A stretch of DNA of 64,000 bases from Bacillota bacterium. Lineage in GTDB: Bacteria; Bacillota; SHA-98; Ch115; JABLXJ01. Below, in pieces: positions 1 to 64,000 of the stretch. Location: NCBI GenBank assembly GCA_012839815.1, contig DUMQ01000130.1, positions 1 through 64,000 on the forward strand. Reading direction: 5' to 3'. The stretch's first letter is position 1. The number at the start of each line of letters is the position of its first letter. The position numbers were made by a program, and so were the translations under genes. The notes under the pieces were generated by a model, which had not been told where the DNA came from, made no database searches, and was given only the letters and a program-made list of their open reading frames with translations.

Positions 1-216
1 CGTGACGGGGCCTTTTGAAATTTGGCAAGGCCCTCGCGCCAAGTTTCAACGGAGGCGCGCCGCAAGCGCGCCGTCCCCGGAACGCAAGCACCGGCATCCC
101 CTGGCAAAACGGCGATAATCTTCGAACTTACACTTAGCCGCGTCCGCTGGGCGGAGAAATGCGCGACACCCTATGCGAGTGCCAAAAAGGACAGAGATTT
201 TTGCGCACCAACTTAG
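1..216. repeat. Dispersed modular inverted-repeat element, copy A (truncated by window start; central segment plus right arm)
   Basis: Shares long stretches with 43740-44126 (gcaccggca...aatcttcgaac.tacacttag...agagatttttgcgcac.aact). The central segment (1-87) is in opposite orientation relative to the right arm. Confidence 0.85.
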
Positions 217-231
217 AATAAAACCTCAGGC

Positions 232-600
232 CAAAAACAAAAACCTTCTCGCCTCAAGGACGAGAAGGTAATCTCGCGGTACCACCCTGATTGGCTCGCA
301 GGCTGTGGAATGTGATAGGTCGAGCAACCTGCGTGCCCACTCATTCTCTCAAGGTACGGGGCAGACTCCCGGATTCCTATCTACCCGATACCCGCTCCTA
401 TATAACGGTTGGAGATCCGTCCCGGCCTACTTGCCCAACGCGGGCACCCACACCAACCAGGCGTTCAGCCGGAAGCTCGAGGGCGAACTTCGATCGCGCT
501 CCCGTCATCGTGCTCGCACCTTGCCACGACTCTCTTTGGCGGGCCCTGCGACCTACTCTTCCCCGTCATCGCATTTCCCGTATTCACACTGCCGATTTTG
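232..600 (-). promoter_or_regulatory. T-box leader with terminator, for a gene left of the window on the minus strand
   Basis: Reverse complement contains AGGGTGGTACCGCG (275-288), followed by hairpin ACCTTCTCGTCCTTGAGGCGAGAAGGT and a T-rich run. Upstream GATGACGGGGAAGAGTA resembles a T-box 5' region. The 5' boundary is approximate. Confidence 0.85.
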
Positions 601-841
601 CTTATATTAACTTTAGCATAAATCGCCCCGGCGCCAAAGGGCGAAACCAGCGTACCAAAGGCCATGACAGGCGCCAGTCTCGGGAGTTAAACTAGTTTAC
701 AGCCTCTTGTGTTGTATTATGCGTTCTCTGACCTCGTTATCCAGTTTAGTGTACAGCGGACGCGGCCGGGGGGCAGACCTTTCCGCTGCGCACTAACTCT
801 GCACAGATGGCACAGATATTGATCGGGGGAAGCATCGAACC

Positions 842-2107
842 GTGCTGACCAGGAGGGAATTCATTAAACTCTGTTTCGCCGGTATAGCTGCCTTGAGTCT
901 CTCAGACCTGATCATACCTGAGCTGGCTCGGGCGTTCCAGGCCATAGGGGGGAAGCCCACGGTGATATGGCTCGAGGTCATGACCTGCGCTGGGGACTTC
1001 ATGTCGTTCCTGAATGCGCTGCATCCTGACCTCCGGGAGCTCCTCTTTGCCACCATTGACTTGCGCTACAGCAACACGCTGATGGCAGGGGAAGGACGCG
1101 TGGCCATATCGGAACTTGAGGACCTCGCCGCCAGGGGAAAGGGCGATTACATCCTGATAGTTGAGGGTACTGTGCCGACCAGGGATGGCGGGGTATATGG
1201 CCTGATCGGGCACCACCCTGATGGCCGGCCCTTCACCGACCTGGAGGCCGTCCGCATGCTTGGCGGAGGCGCAAGATATCTGATCTCGGCCGGGACGTGC
1301 GCGTCGTTCGGCGGCCCCTATGCTGCAAACCCGAATCCATCGGGGTCGCGGTCCGTGAGCGCGGTCCTCGGTAGGCAGCTGGTGAGGGAGCGCCTGGTCA
1401 ACGTGCCGGGTTGCCCGGTCCACCCCGACTGGCTTGTCGGGACCCTGGCTCACTTGTTACTCTATGGCATGCCGGAGCTGGACGCGTATCGCAGGCCGGG
1501 CCTGTTTTATGGCTCCCTGATCCACGACCGTTGCCCCCGCAGACAGCACTTCGATGATGGGGAGTTTGCCACCCGGCCCGGCGAAGAGAAATGCGTCTAC
1601 AGGATAGGATGCAAAGGTCCCGTTACCTTTGCCGACTGCCCCACGAGGAAGTGGAACAGCGGCCATACGAACTGGCCGGTGGGGGCAAATACGCCGTGTA
1701 TAGGCTGCGTGAGCCCGGGCTTCCCCGACAGGACGTCGCCGTTCTTTGCTCACCTGCCAGATATCCATATCCCAGGCGTTAAAAGAACAGCCAATACGGT
1801 CGGCGCCGCGGCTGGGATCGCGGCTGCTGCAGGTATAGGCGCCCATGCCGTCACGAGCGCCCTTGTGGGAAGGCTTTCGAGGAACATGGTCGAGGGGACG
1901 GAGGGGAAGCCGGCCGATGCTGGTAACGGGGAGGGCGGTGCCCCTGCCGTCGCCGGGCGTCCTGGGGCTGGTGGGAGCGTTGATTCCATTGGGTACAGGC
2001 GGAGACCTCGTGGCATTCTTGGAAGGCTGCTCGCGCGAGTGCGGGCTATGCGGGTTATAGGGAGGCCCGGGCGACAGGGTGGGCGACGCGGCCGGAAGGA
2101 GAGCTAA
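842..2107 (+). CDS. [NiFe] hydrogenase small subunit, Tat-exported, with hydrophobic and low-complexity C-terminal extension
   Basis: N-terminal TRREFIK Tat motif; Fe-S Cys motifs (GTCASFGG, PGCPVHP, CIGCVSPGFPD); precedes the large subunit. Confidence 0.9.
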   Translation: MLTRREFIKLCFAGIAALSLSDLIIPELARAFQAIGGKPTVIWLEVMTCAGDFMSFLNALHPDLRELLFATIDLRYSNTLMAGEGRVAISELEDLAARGKGDYILIVEGTVPTRDGGVYGLIGHHPDGRPFTDLEAVRMLGGGARYLISAGTCASFGGPYAANPNPSGSRSVSAVLGRQLVRERLVNVPGCPVHPDWLVGTLAHLLLYGMPELDAYRRPGLFYGSLIHDRCPRRQHFDDGEFATRPGEEKCVYRIGCKGPVTFADCPTRKWNSGHTNWPVGANTPCIGCVSPGFPDRTSPFFAHLPDIHIPGVKRTANTVGAAAGIAAAAGIGAHAVTSALVGRLSRNMVEGTEGKPADAGNGEGGAPAVAGRPGAGGSVDSIGYRRRPRGILGRLLARVRAMRVIGRPGRQGGRRGRKES

Positions 2108-2134
2108 GAAGGAACCTGGAAAGGAACTCATGGT

Positions 2135-3544
2135 ATGAGCGAGCGAGTGATGATAAGCCCTGTAACGAGGCTTAATGGCTTTTGGAGAGTCGATGTTCTA
2201 ATAGAAGATGGGATCGTGAAGGACGCATGGAGCAGCGGGATCTTCTTCAGGGGTTTTGAGCTCATCCTGGAGGGACGTGAACCAAGAGATGCCATATACC
2301 TCACCGAACGCATCTGCGGAATCTGCTCGTCGGCCCACGGCATGGCCTCATCGCGCGCCCTTGAGAACGCGTGTGGGGTGGAGGCGCCGCGAAACGGGGT
2401 GCTCATGCGCAACCTCATCTTCGCCGTTGACATGCTCCAGAACCATATCAGGCACTTTTACCTGCTGGCTGTCCCCGATTTCGTGGAGGGGCCCGATATG
2501 CCGCCTTTTCTGCCGAGGTATAACGTTGATTTCAGGCTTTCAAAGAGCGCAACCGAGCGCATCATGGCCAACTACCTGGAAAGCCTGAAGCTGACCCGGG
2601 AGTTCATGGAGATCCAGGCCAACCTGGGTGGCAAGTCGCCTCACACTCATGGAATCCTGGCGGGGGGTGCACCGGTCGCGCCTGACGCGGACAAGATCAG
2701 GTACAGCCTCTCGGTGGTGGATAGGGCCAGGAAGTTCATCACAGAGAAATATATCCCGGATGTATATACCCTGGGCGAGGCCTACCCGGATTATTACGAG
2801 ATCGGAAAGGGCCATGGGAATTTTCTAATCTATGATTTATTCCCCCAGACGCAGCCAGACGGGGGCCCGGTCCACAAGGGCGGGGTCATGATCGACGGCA
2901 GGCTGGAGAGTCTCGATATCGGCGCTATAACCGAACATGTGAGATTCTCGTGGTTTTCACCGGAGGACGGGCCTCGCAAGCCGGAGGCGGGGTCAACCCA
3001 CCCCGATACCAGGAAGGTCGATGCCTACTCCTGGGTGAAAGCCCCGCGCTACAGGGGAAAGGCCGTTGAGACGGGCCCCCTGGCGGTCCAGTGGATCGCC
3101 AGGGGTTATAGGCGGGGGATATCGGTTATGGACAGGCACGTGGCCAGGGCTTTAATGACAAAGGAGACCGCCGAGCTGATACGCGAGTGGCTGCTCTCGC
3201 TCGAGCCCGGTAAGCCGGTTTTCGAGCCGTATGAGATACCGGCTGAGGCCGAGGGGGTAGGCGCGGTCGAGGCATTCAGGGGCGGGCTCGGACACTGGGT
3301 GAAAATCGAGGGGCGGCGGATAGCCAGGTACCAGATCGTCACGCCTTCCGCCTGGAATTGCTCCCCGCGGGATGATTCGGGGCAGCGAGGGGCTGTTGAA
3401 GAGGCACTGGTCGGTACGCCTGTGAAAGACCCAAGGGCCCCTATCGAGGTTGGGCGGGTCATCAGGTCGTTCGATCCGTGCCTGGCGTGCGCTGCTCACG
3501 TGATTCGCTCCGATGGCTCACGCGAGGATATCAGGATCAGCTAA
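2135..3544 (+). CDS. [NiFe] hydrogenase large subunit
   Basis: N-terminal RICGICSSAH and C-terminal DPCLACAAHVIR motifs. Confidence 0.95.
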   Translation: MSERVMISPVTRLNGFWRVDVLIEDGIVKDAWSSGIFFRGFELILEGREPRDAIYLTERICGICSSAHGMASSRALENACGVEAPRNGVLMRNLIFAVDMLQNHIRHFYLLAVPDFVEGPDMPPFLPRYNVDFRLSKSATERIMANYLESLKLTREFMEIQANLGGKSPHTHGILAGGAPVAPDADKIRYSLSVVDRARKFITEKYIPDVYTLGEAYPDYYEIGKGHGNFLIYDLFPQTQPDGGPVHKGGVMIDGRLESLDIGAITEHVRFSWFSPEDGPRKPEAGSTHPDTRKVDAYSWVKAPRYRGKAVETGPLAVQWIARGYRRGISVMDRHVARALMTKETAELIREWLLSLEPGKPVFEPYEIPAEAEGVGAVEAFRGGLGHWVKIEGRRIARYQIVTPSAWNCSPRDDSGQRGAVEEALVGTPVKDPRAPIEVGRVIRSFDPCLACAAHVIRSDGSREDIRIS

Positions 3545-3615
3545 GTTAGTGCGCAAAAATCTCTGCATTTTGGGGCACTCGCATAGGGTGTCTCGCATCT
3601 CTCCGCCCGGCGGAC
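3541..3615. repeat. Dispersed modular inverted-repeat element, copy E (outer right-arm fragment, reversed)
   Basis: ctaagttagtgcgcaaaaatctctgc...gcactcgcatagggtgtctcgcatctctccgcccggcggac matches the reverse complement of the outer right arms of copies A and D. Confidence 0.85.
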
Positions 3616-3738
3616 GGTTCAGGGGTGCATATAGGTCAGGGGTGGGATAGGCGGGGATGGGTAGTCCAGGATTGAGGAGAGTAAGATAGGGAAGTATAGA
3701 GTAATGTAGAGTAGAGCTGGTCAGGGGGTGCAAACACG

Positions 3739-4449
3739 GTGCGGAAATTAGGCACAGGGACGCGAGAATTCAAAAAGGTCCTGCTCAACCCGGCGCCTGT
3801 CAGGATATTTCACTGGACATTTGCCACCTGCATAATCATCTTGCTCGCTACGGGCTTTTATATATCGCGACCGGTTGACATTATAGCCTTCATGGACATG
3901 AACCTCGCCCGGCTGCTGCATTCGTCCGCGGCTTTCGTTGCCATGGCCGCAGTAGTCGTCCGGGTCTACTGGGCGCTCTTCTCCGGGGATTACAGGGAGT
4001 TTTTGATTCCAAGCCAGGACATCAGGGACCTTGGGGGCTTCTTCCGGTACTACCTCTTTGTCTCGGATCACATGCCCTTGAGGGGAAGATACAACGTGGG
4101 ACAGAAGATAACCTACGGGAGCTGGCTGGTGGCATTCATTTTTCAGGTTATATCGGGGTTCATTCTGCGCTCCCCGCACAGCCTGGCCCGGGCTGCGAGG
4201 CTATTCGGGAACCTGCAGGTGGTGAGGCTGCTGCATTTTGGCGTAGCGGTCTGGTTCCTCGTCACCGTGCTGGTGCATGTTTATCTCGCATTGACTGAGG
4301 ACCCCGGGCGGCTGCAGGCGATGTTCACAGGCTATGTGCGCCTGCCGGTGAGGGCTGGCTCTCTGAACGCAGGGGTCGGGGCAGGCGGGGACACTATAGC
4401 TCCGAGAGAGGTGGCAAAGGGAGGGCGAGAGGGGGCCAGAGGAAGTTAG
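3739..4449 (+). CDS. [NiFe] hydrogenase cytochrome b subunit (HyaC/HydC-like)
   Basis: Multi-TM protein with RIFHWTFA...LLHSSAAF...LLHFGVAVWF...HVYLAL His-containing helices; follows small and large subunits. Confidence 0.85.
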   Translation: MRKLGTGTREFKKVLLNPAPVRIFHWTFATCIIILLATGFYISRPVDIIAFMDMNLARLLHSSAAFVAMAAVVVRVYWALFSGDYREFLIPSQDIRDLGGFFRYYLFVSDHMPLRGRYNVGQKITYGSWLVAFIFQVISGFILRSPHSLARAARLFGNLQVVRLLHFGVAVWFLVTVLVHVYLALTEDPGRLQAMFTGYVRLPVRAGSLNAGVGAGGDTIAPREVAKGGREGARGS

Positions 4450-4479
4450 GAGGGCGGCACGAGGGTAAAAAGAAATGGC

Positions 4480-4713
4480 ATGAAGGAAGGTGAGAGTGTG
4501 TTTCCGAGTATAGGAATTCCCGAGCTTGTTTTGATCCTGGTTATCGCGCTCGTCGTGTTCGGGCCGGCCAGGCTCCCGGAGATAGGGAGGGCCCTCGGGC
4601 AGGCTATCCGCTCGTTTAAAGGGGCGCTAAATGATATAGAGAAGGTCATGGATGAGGAAGCCGCCAGGCAGGGAGAGGAACCTGAAAAGGTCCGGCGAAC
4701 TCCCGCGCACTGA
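4480..4713 (+). CDS. tatA: Sec-independent translocase TatA/E-like protein
   Basis: FPSIGIPELVLILVIALVVFGPARLPEIGRALGQAIRSFK is typical TatA. Confidence 0.9.
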   Translation: MKEGESVFPSIGIPELVLILVIALVVFGPARLPEIGRALGQAIRSFKGALNDIEKVMDEEAARQGEEPEKVRRTPAH

Positions 4714-4799
4714 TCTGGATGCTCGCTGGCTTAACGTTTCTATTGCCTGCGGTGCCGCGGTCAGCACAGGAAGCTACTAAGTAAAGAGGAAAGTAGCTA

Positions 4800-5300
4800 T
4801 CAGGAAAGTGACTGTGAGTGGCTGCCGAGGAACTGTGTGATGTTGCTGACGATCCCGGGCAGTGCGTGCTCCAGTTCGTCTGACAGGCCGACGCCGTAGT
4901 CGATTACGGCTGGCTCTATCCCGAAGATAACAGTCGGGCACAGAGGACCCAGCTGCCTCGCATACCAGAGAAGCTGGGGGACGCCAAGGTCGTGGGCTGA
5001 GATCACGGGGAACCCCTGGGACATCACGCGCCCGGGGTGCGCAAGTGGCACCCGGGACGCCGGGGGCTCCCCGGGGCTGATCCGGTAGAGCGACCCCGGT
5101 CTCCCGCCTCTTATCATGGCATCTACGATGACCAGGTAGCGCGCGCGGCCGATGGCGGGGAGGAGATCGAGACCCGCGACCCCGGCCTCCAGGATCTCAA
5201 CGTCGCCGGCGAGCGGGCGCTTCATGAGCTCCCGGACCACCCAGACGCCAACGCCTTCGTCCCTTAGTAAGATATTCCCGATGCCCAGGATAACGCTCAT
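4800..5300 (-). CDS. Hydrogenase maturation protease (HyaD/HycI family)
   Basis: MSVILGIGNILLRDEGVGVWVVRELM...EAGVAGLDLLPAIGRARYLVIVDAM. Confidence 0.9.
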   Translation of the reverse strand: MSVILGIGNILLRDEGVGVWVVRELMKRPLAGDVEILEAGVAGLDLLPAIGRARYLVIVDAMIRGGRPGSLYRISPGEPPASRVPLAHPGRVMSQGFPVISAHDLGVPQLLWYARQLGPLCPTVIFGIEPAVIDYGVGLSDELEHALPGIVSNITQFLGSHSQSLS

Positions 5301-5731
5301 ACGTTTTCACCAGGGCCTCCCGGGAGAGGTATTACTCGAGATGCTATAGAAACCACGAACCTTGCATCGGCTCGTGCCCTTTCAGCATCCTCTCTGATAT
5401 ATTCCTCCGTAGGAATGAAATCTACGTCTCCATAAAAAGCGAACTCCCGCTCCTTGCGGAGCCACTTGGATATCTCGGCTAGCCGGGCTATGTTCTCCCT
5501 GACGGGGCCGGGCAGGCGTTCTCTGAATTCAACCAGGAAGTTCCCTACATCGTGTTGCTTAGGGGGATCGATGCCGGCCTGTCTCAGGATGCCCTTCAGT
5601 ACCAGCTCGACTATCTCCTGGGCCTCCCGGATAACATCAGAATAATCCTCCAGGTCCATCAGGGTGTCCAGCGCAGCGAGACGCTTCGTGGCCTTTATCA
5701 GGTAGCTCTGGGCGAGCGTATGTAAGGTCAT
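5297..5731 (-). CDS. HEPN-domain protein
   Basis: Helical protein with IREAQEIVELVLKGILRQAGIDPPKQHDVGNFL HEPN signature; 4-bp overlaps with both neighbours. Confidence 0.85.
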   Translation of the reverse strand: MTLHTLAQSYLIKATKRLAALDTLMDLEDYSDVIREAQEIVELVLKGILRQAGIDPPKQHDVGNFLVEFRERLPGPVRENIARLAEISKWLRKEREFAFYGDVDFIPTEEYIREDAERARADARFVVSIASRVIPLPGGPGENV

Positions 5732-6255
5732 AGTCCGATATCCTCCCCCGGTCTATAGTCCGGCTTGAGATCCCAGTACCAGGCGTTGGCCCTGAATACC
5801 CTCCGGGCTTTAAGCTGATTGAGTTTAGCCTTCAATCTTTCTAGGAAATCACCCATAAAGTTCTGAGGGTCGTACAGGATGATGGCGTCCTGAGTCATAT
5901 CGAGGAATAACAGGGAACCCCTCTGGATTTCCTCGGGAGTCTTCAGAATCGCCGAGAGCTCAGTCTCAACCCCCAGACGCCGGAGGCGCGCCAGCTCAGG
6001 TAGGACTAATTGCTCCACACGATTAAACTCGTCCATGCGCTTGAGACGCCCCGGCGGGAGGTCTCGCGCCACCACTAGGATGTCTATATCGGAATCAGGG
6101 CGCGCGGTACCGCGCCCTACAGAGCCGAATATTACTACGGAGATCAGGCGGTCACCGTACACCTTTAGGAGGGCTTCGAGCGCCCTGTTGAGAATAGTCT
6201 CATAGCGTTTCTGCATCGGGCAAGGTGCCTCCCGGACATGGTCGAATGTTGGCAT
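5728..6255 (-). CDS. MNT-family minimal nucleotidyltransferase
   Basis: VVIFGSVGRGTARPDSDIDILVV motif; paired with the HEPN gene. Confidence 0.9.
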   Translation of the reverse strand: MPTFDHVREAPCPMQKRYETILNRALEALLKVYGDRLISVVIFGSVGRGTARPDSDIDILVVARDLPPGRLKRMDEFNRVEQLVLPELARLRRLGVETELSAILKTPEEIQRGSLLFLDMTQDAIILYDPQNFMGDFLERLKAKLNQLKARRVFRANAWYWDLKPDYRPGEDIGL

Positions 6256-6474
6256 CCTCTACCATAACTATATAATTTGTGTTCTCATATTGCAATATAC
6301 AAACATAACTTCTTAGCCATGTGCGACAAGTGGAAGGTTTTTATGTCATACACTACCGCACTTTTTGCTGACTTTCGTCGAGAATTATGTTACAATACCT
6401 CTGGGCTAAATTATTCGTAGAAGTTCCCGGTTTTCAGCGGGTGTTCCTCACAGGGGATTTGGGGGAAGGTTCCA

Positions 6475-7356
6475 TTGAGGAGGGTATCTTCAACGTTCTC
6501 GCGGATTACACTCCAGGCTGCACCGCGGGTTGCGCGCTTCCTATTCATCATTTTCATCATCGGACTGGCCCTGGCTGCCCTGGGGGGGTGCGGCCTGAGG
6601 CGGGGCCGGCCGGACGTTGGCGGCGCCCACCAGTCCATCACTCTTGCGGGGTCGACATCGGTTCAGCCCTTTGCTGAGCTCCTGGCGGACGAATTTATGA
6701 AGAGCCACCCCGGCATAATCGTAAACGTCCAGGGTGGAGGGTCGAGCGCCGGAGCCAGGGCCGCCCTGACGGGCGTGGCCCAGATCGGCATGTTATCGCG
6801 GGAGCTGGAGGGTGAGGAGAAATCCCTGCATCGTATAGTCATCGCTCGAGATGCGATAGCTATTGTCGTTCACCCCTCCAACCCTATCGATGACCTCAGC
6901 GTAGCCCAGATCCGGGCGATCTTCGCGGGCGAGATTACCAACTGGTCGCAGGTTGGGGGCCCGCATCGCGAGATCCACGTAGTAAGCCGCGAGGAGGGAT
7001 CGGGAACCCGCGGCTCCTTTGACGAGATGATTATGGGGAGCGCGGAGGTGACACCCGGCGCTGTGGTCCAGGATTCAAACGGAGCCGTGCGCGAGACGGT
7101 AGCGGGCGATCCTTCGGCCATAGGCTACCTATCCCTGGGGCTCGTCGACAAGCGAGTAAAGGGCGTCAGGATCTCAGGGGTAGCCCCGACCGTGGCGAAT
7201 GTGGAGAGGGGAGCCTACGGCATAGTGAGGCCATTCCTCTTCGCCACGCGGGGCCGCCCCGGTGAGGCGGCTCAGGAATTCATAGATTTCGCCTTAAGCA
7301 GGGCCGGCCAGAGGCTGCTGGCAGCCGAGGGCCTGGTCCCTGTGGCCCGTGATTAG
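6475..7356 (+). CDS. pstS: Phosphate ABC transporter substrate-binding protein
   Basis: ITLAGSTSVQPFAELLADEFMKSHPGIIVNVQGGGSSAG...REEGSGTRGSFDEM; lipoprotein-like N-terminus. TTG start assumed. Confidence 0.9.
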   Translation: MRRVSSTFSRITLQAAPRVARFLFIIFIIGLALAALGGCGLRRGRPDVGGAHQSITLAGSTSVQPFAELLADEFMKSHPGIIVNVQGGGSSAGARAALTGVAQIGMLSRELEGEEKSLHRIVIARDAIAIVVHPSNPIDDLSVAQIRAIFAGEITNWSQVGGPHREIHVVSREEGSGTRGSFDEMIMGSAEVTPGAVVQDSNGAVRETVAGDPSAIGYLSLGLVDKRVKGVRISGVAPTVANVERGAYGIVRPFLFATRGRPGEAAQEFIDFALSRAGQRLLAAEGLVPVARD

Positions 7357-7406
7357 GCCATCGGGTAATCAACGGAGGAGTCTCGTCAGGGTTGGAAGGT
7401 GATCCA

Positions 7407-8273
7407 ATGCGTTACCCAATGCGTTACAGGGAAGCGGTTATCGAGAAGACGCTGGTTATAGTTGCGCTTTCAGCTATAGCGGTCCTCGGCCTTATCATCC
7501 TCTTCATCTTTAAGGAGGGCTCGCCCATAATGGCCAGGATCGGGGTAATTCGTTTCATCGCCGGTGCAAAGTGGGCGCCGAGCCGCGGGGTGTTTGGTAT
7601 TCTCCCGATGATCTGGGGGTCGATCTGGGTGACCCTTGGGGCGCTCATCATAGGCGTGCCCCTGGGGCTTGCATGCGCCATCTTTCTCGCTGAGATGGCG
7701 CCCGCTAGGGCCAGCGCGATTTTGAAGCCGGCTGTCGAGCTCCTGGCCGGCATCCCCTCGGTGGTTTATGGCTTCATAGGCCTTGTTGTCCTGGTCCCGT
7801 TCATCCGTCGGTGGTTCGGCGGGCCAGGGTTCTCCGTCCTTGCGGCCGCCATTGTGCTCGGGATAATGATCCTACCGACCATCATAAGTATATCCTTTGA
7901 TGCCTTTAAGGCGGTGCCCGTCGCCTACAGGGACGGTATGTTAGCCCTTGGCGCCACAAGGTGGCAGGCCATACGGATGGTAATCCTGCCTGCTGCAAGA
8001 CCCGGTATCGTTGCCGCAGTTATCCTCGGGATGGGACGAGCTGTCGGCGAGACCATGGCGGTCATAATGGTCGCCGGGAATGCTACGAAGATACCATCAT
8101 CCATCCTGGCGCCGGTCAGGACTCTGACCAGCAATATAGCCCTGGAGATGGGCTATGCGGCGGGGGAACACAGGGAGGCGCTCTTTGCCACGGGCATAGT
8201 CCTCTTTGTCGTCATCGCCCTCTTGAACCTTACGGCGCGTCTATTTGCAACCGGTGGGAGGGTTGCCCGGTGA
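7407..8273 (+). CDS. pstC: Phosphate ABC transporter permease
   Basis: PstC-like TM protein with GIPSVVYGFIGLVVLVPF and GATRWQAIRMVILPAARPGI. Confidence 0.9.
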   Translation: MRYPMRYREAVIEKTLVIVALSAIAVLGLIILFIFKEGSPIMARIGVIRFIAGAKWAPSRGVFGILPMIWGSIWVTLGALIIGVPLGLACAIFLAEMAPARASAILKPAVELLAGIPSVVYGFIGLVVLVPFIRRWFGGPGFSVLAAAIVLGIMILPTIISISFDAFKAVPVAYRDGMLALGATRWQAIRMVILPAARPGIVAAVILGMGRAVGETMAVIMVAGNATKIPSSILAPVRTLTSNIALEMGYAAGEHREALFATGIVLFVVIALLNLTARLFATGGRVAR

Positions 8274-9163
8274 ACTTGGTGAAAGAGGAAGAGGCCAGGA
8301 AGATTGACCGGTATATTGAGAATGCGAAGAAGGTCAACCAGCATGTTATAAATGCCAGGGTCACAGCTGCCTTTGCCGGTGCGACCGCGCTGACGGTCGG
8401 CCTCCTCATATTCATAATCGTCTATATCCTGAGCCGGGGATTCCATATGGTAACCCCTGCCTTCCTTCTTGAGACCCCGCGCCAAATGGGGCGGGCAGGC
8501 GGTATCTATCCAGCCATAGTCGGGACCATCCTCGTCACCGGCATCGCGGTTGTCATCGCGGCCCCGGTTGGTGTCGCGACCGCGATCTATCTTACGGAAT
8601 ACACGAGGGAGAGCTGGTTGCCGCGGATCGTGCGTTTCGGTACGGAGAACCTAGCGGGCATCCCTTCGATTATATTTGGACTGTTTGGTTTCCTTTTCTT
8701 TGTGATCTATCTCGACCTGGGCTGGTCCATCTTGTCCGGCGCCCTCACCCTTTCGGCGATGATACTCCCTACCATTGTCCGGACCTCGGAGGAGGCCATT
8801 AAGGCGGTACCCAATGCGTACCGGGAGATAAGCTATGCCCTGGGCTCCACGCGCTGGCAGACTGTAACGGGGGTCATCCTGCCGACGGCCCTGCCCGGCA
8901 TCGTAACAGGGGTGGTGCTGGCCATCGGGAGGAGCATCGGCGAAACGGCCGCGGTGATCTTTACGGCAGGCGCCTCGTTGAGGCTCCCCGAATCGCTGCT
9001 GGACCCCGTCCGGACGCTGCCTGTACACTTTTACATCCTTGCCCGGGAGGGAATCTCCATGGATAACGCGTATGGAACGGCGGCGGTGCTTATAGTCCTG
9101 ATTTTGATTATAAATATCGCGGCGTATTCCATCATGAATCGCTTTGTTGCGAAAAGCAGGTAG
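8270..9163 (+). CDS. pstA: Phosphate ABC transporter permease
   Basis: NLAGIPSIIFGLFGFLFFV; GSTRWQTVTGVILPTALPGIVTG. GTG start overlaps the pstC stop; the longer ORF-track start at 7961 lies inside pstC. Confidence 0.9.
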   Translation: MNLVKEEEARKIDRYIENAKKVNQHVINARVTAAFAGATALTVGLLIFIIVYILSRGFHMVTPAFLLETPRQMGRAGGIYPAIVGTILVTGIAVVIAAPVGVATAIYLTEYTRESWLPRIVRFGTENLAGIPSIIFGLFGFLFFVIYLDLGWSILSGALTLSAMILPTIVRTSEEAIKAVPNAYREISYALGSTRWQTVTGVILPTALPGIVTGVVLAIGRSIGETAAVIFTAGASLRLPESLLDPVRTLPVHFYILAREGISMDNAYGTAAVLIVLILIINIAAYSIMNRFVAKSR

Positions 9164-9231
9164 GGGTAGAGTAGTAGATGCGCTGGCGCAGCGCGCCACA
9201 GAGAGAAATGGCTCAAGTAACGGGTGAAAGT

Positions 9232-9990
9232 ATGACAGATATTAAGATCCTCGCACAGGATTTCAAATTCTATTACGGCGAGCATTGCGCCCTGAAGGGG
9301 ATCAATCTTGAGATCCGGCGCAACCAGCTCCTGACGATCATGGGACCGTCCGGGAGCGGCAAGACGACGTTTCTCCGGGCGCTGAATCGCCTGAACGACC
9401 TGGTCCCCGGGACAAGGGCTGAGGGAAGGCTGGCCATCGACGGGGTCGACGTTTATGGTCGCGGGGTCGACGTTGCTGACCTGCGGAGGCGGGTCGGGAT
9501 GGTCTTCGCGCTGCCGGTTGCCCTCCCGATGAGCATATTCGATAATGTGGCCTATGGACCGCGAAAGCGTGGGATCAGGGACAGGCGGAAGCTTGCCGGG
9601 ATCGTGGAAAAGGCGTTGCGTGACGCCATTCTCTGGGATGAGGTCAAGGACCGGCTGCACGATCATGCCGGCACGCTTTCCGGCGGGCAGCAGCAGCGGC
9701 TCTCCATCGCGCGCGTCCTCGCCGTGGAACCTGAGATCATCCTGCTGGATGAGCCTACATCGGGGCTTGATCCCCTTTCCACGCTCAAGATCGAGGGGTT
9801 GCTGTGGGAGCTCGTGAAGTCATATACCGTGGTGCTGGTCACCCATAATCCCTTGCAAAGCGCCCGCGTCGGCGGTGAGATAGCATTCTTCCTCATGGGG
9901 GAGCTTGTCGAACGGGGACCTGCCTCTGATATCTTCACCCACCCGAGGGACAAGAGGACGGAGGATTACGTCTCGGGGAAGTTCGGATGA
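9232..9990 (+). CDS. pstB: Phosphate ABC transporter ATPase, copy 1 (non-canonical Q-loop)
   Basis: GPSGSGKTT Walker A, LSGGQQQRLSIAR signature, LLDEPTSGLD; Q-loop reads GMVFALPVALP. Upstream in-frame starts are possible. Confidence 0.9.
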   Translation: MTDIKILAQDFKFYYGEHCALKGINLEIRRNQLLTIMGPSGSGKTTFLRALNRLNDLVPGTRAEGRLAIDGVDVYGRGVDVADLRRRVGMVFALPVALPMSIFDNVAYGPRKRGIRDRRKLAGIVEKALRDAILWDEVKDRLHDHAGTLSGGQQQRLSIARVLAVEPEIILLDEPTSGLDPLSTLKIEGLLWELVKSYTVVLVTHNPLQSARVGGEIAFFLMGELVERGPASDIFTHPRDKRTEDYVSGKFG

Positions 9991-10029
9991 TTTAGGGGAA
10001 TGAGGACAAGGTAAGGGGAATTTATCGCG

Positions 10030-10797
10030 ATGTTCAGCAATAAGGATATAAAGATAGATATTAAAAACCTGGACCTTTACTATGGACCAGTTCACGCCCT
10101 GAAGGGGATCACTGTTAGTTTTCCCCGGAACGCGATCACGGCCCTTATCGGGCCGTCAGGGTGCGGCAAGTCGACCCTGCTCAGGTGCTTGAACCGTATG
10201 AATGATCTTATCGAGAATGTAAAAATAGAAGGTATGGTTACGCTCGATGGAGAAGATATATATGCGCCCGATGTGGATGTGACGCACCTGCGCAAACGTA
10301 TCGGAATGGTTTTCCAGAGACCGGTCGCCTTCCCACTTTCAATCTACGAAAATGTGGCGTGCGCCGCGCGTGTGCACGGCGTTAACGATAAGAGGAGCCT
10401 TGATCCAATCGTAGAGGAGAGTCTCCGGCGGGTCGGGCTCTGGGATGAGGTTAAGGATAGGCTCGGGAGTTCGGCTCTCAATCTATCTCTGGGTCAGCAA
10501 CAGCAGCTGTGTATCGCCAGGGTGATCGCCACCGGCCCTGAGGTTATCCTGCTTGATGAGCCGTGTTCGGCGCTGGATCCCGCCTCCACCCTGAGGATCG
10601 AGGATCTGATGCGGGAGTTGGAGAAGCGCTATACGGTGATCATAGTCACACACAGCATGCAGCAGGCGGCGAGGGCGTCCGATTATACGATATTCATGTT
10701 GTCAGGGGAGATCATAGAATATGGAATAACGGATGATGTATTCACCTCGCCGCGAGATAGCAGGACTGAAAGCTACGTCACCGGGAGATTGGGGTGA
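10030..10797 (+). CDS. pstB: Phosphate ABC transporter ATPase, copy 2 (non-canonical signature)
   Basis: [43 protein letters not shown]. Confidence 0.9.
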
Positions 10798-10850
10798 CTT
10801 CATGGGAGGCACCCTGCGCCGAAATTTGTGGAGATTTGGAGGTGTTTTCA

Positions 10851-11513
10851 GTGGTAACCCCCAGGAAGAAATTCGACGCCGAGCTTGCCGAGCTCGACCA
10901 GTCTCTACTCCGTATGGGAACCATAGCTGAGGAGATGTTGAGCAAAGCGCTTGTCGCGCTTGCAAACAGGGATGTTGCGCTCGCGGATGAAACGATAAGC
11001 ATGGACGATAGCGTGGATGCCTTGAACCTTGAGATTGAAAGCACGTGTATAAGACTCATCGCTACTCAGCAGCCTGCGGCCCGCGATCTCCGGGTGATAT
11101 TTGCGGCTATAAAAATATCCGGGGACGTTGAGCGAGTTGCAGATTATGTGGTTGATATAGCCAAGACCGCAAAGCGGCTTGCCGACCGGCCCCTTTTCAA
11201 GCCACTTGTAGATATACCCAAGCTCCAGGCCATAGTGAAGCAGATGCTCCATGAAACGATGGACGCGTTTGTAAGCAGGGACCTGACGCTGGTTCACAAG
11301 ATGATTGATGACGATGACCAGGTAGATCACCTCTATCGCAGCCTGTATGACGAGCTTGTCGATTTCATGAAAAAGGATCCTTCGGTTGTGGACCAGGCTG
11401 TCCAGCTTCTCCTCATCTCGCGCTATCTCGAACGGATTGCCGATCACATCACCAATATCGGCGAGCGTGTCTTCTACGTCGAGACCGGCGAACTCAAGGA
11501 ACTGCATACCTGA
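10851..11513 (+). CDS. phoU: Phosphate transport regulator PhoU
   Basis: FDAELAELDQSLLRMGTIAEEMLSKAL...RDLRVIFAAIKISGDVERVADYVVDIA. GTG start with GGAGG. Confidence 0.92.
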   Translation: MVTPRKKFDAELAELDQSLLRMGTIAEEMLSKALVALANRDVALADETISMDDSVDALNLEIESTCIRLIATQQPAARDLRVIFAAIKISGDVERVADYVVDIAKTAKRLADRPLFKPLVDIPKLQAIVKQMLHETMDAFVSRDLTLVHKMIDDDDQVDHLYRSLYDELVDFMKKDPSVVDQAVQLLLISRYLERIADHITNIGERVFYVETGELKELHT

Positions 11514-11555
11514 TATACTGGGATAAAAGATGCGGGAAGGGTTGTAACGGGGATC

Positions 11556-12422
11556 ATGAAGGCGAAAAAACCTTGTATTGAATGCTCGGTGAATCAAGCT
11601 ATTCGTGCGCTGGAGCAGGTGAATTATTCAGAGGAACTGAGACAGGAGGTGATCAGGAGGACGCGTGAGGAGCTGGAGGGGCTCGCGCTGGATGCCACGA
11701 CTCCGGCCGAGGTTTCCACGATAGCGGTCAAGACTGCGTGCAGGCTCATGGGAAATGCTGACCCGTATGCAGCTGAAAAGGAGAGGTATAACCTGCTTGC
11801 GCTGGAGATGGCACCGCGTCTGGAGAAGCTGGTGGATGAGTCTGGTGACCCGTTGATGACGGCGATCCTGCTTTCCATAGCGGGCAATATCATCGACCTC
11901 GGGATCGTATCTGACATAGACCTGGATGAGACGGTTGAAAGTGTCCTCAGGCGGGGGCTGGCCATAAGCCACTATGAGGAATTTATCCGCCACCTGGAGA
12001 GGGCCAAAACCCTGCTTTTCCTCGCCGACAATGCAGGGGAGATCGTATTTGACAAATTCCTCCTGAGGAAATTCAGGGATCGAGGCATCGATGTAACCTT
12101 CGCCGTCAAGGGCGGGCCGGTTGCCAACGATGCATGCGTCGAGGATGCAAAGATGGTGGGGATTGACCAGCTTGCCAGGGTTATAACGACAGGTGCGGAT
12201 CGCCTGGGTATACCCCTAGAGCGCTGCTCGGAGGCTTTTCTCGAGGAGTTCAACAGGGCAGACATGGTGATATCGAAGGGCCAGGCCAATTTCGAGTCGC
12301 TGGACGAACTTAGGGACCGCGATAATCTTTTCCTTCTACTGACGGCTAAGTGTGATATGGTGGCACAACGCCTGGGGGTTGAGCCGAAATCCGTCGTGCT
12401 GGTTAAATGCGGGCAAATATAG
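11556..12422 (+). CDS. DUF89 / ARMT1-like family protein
   Basis: CIECSVNQAIRAL..., LLFLADNAGEIVFDKFLLRKF, SKGQANFESLDE motifs. Confidence 0.85.
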   Translation: MKAKKPCIECSVNQAIRALEQVNYSEELRQEVIRRTREELEGLALDATTPAEVSTIAVKTACRLMGNADPYAAEKERYNLLALEMAPRLEKLVDESGDPLMTAILLSIAGNIIDLGIVSDIDLDETVESVLRRGLAISHYEEFIRHLERAKTLLFLADNAGEIVFDKFLLRKFRDRGIDVTFAVKGGPVANDACVEDAKMVGIDQLARVITTGADRLGIPLERCSEAFLEEFNRADMVISKGQANFESLDELRDRDNLFLLLTAKCDMVAQRLGVEPKSVVLVKCGQI

Positions 12423-12585
12423 TGATCTATCACCATAGCCATCACCATAGACACCTGCGACCGTCGCTGGCCGCGGCGCCGTAGGTAGTTTGATTTGAAA
12501 TTAGTGAATATTAGCTTAAATTAGTTTCTGATTCAGGTTATCCGAATTTATATTCATAAATGAAAGTGATTGGGAGGGAAACGGC

Positions 12586-13839
12586 GTGACTTCTCGCGAG
12601 AGGGTGAAAAAAACGCTCAACCATGAGGAGCCGGACAGGGTTGTAGTTGATATCGGGAGCACGTCGGTAACGGGGATATCGGCAAGCGCCCTCGCGCGCC
12701 TGCGAAAGGCGCTCAATCTTGATGACCACCCTGTAAAGGTTCATGAGCCTTTCCAGATACTCGGATTCGTCGAGGATGATGTCTTGAAAGCCCTGGGGGC
12801 TGATGTTGTCGGCCTGTGGTCGCCTTACACGATGTTTGGGTATAAGAACGAGAATTGGAAGCCATGGCGCCTCTTCGACGGCACCGAAGTCCTCGTGGGC
12901 GGCGGGTTCGTTTTGAGCGAGGACGGCGAGGGGAATCTCTACATCCACCCCGGTGGGGATGCGTCCGCCCCGCCCAGCGGTAAGCTTCCCAAGGGCGGCT
13001 TTTATTTCGACAATATCGTGAGGCAGGAGCCTATAGATGAGTCCAGGCTGGATGGCAGGAGGGATTATGGCGAGCAGTTCAAGGTATTCTCGGAGGAGGA
13101 GTGCAGGTACTACGAGGAGGAGTCGAGGAGGCTCTACGAGGGGACCGATTTTGGAATAATAGGGAACTTTGGGGGCGCGAGCCTGGGGGACGTGGCCCTC
13201 TTGCCGGGCCCTTCACTGGCTCATCCCAAGGGGATAAGGGATCCACAGGAATGGTACATCGCACACATAACCCACCCGGAATACATAAAGGATGTGTTTG
13301 CGATGCAAACCGAAGTCGCGTTGAAGAATCTCGAGCTTTACAGGCAGGCGGTGGGTGACAGGATAGAGGCCATCTTTGTAAGCGGGACGGATTTCGGGAC
13401 CCAGAGGAGCGAGTTCATATCGCCGGATTTCTACAGGGAGTTTTACAAGCCGTTCCACAAGCAGATAAATGACTGGATCCACAAGCATACCCCGTGGAAG
13501 ACCTTCTTCCACACGTGTGGCTCGGTGGTGAACCTGCTGGATGACCTCGTAGATGCCGGCGTTGATATCCTGAACCCCGTCCAGTGTTCGGCTGCCGGGA
13601 TGGACCCCGTGTATTTGAAGGAGAAATATGGCAAGAAGCTCGTATTCTGGGGCGGGGGCATAGATACGCAGCGGACCCTACCGTTCGGCACGGCCGAGGA
13701 AGTCAAGGCGCAGGCGCTTGAAAGGCTCAGGATATTCGCCCCGGGAGGGGGGTATGTGTTTAACGCCATACATAATATCCAGCAGCCTACTCCCATCGAA
13801 AACATCCTGGCGATGTTCGAGGCTGTAAAGGAATTGTAA
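12586..13839 (+). CDS. Uroporphyrinogen decarboxylase (URO-D/MtaA) family protein
   Basis: TSRERVKKTLNHEEPDRVVVDIGS...; FFHTCGSVVNLLDDLVDAGVDILNPVQCSAAGMDP. Confidence 0.85.
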   Translation: MTSRERVKKTLNHEEPDRVVVDIGSTSVTGISASALARLRKALNLDDHPVKVHEPFQILGFVEDDVLKALGADVVGLWSPYTMFGYKNENWKPWRLFDGTEVLVGGGFVLSEDGEGNLYIHPGGDASAPPSGKLPKGGFYFDNIVRQEPIDESRLDGRRDYGEQFKVFSEEECRYYEEESRRLYEGTDFGIIGNFGGASLGDVALLPGPSLAHPKGIRDPQEWYIAHITHPEYIKDVFAMQTEVALKNLELYRQAVGDRIEAIFVSGTDFGTQRSEFISPDFYREFYKPFHKQINDWIHKHTPWKTFFHTCGSVVNLLDDLVDAGVDILNPVQCSAAGMDPVYLKEKYGKKLVFWGGGIDTQRTLPFGTAEEVKAQALERLRIFAPGGGYVFNAIHNIQQPTPIENILAMFEAVKEL

Positions 13840-13874
13840 TTTCCTGCAACGTTGCAAGGTGGGGCTGATTTGAG

Positions 13875-13921
13875 GGTGACGGTGCGGCGCGCCTCTACGT
13901 GAGGCGCGCCGCACCGTCACC
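13875..13921. repeat. Perfect 21-bp inverted repeat with 5-nt loop
   Basis: ggtgacggtgcggcgcgcctc-tacgt-gaggcgcgccgcaccgtcacc; no T-run on either side. Confidence 0.9.
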
Positions 13922-14143
13922 ACGGCCGCAACCTGACCCTCGAGGCTCACGGGCTTGAGTGGATCTCCTTGTTCCCATGTCATGGGCGCCTTTATGCTGT
14001 TTCGGAGAGTCAGGCTGAATTTTGCGGTTTTGACGGGTGATTTGAGAGGAACTCTGCATAGAGTGGCGAAATTATATCCTCTGGCCGGTGGTTCTTCAGA
14101 AAGATATATTTGAAAAACTGCAAAAAATTATTGCGATGGAGGG

Positions 14144-15577
14144 ATGAGCATGATGAAGCAGATTACATTGGGATTAATAGTCGGCAACCGGGGCTTTTTC
14201 CCTGATCACCTGTGCGATTCGGGCCGGAAGGAGATTTTGAACATCCTGGCGGAGGAAGGGATCAAGGCGATAGCCCTCTCGCCAGAGGATACGAAGTTTG
14301 GCAGCGTCGAGACCCTTAGCGACGCGCGGAAGTGCGCCGACCTCTTCAAGGCACACAAGGACGAGATCGATGGGATTCTGGTCACCCTCCCGAACTTCGG
14401 GGACGAGCGCGCAGTAGCCAATACGATCAGGTTCTCCGGCCTCAACGTCCCCGTTCTTGTCCACGCCTTCCCCGACGAGGTCGGGAAGATGACGGTCGAG
14501 AACCGGCGGGACAGCTTTTGCGGCAAGATGTCGGTATGCAACAACCTGATCCAGTATGGTATCCCATTCTCCCTGACCCGGCTGCATACGGTAGCCCCTT
14601 CGTCGCAGAGCTTCAGGGAGGACCTGCGGTGGTTTACAGCGGTTTGCCGCACCGTAAACAGCTTGAGAAAGTTACGCCTCGGGGCCATTGGAACGCGGCC
14701 CGCGGCCTTCAACACCGTGCGGTATAGTGAGAAGCTGCTGGAGGCGGCGGGGATAAGCGTCGAACCGATCGACCTCTCTGAGATCCTGGGCCGGGCGCAG
14801 CGCCTTGCGGATGGGGACGCGGCCGTCAAGGAGAAGCTCGATGCCCTTCGCGCCTATGTGGATACAAGCAGGGTGCCAGACGGGGCCCTGGTCAAGATGG
14901 CCAAGTTTGCCGCTGTGGTTGACAGGTGGATGAAGGAGAACGAGCTTGTGGCCAGTGCGGTACAGTGCTGGACCTCTATGGAGGAGTTTTTCGGGGTTGC
15001 CCCGTGCGCTGTCATGAGCATGATGAGCGAGACTCTATTGCCGAGCGCGTGCGAGGTCGACGTTCTGGGGCTCATCGGCATGTATGCGCTCCAACAGGCG
15101 TCTGGGAAGCCGAGCGCCCTTGTGGACTGGAACAACAACTACGGCGACGACCCTGACAAGGCGGTGGTCTTCCACTGCAGCAATCTCCCGAAGAGCGTAT
15201 TTGGCGACGCCTATATGGACTACCACCAGATCATCGCCGGCGGGGTGGGCAAGGAGAATGCGTATGGCGCTGTGGTCGGGCGGATCAAGCCGGGCCCGTT
15301 CACCTTTGCGCGCGTGGCAACCGATGATGTGAATGGGGTCATCGCCGCCTACATCGGCGAGGGGAGATTCACGGACGATCCCCTCGAGACGTTCGGCGGT
15401 TACGGTGTGATCGAGATCCCGGGCCTGCAGGACCTCCTCCAGTATATCTGCAACAACGGGTTCGAACACCACGTAGCGGTGAACCTCTCGCAAACGTCCC
15501 GCGTGCTCTATGAGGCTATGGGCAATTATCTCGGCTGGGATGTTTACCTGCACGAAAGGCCGGGGATTAACGGATAG
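14144..15577 (+). CDS. L-fucose/L-arabinose isomerase-family protein
   Basis: Fold-typical N-terminal and central segments (GILVTLPNFGDERAVANTIR, VLVHAFPDE, CWTSMEEFFGVAPCAVMSMMSE). Confidence 0.7.
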   Translation: MSMMKQITLGLIVGNRGFFPDHLCDSGRKEILNILAEEGIKAIALSPEDTKFGSVETLSDARKCADLFKAHKDEIDGILVTLPNFGDERAVANTIRFSGLNVPVLVHAFPDEVGKMTVENRRDSFCGKMSVCNNLIQYGIPFSLTRLHTVAPSSQSFREDLRWFTAVCRTVNSLRKLRLGAIGTRPAAFNTVRYSEKLLEAAGISVEPIDLSEILGRAQRLADGDAAVKEKLDALRAYVDTSRVPDGALVKMAKFAAVVDRWMKENELVASAVQCWTSMEEFFGVAPCAVMSMMSETLLPSACEVDVLGLIGMYALQQASGKPSALVDWNNNYGDDPDKAVVFHCSNLPKSVFGDAYMDYHQIIAGGVGKENAYGAVVGRIKPGPFTFARVATDDVNGVIAAYIGEGRFTDDPLETFGGYGVIEIPGLQDLLQYICNNGFEHHVAVNLSQTSRVLYEAMGNYLGWDVYLHERPGING

Positions 15578-15629
15578 GAAGTAGGAAGTGAGAGAATCAG
15601 GGACGAGTTGAAGTTTAGATCAAGAGGGA

Positions 15630-15662
15630 GCGGGGGTGCCGTACGGGGGCACCCCGCTTTCG
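15630..15662 (+). terminator. Candidate intrinsic terminator
   Basis: gcgggggtgcc-gtacg-ggggcaccccgc followed by TTT, downstream of the isomerase-like gene. Confidence 0.6.
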
Positions 15663-15751
15663 ATCAAGCCATGCAGCTATCCAATGCAGGGATTTAGAGG
15701 TTCCCCGGAATTTTGGAAAAGAATTTTTGGCACTTTTAGCGTTTCAGCCTG

Positions 15752-15780
15752 TTGACTTCCGCGAGGCTTCGTGATAGTAT
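15752..15780 (+). promoter_or_regulatory. Sigma-A-type promoter upstream of the SAM riboswitch
   Basis: ttgact - 17 nt - tagtat. Confidence 0.6.
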
Positions 15781-15810
15781 TAGTAGCAAAATTTCATATG
15801 ACCAGGAAAG

Positions 15811-15991
15811 CTCTTATCCAGAGTGGCTGAGGGACTGGCCCAATGACGCCCGGCAACCGGCGGCGGGTATCCGCCTGCGCGGTGCCAATTCCTGCAGGGT
15901 TTGCACGTCGCGCGAGGTTTTGCGCTTGTTATGCTGTAGATCGGTTACAGGCGCACGGGTAAGCGTGAACGTGAGCCCTGAGAGATGAGAG
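15811..15991 (+). promoter_or_regulatory. SAM-I (S-box) riboswitch aptamer
   Basis: ctcttatccagagtggctgagggactggcccaatgacgcccggcaacc...ggtgccaattcctgcagg...gagagatgagag; P1 pairing ctcttatc/gatgagag. Confidence 0.93.
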
Positions 15992-16005
15992 GGGGAATGC
16001 CTGAT

Positions 16006-16038
16006 GCCTCTTCTCAATGCGAAGAGGCTATTTTATTT
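16006..16038 (+). terminator. Riboswitch expression-platform terminator
   Basis: gcctcttc-tcaatgc-gaagaggc followed by tattttattt, just after the aptamer. Confidence 0.85.
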
Positions 16039-16128
16039 AGGCTGGTGCGGGGAGTCGTAAAACATCACAAAAGTAAAGGAACCCAGGTTGAGAGAGGCAG
16101 TCATATCAACCGGATGGAGGCGCGTCTT

Positions 16129-17313
16129 ATGGGATTTAGCAGGACCTACGAAGAAATCAACGAGAAGATCAAGACGGGAAGAGTCGTCGTGTTGACCGCT
16201 GAGGAGATAATCCCCATGGTTGAGGAGAAGGGGGTTGAAGCAGTAGCTAGAGAGGTCGATGTTGTGACCACGGCTACCTTTGGACCGATGTGCTCGACAG
16301 GCGCATTCCTGAATTTCGGGCATTCCGACCCGCCCATAAAGATGACCAAGGTCTGGCTGAACGATGTCCCTGCCTACACAGGGATCGCAGCCGTGGACGC
16401 ATATATAGGTGCGACTGAGCTTTCAGAATCGGCCGGTTTTGAATATGGGGGCGCGCACGTCATCGAGGACCTCATATCCGGTAAGCCGGTCAAGCTGAGG
16501 GCGACCGCCTACGGGACGGACTGTTACCCGCGAAGGGAGATCGAGACATACATAACCAAAGATACCATAAACCAGGCTTACCTGTTCAACCCGCGGAACG
16601 CCTACCAGAACTACTCAGTCGCGGTGAATTCCTCGGACAGGATTATCTATACTTACATGGGCACACTGCTGCCCAAACTGGGCAACGCGACTTACTGCAG
16701 CGCGGGACAGCTGAGCCCGTTGCTGAACGACCCTTACTATAGGACCATCGGGATCGGGACGCGGATATTCCTCGGGGGGGCTCAGGGCTATGTTGCCTGG
16801 GAGGGCACCCAGCACAGCCCGTCTGTGTCGCGAAATGAGAAGGGCATCCCCGTGGGCGGTGCCGGCACGCTTGCACTGATAGGGGACCTCAAGCAGATGG
16901 ACAGGAGGTTCATCCGCGCGGCGATATTCCATAAATATGGCGTCAGCATGTATGTGGGCGTTGGTATACCCATACCGATCCTGGACGAGGAAATGGTCAG
17001 GTTTGTATCGGTAAAAGATGAGGATATACAGGCCCCTATCGTTGATTACGGCGTCGGTAGACGGTCGAAGCCGACCTATGGAACGGTAAGCTACAAGGAG
17101 CTGAGAAGCGGCAAGATAATCATAGACGGTAAAGTTGTGCCGACGGCCCCGCTATCCAGCCTCGCCAAGGCCCGGGAGATAGCGGAGACGCTCAAGACGT
17201 GGATTCGCGAGGGCAAGTTCTTTGTGCAGCAACCCGTCCAGCCTCTGCCGGCGGAGCAACTGACCAAACCCCTCGAGATTAGGGAAAAGGACGAGTTTCC
17301 AATCAATATCTAA
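16129..17313 (+). CDS. COG1900/DUF39 homocysteine biosynthesis protein
   Basis: GPMCSTGAFLNFGHSDPP and YGTDCYPRREIETYITKDTINQAYLFNPRNAYQNY; downstream of a SAM riboswitch. ATG at 16129 chosen because the ORF-track start (15985) lies in the riboswitch. Confidence 0.85.
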   Translation: MGFSRTYEEINEKIKTGRVVVLTAEEIIPMVEEKGVEAVAREVDVVTTATFGPMCSTGAFLNFGHSDPPIKMTKVWLNDVPAYTGIAAVDAYIGATELSESAGFEYGGAHVIEDLISGKPVKLRATAYGTDCYPRREIETYITKDTINQAYLFNPRNAYQNYSVAVNSSDRIIYTYMGTLLPKLGNATYCSAGQLSPLLNDPYYRTIGIGTRIFLGGAQGYVAWEGTQHSPSVSRNEKGIPVGGAGTLALIGDLKQMDRRFIRAAIFHKYGVSMYVGVGIPIPILDEEMVRFVSVKDEDIQAPIVDYGVGRRSKPTYGTVSYKELRSGKIIIDGKVVPTAPLSSLAKAREIAETLKTWIREGKFFVQQPVQPLPAEQLTKPLEIREKDEFPINI

Positions 17314-17327
17314 GTGGGTGATAAAAC

Positions 17328-17738
17328 ATGGCCAAGAAGAGAATCGTTTTGACGTTCCCGCCATCGCTGGTCGAGAAGCCCCTAACCTACAGGTTGGTCA
17401 AGGATTTCGACCTGGCCATCAATATACTGCACGCCAGGATAGTCCCAAGGGAGTCCGGCCGGCTTGTAATAGAGCTCTCGAACAGCTCGGAGGAGAATAT
17501 AGATGCTGGCATACGCTACCTGGAAGAGCAGGGCGTGAACGTGGAGCCGCTGAGCAAGGAGATCCGTTGGGACGAGAAGGAATGTATCAACTGCGGCGCC
17601 TGTACTGCCGTATGCCATTCGGATGCGCTGCGCATGAATCCTGAGACGTGGAAGCTGGAGTTCGATAAGGATAAGTGTATCGTGTGCGAGATGTGCGTGC
17701 CCGCGTGCCCACTGAGAATTATTAGTGTAACCTTTTGA
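17328..17738 (+). CDS. NIL domain + 4Fe-4S ferredoxin protein
   Basis: NIL-like N-terminus; CINCGACTAVCHSDAL and CIVCEMCVPACPL clusters. Confidence 0.88.
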   Translation: MAKKRIVLTFPPSLVEKPLTYRLVKDFDLAINILHARIVPRESGRLVIELSNSSEENIDAGIRYLEEQGVNVEPLSKEIRWDEKECINCGACTAVCHSDALRMNPETWKLEFDKDKCIVCEMCVPACPLRIISVTF

Positions 17739-17867
17739 AGATCGCTGCTCGGGGTATCCATGAACCCGACGACAAAGACAAAGGTCGGGTTTGCTCAAGC
17801 GTTGTCAATAGTCTGGTTGTTTGCACCCGGTGGGATGCGGCGGACATCTCGGAAAGAGGGGGATTAT

Positions 17868-18629
17868 ATGGTGTATGCCGGGTATACCGGGCTCTACGCC
17901 GAGCGCACATACCGGAACCTGGTAAGGGGCGACGACCTTAGAACGTTTACCGTCGCCGTCGCCGAGACGGACCTCTTGATCAAGGCAGGGTCGGATCTCC
18001 GTGACCTGGCCTTGCAGGCCGTGATAGAGTGCCGGGCCGACCTGGAGAGCTACATCGCGCGCGACCCGGTCTTCAGGACCACCCTGGTGCCCCACCGGCT
18101 CCTCCCGGGCGCGCCAGACATAGCCGTGACAATGGCCAGGGCCGCCAGGCTCGCAGGCGTCGGCCCGATGGCGGCGGTCGCGGGCGCCATAGCTGAATGG
18201 GTCGGCAGGAGGCTGCTCGAACGCTCTGATGAGGCCCGCGGCGAGGTCATTGTTGAGAATGGCGGGGATATCTTCATGGCATCGAAGCGGGATCGCCGGG
18301 TGGGGATATTCGCCGGCGATTCCCCATTCACAAATAGAATCGCCATCGAAATCCCCCCGTCGGATATGCCCCTGGGCATCTGCACGTCCGCAGGGACGGT
18401 AGGACACTCGCTGAGCCTGGGAAGGGCCGATGCCGCCGTCGCGCTCGCCCGCGATGCGGCGCTCGCCGATGCGGCGGCAACGGCCATAGGGAATCTGGTC
18501 AGGACGCCGGAGGATATAGCAGGTGCCATGGAGTTTGCCCGGCAGATAAAGGGTCTCATGGGGGCGCTCGTAATAAAGGGCGACAAAATGGCCATTTACG
18601 GCAGGGTGAAGCTCGTCCCCGTGAGGTGA
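17868..18629 (+). CDS. UPF0280 (COG2122, ApbE-like) family protein
   Basis: GAIAEWVGRRLLERSDEARGEVIVENGGDIFM; ICTSAGTVGHSLSLGRADAAV. Confidence 0.85.
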   Translation: MVYAGYTGLYAERTYRNLVRGDDLRTFTVAVAETDLLIKAGSDLRDLALQAVIECRADLESYIARDPVFRTTLVPHRLLPGAPDIAVTMARAARLAGVGPMAAVAGAIAEWVGRRLLERSDEARGEVIVENGGDIFMASKRDRRVGIFAGDSPFTNRIAIEIPPSDMPLGICTSAGTVGHSLSLGRADAAVALARDAALADAAATAIGNLVRTPEDIAGAMEFARQIKGLMGALVIKGDKMAIYGRVKLVPVR

Positions 18630-18682
18630 ACCCCTTATCCAACCCTTTGCCTGTCTTTTTGCCTACTGTCTTTTTGCCTATC

Positions 18683-19948
18683 TTATTGAATCGAGGCCTC
18701 CACGGCAGGCTCCAGCTCCGGCGCACGCTCGACCTCGCCGGTTCTGGGCTCATTGCCGATGATGCCGAGTTTCTTGCCCGCACGCTCAAGGGCATCTAGC
18801 GCCCGGTCTATATCTTCATCGGTGTGGGAGGCGAGGACGTTTGCCCTCAGGCGGCACGTCTTTGGTGGCACGGCGGGCGGCAATATCGGGCAGATGAATA
18901 TCCCATCGTTGTGGAGGAGCATGGTCAGCTTCAGGGTTTCCTCCTCATCACCGATCATGATTGGGATCACCGCACTCTTGGTATCAAGGGTGTCATATCC
19001 CAGGTCGTGCAGGCCATCTACAAACCTCTTTATATTGGCCCTCAACTTCGCAAGCCTCCACTGCTCCTGCTCTATAACGTCGAGGGCGGCTCTTGCCGCG
19101 GCCGTTGCGGCGGGCGGGAGCGCGGCCGAGAATACGAAACCCCTTGCATTATGGCGGAGGAACGCTATGAAGTCGGCCCTGCCGGCGACGAACCCGCCGA
19201 CGGCTGGGATGGTCTTACTGAGAGAGCCCGTGGTTATATCTATCGCGTCAGCAGGGAGACCAAAGTACTCCTTTATGCCGTGCCCGGTCTGTCCCAGGAC
19301 GCCCAGGGAGTGCGCCTCGTCAACGAGCAGCCATGCGTCGTATCTGCGCGTCAGTTCCAGCAGCTCGGGCACGGGCGCCACGTCGCCGTCCATGCTGTAG
19401 ACTCCGTCGACGACCACCAGCTTGCCCCTGTAACGGTCGCTTGCGTCACGGAGGATCCTCTCCAGGTCCGACGGGTCGTTGTGCTTAAACCATATGAATT
19501 CCGCGCCCGAGAGCCTGGCGCCGTCCACCAGGCTTGCATGGCTCAGCTGGTCGACGATCACGGCATCTCCTTTCCCAACGAAGGACGAGATCGTCGCTAC
19601 ATTGCCCAGGAATCCACTGTTATAGGCTATCGCATCCTCGGTCCCCATGAATTCCGCGAGTCTTCGCTCCAGCTCGACATGGAGCCTGGTCGTACCCGCC
19701 AGAATCCTTACACCGTGAGTGCCCGTTCCGAATTCGCTGGTTGCGGCGTTTGCTGCAGCTTTGATCCCCGGGTGGTCAATGAGGGCAAGGTAGCTATATG
19801 ACGAGAACATTATCATCTCCCGACCGCCTATGGTAACTCTGGCACCGTTTAATGCATCGACTTGTTGAAGGTAATAATAGAGGTTGTTTTCTTTCACCTT
19901 TCTCAGGCGGCTTGAAAAGGCATCAACCCTTCTCTGAAGAGAGTTCAT
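18683..19948 (-). CDS. Alpha-oxoamine synthase family aminotransferase (KBL / BioF-like)
   Basis: FGTGTHGVRILAGTTRLHVELE, VDEAHSLGVLGQTGHGI, TGSLSKTIPAVGGFVAG. Confidence 0.88.
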   Translation of the reverse strand: MNSLQRRVDAFSSRLRKVKENNLYYYLQQVDALNGARVTIGGREMIMFSSYSYLALIDHPGIKAAANAATSEFGTGTHGVRILAGTTRLHVELERRLAEFMGTEDAIAYNSGFLGNVATISSFVGKGDAVIVDQLSHASLVDGARLSGAEFIWFKHNDPSDLERILRDASDRYRGKLVVVDGVYSMDGDVAPVPELLELTRRYDAWLLVDEAHSLGVLGQTGHGIKEYFGLPADAIDITTGSLSKTIPAVGGFVAGRADFIAFLRHNARGFVFSAALPPAATAAARAALDVIEQEQWRLAKLRANIKRFVDGLHDLGYDTLDTKSAVIPIMIGDEEETLKLTMLLHNDGIFICPILPPAVPPKTCRLRANVLASHTDEDIDRALDALERAGKKLGIIGNEPRTGEVERAPELEPAVEASIQ

Positions 19949-20147
19949 GGTAATTTTATGACCCCCTCACTGGTTTACGTAGAGATTTTGCGCTGGTCTG
20001 TAATGGCCTCTCACCCATAGCTTACCATGAGCTATGCGAGCATGTCAACAAAATTGTGCACAAAGAGGGGCCTGAAAATACCTGAAATCCATCCAGAAAC
20101 GCAAGATGCGGGCAAGACGCGCAGCGAGATGCGAGATGCGGTGGCTG

Positions 20148-20176
20148 TTGATAAAGCCTTTTCATTATGCTATAAT
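20148..20176 (+). promoter_or_regulatory. Sigma-A-type promoter upstream of rpmE
   Basis: ttgata - 17 nt - tataat. Confidence 0.75.
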
Positions 20177-20289
20177 GTGAGCGTGCCCGGGTGCGTGGTT
20201 CTGCCAGCGGCTCAGCGAGCGGACCCGGAGCCGGCGGTAGTATTTATTTGCTGATAAGAGATGTGGTAAGAAAGAGAGAGGTGGGCCAG

Positions 20290-20487
20290 ATGAAGAAGGA
20301 TATACACCCCAAGTTTGAGATTACCACGCTTACGTGCGCGTGTGGCGAGAAGTTCGAGGTCGGCTCGACAAAGAAGGACCTCAGAGTAGAGATATGCTCC
20401 AAGTGCCACCCTATGTTTACGGGGAAGCAGAGGATAGTGGACACAGGAGGAAGGGTCGAGAGATTCAAGAAGCGCCACGGCCTTTAA
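20290..20487 (+). CDS. rpmE: Ribosomal protein L31
   Basis: [65 protein letters not shown]. Confidence 0.96.
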
Positions 20488-20594
20488 TTAGGTTAGCTGT
20501 GTAATTAGGTAATAGGTTTAGGTAATAGGTCAGCCGTAACGTGGGACGCACCTGACGAGGTGTCCAATCCTTGCGGATTGTGGCGTTGAAATGG

Positions 20595-20621
20595 AAACAG
20601 AGCCGGATGGCTCTGTTTTTA
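20595..20621 (+). terminator. Intrinsic terminator
   Basis: aaacagagcc-ggat-ggctctgttttt. Confidence 0.85.
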
Positions 20622-20745
20622 CAACTCGCACCGAATAGCCGTAGACGGTGGCATGCCTGGGAGCGCGGGGGCGGGATAGAATGATCCGGAACAGGATGAT
20701 GCGAGACTGACGGCCGGCCGGTGGGGATTACCGGCTGGCGGGGGA

Positions 20746-21648
20746 GTGGGGAAATTGGGTTCCGATTTTCAATATGGCGGCCAAGCGGTTATCGAGGGCG
20801 TCATGATGCGTGGGCGAACCAATATAGCGATTGCCGTGCGAAGGCCGGATCACGAGATCATCGTGCGTGAGCAGCCGATCGGCTCGATTATGGCGAGGTG
20901 GTCGTTCTTGAAGTGGCCGGTCATACGCGGCGTGGTCATGCTGGTGGAGTCCCTCGTCATAGGGCTCCAGGCTTTGATGTTCTCCGCCAACGAGTTTGCA
21001 GGCGGCGAAGGTGAAGAGAAGCTAAAGCCATGGGAGCTCACGGGGACGATCGTATTCGCCATGGCGCTCTTCGTCGGCCTATTCATCGTGCTTCCCAATC
21101 TCTTCGCCGTGGCGGTTCAGAGGTCCGTGCACAATGTCGTTGCGGTCAACCTGCTTGAAGGGTTCTTCAGGATATTTATATTTCTCGGATACATTTTTGC
21201 CGTATCGAGGATTAAAGATATTCAAAGGGTCTTTGAGTATCATGGTGCTGAACATAAGACCATTCACGCATATGAAGCCGGCGAAGAGCTAACGGTGGAG
21301 AACGCCCGGAGGCATAGCACGTTGCACCCGAGATGCGGCACGAGCTTTCTCCTTATCGTAATGGTAATTATGATTATAGCCTTTTCCCTCATAGGAAGGA
21401 AGGCGCTCTTGCCCCGTATAGCCTTGAGGCTCGCCATGCTGCCTGTCGTTGCGGGCCTGTCATATGAGGTAATCAAGGCTACAGGCCGGAAGCACGTGGC
21501 AAAATGGGTCCGGTGGGCCATCGCGCCAGGGCTGTGGCTGCAAAAGCTTACGACTCGCGAGCCCGATGACGAGCAGCTGGAGGTGGCGATCAAGGCCCTG
21601 GAATCCGTGCTGGAGAAGAAGGGTGATGCCTTTGTTAGACCAGCTTGA
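20746..21648 (+). CDS. DUF1385 family membrane protein
   Basis: [72 protein letters not shown]; next to prfA. Confidence 0.92.
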
Positions 21649-22699
21649 TGCACTGGAGCAAAAATATGTCGAAATAGAAAAGATGCTGGGAGACCCTGCG
21701 GTGCTGGGGGATCAAGAGAAGCTGCAGCATTATGCGAAGGCGCACGCGGACCTGGAAGAGATTGTCGCTAAATATCGGGAGTATAAGACGGTTAAGGACG
21801 GTATCCGCGACGTAAAGGCCATGCTCAGTGAGCGGATCGATGACGAGCTCCGGGAGCTTGCGGTTTCAGAGCTGGAGGCGCTAGAGTCCAGGGCAAGGAA
21901 CCTGGAGAAGGAGCTCAGGATCATGCTCCTCCCCAAGGATCCAAGCGATGAAAAGGACGTTATCGTGGAGATACGCGCCGGGGCCGGCGGCGAGGAGGCG
22001 GCGCTCTTTGCGGGAGATCTTTTTAGAATGTACGGGCGCTATGCGGAGCGGCATGGCTGGCGCGTCGAGATGATGAGCAGCAACCCCACGGATCTTGGCG
22101 GTTTCAAGGAAGTCATCTTTACCGTAGAGGGCCGCGGAGCGTATAGCAGGTTAAAGTATGAGAGCGGTGTGCACCGGGTCCAGCGCGTTCCTACTACCGA
22201 GGCGTCAGGCCGTATTCACACATCTACCGCAACCGTTGCAGTCTTGCCGGAGGCGGAGGAGGTCGATGTGGAGATCCGGCCCGAGGACCTGCGGATAGAT
22301 GTGTACCGCTCCACGGGTCATGGCGGCCAGAGTGTAAACACAACGGATTCGGCGGTCCGCATTACCCACATACCTACGGGCATTGTCGTTTCCTGTCAGG
22401 ACGAGAGGTCCCAGCATAAAAACAGGGAAAAGGCCATGCGGGTCCTCCGGGCAAGGCTTCTCGATAAGGTCCGGCAGGAGCAGGAGGCCGAGATCGCGCA
22501 GGCAAGAAGGTCCCAGGTCGGAACGGGGGATAGGAGCGAGCGAATCCGGACATATAATTTCCCTCAAAATAGGGTCACGGATCACCGGATCGGCTTCACA
22601 ACCCATCGCCTGGAGGCTATCCTGGACGGGGACCTTGACGAGGTTATCGACGCCCTGGTGGCGGATGACCAGGCTGAGAGGCTGAGGAAAATTGGTTAA
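21626..22699 (+). CDS. prfA: Peptide chain release factor 1
   Basis: [39 protein letters not shown]. Confidence 0.95.
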
Positions 22700-23816
22700 G
22701 GGCGTTGGACCGTCTGGTCAGGTCAGAGTCCAGGATGCCCTGAGGCGCGGCGTCGAATACTTGCGCTCGCGCGGCGTCCCGACCCCCGTCCTGGACGCTG
22801 AGGTCCTGCTCGCCTGGATTCTCGGCGCGAGGCGGGAAGACCTGTATACCCACCCTGAGAGAGTCGTCTCCGGCGACCAGCTCAAGAGGTTCGACGAGGC
22901 GCTCGAGACGAGAGGGTCACGGGTCCCCGTGGCATATATTCGCGGTAAGAAGGAGTTTATGTCCCTTGAGTTCTATGTCGACAGAAGGGTGTTGATCCCG
23001 CGCCCCGAGACCGAGATACTCGTGGAGACTGTAGTCGAGAGGCTGAACCAGCGCGCCGGCCGGCGCACCGGCCAACGTGCTGGCCGGCACGCCACCGCAG
23101 GGGAGGCTGGCCCCCAGGCTGGGCCTGCCCCCAGTCTCGCCCGGCTTGGTGAGACGGGTTACGGTAAGGGGGACAGCGGGGGGCACGATTGTCCACTCTG
23201 GGTTGCGGACATTGGGACGGGGAGCGGGGCTATTGCTGTGTGCCTGGCCAGGCTCGTTCCGGGCGTGCATGTTTTTGCAAGCGACATCTCCGCCGGTGCG
23301 CTGGAGGTTGCGCGAATTAACGCGGAGAAGCACGGCGTGGCCGACAGGATCACCTTCCTCGAGGGGGATTTATTTTCCCCTTTTAGTGATTTCAATACCC
23401 ATGGGAACGGCGAGACGCGCAGCTTTCCACGCAGATGTGAACATGGGCCCGGACCCGGGGGGGGATTTGAGGAATTTGAGGGCGGGTTTGATGCGATAGT
23501 CTCGAATCCCCCATATATTTCAAGCGCCGAAATGAGGACTTTGCAGGATGAGATCACATATGAGCCGGAAGTCGCCCTCGATGGCGGCGAGGATGGGCTC
23601 CGGGTTTGCCGGGGCATACTGTCGCAGGCTCCCTGGTATTTAGCTGATGGAGGATTTGTTGCCCTTGAAGTTGCAAGCAACAGGGCGGGGGATGTTCGCG
23701 AGATCGCTTTGCACTACTTTGAGCAGGTTGAAATCATCCATGATTATTCGGGCCGCGAGAGGGTTGCGCTTGCCCGGGGGCCGCTCCGTAATCTCCTGAC
23801 AAGAGATTTGAGGTAA
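22692..23816 (+). CDS. prmC: Release-factor glutamine methyltransferase with low-complexity insertions
   Basis: [13 protein letters not shown] and VSNPPYIS motifs; follows prfA. Confidence 0.93.
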
Positions 23817-23836
23817 GAAGGTTCGGTTGAGAAGGA

Positions 23837-24970
23837 ATGTGTGGCAACAAGAAAACGGATGTAATTAGGGTGGATCCTGTCCACCCCGAGCTTGATTTGA
23901 TCAGGCGGGCTGCCCGGGTCCTGAGGGAAGGGGGCCTTGTCGCGTTTCCAACGGAAACAGTCTATGGTCTGGGCGCAAACGCGTTAAACGAGGAGGCCGT
24001 GAGAGGAATTTTCAGGGCCAAAGGGCGACCGGCCGATAACCCGCTCATAGTTCACATCGCGCGCAAGGAGGATCTGACGGGCGTGGCATTGGCCATCCCC
24101 TCCATCGCGGAGCGCCTGATTGACCGCTTCTGGCCCGGGCCGCTCACGTTGATCTTTCCCAGGCATCCCAGTGTGCCTCTTGTGACGACCGGCGGGATAG
24201 ATACCGTGGCGGTTAGGATGCCCGACCACGATATAGCCCTTGCCCTTATAGCGGAGGCCGGTGTCCCGGTGGCCGCCCCGAGCGCAAACACCTCCGGGCG
24301 GCCGAGTCCGACCGTGGCGGAGCATGTGATCTGCGACCTTGGCAGCAAGGTGGATCTCATCCTCGACGGCGGGCCGACGGCCGTGGGTGTTGAATCCACG
24401 GTCCTGGATATAACCGTCACTCCGCCGGTGATCCTGCGGCCCGGCGGGACGACACCCGAGGAGATCCAGAGTGTTGTGGGTGATGTTATCCTGCCCGGAC
24501 CGGAGACGTGGACGGCCGAGCCGGATTCGACCGCCGACGGGGCGCGGGGACCAGCCCCCAAGGCGCCAGGTATGAAGTACCGCCATTATTCGCCCGAGGC
24601 AGAGGTTGTATTGTTCGGAACGTCCGAGGGCCGGGTCCAGGCGATGGCTGAGAGGATCTGGGCCGAGGCGACGCGGCTGGTCGCCTCGGGCAAGCGGGTC
24701 GGTATCATGTGCACGGATGAGAGCTGCGGCCTTTACGCAAGCCTCGTGCGCCACGCGCCGTCTGGTACAACGTCGAGCCTAGACATTGTATCGAGCGGCA
24801 CGCGGCAGGACCTTTCAACCATAGCATCGAAGATATTCGCCCTGCTCAGGCAGTTTGATGATGACGGCGTCGATGTGATCCTTGTTGAGGGCGTGGATGA
24901 GCGCGGCCTCGGTTTTGCCATCATGAACAGGTTGCGAAAGGCAGCCGGCGGCCGGGTCATAATGGTCTAG
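23837..24970 (+). CDS. L-threonylcarbamoyladenylate synthase (Sua5/YwlC)
   Basis: GGLVAFPTETVYGLGANAL...KGRPADNPLIVHIA...PSANTSGRPSPT plus C-terminal Sua5 domain. Confidence 0.94.
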   Translation: MCGNKKTDVIRVDPVHPELDLIRRAARVLREGGLVAFPTETVYGLGANALNEEAVRGIFRAKGRPADNPLIVHIARKEDLTGVALAIPSIAERLIDRFWPGPLTLIFPRHPSVPLVTTGGIDTVAVRMPDHDIALALIAEAGVPVAAPSANTSGRPSPTVAEHVICDLGSKVDLILDGGPTAVGVESTVLDITVTPPVILRPGGTTPEEIQSVVGDVILPGPETWTAEPDSTADGARGPAPKAPGMKYRHYSPEAEVVLFGTSEGRVQAMAERIWAEATRLVASGKRVGIMCTDESCGLYASLVRHAPSGTTSSLDIVSSGTRQDLSTIASKIFALLRQFDDDGVDVILVEGVDERGLGFAIMNRLRKAAGGRVIMV

Positions 24971-24976
24971 CTTATG

Positions 24977-25077
24977 TGGCGCGCCGCAAGCGCGCGGTCC
25001 CCGGATGCAACACCGGCAACCTATGGGACGTGCTGGTAAACCGGCATGAATTTAAGGAATTAGCACTTAGTGCGCCA
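24977..25077. repeat. Dispersed modular inverted-repeat element, copy B (half of inner module, reversed)
   Basis: ggcgcgccgcaagcgcgcggtccccggatgcaacaccggcaacctatgggacgtgctggtaaaccggcat...cacttag matches the reverse complement of the left inner arm of copies C and D. Confidence 0.85.
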
Positions 25078-25102
25078 ATCAGAAGGAACCGGGCGAAATG
25101 TT

Positions 25103-25624
25103 TCAGGTGGTATGGCCCTTGGCAGCCACATCAACCTCGTAGATCATGGCCACCTCATCGCAATTTGGGAACTTGGGACAGTTTATGCAATCCTTCCAGA
25201 CCTTTTGGGGAAGCTCGTCTTTGGATGTCAGGCGGAAACCGCACTTCTCGAAGAACGCGGGTTTGTATGTCAGGGCAAATACGCGGGGAATGCCGAGGTC
25301 CGCGGCTTCCTGGATCAGGAATCGCACGACGGCTTTGCCAACGCCCTGGCCCATTTTGTCCTCTCTTACGGCTACGGCCCTTATCTCGGCAAGGTCGCCC
25401 CATACGATATGGAGCCCCCCGGTCCCGATAACCTCCCCGTCCTCTTCGGCTACAGCAAACTCCCGCAGGTTTTCATAGATGAGCGCGAGCGACCGCGGTA
25501 GCATCATGCCACGCTCGGCATATGCGTTGATCAGCTTGTGTATCTTCTTTACATCCTCCATGCGTGCTTTCCGTAGTTCCAAATCTCTCAACCCTCTCCC
25601 ACTGGCGGCGTTCCATTTTCTCAT
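25103..25624 (-). CDS. GNAT N-acetyltransferase (ArgA/N-acetylglutamate-synthase-like)
   Basis: LELRKARMEDVKKIHKLINAYAERGMMLPRS...AVREDKMGQGVGKAVVRFLI. Confidence 0.85.
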   Translation of the reverse strand: MRKWNAASGRGLRDLELRKARMEDVKKIHKLINAYAERGMMLPRSLALIYENLREFAVAEEDGEVIGTGGLHIVWGDLAEIRAVAVREDKMGQGVGKAVVRFLIQEAADLGIPRVFALTYKPAFFEKCGFRLTSKDELPQKVWKDCINCPKFPNCDEVAMIYEVDVAAKGHTT

Positions 25625-25666
25625 CCCTCGAGCAGCTATCTTGAACGGCCATATTATACCACACAA

Positions 25667-25732
25667 CTAAGTCAGTGCGCAAAAACACCCAGACCTTTCG
25701 CAGGTAACAGCTAACAGTGCGGCACATTGGCC
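25667..25732. repeat. Dispersed modular inverted-repeat element, copy F (outer left-arm fragment)
   Basis: ctaagtcagtgcgcaaaaacacccagacctttcgcaggtaacagctaacagtgcggcacattggcc matches 43741-43804. Confidence 0.85.
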
Positions 25733-25901
25733 GGGGTGCATACCCGCGTCACCTGCTCTGTTGAGCCGCACCGCGGCATGAGTGTCTACTCTAAGTTGGA
25801 AATCCTACGAAATCCTTTTTAGAAATCTATTGCAAGTGCGCGCCATCTGTGCTAGTATAATTTGTGAAAAAAGTTACGAAGTCTGGGGGCGTAAGAGAGG
25901 G

Positions 25902-26315
25902 ATGCACGATATTCTGGTCTGCGTCGGTAGTTCCTGCCATCTCAAAGGCGCGTACGACGTGATTAAAGCCTTTCAGTCCCTGATACATAAGTATGACCTG
26001 GCAGGCGAGGTGGAGCTCGGCGCGACGTTTTGCCTGGAGCACTGCGCCGAGGGCGTCACGATTAAGGTCGACGGCGAGATCATCACCGGCATGACGCCCG
26101 ATCGCGTGGCCAGGATCTTTGAAGATAGAGTCCTGGGAGACCGGGGCCGCCCGGAGGGAGGACGAGATAAGGTTCCGGCGACGAGCGACGAGATCCCTGC
26201 CCGGAGGCGGGAGCCAGAAGGGCCCGGTGAGCCAGGAGATGAGGTCGAGGATCAAGAGGGCGAGATTGGTGATGACAAAGACGGGGAGAACTGGGGGAGA
26301 GGGCCGTGGGAGTGA
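25902..26315 (+). CDS. Thioredoxin-like [2Fe-2S] ferredoxin with acidic low-complexity tail
   Basis: CVGSSCHLKGAYDVI...GATFCLEHCAEGVTIKVDGEIITGMTPD. Confidence 0.88.
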   Translation: MHDILVCVGSSCHLKGAYDVIKAFQSLIHKYDLAGEVELGATFCLEHCAEGVTIKVDGEIITGMTPDRVARIFEDRVLGDRGRPEGGRDKVPATSDEIPARRREPEGPGEPGDEVEDQEGEIGDDKDGENWGRGPWE

Positions 26316-28204
26316 TAACCACAATCGAGGCGAGGTGCAAGGATTGCTATAAATGCGTCCGCTCATGCCCCGTAAAGGCCATCAGGGTTACATCGGGTCA
26401 CGCGGAAGTCGTGGACGACAGGTGCATCCTGGACGGTAGGTGCACCAGGGTTTGTCCCCAGAAGGCAAAGAAGGTGGAGAGCGGTCTCGATCACGCCCAG
26501 AGCCTGGTGCGCTCCGGGGCGAGGGTGGCCGTGAGCCTGGCGCCGTCCTTCGTGGCAGCCTTCCCCGGGGCGCGGCCGGACCAGGTCGTGGCTGTCCTCC
26601 GGCTCCTGGGCTTTTCGTTTATTCAGGAGACGGCGGTGGCTGCCAGGTTTGTCGCGGCCGGCCACCGCCTGCTGGTGGAACACGGTAAGGGGCCTTGGCC
26701 AATTATCTCGAGTTCGTGCCCGGCGATAGTGAACCTGATTGAGAAGCATTATCCCGGCGTGATCGGCCACATCGCCCCGGTCGTCTCGCCCATGGTAGCT
26801 CACGGGAGGTTGTTGAAGCGCACCCTTGGGCAGGATACCGCAGTGGTGTTCATCGGGCCGTGTGTAGCTAAAAAGGGAGAGGCTGCGGACAAGCATGTTA
26901 AGGGCGCTGTTGACGCGGTCTTGACTTTTGAAGAATTACGCGAATGGCTATCTCGTGAGGGGCTTGATCCGGAGACGCTGGAGACGCAGGTTGAGAGTGC
27001 CTGCGCTGGCTCTCCTGACGGTCCCGGCGGAGGTTGCGGGTTTGATCGCATTCCCAGCGCGAGTATCCGTGTGGAAATTGCTCCGGGGGCAGCCTACCTG
27101 TCTACCGACAGCCCTGGCCTGGCCCGCACATTCCCCGTGGGAGGCGGGCTCATCAAGAGCGCGGGTCTGCCCAGCGACCTCCTGGAGGAGGATATCGCCG
27201 TCGTTACAGGCCTCGAGGAGTGCATGGAGTTCCTGGAAGCCCTCCCCGCGGGCGCACCTGAGGGGATAAAGCTTGTGGAGATGATGGCCTGCGATGGGGG
27301 ATGCGTGGACGGGCCGTTCATATGCTCGGACCTGAGCCTGTTTCAACGCCGCCGGAGGGTGCTCTCTTATGGCGCAGGTAGTGGTAGTGCAGGCCGGGGG
27401 CGGTATCTGCGCGCGGCGAGTCCGGAGTTGACGGGCCCCCAGTTGCCGGGTCAGATACTCTTGCCGCTCATGCGCACATACGGCGCCAGGAAGGTGGACG
27501 CACCTGAGCCTGGCGAGGAGGATATCAGGCGGATACTAGCGGCCACAGGCAAGACTCTCCCCGAGGATGAGCTGAACTGCGGGGCGTGCGGTTACGATTC
27601 GTGTAGGGAGAAGGCCATGGCGGTCTACCAGGGTATGGCCGAGATCGAGATGTGTATCCCCTACATGAGGAAGCGGGCTGAATCCATGGCAAGCGTGACA
27701 TTCAACCTGACGCCCAATGGGATCATCATCACCAATGCCGGCCTCGAGATCCTCGATGTCAACCCTGTGATCGAGCGGAAGCTCGGCATGAGGCGCGACG
27801 AGATCAAGGGCAGGAAGTTGAATGAATTGCTGGATGCGGTCGCATTTGAGGATGCGCTAAAAGCCAAAAAGGTGATCACCAGGGAAGTCGCTTGCCCGGA
27901 GCGCGGAATGGTAACCCTCCAGACCGTGGTGTTCATCGAGGAACAGGGTATGGTCCTCGGAGTCATAACCGACATTACGGAGGAGAGAAAGCAGCGTGAG
28001 AAGCTGAACAGCGTGAGGCGCGAGACGCTTGACAAGGCCCAGGAGGTCATAAACAAGCAGATGCGCGTGGCGCAGGAGATCGCGGGACTCCTCGGCGAGA
28101 CAACCGCCGAGACGAAGGTGCTGCTTACGAAGCTCATGAAGCTGTTCCAGAGCGAAGAGGGGAATGGGGCAGAGAGGGGAATGAGCGATGAGCATATTCG
28201 TTGA
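26306..28204 (+). CDS. Putative sensory [FeFe]-hydrogenase with 4Fe-4S and PAS domains (HydS/HfsB-like)
   Basis: Ferredoxin motifs; H-cluster motifs SSSCPAIVNL, GPCVAKKGEA, EMMACDGGCVDG; CGACGYDSCREKA 4Fe-4S domain; C-terminal PAS. Confidence 0.87.
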   Translation: MGVITTIEARCKDCYKCVRSCPVKAIRVTSGHAEVVDDRCILDGRCTRVCPQKAKKVESGLDHAQSLVRSGARVAVSLAPSFVAAFPGARPDQVVAVLRLLGFSFIQETAVAARFVAAGHRLLVEHGKGPWPIISSSCPAIVNLIEKHYPGVIGHIAPVVSPMVAHGRLLKRTLGQDTAVVFIGPCVAKKGEAADKHVKGAVDAVLTFEELREWLSREGLDPETLETQVESACAGSPDGPGGGCGFDRIPSASIRVEIAPGAAYLSTDSPGLARTFPVGGGLIKSAGLPSDLLEEDIAVVTGLEECMEFLEALPAGAPEGIKLVEMMACDGGCVDGPFICSDLSLFQRRRRVLSYGAGSGSAGRGRYLRAASPELTGPQLPGQILLPLMRTYGARKVDAPEPGEEDIRRILAATGKTLPEDELNCGACGYDSCREKAMAVYQGMAEIEMCIPYMRKRAESMASVTFNLTPNGIIITNAGLEILDVNPVIERKLGMRRDEIKGRKLNELLDAVAFEDALKAKKVITREVACPERGMVTLQTVVFIEEQGMVLGVITDITEERKQREKLNSVRRETLDKAQEVINKQMRVAQEIAGLLGETTAETKVLLTKLMKLFQSEEGNGAERGMSDEHIR

Positions 28205-29339
28205 GGTGGAGTACTCCAATCTCCCCAAGGCGGGCGAGGAACTCTGCGGCGACAGCGTTGAGGTGGCGCGCACCGAGGATTCCGTTATAGTGGTCATGGC
28301 GGACGGGCTGGGGAGCGGGGTCAAGGCGAATATCCTATCGACCCTGACGACGAAGATAGCGGCATCGATGTTGAAGGGCGGCCTGGAACTCGACGAAGTG
28401 GTCGAGACCCTCAGCCACACGCTGCCAGTCTGCCAGGTCAGGAAGCTTGCGTATTCAACCTTTAGCATTGTCCAGGTCTTCAACTCTGGAGATGCCTACC
28501 TGGCGGAATTCGATAACCCGCCAGCGTTCTTCATAAAAGATGGCAAGGTGAGGGACCTCCCTTCAAACGCCCGCGTGATAGCGGGCAGGACGGTAAGGGA
28601 GTACAGGTTTACGGTTTCGAGCGGCGATTCCATCGTCCTTGCCAGCGACGGAGTGATACATGCCGGAGTTGGGGGGGTGCTTAACTTGGGATGGCAGTGG
28701 GCGAATGTTGCCGAGTACCTGGAGGGGATAGCGGGAAGGTGTCAGGACGCCCAGTCCGTCGCCCGCCGCCTCACGCGGGTGTGTTACCATCTATATGCCG
28801 GCCATCCGGGCGATGATGCGACCGCCGTTGTTCTCAAGGTCCGCTACCCGAGGACGCTGACCGCCGTGGTCGGCCCGCCCAGGAATCGCGAAGACGATCC
28901 CAGGGTGGCGAGGGAGCTGATGAAGGAATCTGGCAAGAAGGTGGTGTGCGGCGGGACGACGAGTCTTCTCATCGCAAGGGAGCTTGGGCGAACCATCGAT
29001 GTAAACCTTGATACGATGTCGCCGGACCTGCCGCCGTCAGGACGCATAGCAGGGATCGATCTCGTGACCGAAGGGATCATCACGCTGTCCCGCGCGCGGG
29101 ATATCCTCGAGGAAGCGGGGAATTCGGGCATCACGCCGCGCGGGAATGACGGAGCCAGCGCGCTCGCCAGGATGCTGCTAGAGAGCGACAGGATAAGGTT
29201 CATTGTGGGAAGGGCGATCAACCCGGCGCACCAGAATCCCAGGCTCCCGGTGAGTCTATCTTTGAAAATGCAAGTTGTCTCGGATATCGCCAGGATGCTT
29301 GAGCGCCGTGGTAAACAGGTACAAACCATTTACTTCTAA
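28188..29339 (+). CDS. SpoIIE-type PP2C serine phosphatase
   Basis: ELCGDSVEVARTEDSVIVVMADGLGSGVKANILSTLTTKIAASML; GHPGDDATAVVLKV. Confidence 0.87.
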   Translation: MSIFVEVEYSNLPKAGEELCGDSVEVARTEDSVIVVMADGLGSGVKANILSTLTTKIAASMLKGGLELDEVVETLSHTLPVCQVRKLAYSTFSIVQVFNSGDAYLAEFDNPPAFFIKDGKVRDLPSNARVIAGRTVREYRFTVSSGDSIVLASDGVIHAGVGGVLNLGWQWANVAEYLEGIAGRCQDAQSVARRLTRVCYHLYAGHPGDDATAVVLKVRYPRTLTAVVGPPRNREDDPRVARELMKESGKKVVCGGTTSLLIARELGRTIDVNLDTMSPDLPPSGRIAGIDLVTEGIITLSRARDILEEAGNSGITPRGNDGASALARMLLESDRIRFIVGRAINPAHQNPRLPVSLSLKMQVVSDIARMLERRGKQVQTIYF

Positions 29340-29465
29340 ATTTCTTTATGCCCGGCGCTGCATGCGAGGCCATGGGATCATCCTGTACGTGAAGAAGCTC
29401 GGATGTCCCGTGCGCTCCCTGGTCGGCCGGGCGGAGAGGTAAATAACGGTGGGAGGGGAAGCGAT

Positions 29466-30041
29466 ATGCCAGAAACCGGTGTCCATCAGGATATTCACCA
29501 GGAGGTTCAAGATGACGTTCATGACGTTGGCCGAGAAGCGGACGGTCTTGCGAACCGCCGGTTTGAAAAGGTCAACGAGATCCTCGAAAAATATGAATGC
29601 GATAGGGCGGCGCTGATCAGCATTCTCCAGGAGGTACAAGATGAATATCGATACCTCCCCAAGGAGATCTTGACCTACGTTGCGACGGCGCTGGGGCTGC
29701 CGCCAGCGAAGGTCTACGGGGTTGCCACGTTCTACGCGCAGTTTTCGCTTGAGCCCCAGGGAAAGTATGTGATCAGGGCTTGCGACGGGACGGCCTGTCA
29801 CGTGAGAGGGTCTCAGCCTGTACTGCGCGCCATCTGCAATAAGCTCAAGCTCAAGGATGGGGAGCGGACCACGCGAGACCTCATGTTTACGGTCGAGACG
29901 GTTTCATGCCTCGGCGCGTGCGGCCTCGCGCCCGTTGTAATGATAAACGACAAGATCTACGGGCAGATGACGCCCGAGAAGGTGACGAAGGTCCTGGACG
30001 ACATCATAAAGGCGGAGAGGAGAAGGGGTGAGGTTCAATGA
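29466..30041 (+). CDS. hydC: NADH-dependent [FeFe] hydrogenase gamma subunit (NuoE-like)
   Basis: VYGVATFYAQFSLEPQGKYVIRACDGTACHVRGS...CLGACGLAPVVMI. Confidence 0.93.
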   Translation: MPETGVHQDIHQEVQDDVHDVGREADGLANRRFEKVNEILEKYECDRAALISILQEVQDEYRYLPKEILTYVATALGLPPAKVYGVATFYAQFSLEPQGKYVIRACDGTACHVRGSQPVLRAICNKLKLKDGERTTRDLMFTVETVSCLGACGLAPVVMINDKIYGQMTPEKVTKVLDDIIKAERRRGEVQ

Positions 30042-31954
30042 TAGCTTCAAGGACCGAGCTTGACAGGATGAAGGAGGACTACCTGCAGGTGCTTGGCCGG
30101 GCCAAGATGAGGGTCCTGGTCTGCGCAGGCACCGGTTGCGTGGCAAACGGCTCTCTTGAGGTTTACCGCGAGATAAAGCGCCTGGCGCAGGAGCGGGGCG
30201 TGCTCGTGGACGTCGATTTCGCTAAGGAGGGCGGGGCTTTGTCTGAGCGCGCCGGCGGCGGGACGGATTCGCGCCAGGTGGGAGCTACGGTGACCAGGAG
30301 TGGGTGCCATGGATTCTGCGAGATGGGTCCCCTTGTGAGGATCGAGCCAGGGGGTCTCCTCTACGTTAAGGTCAGGCCGGAGGACGCAGGGGAGATCGTC
30401 GACCGGACCCTCTGCAAGGGTGAGGTGGTCGAGAGGCTGGTTTATCACCATCCTGGCACGGACGAGGTTTTTAAGACGGAGAGCTCCATACCGTTTTACC
30501 GGCGCCAGAAGCGCCTGGCCCTGGCCAGGTGCGGGCGCATCGACCCCGAGGATATAAAGGACTACATCGCGCACGATGGTTACCAGGCTATAGCGAAGGT
30601 CCTTGCGGGCATGACGCCTGAGGAGGTCGTGAATGAAATCCTCGGCTCCGGCTTGCGCGGCCGCGGCGGGGCGGGATTCCCAACGGGCAAGAAGTGGGAG
30701 TTTACGCGCCTGGCCCAGGGTGATAAGAAATATGTGGTCTGCAACGGGGACGAAGGAGACCCGGGCGCCTTCATGGACCGGAGCGTCATGGAGGGGGATC
30801 CTCACCGCGTACTCGAGGGGATGATGATCGCAGGCTATGCCGTGGGAGCCCAGGAGGGTTATATATACGTTCGCGCGGAATACCCGCTTGCAGTGAGACG
30901 CCTCAAGAAGGCGATCGCCGATGCTCGCGAGTGGGGAATTCTCGGGAAGAACATCCTAGGGAGCGGCTTTTCTTTCGATATAAAGATCAAAGAGGGTGCG
31001 GGGGCCTTTGTATGCGGGGAGGAGACCGCCCTGCTCGCGTCGCTTGAGGGCAAGCGGGGAATGCCCAGGCCCAAGCCGCCGTTTCCAGCTGTGAGCGGGC
31101 TCTGGGGAAGGCCGACGGTTATAAACAACGTGGAGACGCTTGCAAACGTGCCGGGTATAATCCTGAACGGCAAGGACTGGTTCAGGGGCTTCGGGACCGA
31201 GGGCAGCCCCGGCACGAAGACCTTCGCCCTGACCGGCCAGGTGGTAAATACAGGCCTCATAGAGGTCCCTATGGGCTGCACGTTGCGCGAGGTAATATTT
31301 GATATCGGGGGCGGCATACGCGGCGGCAAGAGGTTCAAGGCTGCTCAGATAGGCGGGCCGTCGGGCGGGTGCCTCACTGAGGAGCACCTCGACCTGCCCC
31401 TTGATTTCGATTCGCTGGCGCGCGTGGGGGCCATGGTCGGCTCGGGCGGGATCGTGGTGATGGATGAAGATACATGTATCGTGGAAGTTGCCCGGTTCTT
31501 CATGCACTTCACGCAGAATGAATCGTGCGGCAAATGCGTGCCGTGCCGTGAGGGGACCAAGAGGATGCTGGAGATACTGGAGAAGATTGTTGCGGGCGAA
31601 GCCACCAGGGAGGACGTTGATCTCCTGGAGGAGATCGCCTGGGCGGTGAAGGATGGATCACTCTGCGGACTGGGCAAGACCGCTCCAAACCCCGTTCTCA
31701 CGACGCTCCGGTATTTCAGGGACGAGTATATGGCCCATGTGGTGGATAGGCGGTGCCCGGCGCGCGTGTGCCAGGCGTTCAAGGAATTCTATATCGATGA
31801 AACCTGCAAGGGCTGCGGCAAGTGCGCAAGGCAGTGCCCGGCGGGGGCCATCTCGGGCGAGATCCGGAAGAGACATTCGATCAATACTCAGCTGTGCGTG
31901 AGATGCGGCGCATGCGTCATAGCATGTCCGTTTGGCGCCGTAAAGGAGGGTTGA
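30038..31954 (+). CDS. hydB: NADH-dependent [FeFe] hydrogenase beta subunit (NuoF-like)
   Basis: SGLRGRGGAGFPTGKKWEF, GDEGDPGAFMDRSVMEGDPHRV, ESCGKCVPCREG, two C-terminal 4Fe-4S motifs. Confidence 0.94.
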   Translation: MIASRTELDRMKEDYLQVLGRAKMRVLVCAGTGCVANGSLEVYREIKRLAQERGVLVDVDFAKEGGALSERAGGGTDSRQVGATVTRSGCHGFCEMGPLVRIEPGGLLYVKVRPEDAGEIVDRTLCKGEVVERLVYHHPGTDEVFKTESSIPFYRRQKRLALARCGRIDPEDIKDYIAHDGYQAIAKVLAGMTPEEVVNEILGSGLRGRGGAGFPTGKKWEFTRLAQGDKKYVVCNGDEGDPGAFMDRSVMEGDPHRVLEGMMIAGYAVGAQEGYIYVRAEYPLAVRRLKKAIADAREWGILGKNILGSGFSFDIKIKEGAGAFVCGEETALLASLEGKRGMPRPKPPFPAVSGLWGRPTVINNVETLANVPGIILNGKDWFRGFGTEGSPGTKTFALTGQVVNTGLIEVPMGCTLREVIFDIGGGIRGGKRFKAAQIGGPSGGCLTEEHLDLPLDFDSLARVGAMVGSGGIVVMDEDTCIVEVARFFMHFTQNESCGKCVPCREGTKRMLEILEKIVAGEATREDVDLLEEIAWAVKDGSLCGLGKTAPNPVLTTLRYFRDEYMAHVVDRRCPARVCQAFKEFYIDETCKGCGKCARQCPAGAISGEIRKRHSINTQLCVRCGACVIACPFGAVKEG

Positions 31955-31958
31955 CCAG

Positions 31959-34073
31959 ATGATTAATGGGAAGAAGATAATTGTCGACGGGCAGGCAGTC
32001 CCGCTCGATGGCGAGGAAAACCTGCTTGAGGTCATACGAAAGGCGGGCATCAACCTCCCGACCTTCTGTTACCACTCGGAGCTGAGCGTTTACGGAGCGT
32101 GCCGCATGTGCCTCGTGGAGGTCGAGGGCGGGGGCCTCGTCGCGGCATGCTCGACGCCGCCGAGGGACGGCATGGTGATCAGGACGAACACTGAACGCGT
32201 CCGGAGGCTCCGGAGGATCATAATCGAGCTCTTACTGGCCAATCATAATCGTGATTGTACTACTTGCGAGAAGAGCGGGGCATGCAAGCTCCAGGATCTT
32301 GCCATGCAGCTTGGCGTGCGCGAAGTACGTCTCGGCCAGAGGGACGTGAGGCTGCCGGTGGATAAAAGCAGCCCGGCGGTTGTGAGGGACCCCAATAAGT
32401 GCATCCTCTGCGGCGATTGCGTCAGGATGTGCGAGGAGGTCCAGGGAATAGGGGTGCTTGATTTCGCCTTCAGGGGCTCCAGGGTTGTGGTGACCCCGGC
32501 GTTTAACAAGAACATGGCCGAGGTCGATTGCGTAAATTGCGGCCAGTGCGCCGCCGTCTGCCCCACGGGCGCTCTCGTGGTCAAGTCTGAGGTTGATGAG
32601 GCCTGGAAGGCGATCCATGACCCCAAGAAGACGGTCATAGCCCAGATCGCGCCGGCTGTGCGCGTGGCTGTAGGCGAGGCGTTTGGCATGCCTCCGGGCG
32701 AGATAGCCACGGGCAAGATCGTGGCTGCCCTCAGGAGGATAGGGTTCGACAAGGTGTTCGACACTTGCTTTGCGGCCGACCTCACTGTCATGGAGGAGAC
32801 CGCGGAGTTCACGGAGCGGCTGGCGAAGGGCGAGCGGCTGCCGCAGTTTACGTCGTGCTGCCCTGCCTGGGTCAAGTTTGCGGAGCAGTATTACCCCGGG
32901 CTCGTTCCAAATATATCGACCTGCCGGTCGCCCCAGCAGATGTTCGGGTCGGTGGCGAAGAAGTTCTACGCCAGGAGCCTGGGCATCAAGCCGGAAGATC
33001 TCTTCGTGATCTCGGTGATGCCGTGCACGGCGAAGAAGTTCGAGGCGAGAAGGCCCGAGTTCAACACCGGCGGGGTGAGGGACGTGGATCTCGTCCTGAC
33101 GACCCAGGAGGTAACCCGGATGATCAAGGAATCCGGCATCTCCTTTGAGGAGCTTGAGGTGGATTCGTTCGATGCGCCCTTTGGCTTTGCGAGCGGCGCC
33201 GGAATCATATTCGGCGTGACGGGCGGGGTGGCCGAGGCAGTGCTCAGGGCGGCGTATGAAAAGCTCACAGGCAAAGCCCTCAGCGATGTAAACTTCGTTG
33301 AGGTGCGCGGTATGAAATCGCTGAAGGAGGCCACAGTGGAGGCCGGCGGCCGTGAGATCAGGCTTGCCGTCGTAAACGGGCTCGGGGCGGCCAGGGATCT
33401 CCTTGATAAAATCATGCGCGGTGAGGCCAGCTACGACCTGGTGGAGGTCATGGCTTGCCCGGGCGGGTGCGTTGGCGGCGGCGGGCAGCCGGTGCCGAAC
33501 ACCAGGGAGGCGCGGGAGAAGCGAGGCAGAGGCCTCTACGCCGCTGATAAGCTCGTCCAGCTGCGGAAGTCGCAGGATAACCCCGTCGTGACATCGCTTT
33601 ATGGGAAATGGCTCGACGAGCCAAACGGGAAGGAGGCACATAAGGCCCTCCACACAGCGTATTCCTCCAGGAGGAGGATATCAGGCGAGGATATCGAGCT
33701 TACGGGCCAGCCCGGGGCGGGCCCGGGGGCGGGGACCGCGGAGGATGGCAGGTGCGACGGCAGGGTCAGCAAAGTCGATGTGGCGGTCTGCGTGGGGACA
33801 TCATGTTACCTGAGGGGAGCATATAATGTGCTGCAGAACCTGATCGATGAGGTCGGGAGGGCCGGCCTGAGCGATAGGGTAAATCTGCACGCGACATTCT
33901 GCTTTGAGAGGTGCGATAAGGGGCCGTCCGTGAGCGTAAACGGCAGGGTCATAACCGGGGTGACCCCGGATAAGGCGGGCTGGGTAGTGGAGAACTTCAT
34001 AAGGCCGCAGGCCGCAGGCTCCCAGAGTTCCCCGAGTAGCTCCAGCTCTGTCGATTCAGCAATGCGGAGGTGA
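31959..34073 (+). CDS. hydA: [FeFe] hydrogenase alpha subunit with C-terminal Trx-like [2Fe-2S] domain
   Basis: FTSCCPAWVKF, VMPCTAKKFE, EVMACPGGCVGGGGQP; N-terminal 2Fe-2S and 4Fe-4S motifs; C-terminal CVGTSCYLRGAYNVL...ATFCFERCDKGP. Confidence 0.95.
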   Translation: MINGKKIIVDGQAVPLDGEENLLEVIRKAGINLPTFCYHSELSVYGACRMCLVEVEGGGLVAACSTPPRDGMVIRTNTERVRRLRRIIIELLLANHNRDCTTCEKSGACKLQDLAMQLGVREVRLGQRDVRLPVDKSSPAVVRDPNKCILCGDCVRMCEEVQGIGVLDFAFRGSRVVVTPAFNKNMAEVDCVNCGQCAAVCPTGALVVKSEVDEAWKAIHDPKKTVIAQIAPAVRVAVGEAFGMPPGEIATGKIVAALRRIGFDKVFDTCFAADLTVMEETAEFTERLAKGERLPQFTSCCPAWVKFAEQYYPGLVPNISTCRSPQQMFGSVAKKFYARSLGIKPEDLFVISVMPCTAKKFEARRPEFNTGGVRDVDLVLTTQEVTRMIKESGISFEELEVDSFDAPFGFASGAGIIFGVTGGVAEAVLRAAYEKLTGKALSDVNFVEVRGMKSLKEATVEAGGREIRLAVVNGLGAARDLLDKIMRGEASYDLVEVMACPGGCVGGGGQPVPNTREAREKRGRGLYAADKLVQLRKSQDNPVVTSLYGKWLDEPNGKEAHKALHTAYSSRRRISGEDIELTGQPGAGPGAGTAEDGRCDGRVSKVDVAVCVGTSCYLRGAYNVLQNLIDEVGRAGLSDRVNLHATFCFERCDKGPSVSVNGRVITGVTPDKAGWVVENFIRPQAAGSQSSPSSSSSVDSAMRR

Positions 34074-34080
34074 CACCAGG

Positions 34081-34764
34081 ATGCCCAAGGGCACAGGGAT
34101 ATCCCTCTCCAGGCAGGCGCTCCTGCGCCTCCCCCGTTATTATCGTTATGTCAGCCATTGTAGGGATAGAGGCATGAAATTCGTATCCTCCGAGGAGATT
34201 GCCAGGGAGGCTGAGGTGAATCCGGTCCAGGTGAGGAAGGACCTCACCCAGTTCGGGCAGTTTGGCAAGCCAGGCGTCGGGTACAACGTCGTGGAGCTCG
34301 CTTCCGTCCTGGAAGAGATTCTCGGCATCAGGAACCTGAATGAGGCCGTGCTGGTCGGCGCCGGGCGGCTTGGCACGGCCATCGCCAATTACAGCGGTTT
34401 CGCCCGGTATGGACTCAGCATCGTTGCGCTATTTGACGTGGACCCTCTCAAGATAGGGGAAAGGGTCGGTGGCAAGGAGGTCTTCCACCGGAGCGAGCTA
34501 TCCCATGTTGTCCGGCGGCTTGGCATCCAGGTGGGGATCATTACCGTGCCGGCCGAGGAGGCGCAGTCGGTTGCCGACGACATGGTGGCTGCAGGGATAC
34601 GGGCAATATGGAACTTTGCACCCATAACGATCAAGGTGCCCGGGGATGTTGTGGTGCGTAACGAGGACCTGGCCGCAGGCCTCGCTACGCTCTTCCATCA
34701 CCTTGCTGCAGAACCCTCGCCAGTAAAAAAAGTAAGTTTGCTTCTGAGCGAAGCAGGAGATTAG
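34081..34764 (+). CDS. rex: Redox-sensing transcriptional repressor Rex
   Basis: SRQALLRLPRYYRYV...SSEEIAREAEVNPVQVRKDLTQFGQFGKPGVGYNV; GAGRLGTAIANY. Confidence 0.95.
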   Translation: MPKGTGISLSRQALLRLPRYYRYVSHCRDRGMKFVSSEEIAREAEVNPVQVRKDLTQFGQFGKPGVGYNVVELASVLEEILGIRNLNEAVLVGAGRLGTAIANYSGFARYGLSIVALFDVDPLKIGERVGGKEVFHRSELSHVVRRLGIQVGIITVPAEEAQSVADDMVAAGIRAIWNFAPITIKVPGDVVVRNEDLAAGLATLFHHLAAEPSPVKKVSLLLSEAGD

Positions 34765-34901
34765 CCGGGGACCGAGAAAATAGATAGGTATTTGAAACCA
34801 CGGCCGGCGCAATGGCCGCCGCCGGCAGGCGCCGGGCTGGATGCAGGAACCCGGCTCAATAGGAGCTCGGCTGGATGCAAAGCCCAAAGAGGTAGAGGCT
34901 T

Positions 34902-35921
34902 GTGTATGCTGACTTAGAAAAACAAACCTCAAAGTTGCCCAAAAAGATCCTCGTTGTTTGCACCGGCAATACATGCCGCAGCCCGATGGCCGAAGCCATG
35001 CTCCGCGAGAGTTTCAGGTCGTTGAGCGGGAAGGGAGGCAGGGATGGCGCTGATATACAGGTTATCTCCGCCGGGTTAGCGGCCCCGGAGGGGGAGCCCG
35101 CCTCCCGCCTGGCGGTCGAGGTGATGAAGGAGCGAAACCTCGATATATCCGGCCACCGGGCGCGGTCGATAACGCGGCAGCTGGTTGAGGATGCGGATCT
35201 TATCCTCACGATGACTGCAGGTCATAAGCGGTCCCTTGTTGCCATGTACCCTGAGGCAGAGGGCAAGGTCTTCTCAATGAAGGAGTTTGCCGCTGGAGCC
35301 GGGGGTAAGCCTGGCGATGGGGATGGGCCTGGCGGTGGGGGTGGTGATATTCCTGATCCCTTCGGGGGTTCAATAGAAGCTTACCGGGCTGCGGCCGATG
35401 AGATCGGTGATGCGGTGGAGAGGATTATCTCAAGGTTTAAAGGCATAGAATCTTGTGGAGCAAGGGGAATGGTTTCGATGAGGGTGGCACTGGGTAGCGA
35501 TCACGGCGGATACCTGTTGAAGGAGCATCTAAAGAGCATTTTGGATGATATGGGGGTTGTCTATGAGGATTTCGGGACGTTTTCGGAGGAGAGTGTAGAC
35601 TACCCCGACATCGGCCTGGAGGTCGCGCGCCGCGTTGCACGCGGCGAGTTTGATCGGGGCGTCCTCATATGCGGGACGGGCATCGGTATGAGCATAGCGG
35701 CCAATAAAATTCCCGGTATCCGGGCCTCGCTCTGCCAGGATACGGTAACGGCCAGGCTCGCGCGGGAGCATAACGACGCAAATGTGCTCACGCTTGGCGG
35801 GCGGATCATAGGTCCTGTCGTCGCCGAGGAGATCCTCAAGGTGTGGCTGAGCACGCCATTCTCCGGGGGGCGCCACGCCAGGCGCATAGAGAAGATCACG
35901 CTGGCGGAGGGAGGGCGCTGA
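34902..35921 (+). CDS. Low-MW protein phosphatase (YwlE-like) fused to ribose-5-phosphate isomerase B
   Basis: [15 protein letters not shown] at the N-terminus; Gly-rich linker; [17 protein letters not shown]...[23 protein letters not shown] RpiB domain in the same frame. Confidence 0.9.
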
Positions 35922-35923
35922 TT

Positions 35924-36367
35924 GTGGGCCGGCCGTCCTGGGACGAGTATTTCATGGAAATAGCGCAGCTTGTCGCTAAGCGGTCGACATGCCTGCGGCG
36001 CCAGGTCGGCGCCATTGCCGTCAGGGAGCGTCGCATCCTCGCCACGGGATATAACGGAGCACCCTCGGGGTTGAGGCATTGCCTCGAGGTCGGCTGCCTT
36101 CGCAGCGAGCGCGAAATACCCTCAGGCGAGCGGCAAGAGTTGTGCAGGGGCCTCCATGCCGAGCAAAATGTCATAATTCAAGCTGCGCTGCACGGGGTGA
36201 GCATATGGGGTGCCACCCTATATTGTACGCACCAGCCATGCAGCCTCTGTGCCAAGATGCTCGTAAACGCAGGCATGACCGAGATCGTATTCTCCGGCGA
36301 CTACCCTGACGAGCTGGCGCGCAGCATCCTTAGCGAGGCCGGGGTAACGCTAAGGCGCTGGCAGTGA
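35924..36367 (+). CDS. dCMP deaminase (ComEB-like)
   Basis: [16 protein letters not shown]...[19 protein letters not shown]. Confidence 0.9.
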
Positions 36368-36611
36368 GCGGCGAAGCGAGCAGTGGGCAACGAGCTGGCA
36401 GTGAGCAATGAGCGGTGAGCAGCCAGCGATGAGTAATGGGCAGTGGACGCGGAGCTTGATGAAGTGTGAAAAGAGGCAGGGGAAAGGTGAGAGTGGTAGA
36501 GAGTTGGCATTGACAAGCAGGTATCGCTTGTCTAAAATGGTTTGTGGTGTCGCTCTCGCTCCAGTTGTTTTAATGCAAGCGATAGTCTGATGCGGGCGAG
36601 CGGCAAGTGAG

Positions 36612-37697
36612 GTGCGCATAGTGGGACGGTACGAACAGTATCTAATTGCGTTCATAGAGGCTTTCGCCATATGCTATATATTGACGCCCGTCGTGAGGAG
36701 CGTGGCCTTGCGTTTCGGTTTTGTGGATAAGCCTGGTGGCAGGCACATTCATAAGGTCCCGATACCGCTTCTCGGGGGCGTTGCCATCTATCTCGCTTTT
36801 ATCCTGACATCCCTGCACCGGGTGACCATGGATAGCGACCTGCTAGGACTTCTTGCGGGATCGACTGTAATCGTAATGGTCGGCATCATTGATGATATTA
36901 TGGAGCTCCCGGCGAAGCTGAAGTTCCTCGGGCAGATAATCGCTGCGGCCATTGTCGTGCTTTATGGCATACGGATAGAGTTTGTTACGAACCCCTTCGG
37001 TGGTATGATTTACCTCGGGGCCTGGAGCATCCCCGTAACCCTTCTATGGATCGTCAGCATCACGAACGTCATAAACTTCGTGGATGGCCTCGACGGGCTC
37101 GCCGCGGGCGTGTCATCAATCGCCGCCTTTTCCCTTTTTGTAGTGGCCGCCGAGAAGGGGCAGGCGACGATCGCGCTCTTGACCATCGCCCTGGCGGCAA
37201 GCGGGGTTGGGTTTCTGCGTTACAATTTCAACCCGGCGCGCATATTTATGGGCGATACGGGGGCTATGTTTTTGGGATTCAGTCTCGCCACCATATCCGT
37301 TATCGGAGCGCTGAAAGGCGCCACCACTATCGCGCTGGCCATACCGGTGCTTGCCCTTGGCCTGCCGATACTGGATACAGCTTTTGCTATAGTCCGCAGG
37401 GTCGAGAATGGCCAGCCCTTTTATGTTGCGGATAAAGGACACATTCACCACAGATTGCTGGCGCTCGGTCTAACGCAAAAGCAGGCTGTCCTCTTAATAT
37501 ACTTTATCACATCGTTCCTGGGCGTGAGCGCTATTGTCGTTGCGCAGATGGGAATCCTCTTTGGGTATACGGCCGTGGTGTTGATAATCGCCCTGCTTGC
37601 ATTCGGCGTGAAGCGGACGGGTATCGTGGATACCGGATCGCACAAGCACGTGCACAAAGTCATGCGAAACGGGGGGCCTCCCGCGGTCTCGGTCTAA
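36612..37697 (+). CDS. Undecaprenyl-phosphate GlcNAc-1-phosphate transferase (WecA/TagO/MraY family)
   Basis: IPLLGGVAIYLAF, NVINFVDGLDGLAAGV, FMGDTGAMFLGF, KGHIHHRLLALG. Confidence 0.92.
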   Translation: MRIVGRYEQYLIAFIEAFAICYILTPVVRSVALRFGFVDKPGGRHIHKVPIPLLGGVAIYLAFILTSLHRVTMDSDLLGLLAGSTVIVMVGIIDDIMELPAKLKFLGQIIAAAIVVLYGIRIEFVTNPFGGMIYLGAWSIPVTLLWIVSITNVINFVDGLDGLAAGVSSIAAFSLFVVAAEKGQATIALLTIALAASGVGFLRYNFNPARIFMGDTGAMFLGFSLATISVIGALKGATTIALAIPVLALGLPILDTAFAIVRRVENGQPFYVADKGHIHHRLLALGLTQKQAVLLIYFITSFLGVSAIVVAQMGILFGYTAVVLIIALLAFGVKRTGIVDTGSHKHVHKVMRNGGPPAVSV

Positions 37698-37763
37698 GTT
37701 GACCGTTCTCCTGCGAATGACGAAAGGGGCAGAGATTTAGAAAGTTGCGGTGATCGCGGATTA

Positions 37764-38924
37764 ATGCAGAGAATCAAGATAATGGCAATATTTGGGACGA
37801 GGCCCGAGGCTATAAAAATGGCACCATTGATCAAGGAGCTAAGGCGGCATGAGGACGTTATAGAGACTATCGTCGCGGTGACTGCCCAGCACAGGGAGAT
37901 GCTTGATCAGGTGCTTGATTTATTTAATATAGTGCCCAAGTATGACCTGGGGATCATGCGGGAGGGGCAATCGCTATCCGATGTGATAACCCGGAGCATC
38001 CTGGGGCTTGAGGGCCCGTTGACCCGCGAGGGGCCGGATATGACCCTCGTCCACGGGGATACGGCAACCACCTTCGGCGGGGCCCTCGTTTCTTTTTATC
38101 ATAGGATCCCGGTAGGCCATGTGGAGGCAGGCCTCAGGACCCGGGATAAGTATAATCCGTTCCCGGAGGAGATGAACCGCCGGCTTACAGGGGTCGTCGC
38201 CGACCTCCATTTCGCTCCGACCATGAACCACAAGGCCAACCTGCTGGCCGAGAATGTCGATGAGGGAAGCATCTTTGTTACGGGCAACACCGTAATCGAT
38301 GCCCTGCTGGATGTGGCGAAGCGCGAGGTGGATATAAATCCTCATGTCCCTGCTGGCGCCGGAGGCAGGCGCGTCCTGCTGGTTACCGCTCACCGCCGGG
38401 AGAACCTCGGGAGACCTATGGAGGAGATTTGCCTCGCGCTGCGCGACATCCTGAGGAGCTACAGGGATGTTGAGGTTGTGTTTCCAGTCCACAAGAACCC
38501 CGCGGTCCGCGATACGGTGTTCAGAATTCTCGGGAGGGAAGAGCGGGCCAACCTCATCGAGCCGGTGGATTACCGGACCATGGTCTATCTGATGAAGCAT
38601 TGCTACTTCATATTGACTGATTCCGGGGGCTTGCAGGAAGAGGCCCCGTCCCTGGGGAAGCCTGTGCTCGTGTTGAGGGAGGTTACAGAGCGTCCTGAAG
38701 GGGTGGAGGCGGGGACGCTCCGGGTCGTCGGGACTCAGAGGGAGCGTGTAGTTGAGGAGGCCAGGCGCCTCCTTGATGACACCGCAAGCTATGCAAGGAT
38801 GGCTAATGCTGTAAATCCATATGGGGATGGGAAGGCGTCAACCCGGATAGTCCAGGCGATCCTCTATTATTTCGGAATTTCCAAAACGCGCCCGAAGCCA
38901 TGGGAGCCGGAGCGATCAAAATGA
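37764..38924 (+). CDS. wecB: UDP-N-acetylglucosamine 2-epimerase
   Basis: IFGTRPEAIKMAPLIKEL, HVEAGLRT, VTAHRRENLG, LTDSGGLQEEAPSLGKPVLVLR. Confidence 0.95.
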   Translation: MQRIKIMAIFGTRPEAIKMAPLIKELRRHEDVIETIVAVTAQHREMLDQVLDLFNIVPKYDLGIMREGQSLSDVITRSILGLEGPLTREGPDMTLVHGDTATTFGGALVSFYHRIPVGHVEAGLRTRDKYNPFPEEMNRRLTGVVADLHFAPTMNHKANLLAENVDEGSIFVTGNTVIDALLDVAKREVDINPHVPAGAGGRRVLLVTAHRRENLGRPMEEICLALRDILRSYRDVEVVFPVHKNPAVRDTVFRILGREERANLIEPVDYRTMVYLMKHCYFILTDSGGLQEEAPSLGKPVLVLREVTERPEGVEAGTLRVVGTQRERVVEEARRLLDDTASYARMANAVNPYGDGKASTRIVQAILYYFGISKTRPKPWEPERSK

Positions 38925-38945
38925 TCCGGGGCCGGTTGTGATGAC

Positions 38946-40268
38946 ATGATGCCCCAGCAGGGAGGATCGGGTGGTGATGATCCAGTCTTGATAAGACTTT
39001 TGATCGCCGACGAAAGGGGCCGGATTTCCGTAGAGGAGGACCTGGCTTGCGCCGGCAGGACGGGGGACATTCTCGTCGAGGTCCAGCCAGATGATGTAAT
39101 GCCGGTGCCTTCCGGCGCGACCCTGATGTTCTTGCCGGGGCGGGAGGCGATCGGCATTGACGTGAGATCCGGGGATTTTGTCCCGGCGGGACGAGGCCTG
39201 AATGCCGTGAGCGCCATCCTCCCCCAGGGATATACCAGGACCCTGCTACCAGCCTATAGACCCCCCACCGGAGGTAAGCGTGATGGGATCCTCCCGCTTT
39301 TCGGCTATACGATGGTGGGGATGGGCGATGATGGCCTTGTTGTTGCTGCGGTGCGGACGGATGAGGATTTCAAGTGGAATCCTGAGAACTATAATACTCG
39401 TGACCTGCCGGCCCGGGTCGCCGCCGCGCTTGAAGGACGGCCGACAAACAGAATTTTGGTGCAGCTCTCGAAATGCGCGCTTGAGTACGGGTGTTTTACT
39501 GCGCAGAACATATTCTACCGCCGCTGGGAGGGCGGCATTCCCGTGGCGACGACGTGCAATGCCATGTGTCTTGGCTGCATCTCCAAACAGCCCTCTGAAT
39601 GCTGCCCCGCACCCCAGGAACGCATAAGGTTTACACCCTCGGTCTCCGAGATTGTGGAGGTCGCCCTGCCTCATCTCGAGGAGGCGGAGGACGCCATAAT
39701 TAGCTTTGGCCAGGGATGCGAGGGCGAGCCTCTAACCAGGAGCGAGCTGCTTGCCGGGGCCATTCGATCCCTGAGAAAAGCCACAGGGCGGGGGACAATA
39801 AATATAAATACAAACGCCGGCGATACGCGCGGGTTTAAGGCCCTGTGCGAAGCCGGACTCGATTCAGCGCGGGTGAGTCTTATCAGTGCTAGGCCGGAGG
39901 TATACAATGCCTACCACAGGCCACGCGGTTATTCACTCGAGGATGTGATCGCTTCGCTCAGGGTTGCGAAGGATTACGGGGTTTTCACATCGGTGAATCT
40001 TCTCGTGTTCCCGGGCCTCACGGATAGCAAGGAGGAATTCCAGGCCCTTTCTGAGCTTATAGAAGCCTCCAGGCTGGATATGATCCAGCTCAGGAACTTG
40101 AATATAGACCCGGAGTTTTTCATGGGCGTCCTGCGTAAGTCCACGGGTATCCTGCGTCGGTCCGGTGGGGGAAGCGAGGCTATTGGCATAGTAAATTTTA
40201 TTGAGGCCCTTAAATCTTCATTCCCCCGACTCAAAATCGGCAATTATTCGCGCCCGGTTGGGCGTTAA
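38946..40268 (+). CDS. Radical SAM protein
   Basis: CNAMCLGC (CxxxCxxC) within a TIM-barrel-like sequence; FGQGCEGEPL. Confidence 0.85.
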   Translation: MMPQQGGSGGDDPVLIRLLIADERGRISVEEDLACAGRTGDILVEVQPDDVMPVPSGATLMFLPGREAIGIDVRSGDFVPAGRGLNAVSAILPQGYTRTLLPAYRPPTGGKRDGILPLFGYTMVGMGDDGLVVAAVRTDEDFKWNPENYNTRDLPARVAAALEGRPTNRILVQLSKCALEYGCFTAQNIFYRRWEGGIPVATTCNAMCLGCISKQPSECCPAPQERIRFTPSVSEIVEVALPHLEEAEDAIISFGQGCEGEPLTRSELLAGAIRSLRKATGRGTININTNAGDTRGFKALCEAGLDSARVSLISARPEVYNAYHRPRGYSLEDVIASLRVAKDYGVFTSVNLLVFPGLTDSKEEFQALSELIEASRLDMIQLRNLNIDPEFFMGVLRKSTGILRRSGGGSEAIGIVNFIEALKSSFPRLKIGNYSRPVGR

Positions 40269-40269
40269 G

Positions 40270-40467
40270 CTAAGTGCTGGTTCCTTAATTCATGCCAGTT
40301 TACCGGCACGTCCCAGGACTTACGGTGTTGCGTTCCGGGGACGGCGCGCTTGCGGCGCGCCTCCGTTGAAATTTGGCGCGAGGACCCTGCCAAATTTCAA
40401 GAGGCCCCGTCACGCAATCACCGGCAACCTATGGAAAAGTGGCAATGGCTTTTGAGCTTAAACTTAG
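40270..40467. repeat. Dispersed modular inverted-repeat element, copy C (inner module alone)
   Basis: ctaagtg.tggttccttaatt...ttgcgttccggggacgg...ttgaaatttggc...gccaaatttcaa...cacgcaa.caccggcaacc...cttag matches 43849-44047. Confidence 0.87.
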
Positions 40468-40520
40468 AGCTGAGCGTTGGGAGCGTTAAGTCGTTGAGTG
40501 TCAAGAGCGTCAATAGAGAG

Positions 40521-40927
40521 AGCCCGTAGTAACCTTTGTTCCGGCTACTGCAGATCCCTGCATAGCCCACGGCAACCTTTCGGCTACCATAGACCATTAC
40601 GGAACCTACAATAACCTTGACTCGACCCATCACGAGTCCCTAAGCAGCCCACGGCAATCTCCCGACTGCCGTGAACCACTGGGTTTTTAAGAAAAACCAT
40701 CACCGGAACCCGTGATGATCTTAGCTCGACCACCATGCATCCCTTTTGAGCCTGCGACAGTCTCAATCACTTCAACTGCCGCAGACCCTTACAGGACGCC
40801 ATGGTGATCTGCGCGCCGGCTGTCACAGACCCCCTTGGAGCCTGTGACAACCTTTGCCCGACCGTTACAGACCCCATCAGGACAGAGCCTGTAACGATCT
40901 TGGCTCGGCTACTACGGACCCTCACGG
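40521..40927. repeat. Array of about nine degenerate hairpin-forming tandem repeats (roughly 37-60 nt spacing)
   Basis: Minus-strand consensus approx. GGGTCYGTRRYRGYCGRGC-AAGRTYRTYACRGGCTC; multiple short perfect inverted repeats listed in findings. Confidence 0.8.
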
Positions 40928-41031
40928 TCTATATGTTAACCAGCAAACCAGAAAATATGACATCGTACAGGAAGAATATTAATGGAAAATCATACAACAA
41001 TATTAACATAATACCTGAGGAGGCTTGAGCT

Positions 41032-42408
41032 TTGCGCAACCTTGTCGAGGACGCCCTCAAGGGGGCGGGCGCCGATTATGCGGAGATAAGAATAGAAGAG
41101 CGCGAGACTACGCGGATTGCGTTCCGAGGCCGGACGCTGGAGGAGATAGGGATGTCCGTGACTCTCGGTGGTAATGTGCGGGCGCTGGTGCGGGGCGGCT
41201 GGGGCTTTGTTTCCTTTGACGGCATTGGCGAGCTGAAGGAACGCGTGCGGCTTGCGGTAAGTCAGGCGAGGCTGGCGACGACCGGAAACGGCCGCGCCTC
41301 GCAGCTCTCACCAGTTGAACCCGTAATTGATAGTGTAAAGGCCCAGCTTGTAAAGGACCCGCGCCACATCCCGCTATCGACCAAGAAGCGCCTCTTGGAG
41401 GAGTATAACGAGATTATTCTCAATTCCGGGCCGAGGATCCAGACATCGACCATCCTCTATGTGGAGACGTTTACGAAGAAGTATTTTGCCAATACCGAGG
41501 GGACCTATATAGACCAGGAGGCGAGCGATATAGGGGCGAATATAACGGCCATCGCCAGGGATGGCGACAATGTGCAGCAGTGCTTCCTGCCTGCGGGCGG
41601 CACAACAGGGTTCCAGACCGTTGAGGGGCTCCATGAAAGGGTTAGGGACATCGCCCGGAGGGCCATTGAGATGCTGGATGCGGATCCCGTGAAGGCCGGC
41701 GAATACACGGTGGTTATCAACCCTGGCCTCGCCGGGGTGTTTGTTCACGAGGCATTTGGTCACCTCAGCGAGTCGGATTTCGTTTACGAAAACGAAAGGC
41801 TGCAGGAGATCATGACCATGGGCGCGCGATTCGGCCCGGATATCTTGAACATCGTTGACGGGGCGGCGGTCGAAGGCCACCGCGGGTCATACAGGTATGA
41901 TGATGAGGGGGTCCCGAGCAGGATGACCCACCTTATAAGAAACGGCATCCTCGTTGGCAGGCTTCACTCTCGTGAGACCGCGGCTAAAATGGGTGAGCGC
42001 CCAACGGGCAACGCGAGGGCCATAAACTACCGTCACAGGCCTATAGTGCGGATGACGAATACGTTTATAGAGAATGGAACGACGAGCTTTGAGGATATGA
42101 TCTCAGATATAAAGGAAGGGGTCTACGCCATAGAGGCATATGGGGGCGAGACCGCTATGGAAATGTTTACCTTCTCGGCGGGCGAGGCCTTCATGATAAG
42201 GAATGGCAAGATAGCCGAGCGGGTGAGGGATGTGGTCCTGACCGGCAACCTCTTCGATACACTCAAGAACATCGAATGCATAGGTAATGATTTTGAATGG
42301 CATGATGGAGGCGCCGGCGGGTGCGGCAAGGGCGCGCAATTCCCGTTGCCTGTGGGCGATGGGGGTCCACACGTGAGGATACGTAAGGTTGTCATAGGGG
42401 GAAGATGA
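41032..42408 (+). CDS. tldD: TldD metalloprotease
   Basis: HEAFGHLSESDFV (HExxxH) motif; followed by a paralogous subunit gene. Confidence 0.93.
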   Translation: MRNLVEDALKGAGADYAEIRIEERETTRIAFRGRTLEEIGMSVTLGGNVRALVRGGWGFVSFDGIGELKERVRLAVSQARLATTGNGRASQLSPVEPVIDSVKAQLVKDPRHIPLSTKKRLLEEYNEIILNSGPRIQTSTILYVETFTKKYFANTEGTYIDQEASDIGANITAIARDGDNVQQCFLPAGGTTGFQTVEGLHERVRDIARRAIEMLDADPVKAGEYTVVINPGLAGVFVHEAFGHLSESDFVYENERLQEIMTMGARFGPDILNIVDGAAVEGHRGSYRYDDEGVPSRMTHLIRNGILVGRLHSRETAAKMGERPTGNARAINYRHRPIVRMTNTFIENGTTSFEDMISDIKEGVYAIEAYGGETAMEMFTFSAGEAFMIRNGKIAERVRDVVLTGNLFDTLKNIECIGNDFEWHDGGAGGCGKGAQFPLPVGDGGPHVRIRKVVIGGR

Positions 42409-43742
42409 CTTTGGAAAGGCTGTTGAATCTTGCATCGAAAGAGGCTGACGCAGCTGAGGTATTCTTCATAAAGAGCGCGGAGACCCCCGTTTCCTTTGAA
42501 GCGAACAGGCTCAAATTCATCGAAACGAGGATGGTTGAGGGCGCCGCGCTCCGGATCATAAGAAACGGGCGCATTGGTTTCTCGACCTCCAGCAAGCTTG
42601 ATGAGCCGGATATCCTGGTCAGGAACGCCGTCGCCTCGAGCGAGTTCGGGGTCGAGGCGGCCTTTGAATTCCCCGCGACGTCAAAGGCAGCGCTTCCCAC
42701 CCCCAGGGTTTACGATGCCGGGATCGCCGACCTTGACCCTGGGTACATGATCAAGCTCGGCTCGGAGATGATCGCCCGGGTGCTGGATGCAGAGCCTGGG
42801 GCCAAGTGCGACGTCACGTTTACCAGGGATGTAGAGGAGATCTCTGTAGGGCATGCGGGGGGTGGACCTCCTGTATCGTACCGGCGGACCTTATTTGAAG
42901 GTGGCATGGAAGTGACTGTGGTCTCCGGCGAGGATATCTTGATGGTCTCGGATTACAATGCATCGAGCGCAATGAATATCGATTTCAGGCGCCTCACCGA
43001 CGGGATCATCCAGCGTTTGATATGGGCGAGGAGGATAGTCCCCGTCACCACCGGCCGGTACCCTGTCATCTTTACATCCAGGGCCATGGTTGTCCTCCTC
43101 CTGGCGTTGAAGGTGGCCCTGAATGGAAAGACGGTACTCCAGGGAGCCTCGCCACTTGCCGGCAAACTGGGCACCAGGGTGATGGATGAGCGTATCTCCC
43201 TTTACGACGACGGGACGGTGAACCACGCTCCGAGAAGTGCCCCCTTTGATGACGAGGGCGTGCCGTGCCGGCGGACGCCGCTCATAGAGGGCGGCGTGGT
43301 CCGCAACTTCTATTATGATCTCCAGACCGCCGGGCGTTCGGGGAAGGAGAGCACTGGCAATGGCTGGCGCGTCTCGCGCACGGGAGAGCGGTCCTTTGAG
43401 GGCCAGCCTACGACGGCGCAGACTAACATCGTGGTGCCGCCGGGGGACATGAGCCTCGAGAGGATGATAGAAAGCATGGATGAAGGCCTCATCGTTGAAC
43501 AGCTTATGGGGGCGGGCCAGGGGAATATCCTGAGCGGCGCCTTCTCGATGAATGTTCACCTCGGCTACAAGGTGGAGGGCGGCAGGATAGTGGGCCGGGT
43601 CAAGAACACCATGGTGGCGGGGAACGCCTTTGAGGCGTTTAACGATGTGGTGGCGCTTGGCGACAAGGCTGAGTGGGTCATGGGCCCTTATTCGGTGCCG
43701 GCTTTCTTGTTCAGGTCGCTGTCGGTGTCGACGAAGAGTTAA
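42405..43742 (+). CDS. pmbA: TldE/PmbA metalloprotease subunit
   Basis: TldD/PmbA family: MVEGAALRIIRNGRIGFSTSSKLDEPDILVRNAV...; 4-bp overlap with tldD. Confidence 0.92.
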   Translation: MTLERLLNLASKEADAAEVFFIKSAETPVSFEANRLKFIETRMVEGAALRIIRNGRIGFSTSSKLDEPDILVRNAVASSEFGVEAAFEFPATSKAALPTPRVYDAGIADLDPGYMIKLGSEMIARVLDAEPGAKCDVTFTRDVEEISVGHAGGGPPVSYRRTLFEGGMEVTVVSGEDILMVSDYNASSAMNIDFRRLTDGIIQRLIWARRIVPVTTGRYPVIFTSRAMVVLLLALKVALNGKTVLQGASPLAGKLGTRVMDERISLYDDGTVNHAPRSAPFDDEGVPCRRTPLIEGGVVRNFYYDLQTAGRSGKESTGNGWRVSRTGERSFEGQPTTAQTNIVVPPGDMSLERMIESMDEGLIVEQLMGAGQGNILSGAFSMNVHLGYKVEGGRIVGRVKNTMVAGNAFEAFNDVVALGDKAEWVMGPYSVPAFLFRSLSVSTKS

Positions 43743-44126
43743 GTTAGTGCGCAAGAATACCCGGACCTTTCGCAGGTAACAGCTACCAGTGCTGCACAGT
43801 GGCCGTGGCGTCTCGCATCTCTCCGCCCGGCGGACGCGGCCTGCTCGACTAAGTGTAGGTTCCTTAATTTGTGCCAGTTTACCAGCACGTCCCAGGGGTT
43901 GCCGGTGTTGCGTTCCGGGGACGGCGCGCTCGCGGCGCGCCTCCGTTGAAATTTGGCGTGAGGGCCTTGCCAAATTTCAAAAGGCCCCGTCACGCAAGCA
44001 CCGGCAACCCCTGGGAAAACGTCAGTAATCTTCGAACCTACACTTAGCCGCGTCGGCCGGGCGGAGAGATGCCAGACGCCCTATGCAAGTGCCCAAAAGG
44101 GCAGAGATTTTTGCGCACTAACTCAG
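43740..44126. repeat. Dispersed modular inverted-repeat element, copy D (complete, about 387 bp, nested)
   Basis: Outer ends agttagtgcgcaagaat/atttttgcgcactaact; ctaagtgtaggttc/gaacctacacttag exact; tcccaggggttgccggtg/caccggcaacccctggga exact; ttgaaatttggc/gccaaatttcaa exact. Confidence 0.93.
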
Positions 44127-44179
44127 CATATACTCTGCTACATGATACGCGCGGGGCGGCGCGACGACCAGCCATCGTG

Positions 44180-44800
44180 TCACCCTTTGAATTCGGCGGC
44201 GCACTGCGCAAACCGCCCCTCAAGCACATACGGCCCCATCGGCGACATCCCGTGGCCGCGGCGTTCCGGTGTGACGCGGATCTTATCCGTCATGGCCAGG
44301 CTAGGTATCTCTTTATGGTTTACCCAGAAACCAGGCAACTGGGCTGGCGCCAGGTCGATGAAATTACGGGGCGTCCCATCCCTCATCAGAATCCACGCAG
44401 TATAGATATTGAAATCTGACCCAAATTTCGACGGGTCGGGCATTCCCATTGTGGCCACAAACACGTGCCCGGTTTCGGCGGGATGCGACAGCACAACGCC
44501 CGGGTTGGGTACCCTTTTTTCTACAGGATTCAAAACGAAGCAGCACCATCCGGGCACCACGGCCACTGCCGGCGGTGCTGGAGCAGGTGGCGCCGCCGGT
44601 GGAGCTGGAGGCGGCATGGTAGGCGGTGACGGGTGCATTCCCATCACGGGTATACGTATGACTTGTCCAACCATGATTACGTCCGGGCTCGTGATGCTGG
44701 GGTTGGCTGCCATTATAGCCTGCACGGTCGTGCCGAAACGCTGGGCGATTGTGGTCAGCGTATCCCCTGCCTGGACTCGATATTCTGTAAACTGCATCAT
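44180..44800 (-). CDS. LysM-domain protein with Pro-rich linker and uncharacterised C-terminal domain
   Basis: YRVQAGDTLTTIAQRFGTTVQAIMAANPSI..VGQVIRIP; PPTMPPPAPPAAPPAPAPPA linker. Confidence 0.85.
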   Translation of the reverse strand: MMQFTEYRVQAGDTLTTIAQRFGTTVQAIMAANPSITSPDVIMVGQVIRIPVMGMHPSPPTMPPPAPPAAPPAPAPPAVAVVPGWCCFVLNPVEKRVPNPGVVLSHPAETGHVFVATMGMPDPSKFGSDFNIYTAWILMRDGTPRNFIDLAPAQLPGFWVNHKEIPSLAMTDKIRVTPERRGHGMSPMGPYVLEGRFAQCAAEFKG

Positions 44801-45100
44801 GGTATATCCCCCCTTCGCAGCTAATTACGAAATTCCCCATACGGGGCTCTCGGAATTGCCTATGATATAATATTCAGCATATTCACCCGTTGGGACCCCC
44901 GGGAGACTTCGCAAGCCCTAGCACAAATACGGCGCCGGTGCCGGGCAAGATGAAAGTGCCACGAGAGAAGGATATGGCATAAAATTTGTAGATCTTTGGA
45001 GATAGTTTATCATATTGGCTTATTTTATCCAGATATTCCATGATATGATCAAATATTATGGGTGCATATTTTGCCCCAAAGTATATTATAATAGGGTTGA

Positions 45101-45118
45101 AGGTCAAAGAAGGTCAAA
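45101..45118 (+). promoter_or_regulatory. CtsR operator (heptanucleotide direct repeat)
   Basis: aggtcaaagaaggtcaaa matches the RGTCAAANANRGTCAAA CtsR box, about 120 bp upstream of ctsR and just 3' of tataat (45087-45092). Confidence 0.93.
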
Positions 45119-45236
45119 AAGAAACGGGTTGCCAGTTGGGAGCAGGCTGGGAGCAAGGATCTGGGTCCAGCCATGGGTCCAGGGGAAGGCTCAGCTTGGG
45201 CAAGGATAAGGATAAGGTTATGTGTAAGATGATTTT

Positions 45237-45716
45237 ATGAAAGTAGGAAGTGATAGTGTGGGCAGCCTTGCCGATTACATCGAACGTTACTTAAAGAGCC
45301 TGGTCGATGAGGCGGCCCAGGGCATAATTGAAATCCAGCGCCGGGAGTTGGCTGAGAAGTTCAACTGCGTCCCTTCGCAGATAAACTACGTTTTGAAGAC
45401 CCGTTTTACAGTAGCACACGGCTATATCGTTGAGACCAGACGGGGAGGCGGTGGATACATCCGGATCATCAAGGTCCAGAGGAGGCCCGGAAACGAGCTG
45501 GCAAGATCGTTAGAGGAAGCGATTGGCCATGCGATAAGCCGGGGGGATGCCGAGGACCTGCTCCGGCGCCTGGAGGATAGCGGTGCCATTGATGAAGCGC
45601 AGAGGTTACTTGTAAAGTCTGTCCTTCACCAGGAAACCTTTGGAGTCGATCCTGTAATCGAGGATGTCCTTAGGGCGCGGATACTCAAGGCCATCCTGGT
45701 GGTTCTAATGAGTTGA
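45237..45716 (+). CDS. ctsR: Transcriptional repressor CtsR
   Basis: SLADYIERYLKSLVDEAAQGIIEIQRRELAEKFNCVPSQINYVLKTRFTVAHGYIVETRRGGGGYIRI. Confidence 0.96.
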   Translation: MKVGSDSVGSLADYIERYLKSLVDEAAQGIIEIQRRELAEKFNCVPSQINYVLKTRFTVAHGYIVETRRGGGGYIRIIKVQRRPGNELARSLEEAIGHAISRGDAEDLLRRLEDSGAIDEAQRLLVKSVLHQETFGVDPVIEDVLRARILKAILVVLMS

Positions 45717-45752
45717 CAGGAGAATTCCCATAATATTATGGAGGTGGGATAT

Positions 45753-46280
45753 ATGATTTGCGACGAGTGCAAGAAGCGCCCGGCCAACGTTCACCTGACG
45801 AAGATCATCAATGGACATAAAACCGAGATGCACCTTTGTGAGGAGTGCGCCAGGGCAAAGGGAGAGCTTGATTTCTTCGGCGCTCCGGAGTTCTCGTTCC
45901 ATAATCTTCTCGCAGGGCTTATTCACCCCGAGCCGATGGGTATCGGAATGACTATGCCCTCGCCGTACAGGACGCCGCGTAAATGCGAAACGTGCGGCCT
46001 CGATTATACGGATTTTACGCAGTCAGGGTTCCTCGGGTGCAGCAACTGTTATGCGGATTTTCACCAGCAGCTCGAACCCCTGCTCCGGAGGATCCACGGG
46101 AGCACGAGGCACGTTGGAAAGGTGCCCGGCAGGACGAGCGGTACTCTCAAGATCCGGAAGGACATTGAATCACTGCGAGCCGAGTTGCAGAAGTGCATCG
46201 CCAGGGAGGAGTACGAGAAGGCTGCGGAGATAAGGGACAGGATCCATGAGCTTGAAGGCAAGCTCAATGAATCGGCTTGA
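45753..46280 (+). CDS. mcsA: McsA, UvrB/UvrC-motif protein, arginine kinase activator
   Basis: CDECKKRPANVHLTKI...CEECA; CETCGLDY..F...GCSNCY; C-terminal UvrB/C motif. Confidence 0.94.
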   Translation: MICDECKKRPANVHLTKIINGHKTEMHLCEECARAKGELDFFGAPEFSFHNLLAGLIHPEPMGIGMTMPSPYRTPRKCETCGLDYTDFTQSGFLGCSNCYADFHQQLEPLLRRIHGSTRHVGKVPGRTSGTLKIRKDIESLRAELQKCIAREEYEKAAEIRDRIHELEGKLNESA

Positions 46281-46336
46281 GACGGGTTGAGGGCGGCAAG
46301 GATTTGACGGCAAGGAATTATAGGGTGGTGAGGAGC

Positions 46337-47392
46337 ATGTCACTGAAGGATATAATAGAAAAAACGCTGAGTGCGTGGATGAAGGATGGTGGGCCGGAGG
46401 CGGATGTGGTCTTGAGCACCCGGATACGGGTGGCCAGAAATCTAAATAATGTCCCGTTCCCGCACGTGGCCTCCGATGCCGATCTTAAAGGTGTCGTGGA
46501 TGCTGTCAGGGACGCCGTCAAGCGTTCGCCTACCCTCGCCAGCCTTCAAGTGCTGGATCTGGCCGAGGTTTCGCCGCTGGACCGGCAGATCCTTGTGGAG
46601 AAGCACCTGGTCAGCCCCCAGCATATAGGCCAGGTGAAGAACAGAGCCGTGATCCTCCGCAAGGATGAGGTCGTAAGCATAATGATCAACGAAGAGGACC
46701 ATATCCGTATCCAGACGATTTTCCCCGGGTTCCAGCCGGAAAAGGCATGGGAACTCTGTAACGAGGTGGATGATGGACTGGAGCGGGGCCTTGATTATGC
46801 CTTCGATGAGAAGATAGGCTATCTCACAGCGTGTCCCACCAATGTCGGGACGGGACTCAGGGCATCGGTGATGATGCACCTTCCCGCATTAGCCGTGACC
46901 AACCAGGTGGGCAGGGTCCTATCCACCGTGTCTCACCTCGGGATAGCCGTAAGGGGTCTCTACGGGGAGGGCACGGAGTCCTCAGGGAATATATATCAAC
47001 TCTCGAACCAGGTTACCCTCGGGCGGACGGAAGAGGACATCCTTGAAAATATCAAGGGTGTGGCGCGGCAGATCATTGATCAGGAGCGTGGGGCGCGGAG
47101 TTATCTCATGCGCGAGACAAGGAGACAACTTGAGGACAGGGTTTATAGGGCTTATGGAATTCTGGCCAACGCGAGGATGATCACATCTGAAGAGGCGCTT
47201 CGCCTTCTCTCGGATGTCAGGCTCGGGATCGATACGGGTCTCATCCCGGGTATAGACAGGAAGATATTTAATGAGCTTATGGTTTTGACGCGCCCTGCTT
47301 ATCTACAAAAACTAATGGGGAGGGAGCTCAGCCCTCCTGAACGCGATGTTGAGAGGGCGTCCTTTATAAGGGAGAGAATCAAGGAGGGCTAA
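46337..47392 (+). CDS. mcsB: Protein arginine kinase McsB
   Basis: VVLSTRIRVARNLNNVPFPH; GTGLRASVMMHLPALA; STVSHLGIAVRGLYGEGTESSGNIYQLSNQVTLG. Confidence 0.95.
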   Translation: MSLKDIIEKTLSAWMKDGGPEADVVLSTRIRVARNLNNVPFPHVASDADLKGVVDAVRDAVKRSPTLASLQVLDLAEVSPLDRQILVEKHLVSPQHIGQVKNRAVILRKDEVVSIMINEEDHIRIQTIFPGFQPEKAWELCNEVDDGLERGLDYAFDEKIGYLTACPTNVGTGLRASVMMHLPALAVTNQVGRVLSTVSHLGIAVRGLYGEGTESSGNIYQLSNQVTLGRTEEDILENIKGVARQIIDQERGARSYLMRETRRQLEDRVYRAYGILANARMITSEEALRLLSDVRLGIDTGLIPGIDRKIFNELMVLTRPAYLQKLMGRELSPPERDVERASFIRERIKEG

Positions 47393-47494
47393 AATGATAT
47401 AAAGGGATAATAAGGCAAGGATGATAGAGTCTTGACAAGACAATACGATCAGGACAAATAAGATTTGGATCTAGTCAGGAAGGAAGTGATACAA

Positions 47495-49942
47495 ATGATG
47501 TTTGGCGGGCTTACAGAGAGGGCCCAGAGGGTTTTGCAGCTCTCTCAGGAGGAAGCCAGGAGGCTTGGACATGACGTAGTCGGGACAGAACACATCTTAT
47601 TGGGGCTTGTCGCCGAGGGCCAGGGGGTTGCTGCGCGGGCTCTCCAGAATCTTGGCATAAGCTTGGAAAACGTTCGTAGCCAGGTCGAGAAGTTGATCGG
47701 GACGGGCGAGCCTACGCGGGCCAATGTTATTGCTTTGACGCCGCGGGCCAAGAGGGTTCTTGAACTTGCAATGGATGAGGCGCGCAGGCTCGGGCATGGC
47801 TATATTGGAACAGAGCATATCCTCCTCGGTTTGATAAGGGAAGGCGAGGGCGTGGCTGCCCAGGTGCTTTCGAATCTCGGCGCCGACCTCGATAAGGTAC
47901 GCAAGGAGGTTATGTCACTCCTCGGCGCGGGCGGGGCGGTCGCTCCTGCCGGGAAGGCCGGTGCCACCCGTACGCCAACCCTCGACCAGTTTGGCAGGGA
48001 CCTGACCGCTTTGGCGAGGGATGGTAAACTCGATCCCGTGATCGGCCGCGAGAAGGAGATAGAGCGAGTCATCCAGGTACTGAGCCGGAGAACGAAGAAC
48101 AACCCTGTGCTCATCGGAGACCCCGGGGTTGGGAAGACTGCGATTGCCGAGGGCCTCGCCCAGAAGATAGTGAAGGGTGATGTGCCAGAGGTGCTCGCTG
48201 ATAAGCGCGTTGTTACGCTTGATATGGGATCGATCGTCGCTGGGACTAAATTCCGCGGGGAGTTCGAGGAGCGCCTGAAGCGGGTTATCGATGAGATCCG
48301 GGCGGCCGGGGATATCATCCTCTTCATCGACGAGCTTCACACGATAGTTGGAGCGGGAGCCGCGGAGGGTGCGATTGATGCTGCCAACATCCTCAAGCCC
48401 GCTCTCGCCAGGGGCGAACTCCAGTGCATCGGCGCGACGACCCTCGATGAATACCGCAAGCATGTGGAGAGGGACGCGGCCCTGGAGCGGAGATTCCAGC
48501 CGATCCAGGTCGGTGAGCCGACAGTTGATGAGACGATTGCCATACTTGAAGGTCTACGCGACCGGTACGAGGCCCATCACAGGGTAAAGATCACGGATGA
48601 GGCCCTGAAGGCTGCGGCCAGGCTGTCGGACCGGTACATCACCGACAGGTTCCTGCCGGATAAGGCCATCGACCTTATAGATGAGGCATCTTCGAGGGTC
48701 AGGCTCCAGACCCAGGTTGCCCCGCCCGACCTGAAGAAGCTCGAGGATGAAATGAACCGGATAAAGGCCGAGAAGGAGTCGGCGATCCAGAATGAGGAGT
48801 TTGAGAAGGCTGCCGGCCTGCGGGACAAGGAGCAGAAGCTTCGCGAGGAGATCGAAGCCAAGAAGGCAGAATGGCAGAGCAAGCGAGGGAGGCTCGATGC
48901 GACCGTAACTGAGGAGGACATAGCCTATGTCGTTTCGAGCTGGACCGGAATCCCCGTGAGCAAGCTCGCGCAGGAGGAGACGGAGAGGCTCCTCAAGCTG
49001 GAGGAGATTCTGCATGAGCGGGTTATAGGACAGGACGAGGCCGTGTCCGTGGTTGCAAAGGCGGTTCGAAGGGCCCGGGCTGGCCTCAAGGACCCGAAGA
49101 GGCCTGTAGGATCCTTCATATTCCTCGGCCCCACGGGCGTAGGCAAGACTGAGCTGGCGCGCGCCCTTGCTGAGGCGCTCTTTGGCGATGAGGACGCCAT
49201 GATAGCGCTTGATATGTCCGAGTACATGGAGCGCCACACCGTATCGAGGTTGATCGGTGCGCCCCCGGGCTACGTGGGCTATGAGGAAGCCGGTCAGCTC
49301 ACTGAGAAAGTCCGGCGCCGGCCGTATTCGGTTGTCCTGTTTGATGAGATCGAAAAGGCCCACCCCGAGGTATTTAACGTGTTACTGCAGGTGCTCGAGG
49401 ATGGCCGCCTGACCGACGGCAAGGGGCGGACTGTCGACTTCCGTAATACAGTCATAATCATGACATCCAACGTAGGGGCCAACCTTATCGAACGCGCGGC
49501 CACCCTTGGTTTCCGCGCCGAGAAGGATGAAGAAGCAACATCATACGAGCAAATGAAGGAAAGGGTCCTGAGCGAGCTCAGGAGGACCTTCAGGCCCGAA
49601 TTCCTCAATAGAATCGACGAGGTCATCGTGTTCCACGCCCTCAACGAGGAGCAAATCCGCAGGATACTCGACCTCAGGCTGAAGGACCTGGAGAAGCAGC
49701 TGGCCGACCATGATATTAAGCTGGATGTGACGAGCGCGGCGAAGGATCTCCTTGTCAAGGAGGGCTTCAATAAGGAATATGGCGCCCGGCCTTTGAGAAG
49801 GGCGATCCAGAGGATGGTCGAAAACCGCATCTCCGAGGAGATGCTCGAGGGCAAGATCAAAGACGGCGATACCGTAAAGGTTGATGTGAAGGATAACGCC
49901 CTGACGTTTGAGGCCGTAAGAAGCACGGCGCCTGTCTCCTGA
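47495..49942 (+). CDS. clpC: ATP-dependent Clp protease ATPase subunit ClpC
   Basis: Two Clp N repeats; [15 protein letters not shown] and [16 protein letters not shown] Walker A motifs; UVR motif. Confidence 0.97.
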
Positions 49943-50121
49943 GTCATAGGTAGCCTGAGTCATAGGTAGTTGCTATGCCGGAGGCCGCTATGCTATAATG
50001 TTGGCAATACTGCATAGACATGCGGTAGACGATTAGACGGTTGCGATGCGCGCCTCCGGCTCCGCCTGGCGGGGCCTGTATGAATGGATGAATGGGCGCC
50101 GAGGTGAAGGGATGATTTTTC

Positions 50122-51429
50122 GTGGGCGAGAGGGAGATAGGAATCGGGCTGCTGGGTTGCGGAACGGTCGGCACGGGTGTCCTTGAGATTCTCGGGCGGA
50201 ATGTGGAAGCGGTCACCGGGCACACAGGGGTGCCCATTCGCGTCAGGAAGGTCCTCGTGAGGGATAAGTCCAAACCGCGAAGGGTCGCCTTGAACCAGGA
50301 TATACTGACCACCAGTTTTCAGGACATCCTCGATGACGATAGCATCCAGATCGTGGTTGAGGTCATGGGGGGACTCGAACCGGCGGGCGAGTACATACTG
50401 GGTGCCTTCCGGCGCGGCAAGCATGTTGTTACCGCCAATAAGGAGCTGCTTGCCAAGCGAGGCCCGGAGATATTTGAGTCCTCGCGGAAACACGGGGTGA
50501 TGTTACGCTTCGAGGGGAGCGTCGCGGGTGGGATCCCAATTATAAAGCCGCTTGAGGAGTGCCTCGCAGCCAACAGGATTCAAGAGGTAATGGGCATCAT
50601 CAACGGGACAACCAACTATATTTTGACCAAGATGACCTCCGAGGGGCGCCAGTTCGAGGACGTGTTGCGCGAGGCCCAGGAGAAAGGGTTTGCCGAGGCG
50701 AATCCGTCCGACGATATTGAAGGAAGGGACGCCGCGTACAAGCTGGCGATTCTCGCCTCTATAGCCTTTGGCACAGAAGTAAGCCCTGATAAGGTCTATA
50801 CGGAAGGCATAACGAAGATAACACCGCTTGATATCGAGTATGCAAGGGAGCTCGGGTTCGTCATAAAGCTCCTGGCGATAGGCAAGGAGGTGGACGGGGC
50901 AATCGAGGCCCGCGTCCATCCTACATTCGTCCCGGCTCGCCACCCGCTCGCGAGCGTCAATGACGCTTTCAACGCGATCTTTGTGAGGGGCAACGCCGTC
51001 GGCGACCTGATGTTTTACGGCCGCGGCGCCGGGGACCTGCCGACAGGGAGCGCTGTGGTGGCTGATATCATTGACGTCGCCAATTCGATACTTTCCGGCG
51101 TGCCGGCGGGAGCCATAGGCCCGGGCTTTGTGACCTGGAATGGCGGGCGGAAAATATCGGATATAGACTCCGTGAGCACGAGGTACTATATTCACCTCAA
51201 GGTTATCGACCGCCCCGGGGTGCTCGCCAGCATAGCCAGGGCATTCGGAGACCATGAGGTGAGCCTGGAATCCGTGATCCAAAAGGGTAGAGGGCAGAAC
51301 CCCGTGGGGCTTGTCTTTGTAACCCACAGGGTGCTTGAGCGTAATGTTCGCGCCGCACTGAGGGTGATTAAGGATTTGCCCGTGGTGATGGATATTTCCA
51401 ACGTTATACGGGTGGAGGGCGAGGCGTAA
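50122..51429 (+). CDS. hom: Homoserine dehydrogenase (ACT domain)
   Basis: GLLGCGTVGTGVLEIL; INGTTNYILTKM; NPSDDIEGRDAAYKLAILASIAFG; C-terminal ACT. Confidence 0.95.
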   Translation: MGEREIGIGLLGCGTVGTGVLEILGRNVEAVTGHTGVPIRVRKVLVRDKSKPRRVALNQDILTTSFQDILDDDSIQIVVEVMGGLEPAGEYILGAFRRGKHVVTANKELLAKRGPEIFESSRKHGVMLRFEGSVAGGIPIIKPLEECLAANRIQEVMGIINGTTNYILTKMTSEGRQFEDVLREAQEKGFAEANPSDDIEGRDAAYKLAILASIAFGTEVSPDKVYTEGITKITPLDIEYARELGFVIKLLAIGKEVDGAIEARVHPTFVPARHPLASVNDAFNAIFVRGNAVGDLMFYGRGAGDLPTGSAVVADIIDVANSILSGVPAGAIGPGFVTWNGGRKISDIDSVSTRYYIHLKVIDRPGVLASIARAFGDHEVSLESVIQKGRGQNPVGLVFVTHRVLERNVRAALRVIKDLPVVMDISNVIRVEGEA

Positions 51430-52812
51430 ATGTCTGGCGCGGCCGGAGCGGTAGCCAGGGTCGTGATCCCGGCTACGTGCGCAAATCTTGGCCCGGGTTT
51501 TGACGCGCTCGGGATGGCCATAGGGATTTACAACGAAGTCGAGATGGTCGAGGTCGAGACGGAGGAGATCAAGGGCGCGCTAAGCATTCAAGTCTTCGGG
51601 GAGGGCGAAGCGTCGCTCCCGAGGGATGAGTCCAACCTCGTTTACCGGGCGGCGAAGACTGCATGTGAGGCAGCCGGCCGTGAAATGCCTCCTGTACGTT
51701 TGACCCTTGTAAACAGGATACCCCTTTCCCGTGGCCTGGGAAGCAGCTCGGCCGCAATTGTCGGAGGGCTGCTTGCCGCCAACGCGATCCTTGGCCAACC
51801 GCTCAGCCTCGAGGATGTCTTTGAGCTGGCCGTCAGGCTGGAAGGACACCCGGATAATGTCGCCCCGGCCATTTTCGGCGGGGTGGTCGCAAGCCTCACG
51901 GGCGGTTCCGGACCACGACACGTCGGGATTAGCCTCCCGCCCGTTCTTGAGGTCGGCGTGAACATCGTGGTCTGCGTTCCTTCGTTTCATGTGTCTACAG
52001 GTCATGCGCGCTCTATACTCCCTGAGGCTGTGAGCTTCTCAGACGCCGTTTTTAATGTCGGGAGGGTGGCGTTTCTGGTGGCCGCCCTTTCCCAGGGGCG
52101 GTGTGACCTCCTGGCAGAGGCGATGAGCGACCGCCTTCACCAGCCATACCGGGTGACGCTCGTTCCCGGCCTGGATGACGTTATCAAGGATGCGGTGGCG
52201 TCAGGGGCAGCGGGCGCGGCCCTCAGCGGGTCGGGGCCATCGGTGGTGGCCCTGGTGGGAGGCGATGCATCGCGCGCCTCGATGACAGCCGAGGTCATGA
52301 GGAGGGCTTTCGGGCGTCACGGCATTGAAGCCAGGTCCTATATTACGAAAATCTCGCCGGCGGGGGCCAGGGTAATCCAGCAAAGCGAGCTTGGCGATGT
52401 AGCGGTTGCTTCCCGGCGGCTCGTGGCTGAGGGTTTAGGGCTGGTCGTGGTCAAGGATGGCAGGGTTATATCCGCCTCGCGCGAGAGCGGTATACGCCCG
52501 TTGTTGAACGCCGTGATGCAATTTGATGGCGAGCTTGAAGGGGCTGCCGTGGCTGACAAGATCATGGGCAGGGCATCCGCCCTCCTATGCATAGAGGCCG
52601 GGGTGCGTGCGGTCTACGCGCCGGTTATGGCTCACGGGGCCGCAGGAGAGCTCGCCCGGCGTGGGATCGATTTCACGGCTGGCATGATCGTGCCGCGAAT
52701 CCTGAATCACGCGGGGAACGACTCGTGCCCCTTCGAGAAACTGACGATGGATATCACGGACCCGGGAGAGGCTTTTTGTGCAATCCGGGCATTCGCGTTG
52801 GGAGAAGTTTAA
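51430..52812 (+). CDS. thrB: Homoserine kinase fused to a DUF1893-like domain
   Basis: PATCANLGPGFDALGMAIG; LSRGLGSSSAAIVGGLLAAN; C-terminal LVVVKDGRVISASRESGIRPLLNAV...GAAVADKIMGRASALLCIEAGVRAVYAPVM. Confidence 0.93.
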   Translation: MSGAAGAVARVVIPATCANLGPGFDALGMAIGIYNEVEMVEVETEEIKGALSIQVFGEGEASLPRDESNLVYRAAKTACEAAGREMPPVRLTLVNRIPLSRGLGSSSAAIVGGLLAANAILGQPLSLEDVFELAVRLEGHPDNVAPAIFGGVVASLTGGSGPRHVGISLPPVLEVGVNIVVCVPSFHVSTGHARSILPEAVSFSDAVFNVGRVAFLVAALSQGRCDLLAEAMSDRLHQPYRVTLVPGLDDVIKDAVASGAAGAALSGSGPSVVALVGGDASRASMTAEVMRRAFGRHGIEARSYITKISPAGARVIQQSELGDVAVASRRLVAEGLGLVVVKDGRVISASRESGIRPLLNAVMQFDGELEGAAVADKIMGRASALLCIEAGVRAVYAPVMAHGAAGELARRGIDFTAGMIVPRILNHAGNDSCPFEKLTMDITDPGEAFCAIRAFALGEV

Positions 52813-52814
52813 AA

Positions 52815-54194
52815 ATGTCGAAGGCTAAAACAAGATATATTTGTCAGGAATGCGGCTACAGCGCCCCCAAGTGGCTCGGGCGGTGCCCCGGTTGCGGAGC
52901 ATGGAATTCCATGATTGAGGAGGTCGTTGAAGCGACCGGTGCAGGTGGGCCCGCCACATCGCGATCCGGGTTGTTTACCACGGGCGACAGGCCGCGACCC
53001 ATAACAGAGGTTGAGGCCTGCCAGGAAGAAAGGTTTTCCACGGGCATAGGTGAGCTTGATAGAGCCCTTGGCGGGGGGATTGTCCCGGGCTCTTTTATAT
53101 TGGTAGCAGGGGATCCCGGGATAGGTAAATCAACTCTGATGTTGCAGATGTCAAATCATATAGGGCTGACGGGCAAGCCGGTGCTTTATGTATCCGGCGA
53201 GGAGTCGTCTAGACAGATAAGGCTCAGGGCTGATAGGCTGGGGCCGCTATCGGGTGACCTGTTTGTTGTCGCCGAGACAAATATCAGGGTCATTGAGGAT
53301 CACGTCGCCTCGGTAAGTCCTTCTCTTGTTATTATCGACTCTATTCAGACAGCCTATGACCCGGAGCTGGAATCCGCGCCTGGCAGCGTAAGCCAGGTCC
53401 GGGAGGTCGCTGCTCGCCTGATGAGGCTCGCCAAGGTCTCCGGCACGCCGATATTTGTTGTAGGCCATGTCACGAAAACCGGCGTCATAGCAGGGCCGCG
53501 CGTCCTGGAGCATATGGTTGATACCGTATTATATCTCGAGGGCGAGAGGAATCACGCCTTTAGAATACTGCGCGCAGTAAAGAACAGGTTCGGGTCGACC
53601 AATGAAATTGGCGTGTTCGAGATGCAGCAAGGTGGCCTTATCGATGTCAAGAATCCTTCGCAAATTTTTCTATCTGAGAAACCCGTAGGGGTCTCCGGGT
53701 CCTGTGTCGTTGCCAGCCTCGAGGGCACGCGGCCGATTCTGGTCGAGCTCCAGGCACTGGTGAGCTCCATGAACTTTGGAGCGCCTCGACGGACTACGAT
53801 GGGTGTAGATTATAACCGCGTGGCCATAATCCTGGCTGTCCTGGAGAAAAGAGTGGGTCTATCTCTCGCCATGGAGGACGTCTACGTTAACGTTGTGGGG
53901 GGCATCAGGCTCGACGACCCCGCCGTCGATCTCGGGATCGCCACGGCGATAGCCTCGAGCCATAAGGGCAAGGCCGTGGATGGCGGCAGCATAGTGCTGG
54001 GTGAGATTGGTTTGTCCGGCGAGGTCCGGGCCGTAAGCCGCCTGGAGGCCAGGCTATCCGAAGCGGCTAAGCTAGGCTTTAAGAGATGCATTATTCCGAG
54101 GAGGAATGTGCCCCAGGGCAAAGAGATGCGGCTTGATATGGAGATCGAAGGAGTCGCGACGTTGAGGGAGGCGCTCGATGCGGCTATAGGATAG
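52815..54194 (+). CDS. radA: DNA repair protein RadA
   Basis: YICQECGYSAPKWLGRCPGCGAWNSM; GDPGIGKSTLM; KNRFGS motif. Start at ATG 52815. Confidence 0.96.
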   Translation: MSKAKTRYICQECGYSAPKWLGRCPGCGAWNSMIEEVVEATGAGGPATSRSGLFTTGDRPRPITEVEACQEERFSTGIGELDRALGGGIVPGSFILVAGDPGIGKSTLMLQMSNHIGLTGKPVLYVSGEESSRQIRLRADRLGPLSGDLFVVAETNIRVIEDHVASVSPSLVIIDSIQTAYDPELESAPGSVSQVREVAARLMRLAKVSGTPIFVVGHVTKTGVIAGPRVLEHMVDTVLYLEGERNHAFRILRAVKNRFGSTNEIGVFEMQQGGLIDVKNPSQIFLSEKPVGVSGSCVVASLEGTRPILVELQALVSSMNFGAPRRTTMGVDYNRVAIILAVLEKRVGLSLAMEDVYVNVVGGIRLDDPAVDLGIATAIASSHKGKAVDGGSIVLGEIGLSGEVRAVSRLEARLSEAAKLGFKRCIIPRRNVPQGKEMRLDMEIEGVATLREALDAAIG

Positions 54195-54238
54195 GGCCAT
54201 AGGACAGAGATGGGTCAGGACAGAGATAGGTCGGAGGG

Positions 54239-55333
54239 ATGAAAGGAACGATGCCAGGTGAGCAGAAACTATTGGAGGAGCGTTTTCTCAAGACGCTAAG
54301 ACTCGTTGCGCCGGGCACGGATTTGCATGAGGGCCTCGAGAGCATAATCAGGGCAAGGACGGGGGCTTTAATAGTTGTAGGGGATTCGCCTGAGGTGATG
54401 GCCCTCGTAGACGGTGGATTCCGGCTGAATTGCGAATTTACCCCCTCAAGACTATATGAACTCTGCAAGATGGATGGTGCCGTCGTCTTGAGTGAGGACG
54501 GCAGGCAGATACTCGTTGCCAACGCGCAACTGCTTCCAGACCCGCAGGTGGAGTCGAAGGAGACCGGCACGAGGCATAGAACCGCCGAACGCGTGGCGAA
54601 GCAAACCGGTAAGCTTGTAATCGCCATATCCCAGCGGCGAAATGTTATTACTCTCTATGAAGGCAATTTCAAGTATATAATTCGTGATATCGGCGTAACC
54701 CTCGCCAAGGCGAACCAGGCGCTCCAGACTCTTGAGAAATACCGTAGCGTCCTCGATCATGCTTTGACAAACCTTAGCGCCCTGGAGTTTGAGGACCTTG
54801 CTACGCTCTCGGACGTCGCCACTGCGATTCAGCGGACGGAGATGGTTAGCCGCGTGGCCCGGGAAATCGAGAAATACATCTGCGAACTCGGGACCGAGGG
54901 GCGTCTCATCAGCATGCAGCTGGAAGAGTTGATGGCGGATGTGGAAGACGAGGGGCTTATGGTTATAAGGGATTACCTTGTGGCCCACGAGTCCAAGTCG
55001 GCAGAATCTATAAGGGACCAGATAGCGAGCTGGGATGCCGAGGATTTGCTGGATCTGGGGACGATCTGTCGAACCCTGGGCTATTCGGGAACGGCGAATA
55101 TCCTTGACCAGGCTGTTTCGCCGAGGGGATATCGCGTCCTCTCGAAGATACCGAGGCTGCCCATGCCGGTTATAATGAATATCGTCGTAACATTCAAGAC
55201 CCTTCAGGGGGTCCTCAACGCGTCCATAGATGAGCTGGACGGTGTTGAGGGTATAGGAGAGGTGAGAGCGCACGCGATCAAGGATGGTCTGAGGCGCCTC
55301 AGAGAGCATGTTCTACTTGAGAGACATATGTAA
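54239..55333 (+). CDS. disA: DNA integrity scanning diadenylate cyclase DisA
   Basis: Residues consistent with DisA_N DGA and RHRTAER motifs (MDGAVVLSEDG; TRHRTAERVAKQTGKLVIAISQRR); C-terminal HhH. Confidence 0.95.
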   Translation: MKGTMPGEQKLLEERFLKTLRLVAPGTDLHEGLESIIRARTGALIVVGDSPEVMALVDGGFRLNCEFTPSRLYELCKMDGAVVLSEDGRQILVANAQLLPDPQVESKETGTRHRTAERVAKQTGKLVIAISQRRNVITLYEGNFKYIIRDIGVTLAKANQALQTLEKYRSVLDHALTNLSALEFEDLATLSDVATAIQRTEMVSRVAREIEKYICELGTEGRLISMQLEELMADVEDEGLMVIRDYLVAHESKSAESIRDQIASWDAEDLLDLGTICRTLGYSGTANILDQAVSPRGYRVLSKIPRLPMPVIMNIVVTFKTLQGVLNASIDELDGVEGIGEVRAHAIKDGLRRLREHVLLERHM

Positions 55334-55354
55334 ACCCAAGGTCAGGTATAAGTC

Positions 55355-55777
55355 TCAGGTCAGGCTAAATATCCCCAGCGTCGTGATGGTGCGATATTCC
55401 TTCTCAAGGACTTCATACAGGTCCAGGTGGAGGAGATTACAGAGGGCCGCCAGGTAGAAGAGCACCATGCCAAGCTCGCTCTCGATCGCATCTTTGCATT
55501 CGGGGCACAAGGAGCCAGTTAAATGAGTATCTACGTAGTTCTTTATCTCGGATAAGCTGATGTCACACGGGAGTTGCTGACGGCTTGCGTTAATCTTCAA
55601 ACACCCGCAGTTTGTCACTGCTTTGATGATAGCGCGGTTTGCGCGCGCATTCGATTCCTGAAACTTCGAAAGACAATCAAGGATGCTGCGGTGCCTGATA
55701 AGGTGGTCATATACAGCTTCCTGAAACCTCACGAATTGCTTCCCCTCCATCATCTGTCCCCCCAAACCTCTGCTCAT
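55355..55777 (-). CDS. Conserved Cys-containing helical hypothetical protein
   Basis: Coherent ORF with NCGCLKI and LCPECKD; fills the disA-carD gap on the minus strand. Confidence 0.7.
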   Translation of the reverse strand: MSRGLGGQMMEGKQFVRFQEAVYDHLIRHRSILDCLSKFQESNARANRAIIKAVTNCGCLKINASRQQLPCDISLSEIKNYVDTHLTGSLCPECKDAIESELGMVLFYLAALCNLLHLDLYEVLEKEYRTITTLGIFSLT

Positions 55778-55910
55778 CTTTTTTATTTCATTGCATTGTT
55801 AAGTGTTTAATTTCCCTGGTGACCATGATTTTATTATATGTTTACATGCTGACTTTGTCAATGAATGCGGCAGCGCGATCGGGCCGGAATGCGCGAAAAA
55901 TGGGCATTTC

Positions 55911-55939
55911 TTGACAGCCCTGGTTTGACATGATAAAAT
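55911..55939 (+). promoter_or_regulatory. Strong sigma-A-type promoter upstream of carD
   Basis: ttgaca - 17 nt - taaaat. Confidence 0.8.
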
Positions 55940-55981
55940 CAAAATTAGGGAACTTATGGTATTGCTGGGGGGTATATATAG

Positions 55982-56458
55982 GTGTTTAATGTCGGAGATA
56001 AAGTCGTTTATCCAATGCACGGTGCCGGGGTTATAGAGGCCATCGAGGAGCGGGAAGTGCTTGGGAAGCGACAAAAGTACTATGTTATGCGAATCCCTCT
56101 AGGTGAAATGAAGGTCATGGTGCCTGCAAGAAGCGTGGAGGAGGTGGGTTTGAGGGGAGTTATAGGGCGGGAGGACGTCGAGAAGGTATTTGAGGTCCTG
56201 AAAAGCGCAAAGACGAAGATGTCGTCCAACTGGAACCGGAGATACAAGGCTAACCTTGAGAAGATCAAAAGCGGCGATGTGTTTGAAGTGGCGGAAGTGG
56301 TGCGCAACCTCTCGAAGCGGGACCGCGAGAAGGGACTCTCTGCGGGTGAGAAGAGAATGCTTGAGAGCGCGCGTCAAATCCTAATAAGCGAGCTCGTGCT
56401 TGCCCAGGGGCGCGATAAGGATGAGGTAGCTGAGGAGATAGATAGTGTCCTGGAGTAG
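55982..56458 (+). CDS. carD: CarD-family transcriptional regulator
   Basis: MFNVGDKVVYPMHGAGVIEAIEEREVLGKRQKYYVMRIPLGEMKVMVP. Confidence 0.93.
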   Translation: MFNVGDKVVYPMHGAGVIEAIEEREVLGKRQKYYVMRIPLGEMKVMVPARSVEEVGLRGVIGREDVEKVFEVLKSAKTKMSSNWNRRYKANLEKIKSGDVFEVAEVVRNLSKRDREKGLSAGEKRMLESARQILISELVLAQGRDKDEVAEEIDSVLE

Positions 56459-56725
56459 TCCGGGTAGCCGGATGGAAAGAAAAGATAGGAATTGGATAAA
56501 TGTGCCGTGGATAGCTATGGAATAGCTGTGGGTTCAGGGTTGACATGGTTCGACACGTATATCCTTGAAGGTATGGATAGAAGTAGTGTATCATAAGAAT
56601 ACTAAGAAATACATACTAAGGATGCCGCCCGCCGGGGACGGTGGTGGCACGTTGCCATGTCTCATAGGAGCTATGTCACATGAGCTCATGGATTGCAAAT
56701 ATGGATGAGGGAGGTGGGATGTTTC

Positions 56726-57862
56726 GTGGTTGACAGGTTGATTCGGATTTTTTTTATTGCCGGCGGCGCTGCAGTAGGGATAGCCATCAACAGGACGATG
56801 GATATCAGCTCTTGGAGTTCAGGGGGCCTGGGGATTAGTATATCGTTGCTTGTACTGATGGCCCTCGGTGGTGCCATTGTCGGCCTCTTGATTGCCCCCG
56901 CTTTCACCTGGATTCTCAGGCGCTCGGTCGCATGGGTCGAAAACGGGTTGCGTAAAACACCTACTCAGGATATCGTCGCCGGGGCCTTGGGTGGAATCGT
57001 TGGCTTGCTCATCGCAGTTCTTCTTACTCTCCCATTTGTCCAGCTGCCTTTTATCGGGCGATATATTCCGTTGCCAGTTACCCTTATGTTCGGGTACCTC
57101 GGTGCCCACATTGCTATAAGGAAGAAAGAAGAACTATTTAGCCTATTCTTATCAGTTCCTCGGTCGGTTGAACGCGTTGTCGGGGGGAGCGCTGACCGGA
57201 CTGTGATCGCCGGGAGAGAGAAGCGGAGTAAGCCGGGTAATCTAGGCAGTAGGGCCTCTTATAAGATCCTGGATACGAGCGTAATAATTGATGGTCGTAT
57301 AGCTGATATTTGTAAAACCGGATTCATAGAGGGCATTCTTATAGTGCCCAGCTTCGTCTTGGAAGAGCTTCAACGCATTGCGGACTCATCCGATGTCCTG
57401 AAGAGGAACAGAGGCCGGCGGGGCCTGGATATCTTAAATAAGCTCCAGAAGGAGCAGAATGTCGTTGTCCAGGTGCACGAGACCGACGTCGATGATTCCC
57501 TGGAAGTGGACAGCCGGCTTGTTAAGCTTGCCAGGGCCCTCGGCGCCAAGATAGTCACCAATGACTTCAATCTTAATAAGGTGGCGGAGTTTAGAGGTGT
57601 CCAGGTCTTGAACATCAATGAACTCGCAAATGCTTTGAAGCCTGTAGTCCTGCCGGGGGAGGAAATGGTTGTACACGTCATCAAAGACGGGAAGGAATCC
57701 GGGCAGGGAGTGGCGTATTTAGATGATGGAACGATGATCGTCGTGGATGGGGGCAAGAGGTATATAGGAGAGCAGATCGCGGTGATGGTCACCAGTGTTC
57801 TCCAGACCGCTGCAGGCAGGATGATCTTCGCAAAGCCCAAAGCCATCGAACGCGTAATGTAG
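56726..57862 (+). CDS. PIN/TRAM domain membrane-anchored protein (YacL-like)
   Basis: N-terminal TM helices; [45 protein letters not shown]-terminal TRAM-like region. Confidence 0.92.
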
Positions 57863-57898
57863 GCTGATTATGCAGGTCATGGTGGGGGAGGAGTTGAG

Positions 57899-58609
57899 AT
57901 GCTTGTTTCATGCGTTGTCCCTGCCGCGGGGCAGGGAAGGCGCATGGGTGGTGATACGGGAAAGCTCTTCATGAACTTGAACGGGAAACCTGTATTGTCA
58001 TATACGCTGGAAGCTATTGAGAAATGCCCGCTTATATCCGAAATCGTCCTGGTCGTCAAGGAAGATGAGATCCAACACGCATCCCGGCTCTTCGCAGAGG
58101 AACGGGGGTTTTCAAAGGTTAAAAGGATTATCCCGGGTGGAGCCGAGAGACAGATGTCCGTTTACCTGGGACTCCTTGTTACTGATGCCGCGTGTGATAT
58201 CGTCATGATTCATGACGGCGCGCGGCCTTTGATTACTTTGGATGCGATAACTTCTGTAATAAATGAGGCGGCCGCCTGGGGTGCCGCGGTAGTGGCTACT
58301 CCGGTGAAGGATACTATAAAGTTGTCGGACTCGCAGGGTTTCGTTAAATCTACCCTCGACCGATCAAGGCTGTGGGCGGTCCAGACACCCCAGGCATTCC
58401 GGCGTGAACTCCTGTTATGCGCCTACGAAAAGGCTCATAACGATGGTTTTCTCGGCACGGATGATAGCGTGCTTGTGGAGCGACTGGGGTGGAAGGTGAA
58501 GCTGGTACCTGGTTCATATGAAAATATAAAGATCACCACCCCTGAAGATATTCCCCTAGCTGAGGCTATACTAAGGAGGAAGGTTCTTGAGGGTAGGAAT
58601 GGGATATGA
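57899..58609 (+). CDS. ispD: 2-C-methyl-D-erythritol 4-phosphate cytidylyltransferase
   Basis: VVPAAGQGRRMGGDTGKLFMNLNGKPVLSYTL; IHDGARPLI. Confidence 0.95.
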   Translation: MLVSCVVPAAGQGRRMGGDTGKLFMNLNGKPVLSYTLEAIEKCPLISEIVLVVKEDEIQHASRLFAEERGFSKVKRIIPGGAERQMSVYLGLLVTDAACDIVMIHDGARPLITLDAITSVINEAAAWGAAVVATPVKDTIKLSDSQGFVKSTLDRSRLWAVQTPQAFRRELLLCAYEKAHNDGFLGTDDSVLVERLGWKVKLVPGSYENIKITTPEDIPLAEAILRRKVLEGRNGI

Positions 58610-59063
58610 TGTACACCGGCTCGTCGAAGGTTTGCCGCTCTGGCTGGGTGGCGTTATGATTCCTTACAATGCCGGGCTCCAGGGGCATTCTGATGGCGAC
58701 GTAATTCTTCATGCGATAGCCGACGCGCTTCTCGGAGCGGTCGGCGAATCGGATATTGGGAGCCATTTCCCTGATGATGACCCCACATATGAAGGGGTGG
58801 CAAGCGCTTCACTGCTTGCCAGGGTCCGGGATATTGTTTCTGAGAGGGGCTTCGCTGTAAATAATGTTGACGCTGTCCTCCTGGCGGAGCGCCCCAAGAT
58901 CGCACCCTATGTTGATGCTATGCGCAGGAGGATATCCGAGATCCTACGCATTGGCCCCGGTGATGTGAGCATCAAGGCGACGACAAACGAGGGGTTGGGG
59001 TTTACCGGAAGAGGCGAGGGCATGGCAGCATACGCGGTCGCGAGCGTGATCCCGGTCCCATGA
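58587..59063 (+). CDS. ispF: 2-C-methyl-D-erythritol 2,4-cyclodiphosphate synthase
   Basis: RVGMGYDVHRLVEGLPLWLGGV; GHSDGDVILHAIADALLGA; ATTNEGLGFTGRGEGMAAYAV. Confidence 0.96.
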   Translation: MRVGMGYDVHRLVEGLPLWLGGVMIPYNAGLQGHSDGDVILHAIADALLGAVGESDIGSHFPDDDPTYEGVASASLLARVRDIVSERGFAVNNVDAVLLAERPKIAPYVDAMRRRISEILRIGPGDVSIKATTNEGLGFTGRGEGMAAYAVASVIPVP

Positions 59064-59151
59064 GCTGGGCCCGCGAAGTGGGTCATACTCACCGGGGGCA
59101 ACAGTCACGTGGAATACGACGGAATCATACTTTACCAAGGGCCAGCCGGGG

Positions 59152-60417
59152 GTGATAGAGATGGGTAAACTTGTCATAACCGGGGGTGAGAGACTTTCCG
59201 GTAAGGTCCGGCTTAGCGGGAGCAAGAATAGTGCCCTGGCGATCCTGGTGGGTGCTGCCATGGGCACCGGCTGGACGAGGCTCGAGAACGTTCCAAATTA
59301 CGTGGATGTCCATGTCCTTTGTGAAATCCTCCGCGAGCTCGGGGCGCATGTTCGTCCCGCCGGCCCCGGGGCTCTGGAAATAGACGGATCGAGTTTGAGT
59401 TATCACACCCCGTCATATGAGGCTGTCCGCAAATTGAGGGCTTCGTTTTATACAGCCGGCCTCCTCCTTGCCCGCCTCGGCAAGGCGGTTGTGCCGTTTC
59501 CGGGCGGCGATGTAATAGGTGCGCGAGGGATAGATTTCCATCTCGAGGGTTTTAGAGCCCTTGGGGCGGAGGTGGCAATCGAACACGGCTATGTGAAGCT
59601 ATCAGCACCGGAGCTCGTGGGCACTAATTTTTATATTGGACGAGCGAGCCACGGCACGACGGTTAATATGATGTTTGCCGCGTGTTTTGCCAGGGGAACG
59701 ACCACATTGGAGAACGCAGCTAGAGATCCCGAGATCGTTGACCTGGCCGTCTTTTTGAACAGTATGGGAGCGAAGATCAGGGGCGCCGGCACGAGCACGA
59801 TCAAGATAGAAGGCGTAAAACAGCTTTCGGCAACGTCCTATGAGATAATGCCTGATCGTTTGGAGGCCGGCACGTTCGCCATAGCGTCGGCCATCACGGG
59901 CGGGGATATATTGATTGAAAACGCCGTCCCCGAGCACTTGCGCACCGTGATCATCAAATTGCGCGAGGCGGGCGCCGAGATAGAGGAATCATCAAACATG
60001 ATGCGTGTGGTAGGACCGGATCGCCCGCGCGCCGTTAACATCGAGACCCTCCCATACCCGGGTTTCCCTACGGACCTGCAACCCCAGTTTACGGCGTTGA
60101 TGACCGTGGCAGGCGGCATCTCCTCCATAACTGAGACGAGGTTCGAAAACAGGTTTACATATGCTGACGAGTTGAGAAGAATGGGCGCGGATTTGCGCGT
60201 AGATCGAGATACGATTATAGTCCGCGGGGTAGAGAGGCTCACGGGGGCTCCGGTCGAGTCACCTAGGGATATAAGGGGGGGCGCCGCGCTGGTTGTGGCG
60301 GCGCTCTCCGCTCTAGGTGAGACGGAGCTGAGCGGTGTCGAGCATATAGATAGAGGATACGACCATATAGAGAGAAAGCTTGCAATGCTGGGTGCCAGGA
60401 TAAGGCGCATAGATTAA
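59152..60417 (+). CDS. murA: UDP-N-acetylglucosamine 1-carboxyvinyltransferase (MurA family) with Asp at catalytic Cys position
   Basis: LVITGGERLSGKVRLSGSKNSALAIL; FPGGDVIGARGIDFHLEGF; C-terminal GYDHIERKLAMLGARI. Confidence 0.93.
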   Translation: MIEMGKLVITGGERLSGKVRLSGSKNSALAILVGAAMGTGWTRLENVPNYVDVHVLCEILRELGAHVRPAGPGALEIDGSSLSYHTPSYEAVRKLRASFYTAGLLLARLGKAVVPFPGGDVIGARGIDFHLEGFRALGAEVAIEHGYVKLSAPELVGTNFYIGRASHGTTVNMMFAACFARGTTTLENAARDPEIVDLAVFLNSMGAKIRGAGTSTIKIEGVKQLSATSYEIMPDRLEAGTFAIASAITGGDILIENAVPEHLRTVIIKLREAGAEIEESSNMMRVVGPDRPRAVNIETLPYPGFPTDLQPQFTALMTVAGGISSITETRFENRFTYADELRRMGADLRVDRDTIIVRGVERLTGAPVESPRDIRGGAALVVAALSALGETELSGVEHIDRGYDHIERKLAMLGARIRRID

Positions 60418-60444
60418 AACCGGTAACGGGGGAAAGAAAAGGAT

Positions 60445-61920
60445 ATGACGGAGAAGGATACCACGGAGAAGGTGCGCGTTAGGTTTGCTCCAAGCCCTAC
60501 AGGGCACCTGCACATAGGGAACGCTCACACAGGGTTGTTTAACTGGCTCTTTGCTCGTCACAACGGGGGCAAGTTTATTTTGAGGATCGAGGATACGGAC
60601 CTTGAACGTTCGTATGCGGAGTCCGAGAAGCTTATCCTGGAGGACCTAAAATGGTTGGGACTCGACTGGGATGAGGGAGTGGATATCGGGGGGCCCTACG
60701 GGCCCTACAGGCAGACCGAACGGCTCGAACTCTACCGGCAGTATGCGCAGAGGCTCCTCGACGAAGGCCATGCTTATCTTTGTTATTGTACACCCGAGGA
60801 ACTCGAGATGGAGCGCAAGGCCGCCCTGGACCGGGGAGAAGCCCCAAGGTATGGCGGCAGGTGCCGCGAATTAACCGAAGCTAGGCGAGCTGAGCTGGAG
60901 CGCCAGGGGAGAAGGCCGGCGGTGCGGTTCCGGGTGCCTGACGAGGTTATTGTCGTAAATGACCTTATACGCGGCCCCATTGAATTTGACAGCAAGACCA
61001 TCGGGGATTTCGTAATAATGAAATGCGATGGCGTGCCTACGTATAATTTCGCCGTTGTGGTCGATGACGTCCATATGAAGATTACGCACATCATCAGGGC
61101 CGACGAGCATGTAGCTAATACGCCACGTCAAATACTGCTTTACGAGGCTCTCGGCCTCCCCTTGCCGAAATTTGCCCATATCTCCATGATCCTGGGGCCT
61201 GATCGCACAAAGCTCAGCAAACGTCACGGGGCTACATCTGTATTTCACTACAGGCAGGCGGGATACCTGCCGGATGCGGTTGTGAACTACCTTGCGCTCC
61301 TTGGATGGTCGCCTGAAAACGGCGAAGAGGTGCTAACCAGGGAGGAACTGGTGAAGCAGTTTTCGCTGGATCGTGTCGGAAAGAGCCCCGCCGTGTTTGA
61401 TATTGCAAAACTCAACTGGTTAAACGGGGTTTATATACGGCAGGCCGACTTGAAGAGCCTGACGGGGATGGCTATACCCTACCTCAAGAACGCGGGGCTG
61501 GTGAGCGAGCCTGTTACAGGGGAAAGGTTCGACTGGCTGATGGACGTGGTTGATTCCGTCCGGGGGTATCTTGATAACTTGTCGCAGATACCGGAGCATG
61601 CAGGGGTGTTTTTCGGGGATCGCATTGACATCGATGACGGCAAGGCTCGTAAGATCATTTCAGACCCCGAGACCTCGCGAGTTCTAAATTTGTTCATCAA
61701 AGAGCTTGAGAGCCTGGAGCCTTTCGACCGCGAGGCGATTCACACCATGCTCCTGAAAATGCCTGCGCAGCTTGGCCTCAGCGTACGCAAGACGCTCATG
61801 CCCGTGCGCGTCGCCCTGACCGGAACCACAGCCGGACCCGAGCTTCCAAATGTCATCTTTATTCTGGGAAGGGACAGGTCGATCGGGCGGGCCAGGCAGG
61901 CTCTCCACGCCTGCTCTTAA
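60445..61920 (+). CDS. gltX: Glutamyl-tRNA synthetase
   Basis: VRFAPSPTGHLHIGNAHTGLFNWLFAR; RTKLSKRHGATSV. Confidence 0.96.
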   Translation: MTEKDTTEKVRVRFAPSPTGHLHIGNAHTGLFNWLFARHNGGKFILRIEDTDLERSYAESEKLILEDLKWLGLDWDEGVDIGGPYGPYRQTERLELYRQYAQRLLDEGHAYLCYCTPEELEMERKAALDRGEAPRYGGRCRELTEARRAELERQGRRPAVRFRVPDEVIVVNDLIRGPIEFDSKTIGDFVIMKCDGVPTYNFAVVVDDVHMKITHIIRADEHVANTPRQILLYEALGLPLPKFAHISMILGPDRTKLSKRHGATSVFHYRQAGYLPDAVVNYLALLGWSPENGEEVLTREELVKQFSLDRVGKSPAVFDIAKLNWLNGVYIRQADLKSLTGMAIPYLKNAGLVSEPVTGERFDWLMDVVDSVRGYLDNLSQIPEHAGVFFGDRIDIDDGKARKIISDPETSRVLNLFIKELESLEPFDREAIHTMLLKMPAQLGLSVRKTLMPVRVALTGTTAGPELPNVIFILGRDRSIGRARQALHACS

Positions 61921-62178
61921 GTCTGCGGCGGGATAGCGCGGATCCTCGGGTTCTTGAGTTCTCAAATTCCCGGGTTTTCGGGAGTTCCCGGGGAGTTCCC
62001 AGCTTTATTGACAAGAACTGCATGATAGTATATAATCGTGGCAAATAATCAGGGTAATCAGGGTAACATGGGGATACTACCACTACCGGGATAACAGCAC
62101 GGGGCTGGTCACGATGTGAGCAGGACAAGTTGAGCAAGACCCCGGTCTCTGGCAACATGCAGAGGCAGGGGTCTTGAC

Positions 62179-62904
62179 TTGAAAGTTTCTTTCAGGCTCG
62201 TAGTGAGGAGGAGGATGGGCCGTATGTTTACGACGATCCGCAAGGATATTCAAGCTGTGTTCGAAAGAGACCCTGCTGCGAAGAGCCTTCTTGAGGTCCT
62301 CCTCTGTTACCCCGGTCTCCACGCGATCATGGCCCACAGGGTTGCCCACTTCTTTTACAGGAAACGGCTTTTCCTGATTGCTCGCATCATTTCGCATATC
62401 AGCCGCTTTTTCACGGGTATAGAGATTCACCCGGGCGCCAAAATAGGTTCGGGATTCTTTATAGACCATGGCTCAGGGGTCGTGATAGGGGAAACCACGG
62501 AGATAGGCGATAATGTAACCCTTTATCAGGGAGTCACCCTGGGCGGGACGGGGAAGGAGAAGGGCAAGAGGCACCCGACGATCGGCAATAATGTGGTTAT
62601 ATCAGCAGGGGCCAAGGTCCTGGGCTCATTCAAGGTCGGCGATGGGGCAAAGATCGGAGCCGGAGCGGTTGTGCTCAAGCCGGTTCCCCCCTGCAGCACC
62701 GTCGTCGGTGTGCCAGGCAGGGTGGTCATTCAGGACGGTAAGCGCGTTCCGAGCATCGATCTTGAACACGGGAACCTACCCGACCCGGTGCAGGCCGCAT
62801 TTGAGGCTATGCAGAAAAGGATTGATATGCTTGAGGACAGGATCAGACATCTCGAGGAGGAACGCGATCGTGGGAATCAGGGTGTTCAACACTTTAACGC
62901 GTAA
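62179..62904 (+). CDS. cysE: Serine O-acetyltransferase
   Basis: [56 protein letters not shown]. An internal ATG at 62215 with GAGGAGGAGG upstream may be the true start. Confidence 0.94.
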
Positions 62905-64000
62905 AAAGGAAGATTTCGTTCCAAGAGAGCCCGGAAAGGTCTCTATCTATCAGTGCGGCGTTACACCCTATGACTATACTCATATGGGACACGCGCGGCA
63001 ATACGTCCTGTGGGATGTCATTCGCCGTTATTTAAAATACAGGGGCTACAAGGTTTTTTGTGTCCAGAATGTTACGGATATCGATGACAAAATAATCGCA
63101 AAGGCGAACAAGGCCGGTAAAACGACTGGTCAAATAGTAGAGGAGTTCAACGAGGAATTCCTCTCTTCAATGGATGCCCTGGGCGTTATGAGACCCGATG
63201 TCTACCCAAAGGTAACGGATCATATCGACGATATAATAAAGGTCATAAGCGGGCTGGTGGAAAAGGGGTACGCCTACGAGACCGGGGCCGGTGTATACTT
63301 CGATGTATCGAGGTTTCCCTCGTATGGCAAGCTCTCCAAGCGGAGCTTGGATGAGATGCTGGCGGGTGCACGCGTCGAGGTGGATGAGCGAAAAGACGAT
63401 CCAATGGATTTCGCATTGTGGAAGAAGGCCAAGCCCGGGGAGCCTTCCTGGGATAGCCCCTGGGGACCGGGTCGCCCTGGCTGGCATATTGAGTGCTCGA
63501 CTATGGCCCTCAAGTACCTTGGGTCCGGCTTCGATATGCACGGGGGCGGGACCGATTTGATATTCCCGCACCACGAGAATGAGATCGCCCAATCCGAGGC
63601 GTATGTGGGCGGGGAGCCGTTCGCCAGGTACTGGATTCACCATGAGATGCTCAATGTGGGCAAGCAAAAGATGTCAAAGTCTCTCGGCAATTTCTTTGTG
63701 GTGAGGGATGTATTAAAAAGGTACCGTCCGGAGGTGGTACGGTATTTTCTCCTCTCGGTTCACTACAGGAGCCCTGCTAATTTCGGCGAGGCTGAGCTTG
63801 AGGCTGCAAAAGGGGGGTGGGAACGGCTTCAAAATACAATTTACGCCGTTGAGCACCTTTTAAAGCGTTTCTCATCTCGCCTCTCCGGTGCCCGCCCGCA
63901 TGAGGGCGTAGCGCCGGGCAGGCCGCATAGGGAAGACGGAATCTGCGAGGGCGAGGATAAAAAAGGGGAAGCTGGGGACGCTGCGGAAGCCGGGAAAGCC
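62870..64000 (+). CDS. cysS: Cysteinyl-tRNA synthetase (runs off window end)
   Basis: Manual translation from GTG 62870: [55 protein letters not shown]...; KMSKS motif present. Not in the ORF track because it is open at the window end. Confidence 0.93.

Follow-up and report, generated by a model that had tools for sequence, protein, structure and literature searches.

The window, a 64-kb stretch of DNA at the start of contig C119, comes from the draft genome of an uncultured bacterium (G000; 2.8 Mb in 163 contigs). Near its left end, genes for the small and large subunits of a NiFeSe-type hydrogenase (842-3544) lie immediately downstream of a repeat copy, here termed copy A, and a SAM riboswitch is found at 15811-15924 (plus strand). 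A T-box leader recognised by Rfam (253-578, minus strand) points towards copy A, which separates it from its regulated gene; that gene falls past the contig end. Because base 1 of the window is also base 1 of the contig, copy A is a half copy with one arm visible. The following repeat features were annotated in the window:

1-87, minus strand: core of copy A, 87 bp, reversed relative to its own Q arm and starting at the contig end; inverse repeat of 43908-43994 (97%)
88-137, plus strand: Q arm of copy A, attached to the "left" core end (GGAACGCAA-G-CACCGGCATCCCC...CACTTAG)
138-216, plus strand: outer arm of copy A (CCGCGTCC...GCGCACCAACTTAG), a direct repeat with 44048-44130 that marks copy A as composite
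3541-3616, minus strand: solitary outer-arm fragment, from repeat comparison within the window
24978-25070, minus strand: copy B, comprising a partial core (24978-25010) and a P arm (25011-25070) with a standard junction
25668-25736, plus strand: solitary outer-arm fragment, 88% identical to 43740-43808
40270-40467, plus strand: copy C, a simple element in standard orientation, with P arm (40270-40327), core (40328-40414) and Q arm (40415-40467)
43740-43848, plus strand: left outer arm of copy D (TAAGTTAGTGCGCAA...GGCCTGCTCGA)
43849-44047, plus strand: inner element of copy D in standard orientation, with P arm (43849-43907), core (43908-43994) and Q arm (43995-44047) and a nested-hairpin fold
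44048-44134, plus strand: right outer arm of copy D (CCGCGTCGG...TTTTTGCGCACTAACT)

The simple unit is a non-coding sequence of ~200 bp with the structure CTAAGTGTAGG-P arm-87-bp core-Q arm-CACTTAG; it ends in CTAAG/CTTAG, and its palindromes are nested concentrically. Many copies, A and D included, are further enclosed by outer arms (TAAGTTAGTGCGCAA... / ...TTGCGCACTAACT), and in three sequences (L265, L266 and L267) an additional inverted repeat, ATCTCCGGCC...GGCCGGAGAT, within the outer arm forms another level of nesting. Copy D folds into concentric stems on either strand, with two hairpins inside the core (RNA z = -10.9), and no Rfam family scored above its gathering threshold for the element. 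At least 108 core copies are present in G000: a 26-nt core end matched 108 genomic sites at up to three mismatches and a reversed control pattern matched none, which excludes chance for the core repeat. This pattern was ungapped and missed copies that lack a certain extra A (see below), and the 108-copy set is core-selected. Mean core divergence is ~2% in this pattern-selected set, compared with 16-20% for the arms, a comparison affected by the way copies were selected; cores in copies picked by their arms are mostly 92-99% identical to the reference core. Relatives of the core, with ~75-86% identity, are present elsewhere in the same class, and several of the genomes concerned carry them at high copy number; the named records found with the core are metagenome-assembled Bacillota. 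A species-specific extra A in every G000 core was ruled out, as three copies (L257, L258 and L262) do not have it.

Several structural variants were also noted. In the sister species G001, three copies (L142, L144 and L145) have mini-cores, in which the core is cut down to its first 22 nt between full arms; these occur with either arm on the left and look, from their sequences, like internal deletions at GCGC microhomology. One exact pattern for a core-less P-Q junction had no match in G000, and, together with the resemblance of the G001 mini-cores to internal deletions, this led us to reject the core as a separately inserted unit. A large share of G000 contig ends, that of copy A among them, fall inside the core or the arms.

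Orientation of the core in the window and in related genomes

The first-pass annotation had described the core of copy A as reversed relative to its arm, and the alignments bear this out. Read in reverse complement, positions 1-87 match the cores at 43908-43994 (97%) and 40328-40414 (95%), and positions 75-220 repeat 43985-44130 in direct orientation (86%); thus, the same Q arm adjoins one core end in copy A, which is one-armed at the contig end, and the other core end in copy D. Copy B was likewise correctly grouped with C and D, since its junction is standard, though it retains only a partial core and a P arm. Among the junctions scored in G000, the right core end adjoins Q in 46 cases and P in 36, and the left core end adjoins P in 31 and Q in 21. 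In the roughly 45 two-armed copies of this genome, the arrangement is P-core-Q in 25-28 and Q-core-P in 13, with two P-core-P and a single Q-core-Q (L262). P and Q thus nearly always remain partners, which indicates that the core was turned within the element; random re-pairing of the arms is ruled out by the rarity of the P-core-P and Q-core-Q forms.

Both orientations are also found within 84-354 kb contigs of G001 (L125, L127, L134 and L139) and in G006, G008 and G009; f3, a different family within the class, likewise has both. The annotation had proposed comparing copies across the genome and its relatives, with one fixed orientation elsewhere as grounds for abandoning its reading; both orientations proved common, and this objection fails. 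Orientation is nevertheless not random by necessity, as R/S, a third arm pair in f3, keeps to one arrangement, with 22 R-core-S and 0 S-core-R copies despite ~12 bp of shared arms. At orthologous insertions, namely three shared-flank loci and the L258/L123 pair described below, opposite core orientations were found in none. At a site 5' of nfo, the whole element is inverted between G000 and G001, with the P-core-Q linkage retained. An endonuclease IV-like gene is bordered on both sides by repeat copies in G000 (L097) and G001 (L118), and its 3' copy is composite in one species and simple in the other.

Exchange points and co-variation of the arms

The inverted arms shared around the core measure 16-23 bp. 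It had been proposed that the invertible segment is bounded by TTGCGT/ACGCAA; a sequence marker places the exchange elsewhere. A G just outside ACGCAA is present at the right core end in 81 of 83 scored arms, P or Q alike, and at the left core end in about half; its absence is almost confined to the left. The marker therefore moves with the core, and the exchange must lie further out, within the shared 16 bp CACCGGCAACCCCTGG. In L261, both core ends are swapped relative to the inner hairpins, and in L264 and L267 left-type ends lie on the wrong side of these hairpins; the latter two are contig ends and may be halves of a single copy. As judged from their sequences, these three (L261, L264 and L267) suggest that exchange also took place at the inner stem, CGGGG/CCCCG, of ~5 bp.

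The arms also change together. Left and right arms carry the same variant in 21 of 41 copies, compared with 7.4 expected and a maximum of 16 among shuffles, and one arm variant, GTAAGTCC, is common to many copies. Such change is also seen at an orthologous insertion in the two sister species (L258 in G000 and L123 in G001), which is 96% identical over 503 bp with nearly identical flanks: most of the differences fall in two short arms that differ as a matched block, and the core has only two substitutions. Covariation across 118 cores is strong, and departures of the G-U type (54) are about as frequent as those of the A-C type (49). This near equality disfavours an RNA-level cause and suggests that pairing is maintained at the DNA level rather than by RNA selection.

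Mechanisms of inversion

Both orientations, the exchange interval, the co-varying arms, the nested breakpoints and partial inheritance of orientation are read directly from the copies. As the agent behind arm homogenisation and core reversal we infer template switching between the inverted arms, to which we assign a probability of roughly 0.55. DNA synthesis would be disturbed, for example where a fork stalls at a hairpin or cruciform; the growing strand would then pair with the opposite inverted arm, copy across it and go back. A switch limited to one arm would leave both arms identical, and one that crosses the spacer would leave the core reversed. Over many events the outer CACCGGCAACCCCTGG stem would be used, and occasionally the inner CGGGG/CCCCG stem, with donor and recipient in the same element or in different copies. 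Template switching between short inverted repeats with arms of >9 bp is reported to yield both arm homogenisation and spacer inversion, the latter reversible (PMC8604942). The two parts of this signature are found here: Q-core-P copies have an inverted spacer with their partner arms intact, and homogenisation appears in the excess of identical arms and in the coordinated change at L258/L123. Several points count against template switching. Each spacer inversion described in PMC8604942 is a single event involving a few bases, whereas the spacer here is ~87-90 bp; the R/S relatives keep one orientation (22:0); the arm trees are poorly resolved; and L264 and L267 lie at contig ends. A stem of ~5 bp is too short for efficient homologous recombination. 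Compared with RecA-dependent recombination and with a site-specific invertase, template switching is favoured by the nested breakpoints, this stem included.

Among the alternatives, RecA-type ectopic gene conversion fares best, and we regard it as possible though distinctly less probable. Here, the core and its arms would be pasted between copies, either way round because the arms are mutually inverted. This is consistent with cores far more alike than arms (~2% divergence in the core-selected set against 16-20%, and 92-99% identity in arm-picked copies) and with the spread of GTAAGTCC through many copies. Furthermore, standard and reversed copies draw on one core pool: the forms are undifferentiated, with a divergence of 0.021 between and 0.023 and 0.018 within them (permutation 775/1000). 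However, crossover products are rare (P-core-P 2, Q-core-Q 1), the inner stem is too short, and at L258/L123 the arms changed and the core did not. Since cores are more alike than arms, a contrast affected by copy selection, such conversion may well contribute alongside template switching.

It is unlikely that the two forms are old, fixed subfamilies (P-core-Q and Q-core-P), each amplified by transposition without recurrent inversion, even though orientation does follow ancestry to some degree. Where an arm borders unique flanking sequence, the orientation is almost always standard (standard to reversed, P 13:2 and Q 19:2); the reversed form predominates among P arms that carry the main outer arm (6:25), and composite copies show a mixture. 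The P-arm tree requires 12 orientation changes, compared with 21.7 after shuffling, and nearest neighbours among Q arms with the outer arm agree in 36 of 48 cases (P = 0.001). Against fixed subfamilies, the label hardly clusters on the tree of those same Q arms (13 versus 15; like the P-arm tree, it is poorly resolved), the closest of the listed pairs of P arms with the outer arm (95.7% over 163 bp) combines opposite orientations, cores of the two forms are undifferentiated, and both forms are present in several genera. Equally doubtful is the notion that the core is a selfish module that spreads among existing P/Q shells by conversion, entering in either orientation; old shells would then carry a young, homogeneous and orientation-blind core throughout the class.

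Orientation is partly inherited, and no sign of fast phase switching was found. We read inversion as recurrent, at a tempo comparable to that of arm divergence, rather than as rapid or programmed switching.

A site-specific invertase acting on the arms, as in an inverton-like switch, is very improbable. Invertons resemble the element in having a segment between inverted repeats that is found in both orientations, the 16-23 bp inverted arms around the 87-bp spacer are of a length found in inverton repeats (10-40 nt; PMC11892184), and the genome encodes one serine recombinase domain. On the other hand, there are more than 100 scattered sites, exchange takes place at two different stems (the outer arm and the inner stem) rather than at a fixed crossover site, the arms co-vary in sequence, the core is filled by hairpins, and no recombinase gene was identified adjoining the copies. 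In contrast to that of invertons, the variation of the element is read as evolutionary rather than population-level. The earlier proposal of an invertible core is upheld for inversion relative to the arms (13 complete Q-core-P copies in G000 and more elsewhere) and disfavoured for a programmed site-specific switch. Likewise, of the two routes it offered for the flip, the one through the arms, by recombination or template exchange, is the best fit, and the site-specific route is disfavoured by the inner-stem exchange and the partly inherited orientation. An assembly artefact, in which a collapsed core was threaded backwards, is rejected as the least credible reading: many G000 contigs do end in the core, copy A included, but each junction is short, with ~23 bp of shared arm followed by unique arm, and recurs at many contig ends, and both forms occur inside the long G001 contigs and in independent assemblies.

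Relation to known repeats and significance

By its termini, size, copy number and insertion polymorphism, the element is best described as MITE-like. Simple copies have terminal inverted repeats (CTAAGTGTAGGTTC / GAACCTACACTTAG), the ~200-bp unit is short, non-coding and dispersed (108 core matches in 2.8 Mb), and the sites orthologous to two G001 insertions (L127 and L128) are element-free in G000. With respect to target-site duplication, nothing beyond CTAAG/CTTAG was found in 89 copies, with flank matches at chance level; a TA duplication at CTAG is compatible with the data, one orthologous empty site having ambiguous bases. A search for a parent transposase with matching ends found no IS630 DDE_3 domain in the genome, and six inspected IS4-type DDE genes did not have such ends. 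The element had no match in collections of plasmids, phages and viral contigs.

RUP, Correia and ERIC sequences represent the bacterial class of MITEs and stem-loop intergenic repeats. The element resembles this class in being short, non-coding, intergenic and high in copy number, with terminal inverted repeats and a hairpin fold, and in occupying different sites in sister species; it differs in its variable core orientation, nested composites and class-wide conserved core, no parent transposase with the same ends having been found. REP/BIME sequences with their RAYT transposases are likewise dispersed, high-copy extragenic palindromes, but the element is much longer, and identity with this system was rejected as the genome has no match to Y1_Tnp (PF01797). 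Closer parallels exist for the inversion itself. Hairpin-associated small inversions of chloroplasts typically measure 4-50 bp (Kelchner & Wendel 1996; Catalano 2009, as cited in PMC12371153). In these, as portrayed in that citing text, and in template-switch inversions (PMC8604942), the spacer reverses recurrently without a dedicated enzyme and the arms homogenise. In contrast to both, the element is dispersed and of a mobile type; it has more than 100 copies, nested stems and a structured spacer of 87 bp. Foldback transposons, for example Galileo of Drosophila, share long, dynamic inverted repeats and many non-autonomous copies (PMC4168063); Galileo is a eukaryotic P-superfamily element, and no homology is claimed.

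The repeat is a main cause of assembly fragmentation in G000 and explains the frequent breaks in this draft genome of an uncultured bacterium. With tens of resolved copies, it also forms a natural collection for counting spacer inversions, homogenised arms and nested breakpoints on bacterial chromosomes. Finally, it serves as a warning that hairpin covariation borne by a repeat can come from copying at the DNA level and need not mean RNA selection.

Follow-up and report, generated by a model that had tools for sequence, protein, structure and literature searches.

The locus at positions 43740-44125 of the window (the whole stretch of 64,000 nucleotides analysed here) raises the question of what kind of sequence is palindromic at several nested levels, and how it came to be so. 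A reading of the sequence alone had proposed a modular non-autonomous mobile element, or a structured RNA or cruciform family, that had assembled and fragmented in this genome. The analyses below indicate, with a probability of about 0.88, that the locus consists of two MITEs of the IS630 (Tc1/mariner) type, one lying within the other, for which an IS630 enzyme is the putative mover and a conserved central core has a presumed role.

Two elements, one nested in the other

The segment forms a single long nested hairpin, and DNA folding of the 387 nt gave -141.2 kcal/mol, as compared with a mean of -69.9 for shuffled sequences (z -16.6, none of 100 as good). All of the arms described in the sequence-only reading for its nested palindrome of about 387 bp were recovered at their positions, including the exact pairs of 14, 18 and 12 bp, and the 34-bp pair said to be nearly identical (43807-43840 and 44047-44080) is 94% complementary. 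The outer TIRs, AGTTAGTGCGCAAGAAT (43742-43758) and ATTTTTGCGCACTAACT (44107-44123), have the form AGTTAGTGCGCAA(A/G)AAT and the inner TIR reads AGTGTAGGTTC, with matches that are exact or near-exact. The composite is bounded by TA target duplications at 43740-43741 and 44124-44125 (the right one now CA), and the inner element by TA copies at 43850-43851 and 44045-44046. Neither the inner element (199 bp) nor the composite (386 bp) contains a transposase gene. In the list of window features given here, G001 designates a congener of the window's genome, which is itself designated G000.

43740-44125, no strand: composite (outer MITE carrying the inner MITE) with two TA copies, the right one now CA; supported by arms, fold and G001 locus L215 without the element
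43742-43849, plus: outer element, left part, with TIR AGTTAGTGCGCAAGAAT at 43742-43758; supported by outer-only copies elsewhere
44047-44123, plus: outer element, right part, with TIR ATTTTTGCGCACTAACT at 44107-44123
43850-44046, plus: inner MITE with flanking TA, C-TA-AGTGTAGGTTC ... GAACCTACACT-TA-G; supported by empty sites for other copies
43890-44016, plus: conserved core, three-way junction
43890-43907/43999-44016, plus: core stem P1
43908-43913/43992-43997, plus: core stem P2
43916-43920/43985-43989, plus: core stem P3
43922-43945, plus: core hairpin P4
43946-43957/43969-43980, plus: core hairpin P5
40271-40466, plus: inner MITE occurring alone, flanked by TA copies; G001 L215, the orthologous locus, lacks it
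1-220, no strand: composite truncated where the contig begins (inner element 1-137, right part of the outer element 138-220)
3540-3616, minus: outer-element fragment (right part)
24976-25070, minus: truncated inner MITE (left half)
25668-25736, plus: outer-element fragment (left part)

The solo inner MITE adjoins the stop codon of a radical SAM gene (38946-40268). Elsewhere in the window, a T-box leader (253-578, minus) and a SAM riboswitch (15811-15924, plus) score above the Rfam gathering threshold, both being ordinary for Bacillota.

The flanks examined came from sequence totalling about 0.78 Mb for G000 and 1.05 Mb for G001. Outer elements devoid of the inner module were found in G000 at L075:13596-13746, L072:2724-2833 and L090:9741-9970, and inner modules devoid of outer parts at L068, L078, L083, L086, L093, window position 40270 and others. 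The inner module was also present in G001, and no outer element was seen in the 1.05 Mb examined there. The locus is thus a nest of two separate TIR elements, each also occurring alone. Identical internal junctions of the composite occur at at least eight distinct left flanks in G000, indicating that it moved as a unit after nesting. These results bear out the modular mobile element first proposed: the inner module reported alone at 40270-40467 is real, as are the partial copies, whose limits were refined to those listed above, and the truncated fragments, together with empty sites in the congener, further support the claim of assembly and fragmentation. A sequence of about 75 bp in G001 (L102:10164-10238) has both arms and no core, and is possibly a natural deletion.

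Target sites and a putative IS630 partner

Outer and inner termini have the common form C-TA-AGT...ACT-TA-G. The C before the left TA was found in 27 of 31 clean-ended copies; the G after the right TA was demanded by the search pattern in this set and is therefore no evidence. When ends were counted separately, C preceded TA at 20 of 23 inner and 16 of 21 outer ends, versus 680 of 5318 (13%) of all xTAAG in the loci. Empty sites were available on both sides for two solo inner copies and on one side for two composites. At base resolution, comparison of the G001 copy L233:9217-9416 with G000 L075, gapless over 302 nt, revealed an empty site in which TA occurs once, reading GGCTAGAA. For the G000 copy L083:7492-7687, the empty site in G001 L207 has GCTAAG at the junction, which corresponds to CTAG with one substitution; the two sequences have the same length there, with an 8-nt gap further left. 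On the left flank of the window composite, G001 L215 lacks the element and has AGAGCTAGCG at the boundary where the window has AGAGT-TA followed by the element, a longer comparison giving TCGACGAAGAGCTAGCG versus TCGACGAAGAGT-TA and the element. Another composite (L070) was documented on its right side, by an exact alignment to L107 from TA onward. The solo copy at 40270 is absent at the orthologous L215 locus, where the right-hand flank diverges. No copy was common to both congeners among at most six distinct comparable loci (seven rows of comparison, two of which are one region seen from both sides). Duplication of TA in CTAG-like targets is a trait of the IS630 (Tc1/mariner) group, and these comparisons show that the present elements inserted in the same way.

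The left TA of the window composite falls in the stop codon of a TldD/PmbA protease gene (42405-43742). This insertion and that of L233:9217-9416 both lie in stop codons (TAG/TAA in CTAG-like targets), leaving the end of the reading frame unmoved.

DDE_3 (IS630) transposases were identified in G001 (L126) and in the genome G002 (L125, 290 aa, DDE_3 E 1.4e-32), with IS630 transposase relics in G003, G004 and G014. Searches of G000 for DDE_3 and for the G002 transposase found no match in its 163-contig assembly, which may lack repeats; an autonomous partner in the same genome is not strictly required of a MITE. The search for a transposase with matching ends, suggested in the sequence-only reading, found IS630 elements with similar ends in related genomes and none in the window's own. 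The IS630 ends, located by listing TAAG sites, are C-TA-AGTTAGTGTCCAATTAAATTTGCCACTTTGCCAGG at the start and TTTTGTGCATTAACT-TA-G at the end of L126, close to the outer TIR, and C-TA-AGTAAGAGTTCTTTTACATTTGCCACTTTACCAGG at the start of L125, close to the inner left arm. Both IS630 elements have C-TA-AGT...ACT-TA-G ends in common with the MITEs, a subterminal AATTTG..GCCA.TTT.CCAG motif in common with the inner left arm, and AGTTAGTG.. ends in common with the outer element. In contrast to the geneless MITEs, whose right ends differ, they encode a DDE_3 transposase and have no core. In shuffle tests covering many pairs, p values were 0.0005-0.0085 for outer ends against the G001 IS630 ends and 0.001-0.0015 for the inner left arm against IS630 ends, and the same tests detected no such similarity for the inner right arm or the type A arms of family f3. 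Since many pairs were tested, a single p near 0.01 is weak, and the argument for IS630 draws on the best p values and the common TA/CTAG boundaries. With no intact IS630 found in G000 and IS630 ends that match only partly, we infer from the relatives that an IS630-family enzyme moves these elements.

Such a transposase, acting in trans, would recognise the TIRs and excise the element, which would then insert at TA, mostly within CTAG, with duplication of the TA. At some point the inner MITE entered the outer one, close to the tip of its hairpin, and the composite then spread as one unit by its outer ends, as the identical junctions at distinct sites show. Each unit, as a near-perfect palindrome, may be able to extrude as a hairpin or cruciform.

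A conserved forked core and its possible origins

Throughout the class, elements whose arms have diverged share the 120-nt centre of the inner element. When 41 distinct copies were aligned, stems P1-P3 were supported along with two hairpins, P4 and P5, which meet them at a three-way junction, with pairing in 87.5% of cells versus 38-43% when the partners were slid. Compensatory changes between arms, on which the sequence-only reading had depended, were found: 23 core pairs had changed on both sides (shuffled mean 15.1; reached in 0 of 500 shuffles), as had 97 core cells versus 36.4 after shuffling. Run by itself, RNAalifold recovered no more than the inner 21 pairs, and its covariation term was weak. 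A candidate pseudoknot between the P5 loop and the following strand, proposed from the window copy, was rejected, as only 64.7% of cells pair across the class.

Covariance-model searches returned 106 matches in G000, many of them truncated at contig ends, so that further copies do exist; there were 32 in G001 and at least 150 in the distant relative G008. Nucleotide searches detected the core in 15 of the 17 genomes of the class. In a sample of 300 genomes of the phylum, the nine positive ones all belonged to the class, and the core was found neither in the 289 sampled genomes outside it nor in two of its members. Named records carrying the core are uncultured Bacillota MAGs. No match was found in viral contigs (exact pattern search), nor in plasmids or phages, and a Corallococcus match from the genome scan was discarded as a chance 27-mer whose surroundings lack the core. 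The family is not one already catalogued in Rfam 15, where no match reached the gathering score (best unrelated, E 1.1).

At least 29 of the 163 G000 contigs begin within three bases inside the core, as at window positions 1-84 (the start of C119); the assembly is therefore broken up by this repeat, and copy numbers are approximate. Genomes of f3 also have a second core subfamily (L112:3915-4113, L160:1920-2049, L155:6386-6513 and L049:1223-1345), in which the fold is kept and the stems are replaced, P4 being GCGCCCC-AAGC-GGGGCGC and P5 CAAAATCCGGCC/GGCCGGATTTTG.

The core diverges more slowly than its surroundings. Mismatch per site was 0.023 in the core versus 0.05-0.15 for most flanking arms in G000, and 0.026 versus 0.09-0.19 in G001; in f3 it was 0.14 versus 0.21-0.27 for arms and TIRs, P1 itself being as conserved as the core. 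Nearly all copies found by an arms-only search carried the core, as scored by a simple motif test, so this lower divergence is not only an artefact of searching with the core. Mismatches within the stems comprised 45 G-T and 52 A-C, versus 16 and 2 in tRNA stems of the same loci (Fisher p 0.0008, with cells non-independent through relatedness). This lack of a G-U excess over A-C indicates that the pairing evolves like that of a DNA structure and not of a one-strand RNA.

The most serious competing explanation is that the pairing is a mutational by-product, the arms of a long palindrome being kept alike by slippage during replication or by copying from arm to arm, and that the core itself has no function. 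The symmetric stem mismatches agree with this, and traces of copying are evident. In L068:10914-11122 and L096:12448-12657 the left arm has been copied in place of the right one. P1 has two block alleles in the genus: 40 distinct cores have the matched pair GTTGCCGG/CCGGCAAC, 15 have the matched pair ACTTACGG/CCGTAAGT, nine have the half-switched ACTTACGG/CCGGCAAC, and none has the opposite half-switch. Some of the arm matching is thus attributable to arm-to-arm copying. However, core sequence, loops and junction included, is conserved across families while arms and TIRs diverge, and there is a hint that unpaired core positions may be conserved beyond the arms even with copying allowed for. 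Because copying leaves loop and junction conservation unexplained, selection on the core is preferred and a functionless core seems unlikely, though it keeps appreciable weight. With modest confidence, this selection would most simply serve the element's own spread; core conservation could also reflect host selection or biased arm-to-arm copying.

It is far less probable that the core is a structured RNA, small or cis-regulatory, spread by the MITE and selected for pairing in the transcript. The three-way junction and the two-sided changes would suit such an RNA, many copies lie near the 3' ends of genes, and stably folded transcripts of MITEs have been described (PMC10969869, PMC3049150). Against it stand the missing Rfam match, the similar numbers of G-T and A-C mismatches that set the stems apart from tRNAs, and the finding of no copy common to congeners at comparable loci. 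Only two of 43 copies lie inside called genes, the rest being intergenic, and orientation relative to tandem genes showed no clear preference (12 same, 8 opposite), both counts being based on crude gene calls. Of the structured RNA or cruciform first envisaged, the conserved structure has thus been retained and the RNA has not, there being no Rfam match, no clear strand preference and no G-U excess.

With selection on a DNA structure as the preferred reading, the forked core of the inner MITE would be maintained as such and would most likely aid the element, by drawing its two ends close to each other or by exposing them when single-stranded in replication, its arms being kept matching in part by arm-to-arm copying or gene conversion. 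A more specific and quite tentative proposal is that the single-stranded element folds into a three-way junction by which the transposase, or else a host factor, is recruited or positioned, selection then acting more on DNA shape than on transposase-binding ends; the element would in that case be a MITE that depends on its shape.

Known relatives and significance

The Repeat Unit of Pneumococcus (RUP), known from streptococci, is an AT-rich MITE of 107 bp related to IS630-Spn1 (PMC3049150). Like the present elements, it is a short, non-coding, high-copy MITE of IS630 type whose TIRs pair in the predicted fold, and it was proposed to be mobilised in trans (PMC3049150). As judged from its description, RUP differs from the GC-rich, 199-bp element found here, which lies inside a second MITE and whose forked core has been conserved in two bacterial families. 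Correia, ERIC and Nezha-type MITEs are also short TIR elements, several of them having a TA duplication and long imperfect palindromes and some being kept across species. Their sequences and hosts differ from those of the present element, and we know of no comparable conserved three-way-junction core among them. REP/BIME sequences with RAYT are intergenic, high-copy palindromes associated with a Y1 transposase (PMC3733652). Despite these likenesses, the idea that such an enzyme moves the present element in single-stranded form, as in REP/RAYT systems, was rejected as scarcely credible: REP/BIME are much shorter, with neither TIRs nor TA duplication, whereas TIRs are present here and empty sites reveal TA duplication, and Y1 does not co-occur with the elements, Y1_Tnp being detected in five of the 17 genomes and in none of G004, G006 and G008, the three with the most candidates.

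No description of this family was found in the literature searched, of which coverage was incomplete. We rate it as a new IS630-type MITE family in an uncultured Bacillota class, one that includes a nested composite and whose conserved forked DNA core is unusual; MITEs of this kind are known, and the present variant is new.

The usual view of bacterial MITEs is that only their ends hold them together and that the middle drifts. In the elements described here, the ends change faster than the middle, a forked hairpin that is conserved in two bacterial families and shows DNA-like compensatory changes; such class-wide preservation of base pairing is unusual for non-coding mobile elements of this type. 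The family breaks assemblies of these genomes and has landed in stop codons. If the core aids mobility, DNA shape would contribute to the spread of these elements.
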